A stretch of DNA of 15,640 nt from Deltaproteobacteria bacterium. Its GTDB lineage: Bacteria; DRYD01. The stretch covers positions 1 to 15,640 of the forward strand of contig JAPYWL010000031.1 in the NCBI GenBank assembly GCA_028276365.1. Reading direction: 5' to 3'. The notes under the pieces are model-generated. The model made no database searches. It was not told where the DNA came from and saw only the letters and a program-made list of their open reading frames with translations. Both the position numbers and the translations under genes were made by a program. Of this stretch, positions 1 through 15,640 are shown in pieces (the stretch's first letter is position 1; every line of letters starts with the position of its first letter).

Positions 1-781
1 TAGAATTAACAGAAGTAATAATTAATGGGATATTATCAGAATGTAAAATATTAACTGCATCATTATGTACTACTTGAGATCCATTATAAGTTATTTCAGT
101 TAATTCATCATAATTACAATAGTCTATGGATATAGGATTTTCAATAATATTAGGAGGGGCAATTTTTAAAGAATCTATATCTTTAATGATATAAACCCCT
201 TTTAAATTAAAATATGGTTTTAATTTTTTAGCTAAGAAAGCAGCAGTTATATCAGTTCCTCCTCTTTTTAATGTAGTTAAATATCCCTTCTTACTAACCC
301 CCTGAAACCCACAAATAACAGGTGTATAGCCTTTATCTATTAAATCTAAAATAATATTCTCTTCAATATCAATTATATCAGCATCAACAGGATTATCAGT
401 AGTAATTATTTTACTTTGAAAGGCATTAAGCGGAATTGCTTTTATATCTTTATTTAATATATTTAAAACAGTAGCTATTAAACCTGCTGAAATATTCTCT
501 CCACAACTTATTACAAAAGATTTAGATAATTTAATTAATTCATTTTCATTATTATTGATATCTATTATAGAATTAAAAGTTTGAATAAGTTCATCAGTAG
601 AATAAGGATATGGAGATCTACCAATTGCTGAAACTACAATTATTAACTTGGTTTCTCTAAATTTACTTAATATGAAATTGGCAATATCTAATATATTATC
701 TTTTAAAAAAACACTCCCCCCTACCTTTAAAATTATTAAATCTTTTAAAGAATTATTGATATTTTCTGATTTTAATAACAC
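1..781 (-). CDS. Aspartate kinase-like amino-acid kinase, divergent, 3' end cut by window edge
   Basis: This is probably aspartate kinase, which phosphorylates L-aspartate with ATP in the first step of the lysine, threonine, methionine and diaminopimelate pathways. About 260 residues are visible, covering the amino-acid kinase domain; the C-terminal part, where ACT domains would lie, is outside the window. Family-like segments are VVSAIGRSPYPYSTDEL, SCGENISAGLIA, VICGFQGVSKKGYLTTL and KRGGTDITAAFLA. Several usually conserved signatures deviate: the first loop reads KVGGSV (residues 19-24) rather than KFGGTS, the TDVDG-type loop reads IKDIDS, and the HPRAV-type motif reads HNDAV. GTG at 779-781 is the start because an in-frame TAA lies two codons upstream and no other standard start precedes the kinase loop. 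The ribosome site is weak (AAAGAG, 795-800, 13 bases away). A specialised or non-canonical amino-acid kinase is the alternative. Confidence 0.72.
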   Translation of the reverse strand, partial: MLLKSENINNSLKDLIILKVGGSVFLKDNILDIANFILSKFRETKLIIVVSAIGRSPYPYSTDELIQTFNSIIDINNNENELIKLSKSFVISCGENISAGLIATVLNILNKDIKAIPLNAFQSKIITTDNPVDADIIDIEENIILDLIDKGYTPVICGFQGVSKKGYLTTLKRGGTDITAAFLAKKLKPYFNLKGVYIIKDIDSLKIAPPNIIENPISIDYCNYDELTEITYNGSQVVHNDAVNILHSDNIPLIITSVNS

Positions 782-846
782 TTTTTAATAAAAACTCTTT
801 AGCTGTTTTTAATTAAATTAATATTCCTTAATATTTTATTCTTTAG

Positions 847-1138
847 TTTAGCAAACTACCCTATAAGGTTTAGATTTTTATAATATAATAGCTTTTTAAA
901 CAACTACAAAAAAATACAGTTATCCAATATAGAATACTTTAAATTCTTAGTTTTAAAAAACTTCTGCCTTAATAAGTATAAATTTATATTTAAATACTTT
1001 TTACAACTCTCTAGCACACAACGAAAGTTTAAATTTTAACTAATTTAGCAAACTAATATCAGTTTTAGTTCTTAATAAATATTTCTCTAAAAGTCATTAA
1101 AATCCTTTAAGAATATATGTCAATTTTTTAGCAATCTA
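847..1138. repeat. Three dispersed copies of TTTAGCAAWCTA in the aspartate kinase-like gene leader and promoter
   Basis: TTTAGCAAACTA occurs at 847-858 and 1044-1055, and a one-mismatch copy TTTAGCAATCTA at 1127-1138, all in the same orientation. The first copy is extended into an inverted repeat, TAGTTT-AGC-AAACTA (844-858). The third copy lies three bases upstream of the -35 box of the predicted promoter, and the other two lie within the predicted leader. They could be operator sites or RNA elements, or chance repeats in AT-rich DNA; no known binding site is recognised. Confidence 0.45.
1096..1123 (-). promoter_or_regulatory. Probable sigma-70-type promoter for the aspartate kinase-like gene
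   Basis: On the minus strand a perfect -35 TTGACA (1118-1123) is followed after 16 bases by TTTAAT (1096-1101), five of six matches to the -10 consensus. Transcription would begin near 1088, giving a leader of about 300 bases before the GTG at 781. In this AT-rich stretch -10-like words are common by chance, but a perfect TTGACA at usable spacing is not. Assignment to the kinase gene is inferred from position and strand. Confidence 0.5.
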
Positions 1139-1241
1139 TGTAGAAAATCAAACTTTATAAGAAAGTTTGGTTAAAAAATTTCTTTTTAGTGTTTTTTAAA
1201 GAAGGAGAGTTAAAAAAAATATAAAATAAATAAAAGAGTAA

Positions 1242-1315
1242 GGGCGGGTAGCTCAGGTGGTTAGAGCGCTTGCGTGACATGCAAGAGGTCACAGGTTCAA
1301 CTCCTGTCTCGCCCA
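1242..1315 (+). tRNA. tRNA-Val (anticodon GAC)
   Basis: A complete 74-base cloverleaf can be folded by hand. The acceptor stem GGGCGGG (1242-1248) pairs with CTCGCCC (1308-1314) with one G-T pair, and the discriminator base is A1315. The anticodon stem is CTTGC (1269-1273) with GCAAG (1281-1285) around the loop GTGACAT, giving anticodon GAC at 1276-1278, which reads GUC and GUU valine codons. The T arm is ACAGG-TTCAACT-CCTGT (1291-1307). The 3' CCA is not encoded, since A1315 is followed by TTC, so a nucleotidyltransferase must add it. No terminator is seen before the downstream protease gene, so the two may share a transcript. Confidence 0.96.
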
Positions 1316-1380
1316 TTCCCTACTTAAATCAATTACTACCTAATACTTTAAAAATCACTTTCTAAATATCCTAAAAAAGA

Positions 1381-1397
1381 AAGGGGAGATTGTTATT
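1381..1397 (+). promoter_or_regulatory. Ribosome binding site and apparent ATT start of the Lon-like gene
   Basis: AAGGGGAG at 1381-1388 is a good Shine-Dalgarno sequence in the style of the other genes here (AAGGGGGG before the thioredoxin-like gene, AAGGGGG before rpoC). The next in-frame codon at normal distance is ATT at 1395, six bases after GGGGAG. The frame is open back to TAA at 1341 and contains no ATG, GTG or TTG until ATG at 1914, which is well inside the conserved protein. TTG at 1390 is in another frame, one base from the Shine-Dalgarno, and meets TAA at 1420. Confidence 0.6.
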
Positions 1398-3881
1398 AAT
1401 TATCAAAATAAATCTGATATAAAAAATCTAGAACTAAATATTAAACAAATAGAAATTAACTACAATAAACAAGAAATAAAAAAAATTATAGAAGATTTTT
1501 ATAGAAATACAAAGGAATATAAACTAAATTTATCAAATTTCATCGGTCAAGAGCGAGCTATAGAAGCTATTAAATTAGGAATAACAATAAATAATGATAA
1601 ATATAACATCTATGCTGCAGGAGAATATGGTGTAGGAAAAAAAACTATTATAGAATCAATACTAAAAGAAACTATTACAAATAAAGAAATACCAAACGAC
1701 TGGGTTTATATATATAACTTTAATGATCCATCCTCTCCAGTTAGCATTAGTTTTAAAGCTAAAAATGGTAAAATTTTTAAAGAAAAAGTAGAAAACACTA
1801 TAAAAAATCTCAGAAGTAGCCTAAAAAACGCTTTTGAAGATGAAAAATTTATATCCAACAAAGAACAAGTTATAAGAGAATTTGCAAAACAGAAAGAAAA
1901 AATTATCCAAGAAATGCAACAAGAAGCACTAAACCTGGACTTTTTATTACAACCTACAACTACTGGATTTTATATAACCCCTATCATAGGTGGAAAACCA
2001 TTATCTAATGAAGAAATCCAAAACTTAGATGAAAATATCAAAAAAGAAATAGAAAAAAAAGAAGAAACACTTGAACAAAAAATCGAAGAAAATATAAAAA
2101 AACTTAGAAAAATGGATAAAGAACTTATAGATAAATTAAAAGAAATGGATAAAGAAGTAGCACAAAAATGGATCGACTTCTATATCCAAGAGTTAATCCA
2201 AGAACTAAGTAACATTATCCTAGATAATGAAAAAGAAAAATTAGATAATTACTTTCAAGACTTAAAAAAGGATATAATGGATAATTTAGAAAATTTCCTT
2301 AAATTCAAAAATAACGAAGATTCTATTCCTACTAAATATAAAGTTAATCTATTTATAGATAATAGCAAATTAGATAATATCCCTATAGTATTTGAAGAAT
2401 CTCCTACATTAGAAAATCTACTGGGTAAAGTAGATAAAGAAGTTTATCAAGGAATTTTAATAACCGATTTTACAATGATAACTCCAGGATCTCTACATAA
2501 AGCCAACGGAGGATATATCATAATAAACATAATAGATTTATTAAAAGAACCTTTTGCTTATGAAGCACTCAAAAAAACTATTAAAAACAAAAAAATAATC
2601 ATTGAAGACATTTATCAACATCTAGGAATATCTACTAAAATCCTTAAACCTCAACCAATACCCTTTAATGCTAAAGTAATTCTATTAGGACCAAGTTTAA
2701 TATATCACATACTTAATGAATTAGACCAAGATTTTAACGAATATTTCCAAATAGTAGCTTACTTCGATTCTAACTTAGAACTAAATAAATTCAAATATTT
2801 AAATAATTATACACTTGAAAAAATAAATGATAAAAAAATAGATAAAATAGATTATGAAAAAATAAGGAAAAATATAATAAAAAGCTACATTAACTCTATT
2901 CTAAATTTAGGATTAAAAAATAATCTAAAAAAACTAAATGAAGATGCTGTAATAGAATTATTAAAATATATCCATAGAATTTCAGATAGTAAAGAAAAAT
3001 TAACTCTAAAAATGTCAAAAATAGAAAATATTCTAATAGAAGCAAATTATCTTACAAAAAATGATAAAATAACCAAAGAAGCTATAATTAATGCTATTGA
3101 ACACTGGGAATATAGAAACGGAATTTATAAAGAAAAAATTCAAGAATATATACTAAAGGATATAATAAATATAAACACTCAAGGGAAAGAGGTAGGTACA
3201 GTAAATGGATTAGCATATATAAAAATAGGTGAATTAGCTTTTGGAAAACCTACTAAGATAACTTGTTCTATTGGATTAGGTAAGGAAGGAATAATATCTA
3301 TTGAAAAAGAAGCAGGTTTTTCTGGACAAATACATAATAAAGCCGTTATGATAATCACAGGATATTTTATCCAAAAATATGCCCAAGATTTCCCCTTAAC
3401 TTTACAAGCTAGAATATCTTTTGAACAAAATTATTCTATCTTAGAAGGAGATAGCGCATCCTTAGCTGAAGTATTAGCTTTAATATCTCAAATATCAAAT
3501 ATACCAGTAAAACAAAATCTAGCTATAACTGGATCTATGAATCAATTAGGTCAAGCTCAACCCGTAGGTGGAATTAAAGAAAAAATAGAAGGATTTTTTG
3601 AAATATGTAAATATAGAAACCATTTCCCCTCCTATGTTATTATACCTCATCAAAATATAAACGATTTAATCCTAAAAGAAGAAGTAATACAATATATTAA
3701 AGATAAAAAATTTAAGATATATGCTGTTAAAGATATAGATGAAGTCATAAAAATAGCAACTGATACTGATGCTACAATAGTTCATAAAAAAGTTATAAGT
3801 AAATTAAAAGAATTCTATTTAAAAAGTACTCAAAAAAATAATAAAAAAAACAAATCCACAAAAAGGAAAGCTAAAAAATAA
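1395..3881 (+). CDS. Lon-like (AAA_32/Lon_C type) serine protease, ATT start
   Basis: This is an 828-residue Lon-like protease, probably a cytoplasmic hexamer degrading unfolded or regulatory proteins. The N-terminal part contains FIGQERAIEAI and then a P-loop, GEYGVGKKT (residues 76-84), in which Lys83 occupies the usual Ser/Thr position. A charged helical insertion follows, rich in EKKEE and KKLRKMDKE segments. A degenerate Walker B region (NGGYIIINIIDLL, about 370-383) matches the AAA_32 family, whose members often have altered nucleotide-binding motifs. The Lon proteolytic domain spans about 590-800, with catalytic Ser687 in EGDSAS and Lys730, the last Lys of GGIKEK. The 43-residue spacing is the same as that of the E. 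coli Lon dyad. The last 25 residues are Lys-rich. An ATG start at 1914 would delete the P-loop region, so the ATT at 1395 is preferred. The protease identity is secure; ATP hydrolysis is uncertain. Confidence 0.9.
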   Translation: MNYQNKSDIKNLELNIKQIEINYNKQEIKKIIEDFYRNTKEYKLNLSNFIGQERAIEAIKLGITINNDKYNIYAAGEYGVGKKTIIESILKETITNKEIPNDWVYIYNFNDPSSPVSISFKAKNGKIFKEKVENTIKNLRSSLKNAFEDEKFISNKEQVIREFAKQKEKIIQEMQQEALNLDFLLQPTTTGFYITPIIGGKPLSNEEIQNLDENIKKEIEKKEETLEQKIEENIKKLRKMDKELIDKLKEMDKEVAQKWIDFYIQELIQELSNIILDNEKEKLDNYFQDLKKDIMDNLENFLKFKNNEDSIPTKYKVNLFIDNSKLDNIPIVFEESPTLENLLGKVDKEVYQGILITDFTMITPGSLHKANGGYIIINIIDLLKEPFAYEALKKTIKNKKIIIEDIYQHLGISTKILKPQPIPFNAKVILLGPSLIYHILNELDQDFNEYFQIVAYFDSNLELNKFKYLNNYTLEKINDKKIDKIDYEKIRKNIIKSYINSILNLGLKNNLKKLNEDAVIELLKYIHRISDSKEKLTLKMSKIENILIEANYLTKNDKITKEAIINAIEHWEYRNGIYKEKIQEYILKDIININTQGKEVGTVNGLAYIKIGELAFGKPTKITCSIGLGKEGIISIEKEAGFSGQIHNKAVMIITGYFIQKYAQDFPLTLQARISFEQNYSILEGDSASLAEVLALISQISNIPVKQNLAITGSMNQLGQAQPVGGIKEKIEGFFEICKYRNHFPSYVIIPHQNINDLILKEEVIQYIKDKKFKIYAVKDIDEVIKIATDTDATIVHKKVISKLKEFYLKSTQKNNKKNKSTKRKAKK

Positions 3882-3901
3882 CTATAAAAAATAAATAGTT
3901 A
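3871..3901 (-). terminator. Weak intrinsic terminator-like hairpin ending the rpoB-rpoC operon
   Basis: TAACTAT (3879-3885) and ATAGTTA (3895-3901) form a 7-bp stem with a 9-base loop. Read on the minus strand the stem is followed directly by TTTTTT (3873-3878), as in an intrinsic terminator. It lies about 67 bases past the stop of the thioredoxin-like gene and overlaps the lon stop codon. The stem has only one G-C pair, so termination may be inefficient. On the plus strand no T-run follows, so it would not serve lon in the usual way. Confidence 0.35.
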
Positions 3902-3967
3902 AATACTAACCTAAAATTATCACTTGTATTTTTTAATGTGTAGCAATCAAGCTAATAAATATTTTAA

Positions 3968-4516
3968 TTACACCCATTTAATAGAGCAGCCAATGGAAGG
4001 ATATTGAGGTTCTAAAATTTCTTTGTTATTTATCCACTTTAATATTGCTTCTTCTAAATCCCTTTTTGTTACTTTATTTATATCTTTCCAGTTATCATCA
4101 AATCTTCCATGATAAACTAATTTCTTTTCATTGTTATAAAAATAAATATCAGGAGTACATTGAGCATTAAATTTTTTAGCAACTTCTTGGGTTTCATCTA
4201 CTAAATAAGGAAAAGGAATATTTAGTTTTTTAATATATTCTTTCATATTTTCAACGCTATCCTCAGGATAATTGGGATTAGAAGCATTAGGATTAACAGC
4301 TACAAAATTAACACCCAAGAATTTTATTTTATTATATAATTCAATAGATCTAGGCCAAATAGCTTGAGCATAAGGACAATGATTACAGGTAAATATAACA
4401 ACTAACCCATTCTCTCCCATTAGATCATTAATATCATAGTCCTTTAAATAAGGGTCTTTTAATTTAAAATAAGGTAGATCACTAAATATAGGTAATTTTA
4501 CAGATTCTACTGCCAT
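3968..4516 (-). CDS. Thioredoxin-fold (redoxin/AhpC-TSA-like) protein with CNHC motif
   Basis: This 182-residue protein is a thioredoxin-family redoxin, probably a cytoplasmic disulfide reductase or thiol peroxidase; its substrate is unknown. The redox motif is FTCNHCPYAQAI with Cys44 and Cys47. Other family landmarks are YPEDSVENMKEY, PFPYLVDETQEVAKKF, NAQCTPDIYFY with Cys120 and the likely cis-Pro122, the GRFDD segment, and the C-terminal PSIGCSIKW with Cys177. No signal peptide or membrane segment is present, which argues against a secreted TlpA. ATG at 4514-4516 is preceded by a strong AAGGGGGGTG (4524-4533). The gene lies 43 bases after the GldG-type gene and is probably the last of the rpoB-rpoC transcript. 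Four cysteines in one redoxin suggest more than a simple CxxC exchange, but no reaction can be assigned. Confidence 0.88.
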   Translation of the reverse strand: MAVESVKLPIFSDLPYFKLKDPYLKDYDINDLMGENGLVVIFTCNHCPYAQAIWPRSIELYNKIKFLGVNFVAVNPNASNPNYPEDSVENMKEYIKKLNIPFPYLVDETQEVAKKFNAQCTPDIYFYNNEKKLVYHGRFDDNWKDINKVTKRDLEEAILKWINNKEILEPQYPSIGCSIKWV

Positions 4517-4559
4517 AAATTAACACCCCCCTTCTTTAAAACAAAATTATAACTAATTT

Positions 4560-5906
4560 TTAATTTTGATTTTTAAACTTAGCATAAAATCTTCTTCTTA
4601 CCACAAAGTAAAAAACAACTAAAATAAATACAAATGGTAAAGCTAAATAAATAAGATACATTATAATTAAGTGTTCTCTTTTTATAACAACGGGTAAAGG
4701 AGGTACATCTGTAGGTCTTAAACTCTTAGCAATAGGTTGATTTAACATATAATCAATAATATTCATAACAAAACTTTTGTTATCATAAGCACTTATCAAA
4801 GAATTAGATAAAATATTAGAATCTCCAAGTACTAATAACATACCTTTTTTATCTTTAAAACTTTTTTCAGACATCATACAAACCGTATATTCTTGTATAT
4901 CTTTAGTTATTTTTAAAACTCCGCTTTTTAATTGTTCAATATCAGCTGAAACTGACTTAGTAGTTAAAACCTCAGATAAAGAAGTACCTTCAATAGTAGA
5001 GGTATCTTTTAACTGATTTCGCTGGATAATTAATGGTGCAATCATAGCTAAATTAGTATTATATAAATTAGATAAATAAGGTAAATTAACTGGGAAAACT
5101 ACAACATAAAGTGGATTATTAGTAAATACACTAATAGCTACTTTATCAGTAACACTAATCCCATAAGAATTAATTAATTTATTTAAATTAGAAAACTTAG
5201 AAGGTAGATATTCTCTAAAAGATAAAGCAATTATTAATCTACCACCATTATATAAATAATCATTAATCTTTTTTAACTCGAAATCACTAATATCTATTTT
5301 AGGAGATACAATAATAGATAATAAATTTTCATTAACATATAAGTTTTCAGAAGCTAAGTTAATTACTTTAACATTAAAACCTTCCTCAGTTAAACTCTGT
5401 TTTAAAACATTTAACCCCTCAGGATTTGTATTATCTAAGCTATATTCTCCATGACCAGTAATGAACGCAATACTACCTTTCTTCTGATTAACTAGATTAA
5501 AAACTATGTTATAAAATTTATCCTGATCTATAACAGAATTTTCATATTTTTTTCTTTCTTTATACATAAATAGCACCTGATTATTAGAAGAAAATCCATA
5601 TAAATTAACTTTAGCAAAATCAATCCTAGGATCTATATATTCATATTTTATTTTCTTTGAATACCTACTGAGCTTAGTAAAGAAATCTATTATATCATTA
5701 TATTCTTTACTTCCTTTATCATATAGAATCTTAATATATACTGGTGAATCTAAGGAATTAAGAAAACTAATTAACTCAGTAGATATAGAATATTTTTTTT
5801 CTTTAGTTAAATCAAAAACAATAGGGTTTTTATCCAATAAAAAAATAGAAATAAATCCAATTAGTAAAATAGAAATTATTTCTATGATTCTACTATATTT
5901 ATACAT
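4560..5906 (-). CDS. GldG-type ABC transporter auxiliary membrane protein (ABC_transp_aux family)
   Basis: This is a 448-residue membrane-anchored protein with one transmembrane helix near the N-terminus (about residues 8-24) and one near the C-terminus (about 412-436), followed by a basic tail (RRRFYAKFK). The extracytoplasmic region carries family landmarks: FDLTKEKKYSIS at 31-42 and ITGHGEYS at 149-156. GldG proteins normally work with a GldF-type permease and an ABC ATPase, for example in gliding-motility or related export complexes. Neither partner is present here, so the role is unknown. ATG at 5904-5906 is preceded by AGGTGA (5913-5918) six bases away. The 52-base gap after rpoC holds no hairpin, so cotranscription with rpoB-rpoC is likely. 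Confidence 0.82.
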   Translation of the reverse strand: MYKYSRIIEIISILLIGFISIFLLDKNPIVFDLTKEKKYSISTELISFLNSLDSPVYIKILYDKGSKEYNDIIDFFTKLSRYSKKIKYEYIDPRIDFAKVNLYGFSSNNQVLFMYKERKKYENSVIDQDKFYNIVFNLVNQKKGSIAFITGHGEYSLDNTNPEGLNVLKQSLTEEGFNVKVINLASENLYVNENLLSIIVSPKIDISDFELKKINDYLYNGGRLIIALSFREYLPSKFSNLNKLINSYGISVTDKVAISVFTNNPLYVVVFPVNLPYLSNLYNTNLAMIAPLIIQRNQLKDTSTIEGTSLSEVLTTKSVSADIEQLKSGVLKITKDIQEYTVCMMSEKSFKDKKGMLLVLGDSNILSNSLISAYDNKSFVMNIIDYMLNQPIAKSLRPTDVPPLPVVIKREHLIIMYLIYLALPFVFILVVFYFVVRRRFYAKFKNQN

Positions 5907-5958
5907 ATAAAATCACCTGCTTGTTTTTATTTTAGTTTTTATTTTAATTTTCTAATTT

Positions 5959-8900
5959 TTAATTGATAGATAAAGCTTCTGTAATTTCTTGTGTTTCTTC
6001 TTCTATTATGACATCTTTATAATCTTCAAAATTAGTACCTACTGGTATTAATTTTCCTATTATTATATTTTCTTTTAATCCTATTAAATGATCTTTTTTA
6101 CCAGCAATTGCGGCATAAGAAAGTACTCTTGTAGTTTCTTGGAATGATGCAGCAGATAACCAAGATTCTGATTCTAATGCAGCTTTACTTATTCCCAATA
6201 TTTCAGGTATATATTTTACTAATTTTTTTCCATCTTTTGCTAACTCTGAATTTATATAATTAACTATATTTCTATCTACTAATTGACCATACATTAAAGA
6301 ACTATCTCCTGGATCTTCTACATAAACAAACCTAAACATTTGTCTTACTATTACTTCCATATGCTTATCCACAATAAATACTCCTTGACTTAAGTAAACT
6401 TTTTGCATTTCATCTATTATATACTTTTGGATCTTTTCTATAGCTTTATCTATTAACTTTTGCTTTAATTCTTCCTCTAAGTTCATATTTACTATATTTT
6501 CTAGTAATATTTTAAATGGCAAAGTACCATGAGTTAATGTACTACCTATTTCTAATTTTTGACCAACTTTTACTATTATTTTCCTATTAGATGGTATAGT
6601 ATATGTATATACTTTATTTGTTAATAAACCTTTTATTTTTAGTATTTTTTCGTTTGTTAAAGGATTTATTGAAATTTCTTGTATAATTGAATCTTCTAAA
6701 ACATAATAATCACAAGCATTTTTAGGTTTTCTCCTTACTTCGAGTAATTCTTGAACTCTTGGAATACCTTGGATAATATCAGCTTCTAGAGCTACCCCTC
6801 CTGTATGGAATGTTCTTAAAGTTAATTGAGTACCTGGTTCCCCTATACTTTGTGCAGCAATTATACCAACAGCTTCTCCTAAATCTATTAAAACATTTCC
6901 TCTAGCCATATCTTCACCATAACATTTTCTACATACTCCCTTAAATACTTTACATTTTAATACACTTCTTATATTTACTTCATAATAATACTTAGCTATA
7001 ACTTTCGCTTTATCTCTTGTAATTAAATCACCTTTAGATACAATTAATTCACCAGTTTCAGGATTAATATAATCACTTGCAGCTACTCTCCCTCTTATTC
7101 TATTTACCAAAGGCAACACTTCTTCTTCATTAAATACTTTTATTACTTTTATCCCTCTATTTAGTAACTCTTTTATTTTAAAATAATCAATTACATCATA
7201 TTTCTTAATATTTACTTCTGGATAATCAATAGCAACATATTTACCAAGTGAGTTTTGAGTTTCTATTTCTTCTATATATGAATCATCAAAATTAACATTT
7301 TTAATAGCTTTTACAGTTATGTAATCTTGAGTTTTACAATCTTCTTCCCTTACAATTACATCTTGAGAAACATCTACTAATTTTCTAGTTAAATATCCTG
7401 CATCAGCAGTTCTTAAAGCTGTATCAACTAATCCTTTTCTACTTCCATGACTACCTACAAAATAATCAAAAATACCTAATCCCTCAGTAAAAGATTTTTT
7501 AATAGGTAGAGGTATAACTTCTCCTTTAGGATTAACCATTAATCCTCTAATAGCTACTAATTGTTTTGCTTGATCTATATTACCTCTAGCTCCTGAATTA
7601 GCTAACATCCATATACTATTTAAAGGATAATTTTTTGAATAGTAATCTTTAAATAATTGTGTAACATTATCAGTAACTTCATACCATAAATCTATTTTCT
7701 TTTTATAATATTCTTCATTTGATAATAAGCCTAATTCATAAGCTTTTTCAAGAATAAATTGTTTCTTTTCTGCTTCGTTTATAATCTGATATTTTCCTTC
7801 AGGAACTATTAACTCACCTATAGATATAGTTGTAGCAGATTTAGTAGCAAAATAAAATCCTATATCTTTTAATTCATCTAAAACCGGATGAACTCTCGAC
7901 ATTCCATACTTATATATACATTCTTCTACTATCCATTTTAATTCTTTTTTACCTACTGTAAAATTAATAAATGGAAAATCAGGTAAATATTTTCTTATAG
8001 CATTACTAAAGATAATTCTTCCTATAGTTGTTTCTATTTTAGATTCTTTGAAATCTTCGATTTTATCGATTCCATTTGCTACTTTATCAAAATTAACTTT
8101 AAAATAAACCCATGTACTTAATGGATATTTTAATTCATCATATAATCTGATAGCTTCTTCATAAGAAGAAACATAAATCGAAATTTTTTGAGGTTTATCA
8201 AAAGTAAAAGTAAGCCAATATGCTCCTAAAACCATATCTTGAGAAGGTGCATTAGCAGGCTCTCCATTAGCAGGTATTAACATATTATGTATTGATAACA
8301 TAAGATTCCTATATTCTAATTGTGCTTCAACAGAAAGAGGAATATGAACTGCCATTTGATCTCCATCAAAATCAGCGTTATATGGGCCACAAACTAGTGG
8401 ATGTACTTGTATTGATTTACCATCAACTAATACTGGATAAAATGCCTGAATACTCAATCTATGTAATGTAGGTGCTCTATTTAAAATCACAGGAAAATTA
8501 GATATAACATTTTGAACTACATCCCATATTTCTGGCTTCTTTAATTCAATCATTCTTTTAGCTTTCCTTATATTATCTGTTTTCCCTTTTTCTATCAATT
8601 TTTGGAATATAAATGGCTTGAATAATTCCAATGCCATATCTATTGGTAATCCACATTGATACATCTTTAACTTAGGATTAACTACTATAACACTTCTACC
8701 AGAAAAATCAACCCGTTTCCCAAGTAAATTATATCTAAATCTTCCTTGCTTACCTTGAATACTATCAGATAAAGATTTTAATACCCTTCTATTGGAAACC
8801 ACAATAGGCTTTTTAGTACGTGAATTATCTATTAAAGCATCTACAGCTTTTTGTAACATCCTCTTTTCATTATTTATTATTATTAATGGAGATTGTAATT

Positions 8901-10878
8901 CTATTAATCTCTTTAATCTTAAATTCCTATTTATAATTCTTCTATATAAATCATTTAAATCAGAGGAAGCAAATTTACCACCCTCTAACTGAACAATAGG
9001 ACGAATTTCAGCTGGCAAAACTGGTAAAACCTCTAATACCATCCATTCAGGTTTTACCTTACTCTTTAAAAACATCTTTATTATACTTATTCTTTTTAAG
9101 TATTTCCTTAAATTTTTAGTATCTTTTTCCTTTAATTTTTCCAAAGTTTCTAATTCTTTTTGTAAATCCATTTTTGATAATAATTCCTTTATAGGTAATG
9201 CACCTGCTTCTAATCTGAATACTACCATTATATTATCTGCTATTACCCTTGCTACCTTAGATAATTTAATCACAAATCCTTTAAATCTATCATCAAAATA
9301 TAAATCCAACAATTTATTCTCTAATTCTTTTAAAGAAGATAATAATTCTAATCTAGTTTCTTTATCTTTTTCGGATTTTATAGTCAAATTTTTATAATCT
9401 TCAGCAAGTTTCCAATATGTATTATAAGATTGTATATATTCATTTACCCATTTAGATATATCAGTTTTTTCACTAGATTGCTTTAATTCAAAGATAACTT
9501 TTCTAAAAACTTCAAAAATTTCAAATATATTATGTAACTCCATTAAATTACTTTTAAATTGAATTAACTCTTTATCTATATTTTGGATATCTCTTGAAAT
9601 TAAATTATCTTCTTCTATTTCATTAGTATAATCTCTTAGTTTTTGAATTATATTTTCTAGTTCCTTTAATAATTTTTGTATATCTTTTATATTATATTTA
9701 ACCTTAGAACTAACTAAATAATTATAAATATTAGAATTAAAATCCTCAGAAATAGCCCTAAAATTTGATAACAAATTAATAATATTCTCATTTTCCTTTT
9801 TGATTTTCTTATCTAAATTTTTTTCTTTTAATGAAGATAGTTTTAAATTAATATCATAAGTAATAGTCCTTTCTATTTTTTCATCTAAAATATTAAACTT
9901 AGTTAATAAATTTTCTAATTTATGCTTAGTTACATTAACTATATTTTGGATTTCATTATCAGGATTTATTAATAAATTTATAATAACTATTTTCTCTTTT
10001 TCATACTTTTCAGCTTCAATTAAAATTTCTTTATCATCATTTTTATATATAGACTTTATCTCTAAAGAAGTGAGTAATTTTTGAATTTCAATATATTTTC
10101 TATCTATTGCTTCTATTTCTTCAAATATTTTTATAAATCTGTTTAATTTTATTTTTCCTCTCTTTAATTCAGCATACAATCTTTTACTTATATTAGGATA
10201 ATCTTCATCTATAATTACTTTATATAATTTATCAAATTTTTTAACATCAAATTGAAAAACTAATAATTCTCTTAAGAATTGATCTGCTTTTTTTATTAAA
10301 CTTATTACTTTATTTAGAAACTCACTTTCTTTTTCATCTTTTATTTCATTTATTATTTTTTTATATTCTTCTTCTAATAAATTAATTAACTCATCTTTTT
10401 TATTTATATATTTCTTTTTTAAAATGAAATACAATATATTCCTATTATTTTTATTTAAATCGGTAACAATATAAGATTCAAAATAAACAACATCTTTCAA
10501 TTGCTTATCTTCTAAATCTAATAAAATAGATAAAATTCCGGGGCTACCTTGTAAGAACCAGAAATGTACTACAGGAGCAGCTAACTCAATATGCCCCATT
10601 CTTTCTCTTCTTACCTTAGATTTAGTTACCTCTACTCCACATCTATCACAAATAACACCTTTTGCTTTTATCTTTCTTTTCTTATACTTTCCACAAGCAC
10701 ATTCATAATCTTTCTCAGGACCGAATATTCTCTCACAAAATAAACCATCTCTTTCTGGTTTTAATGTTTTATAGTTCTTAGTTTCTGGTTTTTTAACTTC
10801 TCCGTAAGACAATTCTCTAATTCTTTCAGGAGAAGCTAAAGAAATTTTTATTGATTTTATATTATTAAAAGTAAGCAC
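5959..10878 (-). CDS. rpoC: DNA-directed RNA polymerase beta-prime subunit with large N-terminal insertion
   Basis: This catalytic subunit of RNA polymerase is 1639 residues, against about 1200 in Firmicutes. The N-terminal zinc-binding domain has Cys60, Cys62, Cys77 and Cys80, followed by HFWFLQGSPGILSILLDLE. About 370 extra residues, between about 141 and 550, are rich in Lys, Glu, Ile and Asn and look largely helical. The normal core resumes at VVFRLEAGALPIKELL, then PEWMVLEVLPVLPAEIRP (from residue 610). The magnesium-binding site NADFDGDQM is intact with Asp836, Asp838 and Asp840. The trigger-loop region and second zinc site (REEDC, LKCKVFKGVCRKCYG) are present, as are RQMFRFVYVEDPGDSSL and SWLSAASFQETTRVL near the end. 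The start is GTG at 10876-10878, with AAGGGGG (10886-10892) seven bases upstream, inside the 21-base gap after rpoB. The extra N-terminal block sits where Thermus and Thermotoga also have insertions, but looks different in composition. Confidence 0.99.
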   Translation of the reverse strand: MLTFNNIKSIKISLASPERIRELSYGEVKKPETKNYKTLKPERDGLFCERIFGPEKDYECACGKYKKRKIKAKGVICDRCGVEVTKSKVRRERMGHIELAAPVVHFWFLQGSPGILSILLDLEDKQLKDVVYFESYIVTDLNKNNRNILYFILKKKYINKKDELINLLEEEYKKIINEIKDEKESEFLNKVISLIKKADQFLRELLVFQFDVKKFDKLYKVIIDEDYPNISKRLYAELKRGKIKLNRFIKIFEEIEAIDRKYIEIQKLLTSLEIKSIYKNDDKEILIEAEKYEKEKIVIINLLINPDNEIQNIVNVTKHKLENLLTKFNILDEKIERTITYDINLKLSSLKEKNLDKKIKKENENIINLLSNFRAISEDFNSNIYNYLVSSKVKYNIKDIQKLLKELENIIQKLRDYTNEIEEDNLISRDIQNIDKELIQFKSNLMELHNIFEIFEVFRKVIFELKQSSEKTDISKWVNEYIQSYNTYWKLAEDYKNLTIKSEKDKETRLELLSSLKELENKLLDLYFDDRFKGFVIKLSKVARVIADNIMVVFRLEAGALPIKELLSKMDLQKELETLEKLKEKDTKNLRKYLKRISIIKMFLKSKVKPEWMVLEVLPVLPAEIRPIVQLEGGKFASSDLNDLYRRIINRNLRLKRLIELQSPLIIINNEKRMLQKAVDALIDNSRTKKPIVVSNRRVLKSLSDSIQGKQGRFRYNLLGKRVDFSGRSVIVVNPKLKMYQCGLPIDMALELFKPFIFQKLIEKGKTDNIRKAKRMIELKKPEIWDVVQNVISNFPVILNRAPTLHRLSIQAFYPVLVDGKSIQVHPLVCGPYNADFDGDQMAVHIPLSVEAQLEYRNLMLSIHNMLIPANGEPANAPSQDMVLGAYWLTFTFDKPQKISIYVSSYEEAIRLYDELKYPLSTWVYFKVNFDKVANGIDKIEDFKESKIETTIGRIIFSNAIRKYLPDFPFINFTVGKKELKWIVEECIYKYGMSRVHPVLDELKDIGFYFATKSATTISIGELIVPEGKYQIINEAEKKQFILEKAYELGLLSNEEYYKKKIDLWYEVTDNVTQLFKDYYSKNYPLNSIWMLANSGARGNIDQAKQLVAIRGLMVNPKGEVIPLPIKKSFTEGLGIFDYFVGSHGSRKGLVDTALRTADAGYLTRKLVDVSQDVIVREEDCKTQDYITVKAIKNVNFDDSYIEEIETQNSLGKYVAIDYPEVNIKKYDVIDYFKIKELLNRGIKVIKVFNEEEVLPLVNRIRGRVAASDYINPETGELIVSKGDLITRDKAKVIAKYYYEVNIRSVLKCKVFKGVCRKCYGEDMARGNVLIDLGEAVGIIAAQSIGEPGTQLTLRTFHTGGVALEADIIQGIPRVQELLEVRRKPKNACDYYVLEDSIIQEISINPLTNEKILKIKGLLTNKVYTYTIPSNRKIIVKVGQKLEIGSTLTHGTLPFKILLENIVNMNLEEELKQKLIDKAIEKIQKYIIDEMQKVYLSQGVFIVDKHMEVIVRQMFRFVYVEDPGDSSLMYGQLVDRNIVNYINSELAKDGKKLVKYIPEILGISKAALESESWLSAASFQETTRVLSYAAIAGKKDHLIGLKENIIIGKLIPVGTNFEDYKDVIIEEETQEITEALSIN

Positions 10879-10899
10879 AAATATTCCCCCTTCCTTAAT

Positions 10900-13800
10900 T
10901 TAGATTAAACTACCTTCTTCTTCTACTTCAAAATCTTCAAAACTCTTAGGAACAATAGCTTGATTCTTATTAGTAATAATTTCTATATCTAAACCTAAAG
11001 CCTGTAATTCTTTCACTAAAACTTTAAAGCTTTCAGGAATTCCTCTAAATACTACAGGTTTACCTCTAACAATAGCTTCAAAAGTTTTATTCCTACCCAC
11101 TACATCATCAGATTTAATAGTAAGCATTTCTTGTAAAGAATAGGAAGCACCATAAGCCTCTAAAGCCCAAACTTCCATTTCTCCCAATCTCTGACCACCA
11201 TATTGTGCTCTTCCACCTAACGGTTGCTGCGTAATTAAAGAATAAGGACCACTTGATCTAGCATGTATCTTATCTTCTACCATATGAATTAACTTCATCA
11301 TATATACATACCCTACTGTTATAGGTCTGTCAAATGGTTCTCCAGTTTTACCATCATATAATATAAATTTTCCATTTATTAAATTCTCTATTATTTTGTC
11401 ATATAAAATATCAATTTCTTCTCCTGTAAAATCTCTAACAGTAAATAATTTAGCTAAATCTTTGTATTCTAATTTTTCTAGTTTTTCTTTTGATATATCT
11501 TTTGATAATCTATTTATTATTTCTTCTTTAGTTATCTTATTTTCATTAATAAGAATATCTAAAAGATGCTTAACAGTATAACCACTATCTCTCATTAAAA
11601 ATAATAATAAGTCATATTTAGTATATTTATAAAAATTGTCATTAAATTTATTTTTATATTTATAATCAAGTGCTTCTTTAATTAAATTTTTAATTTCACC
11701 TAAAGATAAATTAGAAAATGGTAAAACTTTAATCCTAATACCTAAAATTTTACAAACTAATCCTAAATGAGCTTCAAATATTTGACCAACATTCATTCTT
11801 GAAGGGACCCCTAAGGGATTAAGTATAACTTGAATAGGAGTACCATCAGCCATGAACGGCATATCTTCAATAGGAACAATAATAGAAATAACTCCCTTAT
11901 TCCCATGTCTTAAAGCTACTTTATCACCAACTTTTATATTTCTATTTTGAGCAATATGAATTAAAACTCTTTCTAAATAATTCGCATTATTACTTACTAT
12001 TTTATTATCATCGGCTTTAAAATCAAATACCTTAATAACAGTACCATAAACTCCAGGAGAAGCCTTTAAGGAAGTATCTCGAGCATTTTTAGCACTTCTA
12101 CCAAATATAGCTTGTAATAACTTTTCTTCAGCAGTTAATTCTAATTCACTTTGAGGAGTAATCTTACCTACCAAAATATCACCAGGCTTTACATAAGCAC
12201 CAACAGAAATTATCCCATGTTCATCTAAATATTTAATAGCTTCATCAGAAACTGTACCAATTTCTCTAGTAATTTCTTCAGGACCTTGTTTAGTATGAAC
12301 AGCTACTACTTCTTCCTCAGCTATATGAATACTTCTATAATAATCTTCTCTAATAAGCTCTTCACTAATAATAACTGCATCCTCAAAATTATAACCTTCC
12401 CAAGGCATATAAGCTACTAAAACATTTCTACCTAAAGCTAATTCATCTTCATTAATAGAAAAACCAGAGGCAATAATATCACCAGCTTTAACTTCATCAT
12501 TTAGATTAACTAATGGTTTTTGATTAATAATAGTAGCACTATTTGTATTAACAAATTTTAATAAATCATAACTATCATATATTCCTTTAACTTTATTAAC
12601 TTCGATAACAATTCTCTTAGAATCTACATAAACAACTTTACCAGAATTTTTAGCTATGATACAATATCCACTCTGCTTAGCTACTTCCTTCTCTAATCCT
12701 GTAAAAATAAGCGGTTTTTCAGGATTTAATAAAGGTACCGATTGCCTTTGCATATTAGTTCCCATTAATGCTCTATTAACATCATCATTTTCTATAAAAG
12801 GTATTAAAGAAGCAGAAACAGAAAATATCTGAATAGGACTAATTTCTATGTAATCTATTTCACTAAAGTTAATATTTATAAATGTTCCTTTATATCTAAC
12901 ATCAACTTTAGGTTCTAAAATTTTACCAGTTTTATTATCAAATTTAACATCAGCAGGTGCTATTTTGTAATTTTCTTCTTCCAAAGCATCTAAATAATAA
13001 ATTTTACTAAAATCAATTTGCCCATTATTAACTTTATAATAAGGAGCAACTAAGAATCCAAAAGGATAATTAATAGTAGCATAAGTAGTTAAAGAAGTTA
13101 TAAGTCCTATATTTTGTCCTTCTGGAGTTTCTACAGGACAAATCCTACTATAATGACTAGTATGAATATCTCTTATATCAAATCCTGCTTGCTCTCTTTG
13201 AATACCACCTATACCTAAAGTAGATAATCTTCTTTTATGTGTTAATTCAGATAAAGGATTAGTTTGATCTAAAAATTGAGATAGAGAATTTTGAGCAAAA
13301 AATATTTTTAGCATTCCACTAACAGGCCTTGGATTTATTACATCAGATATCTTTATATTTTCTTCATTAACTTGAGTTAAATTATCTTTAGTTAATCTAA
13401 CAAACTTAACCATCCCAGCCTTTATAGTATTATATAAATGCTCCCCTACAGGCCTTACTCTCCTATTAGATAAACTATTTATATCATCTTCCGGTCTTTT
13501 ACCTTCTAAAAATTCAAAATGAGACCTAATTATACTAACTATCTCATTATAGATAAATCCTTTTAAATTAATATTATATCCACAATGAGGGCATATTAAA
13601 TAATTATTTTCATACTCACATTCATTTAATTTGAAATAATTTTGACATGAAATACATTTAACAATAACTTTATCTCTTAGATCATTTTCACAAGAACTAC
13701 AATTAAAATTAATTTTATTATCACTAACAGAAATATTTTTATATAAATTAATAGTTTGACATTTATTACATTTAACAGAATTAATTAAAACCGAACTATA

Positions 13801-15132
13801 ATGTAATCTTGTATTACATTTAACACATTCTATATTACCGCTTTTATTTATGGTACCACAATTATAGCAGCAAATATCATATCCCATTTTTTGATTAACT
13901 TTATACCTACCTGCAATAGATAATTCATATTTATCTTTACTAAAATAAGGGAAAACTTGTTCCTGAACAACCTCAAGAGGTATATTAGAAATATTTTCTC
14001 CACTTATCCTTCTATGAAGTAATCTAATAGCTTTTTCTTGTTCATCAGAACCGAAAATCTTATTCCTTCTTATATCCCTATCTATAGTATTAACTATTAA
14101 TTGAATAATATGATATATAAACCTATATTTATCATAGAAATACTCATTAAAATCATCAAAACTCGAGAACTCTTTTTTCAATTTATCAGGGAGATTTTTA
14201 TAAATATACTCAACTAAATTTTCATTAATAAACTTTTCAACTTGATTATTTTCTAATAATATTTCTTCAGCTTGTTCTATAAATTTTTTATCAAACTTAA
14301 TTTTGAAATCCCTAGCTAAATAATTAAATATAAGTTCTTCTAAGATATCATAATTAGAAAACCCTAAAGCCTTTAAAAGAGCAACAATAGTAAATTTGAT
14401 TTTTTTATCCATTCTAACACGAATAAAATTAGTTGGCTTTATTTTTTCAATTTCTCTTTCATGATAATGTATTTCAATTAAATCAGTTTCTATATCTAAG
14501 ATATTTCCTTTTGCAGGAATAATAGTAGTTTTATAATTAGTTAATTTCTCAATTTTTTCTTTAAAGTGATAAACTCCTGGAGACCTTATTAATTGATTAA
14601 CAAAAACCCTTTCAGTACCATTAACAATAAAAGTACCTCTATCTGTCATTTCAGGTAGCTCAAAAAACAAAACTTCATCTTCTATCGTTTTTATAGGTTC
14701 TATTTCTTTTTTTAGTGTTCCTGAACACTCAGGGCATTCTAAAATTTTAGTATCTTTTAGTTCATAATAAACTTTCCTACATTTAGTACAAACAAATTTA
14801 GATTTACCCACTGTTAATGATAAAGTAATATAAACAGGAACTTGATAAGTTAATTGTTCATATTTACATTTTTGGAGATTTTTTTCATTAACTTCTCCTA
14901 TTCTATAACCTTTATAATTTATAACATATTTATCAGTTTCAATAGGGAAAAATTCTCTAAATATAGAATCCAAGCCCTCTTTTTTGAACCACTCAAATGA
15001 ATTTTTAGATACATTAAGTAATTCTGGTAAATCAGGTAATTTATAATTTTTCCATCTTCCTAATGCCAGAATTTTTCCATTTGATTTAGCCTTTTCTAAA
15101 TCCTGTAATAAATTACTATTACTTAAGTTCAT
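10900..15132 (-). CDS. rpoB: DNA-directed RNA polymerase beta subunit with inserted zinc ribbons
   Basis: This 1410-residue subunit is longer than the roughly 1180-1240 typical of Firmicutes. N-terminal landmarks are LTYQVPVYITL and MTDRGTFIVNGTERVFVNQL. A zinc-ribbon motif at Cys115, Cys118, Cys133 and Cys136 interrupts the short hairpin between them. Three further CxxC pairs-of-pairs follow the AGRYKVNQKMGYD segment: Cys422/425-436/439, Cys455/458-478/481 and Cys493/496-514/517. Core sequence resumes at NEIVSIIRSHFEFLEG. The rifampicin pocket (SLSQFLDQTNPLSELTHKRR, His632) matches sensitive wild type. RHGNKGVIS, LGVPSRMNVGQI, FGGQR-type QYGGQRLGEMEVWALEAYG and SDDVVGRNKT are all present. 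A segment of about 115 residues near 1138-1254 is longer than in Bacillus but of a length seen elsewhere. ATG at 15130-15132 follows AGGAGG by 12 bases. Ribosomal protein genes rplJ and rplL do not precede it. Confidence 0.99.
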   Translation of the reverse strand: MNLSNSNLLQDLEKAKSNGKILALGRWKNYKLPDLPELLNVSKNSFEWFKKEGLDSIFREFFPIETDKYVINYKGYRIGEVNEKNLQKCKYEQLTYQVPVYITLSLTVGKSKFVCTKCRKVYYELKDTKILECPECSGTLKKEIEPIKTIEDEVLFFELPEMTDRGTFIVNGTERVFVNQLIRSPGVYHFKEKIEKLTNYKTTIIPAKGNILDIETDLIEIHYHEREIEKIKPTNFIRVRMDKKIKFTIVALLKALGFSNYDILEELIFNYLARDFKIKFDKKFIEQAEEILLENNQVEKFINENLVEYIYKNLPDKLKKEFSSFDDFNEYFYDKYRFIYHIIQLIVNTIDRDIRRNKIFGSDEQEKAIRLLHRRISGENISNIPLEVVQEQVFPYFSKDKYELSIAGRYKVNQKMGYDICCYNCGTINKSGNIECVKCNTRLHYSSVLINSVKCNKCQTINLYKNISVSDNKINFNCSSCENDLRDKVIVKCISCQNYFKLNECEYENNYLICPHCGYNINLKGFIYNEIVSIIRSHFEFLEGKRPEDDINSLSNRRVRPVGEHLYNTIKAGMVKFVRLTKDNLTQVNEENIKISDVINPRPVSGMLKIFFAQNSLSQFLDQTNPLSELTHKRRLSTLGIGGIQREQAGFDIRDIHTSHYSRICPVETPEGQNIGLITSLTTYATINYPFGFLVAPYYKVNNGQIDFSKIYYLDALEEENYKIAPADVKFDNKTGKILEPKVDVRYKGTFININFSEIDYIEISPIQIFSVSASLIPFIENDDVNRALMGTNMQRQSVPLLNPEKPLIFTGLEKEVAKQSGYCIIAKNSGKVVYVDSKRIVIEVNKVKGIYDSYDLLKFVNTNSATIINQKPLVNLNDEVKAGDIIASGFSINEDELALGRNVLVAYMPWEGYNFEDAVIISEELIREDYYRSIHIAEEEVVAVHTKQGPEEITREIGTVSDEAIKYLDEHGIISVGAYVKPGDILVGKITPQSELELTAEEKLLQAIFGRSAKNARDTSLKASPGVYGTVIKVFDFKADDNKIVSNNANYLERVLIHIAQNRNIKVGDKVALRHGNKGVISIIVPIEDMPFMADGTPIQVILNPLGVPSRMNVGQIFEAHLGLVCKILGIRIKVLPFSNLSLGEIKNLIKEALDYKYKNKFNDNFYKYTKYDLLLFLMRDSGYTVKHLLDILINENKITKEEIINRLSKDISKEKLEKLEYKDLAKLFTVRDFTGEEIDILYDKIIENLINGKFILYDGKTGEPFDRPITVGYVYMMKLIHMVEDKIHARSSGPYSLITQQPLGGRAQYGGQRLGEMEVWALEAYGASYSLQEMLTIKSDDVVGRNKTFEAIVRGKPVVFRGIPESFKVLVKELQALGLDIEIITNKNQAIVPKSFEDFEVEEEGSLI

Positions 15133-15375
15133 ATTTTATTTTTACCTCCTTCTTATAAAAATATCTTTTTTATTCCTCATAAATTAGATTTAAATAAATA
15201 AAATAAAATAATACTAGATAAATAAATTCTTTTGTTTTAATTCTGAAAAAAATTTAATTTTGAAAAAAAATGCCTTAAGAAACATAAGTTTTTAATGACT
15301 CTAATTATAGAATTCTATCCCAAAAAAAAATATCCTTTTTTATTTTAATTTAATTGAAAATGAAAAAATAGAGAT
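15133..15375. other. Leader and intergenic region upstream of rpoB
   Basis: This 243-base AT-rich gap separates the dehydrogenase gene from rpoB on the same strand. It contains the rpoB Shine-Dalgarno AGGAGG (15145-15150) and, on the minus strand, a perfect TATAAT (15304-15309) without a recognisable -35. If used, that -10 would give a leader of about 165 bases. No GC-rich hairpin with a T-run is visible after the dehydrogenase stop, so readthrough into rpoB is possible. No ribosomal protein binding structure is recognised. Confidence 0.45.
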
Positions 15376-15640
15376 TTAAGTTAGAAACTCTCCACCATCA
15401 ACATAAATAGTATTACCAGTAATCCAGTAAGTTAATTCAGTAGATAAAGCTAAAATAGCATTAGCAACATCTTCAGGAGTAGTTAATCTTTTAAAAGGAT
15501 TATATTTTAACGCCTTTTCAATCATATCTTGAGAAGATGGTATTTTTCTTAAGGCAGGTGTATCTGTAACCCCTGCACATATAGCATTAGCGGTAATATA
15601 GTAAGGTGCTAATTCTAAAGCTAATTGACGTATATGAGCT
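15376..15640 (-). CDS. Short-chain dehydrogenase/reductase, possible enoyl-ACP reductase, 5' end outside window
   Basis: Only the C-terminal 88 residues are visible. ELAPYYITANAICAGVTDTP matches the segment after the catalytic YxxxK helix of short-chain dehydrogenases (usually ELAPYGIRVNAIAPG). FKRLTTPEDVANAILAL and WITGNTIYVDGGEFLT match the C-terminal end of the family. The ALRKIP segment and VTDTPAL resemble FabL/FabI-like enoyl-ACP reductases, which perform the last step of fatty-acid elongation, but a FabG-like ketoreductase cannot be excluded without the N-terminal half and active-site tyrosine. The stop is TAA at 15376-15378. The protein contains no membrane or cofactor-binding segment in the visible part; the Rossmann GxxxGxG motif would lie outside the window. 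Confidence 0.85.
   Translation of the reverse strand, partial: AHIRQLALELAPYYITANAICAGVTDTPALRKIPSSQDMIEKALKYNPFKRLTTPEDVANAILALSTELTYWITGNTIYVDGGEFLT

Follow-up and report, generated by a model that had tools for sequence, protein, structure and literature searches.

A lineage-specific insert with predicted tandem zinc ribbons in the RNA polymerase beta2 lobe of Candidatus Calescibacteriota

The beta subunit of RNA polymerase (RpoB) encoded in the window, the 15,640-nucleotide stretch of DNA analysed here, carries an insert in its lobe that is best read as three zinc-ribbon units with predicted zinc binding. This reading is preferred because the pairing of the cysteines is conserved and because units 2 and 3 are modelled with the same topology. 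The window derives from a metagenome-assembled genome (MAG) of Ca. Calescibacteriota (EM19/Calescamantes), little-studied bacteria of hot springs.

Results

The rpoB gene occupies positions 10900-15132 of the window on the minus strand and encodes 1410 amino acids. The product matches the NCBIfam models PRK00405 (1296.8 bits, curated cut-off 896) and TIGR02013 (1229.9 bits, curated cut-off 801) over its full length, and Rpb2 domains were found by Pfam. About 105 residues separate two flanks that are normally almost adjacent in beta. The GR(Y)K and DDIDH motifs lie 141 residues apart here, compared with 41-46 in most surveyed bacterial beta subunits, as expected from a previous sequence-only reading that described these flanks as nearly contiguous in ordinary bacteria. 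Alignment with relatives and about 100 surveyed beta segments delimits the insert to residues 421-528 (13549-13872, minus strand), with the GRYK segment on one side and a helix towards the DDIxxLxNRR motif on the other. The cysteine-rich block reported in that reading, residues 421-524, was correctly placed at 13561-13872 of the window, on the minus strand.

Cysteines in the region of the insert are found at positions 421, 422, 425, 436, 439, 455, 458, 478, 481, 493, 496, 505, 514 and 517. Their positions bear out the three CxxC...CxxC units described earlier, in which the two pairs are separated by 10 (unit 1), 19 (unit 2) and 17 residues (unit 3). The predicted zinc-ribbon units are C422/C425...C436/C439 (unit 1, 13816-13869), C455/C458...C478/C481 (unit 2, 13690-13770) and C493/C496...C514/C517 (unit 3, 13582-13656), all on the minus strand. 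The approximately 1300 residues of beta outside the insert contain just 8 cysteines, which excludes chance clustering. Four of these 8 belong to a fourth, separate ribbon predicted from alignment with genomes G001-G005 (C115/C118...C133/C136, 14725-14790, minus strand), which sits in the N-terminal beta1 (protrusion) part and is restricted to genus g1. The earlier count of three ribbons is thus right for the insert but overlooked this one, at residues 115-136, and the beta subunit of the window has four in total. No extra zinc sites were seen in beta', which has no CxxC motifs beyond the canonical ones.

The insert is common to all six genomes of the window's family. Every cysteine of units 1 and 2 is invariant in the six, and the residues of these units that are invariant across the two genera comprise the eight cysteines and others such as K430, G432, N462, N483, L485, D487 and K488. 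The cysteines of unit 3 persist in the window's genus (G000 and G001) alone and are lost in the sister genus g2, where the unit is degenerate. The strict pairing of 12 cysteines that had been proposed therefore applies to units 1 and 2 across the family but not to unit 3, and because of the loss in the sister genus a structural zinc role of unit 3 is not essential across the family. In G001, an independent genome of the window's genus with 77% identity over the region, all 12 paired cysteines are kept while C421 and C505 are not, in agreement with the view that these two are unpaired extras. In G006, a genome from another family of the order, this site of beta holds just one ribbon, and the family profile matches it over the left flank and unit 1 (E 2.2e-13). 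With G006 as positive control, searches of 386 and of 293 genomes with this profile at E 1e-8 gave no match to the insert outside the order. The search for sharing lineages called for by the sequence-only reading thus found the ribbon filling only in one order within the genomes searched, and the insert is confined to certain lineages. The insert is under purifying selection, all pairs giving a dN/dS well below 1 (0.08-0.56). Its identity in the closest cross-species pair of the genus is 69%, compared with 83-91% for the remainder of beta. It thus changes faster than the other parts of the subunit and may therefore be a tolerated, not a critical, domain.

The AlphaFold2 model used here covers the insert alone; an earlier model of residues 1-620 from six sequences had a mean pLDDT of 45 and was too poor. 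In units 2 and 3 one strand-knuckle-strand topology is repeated, with block-mean pLDDT of 73-86 and 75-87, respectively, which is compatible with the expected ribbon folds. Unit 1 was poorly modelled (block-mean pLDDT 36-51), and the flanks were at about 50 or below. The best Foldseek match had an E of 0.064, which is not significant. Chains of A12.2 appeared at ranks 1, 3, 4 and 8 with non-significant E of 0.06-0.3 and large rmsd, and VIA-align gave a Z of only 2.0 with no A12.2 among the matches listed. Unit 1 shares the CxxCG...CxxC spacing of Pfam DZR (PF12773), but its score (E 0.0061, 17.1 bits) is below the 27.3-bit gathering cut-off, and we do not assign it to that family. No Rpb9- or TFIIS-type Pfam model was listed for RpoB of the window up to E 1. 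An origin of the units by tandem duplication was unsupported, since pairwise scores against cysteine-preserving shuffles gave p values of 0.06-0.69, even though the strands of units 2 and 3 are predicted in the same order. No free-standing homologue of the module was found within the order (one chance-level match, E 0.23), and the insert had no relative among viral contigs.

By alignment, the insert lies in the betaIn5 region, within the loop that precedes the final helix of the beta2 lobe; the limits of beta2 in E. coli are 151-224 and 344-445 (Opalka et al., PMC2939025). The beta2 lobe is a hot spot for lineage-specific insertions, betaIn5 being one, and the function of most of them has been termed enigmatic (Newing et al. 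2020, PMC7749167). The insertion site itself is therefore already known, and the novelty suggested earlier is limited to its zinc-ribbon content, which is new as far as our searches reach: zinc ribbons in this position are not described in the literature searched, which did not include the insert survey of Lane and Darst (doi 10.1016/j.jmb.2009.10.063). In B. subtilis beta (PDB 6WVJ), betaIn5 occupies the same place, after the GRYK segment and ahead of the helix that leads to DDIDHLGNRR, and is also lineage-restricted. In the solved structure we measured an excess of about 90 residues between these flanks (259-280 and 371-414), whereas betaIn5 is given as about 180 residues (PMC7749167), so its exact boundaries may differ. 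Many unrelated inserts fill the site in Bacilli-like and other surveyed bacteria; that of L062 is a probable Ig/CNA-like domain. Unlike the insert of Calescibacteriota, those of the betaIn5 kind in our survey are without zinc-ribbon cysteines, and they do not match it in sequence. Sequence homology to the domain of the Bacilli/Clostridia type was not found, the inserts of L057, L061, L073, L077 and L078 having 0-1 cysteines and no visible shared motif. A cysteine-rich and probably zinc-binding CxC...CxxC segment is also present in beta of other bacterial lineages (L008, L018, L021, L023, L024 and L058), but it differs in cysteine pattern and in place (the N-terminus, before KY..EC..LTY).

Both main residues of the CRE pocket are changed in the window's family. 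W183 and D446 of E. coli beta are key CRE residues (PMC5101437). Alignment places Ile211 (14500-14502, minus strand) at the position of W183 and Asn552 (13477-13479, minus strand) at that of D446. All six family members have Ile and Asn here, whereas Trp was found in 30/30 surveyed sequences and Asp in each of 97 other surveyed sequences. Two models for Gre factors matched the controls and G007 but had no match in six Calescibacteriota genomes (G000-G004 and G006), which are incomplete MAGs. No DksA-type zinc factor was found, and its occurrence is patchy in the control set too. The RID of Mfd is present in both genera; a co-evolved change of Mfd beside the N-terminal ribbon was considered, and no clear link was seen.

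Discussion

Our data favour, with some reserve, a beta2-lobe insert specific to Ca. Calescibacteriota in which tandem zinc ribbons provide a built-in contact surface. The two parts of this explanation differ in strength: the insert very probably consists of zinc ribbons in tandem, and its contact function at the lobe is put forward tentatively. With zinc bound, the ribbons would form small rigid knuckles that may project from the lobe beside the downstream cleft. There they would most likely offer a surface to DNA, to another protein or to an adjoining part of the polymerase, and could be the accessory surface that had been suggested from sequence. By analogy with A12.2, this contact might tune how lobe and cleft close. 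A12.2 is a separate zinc-ribbon subunit of RNA polymerase I that sits by the lobe and jaw, whose movement it has been proposed to regulate (PMC6435322). Like the proposed position of the insert, the ribbons of A12.2 and Rpb9 in eukaryotic RNA polymerases lie by the lobe and jaw, and the resemblance in fold is weak and non-significant; these proteins are separate subunits, whereas the ribbons of Calescibacteriota lie within beta.

The ribbons could instead be neutral or stabilizing filler, that is, compact zinc knuckles tolerated in a hot-spot loop and kept mainly for stable folding at high temperature without a specific partner. We regard this as a real, if lesser, possibility. The unrelated inserts at the same site in other bacteria (such as that of L062), the mostly enigmatic function of such inserts (PMC7749167), the lower identity of the insert than of the rest of beta and the loss of the unit 3 zinc ligands in the sister genus would all agree with it. 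On the other hand, all pairs have a dN/dS well below 1, units 1 and 2 keep eight cysteines and several further residues unchanged in both genera, and the same kind of module occurs in differing sizes within the order, all of which speak for more than filler. An assembly or gene-prediction artefact has a negligible probability: the window does come from a fragmented MAG (124 contigs, 87% complete), but the reading frame is uninterrupted, and artefact is rejected since homologous inserts are present in the five other genomes of the family, which come from several separately named isolates and projects.

The changes in the CRE pocket and the Gre factors not found suggest a reworked polymerase, and the altered pocket together with the apparent absence of Gre is consistent with an enzyme in which pausing, rescue and the choice of start site have been reworked. 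It is unlikely, however, that the insert belongs to one such rebuilding, in which a Gre-less lineage would have remodelled the lobe side, the CRE pocket losing both key nucleotide contacts and the adjacent ribbons controlling pausing, backtracking or the closure of the cleft in the manner of a built-in A12.2/Rpb9-like module. Less likely still is a module that replaces missing cleavage factors as a built-in A12.2/TFIIS-like domain, supporting RNA cleavage or preventing backtracking. The failure of the Gre models in genomes of this lineage when controls match, the A12.2 chains high among the weak Foldseek matches, and the intrinsic activity by which polymerases of Gre-less bacteria such as cyanobacteria can compensate (PMC7026648) would fit such a module. 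Yet the conserved acidic Asp-Glu hairpin tip of a cleavage-type ribbon is not seen in the units, Rpb9/TFIIS-type Pfam models are not listed, the insert is on the lobe and not on the secondary-channel side, and Gre may be missed in incomplete MAGs. Cyanobacteria, moreover, achieve this compensation without zinc ribbons.

Many bacteria carry inserts in the beta2 lobe, most of them of obscure function. In Calescibacteriota, one order shows the same module in several states, with one ribbon, with two active and one dead, and with three active, and these natural variants allow direct comparison of a predicted metal-dependent module at one site. Since the changed CRE residues are otherwise nearly universal, this enzyme is a test case for whether readout of the +1/+2 sequence is essential, and also for how a polymerase copes without Gre factors.

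Probable zinc-ribbon insert of RpoB

The rpoB gene of the window (10900-15132, minus strand) is an ORF for a beta subunit of 1410 residues. Residues 421-524 (13561-13872) contain 14 cysteines. Twelve of these make up three CxxC...CxxC units, whose pairs are separated by 10, 19 and 17 residues. The coordinates and cysteines in the sequence-only reading were exact, and its overall observation of an insert with three CxxC...CxxC units in this RpoB is confirmed. The two cysteines it called extra, C421 and C505, are present but not conserved, even within the window's genus. A fourth unit, C115/C118...C133/C136, was absent from that reading; it lies in the N-terminal beta1 part (14725-14790, minus strand) and is found in the window's genus only. 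It sits just before the segment matching E. coli beta residues 117-119, which Mfd binding requires in E. coli. Mfd with its RID is present.

The window makes up the whole of contig C85, part of a 1.59-Mb MAG with a completeness of 87%. It belongs to Ca. Calescibacteriota (EM19/Calescamantes), because the nearest named record among its close matches is Ca. Calescibacterium sp. SKYB25. This group is known from hot springs (PMC4791363). By eye, a GldG-like gene follows rpoB-rpoC (window 4560-15639), likewise in the sister genus, and no ribosomal protein genes stand ahead of the pair; the gene upstream is of SDR type in the window and uvrA-like in the sister genus.

The insert is common to all six family genomes, which represent two genera. 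Their alignment showed that the cysteines of units 1 and 2 are invariant, whereas those of unit 3 are kept in the window's genus (G000 and G001) and not in the sister genus. One leftover first-knuckle cysteine of unit 3 in two of the four sister-genus genomes suggests that an older site has decayed there, not that a new one was being gained. In G006, a genome of another family in the same order, exactly one ribbon occupies the insert site, and the family profile matches it over the left flank and unit 1 (E 2.2e-13). Growth or shrinkage of the module in this order has therefore ranged from one unit to three. A search of the order for free copies of the module found none, and likeness between the units beyond the cysteines was not significant. 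The dN/dS of the insert was 0.39 for the same-genus pair G000/G001 and 0.08-0.17 among the sister-genus genomes, compared with 0.04-0.09 for RpoB residues 530-1400. The insert is under purifying selection, yet evolves faster than the beta core. G006 (locus L032, 1-9937) also has about 145 extra RpoB residues past the ribbon region and an RpoC of 2216 residues with many insertions. Positions 61-63, close to the start of its contig, read as an in-frame TGA that is probably a sequence error.

About 100 further beta segments from bacteria were read at the insert site. The GR.K-to-DDIDH distance was 41-46 residues in most of them, in agreement with the claim that the flanks are nearly adjacent in ordinary beta subunits. 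Larger distances occurred at L023 (105), L061 and L077 (128), L062 (144), L078 (161), L113 (172), and L057 and L073 (about 180), and none of these large inserts has zinc-ribbon cysteines. The L062 insert resembles, by eye, a carboxypeptidase-regulatory or Ig-like repeat (VEGEIRNIEGNPVQNAQVSI...TNAEGYYEFETLPQGDYAITV). Elsewhere in the surveyed subunits, L008, L018, L021, L023, L024 and L058 have an N-terminal CxC...CxxC segment, probably another zinc site, and L042 (unclassified bacterium) has a CxxC-x14-CxxC ribbon far downstream (about 901-922 of the ORF). With G006 as positive control, the family profile at E 1e-8 matched only this order, both in 386 genomes of many families and in 293 genomes around another centre that partly overlap them. 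A search of solved beta subunits for ribbons gave no match. In B. subtilis beta (6wvj), the flanks lie at 259-280 and 371-414, so that the site holds about 90 additional residues. According to Newing et al. (PMC7749167), the beta2 lobe of B. subtilis RNA polymerase carries the betaln5 insertion and is a hot spot where lineage-specific insertions, enigmatic in function, occur. E. coli beta2 comprises 151-224 and 344-445, and the loop between its last two helices is not of the same length in E. coli and Taq (Opalka et al., PMC2939025). The window insert ends directly before the residue aligned with E. coli beta 423. Because 6wvj and Newing et al. show beta2-lobe insertions, the insert is a lineage-specific insert of a known kind, and its predicted zinc-ribbon content is the new part. 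The sequence-only reading had inferred a novel accessory surface; novelty holds for this content, seen in our searches in this order only, and not for the site.

Predicted fold

AlphaFold2, run on RpoB residues 410-548 with six sequences, gave a mean pLDDT of 61, with block values of 73-87 over units 2 and 3. Each of these two units was modelled as strand, CxxC, strand, strand, strand, CxxC, strand; unit 1 was poorly modelled. Foldseek with the insert model returned no significant match. Several of the best non-significant rows were A12.2 chains of RNA polymerase I (E 0.064 and up), and VIA-align gave one unrelated chain (Z 2.0). A12.2 is a two-zinc-ribbon protein, and the modelled likeness is a lead only.

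Core recognition element and Gre factors

Two pocket positions of the core recognition element (CRE) are changed in the family. Asn552 (13477-13479, minus strand), 24 residues past the insert end, aligns with E. coli beta D446, and Ile211 (14500-14502, minus strand) aligns with W183. The D446 position is Asn in all six family members and Asp in 97/97 other surveyed sequences, and G006, with its one ribbon, has Asp there too; the W183 position is Ile in all six and Trp in 30/30 surveyed sequences. Both residues have been described as central to CRE readout, in which D446 bonds +2G and W183 unstacks +1T (PMC5101437). Asp at the D446 position is common to eukaryotic polymerases (PMC6435322), and the E. 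coli D446A mutant is impaired in initial transcription (PMC5902446).

Neither Pfam domain of GreA/GreB was found in the six Calescibacteriota genomes searched (G000-G004 and G006), nor was a DksA-type zinc finger; the Gre searches were positive in nine control genomes and in the outside genome G007. These MAGs are incomplete, but because their completeness is 71-90%, six independent losses through missing contigs are improbable (about 2e-5, as the product of the missing fractions). Bacteria without Gre exist, and cyanobacteria make up for it by intrinsic cleavage (PMC7026648).

Interpretation

Our data support well the prediction that the insert consists of tandem zinc ribbons on the beta lobe. 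Since the beta2-lobe site tolerates many unrelated inserts, the view that this one is simply tolerated there as neutral filler remains a serious rival. It is striking that the insert occurs together with an altered CRE pocket and an apparent lack of Gre; as an association in one lineage, this carries no statistical weight for causation. The function inferred for the ribbons is to offer a surface for contacts next to the downstream cleft, which would tune lobe movement or bind a partner.
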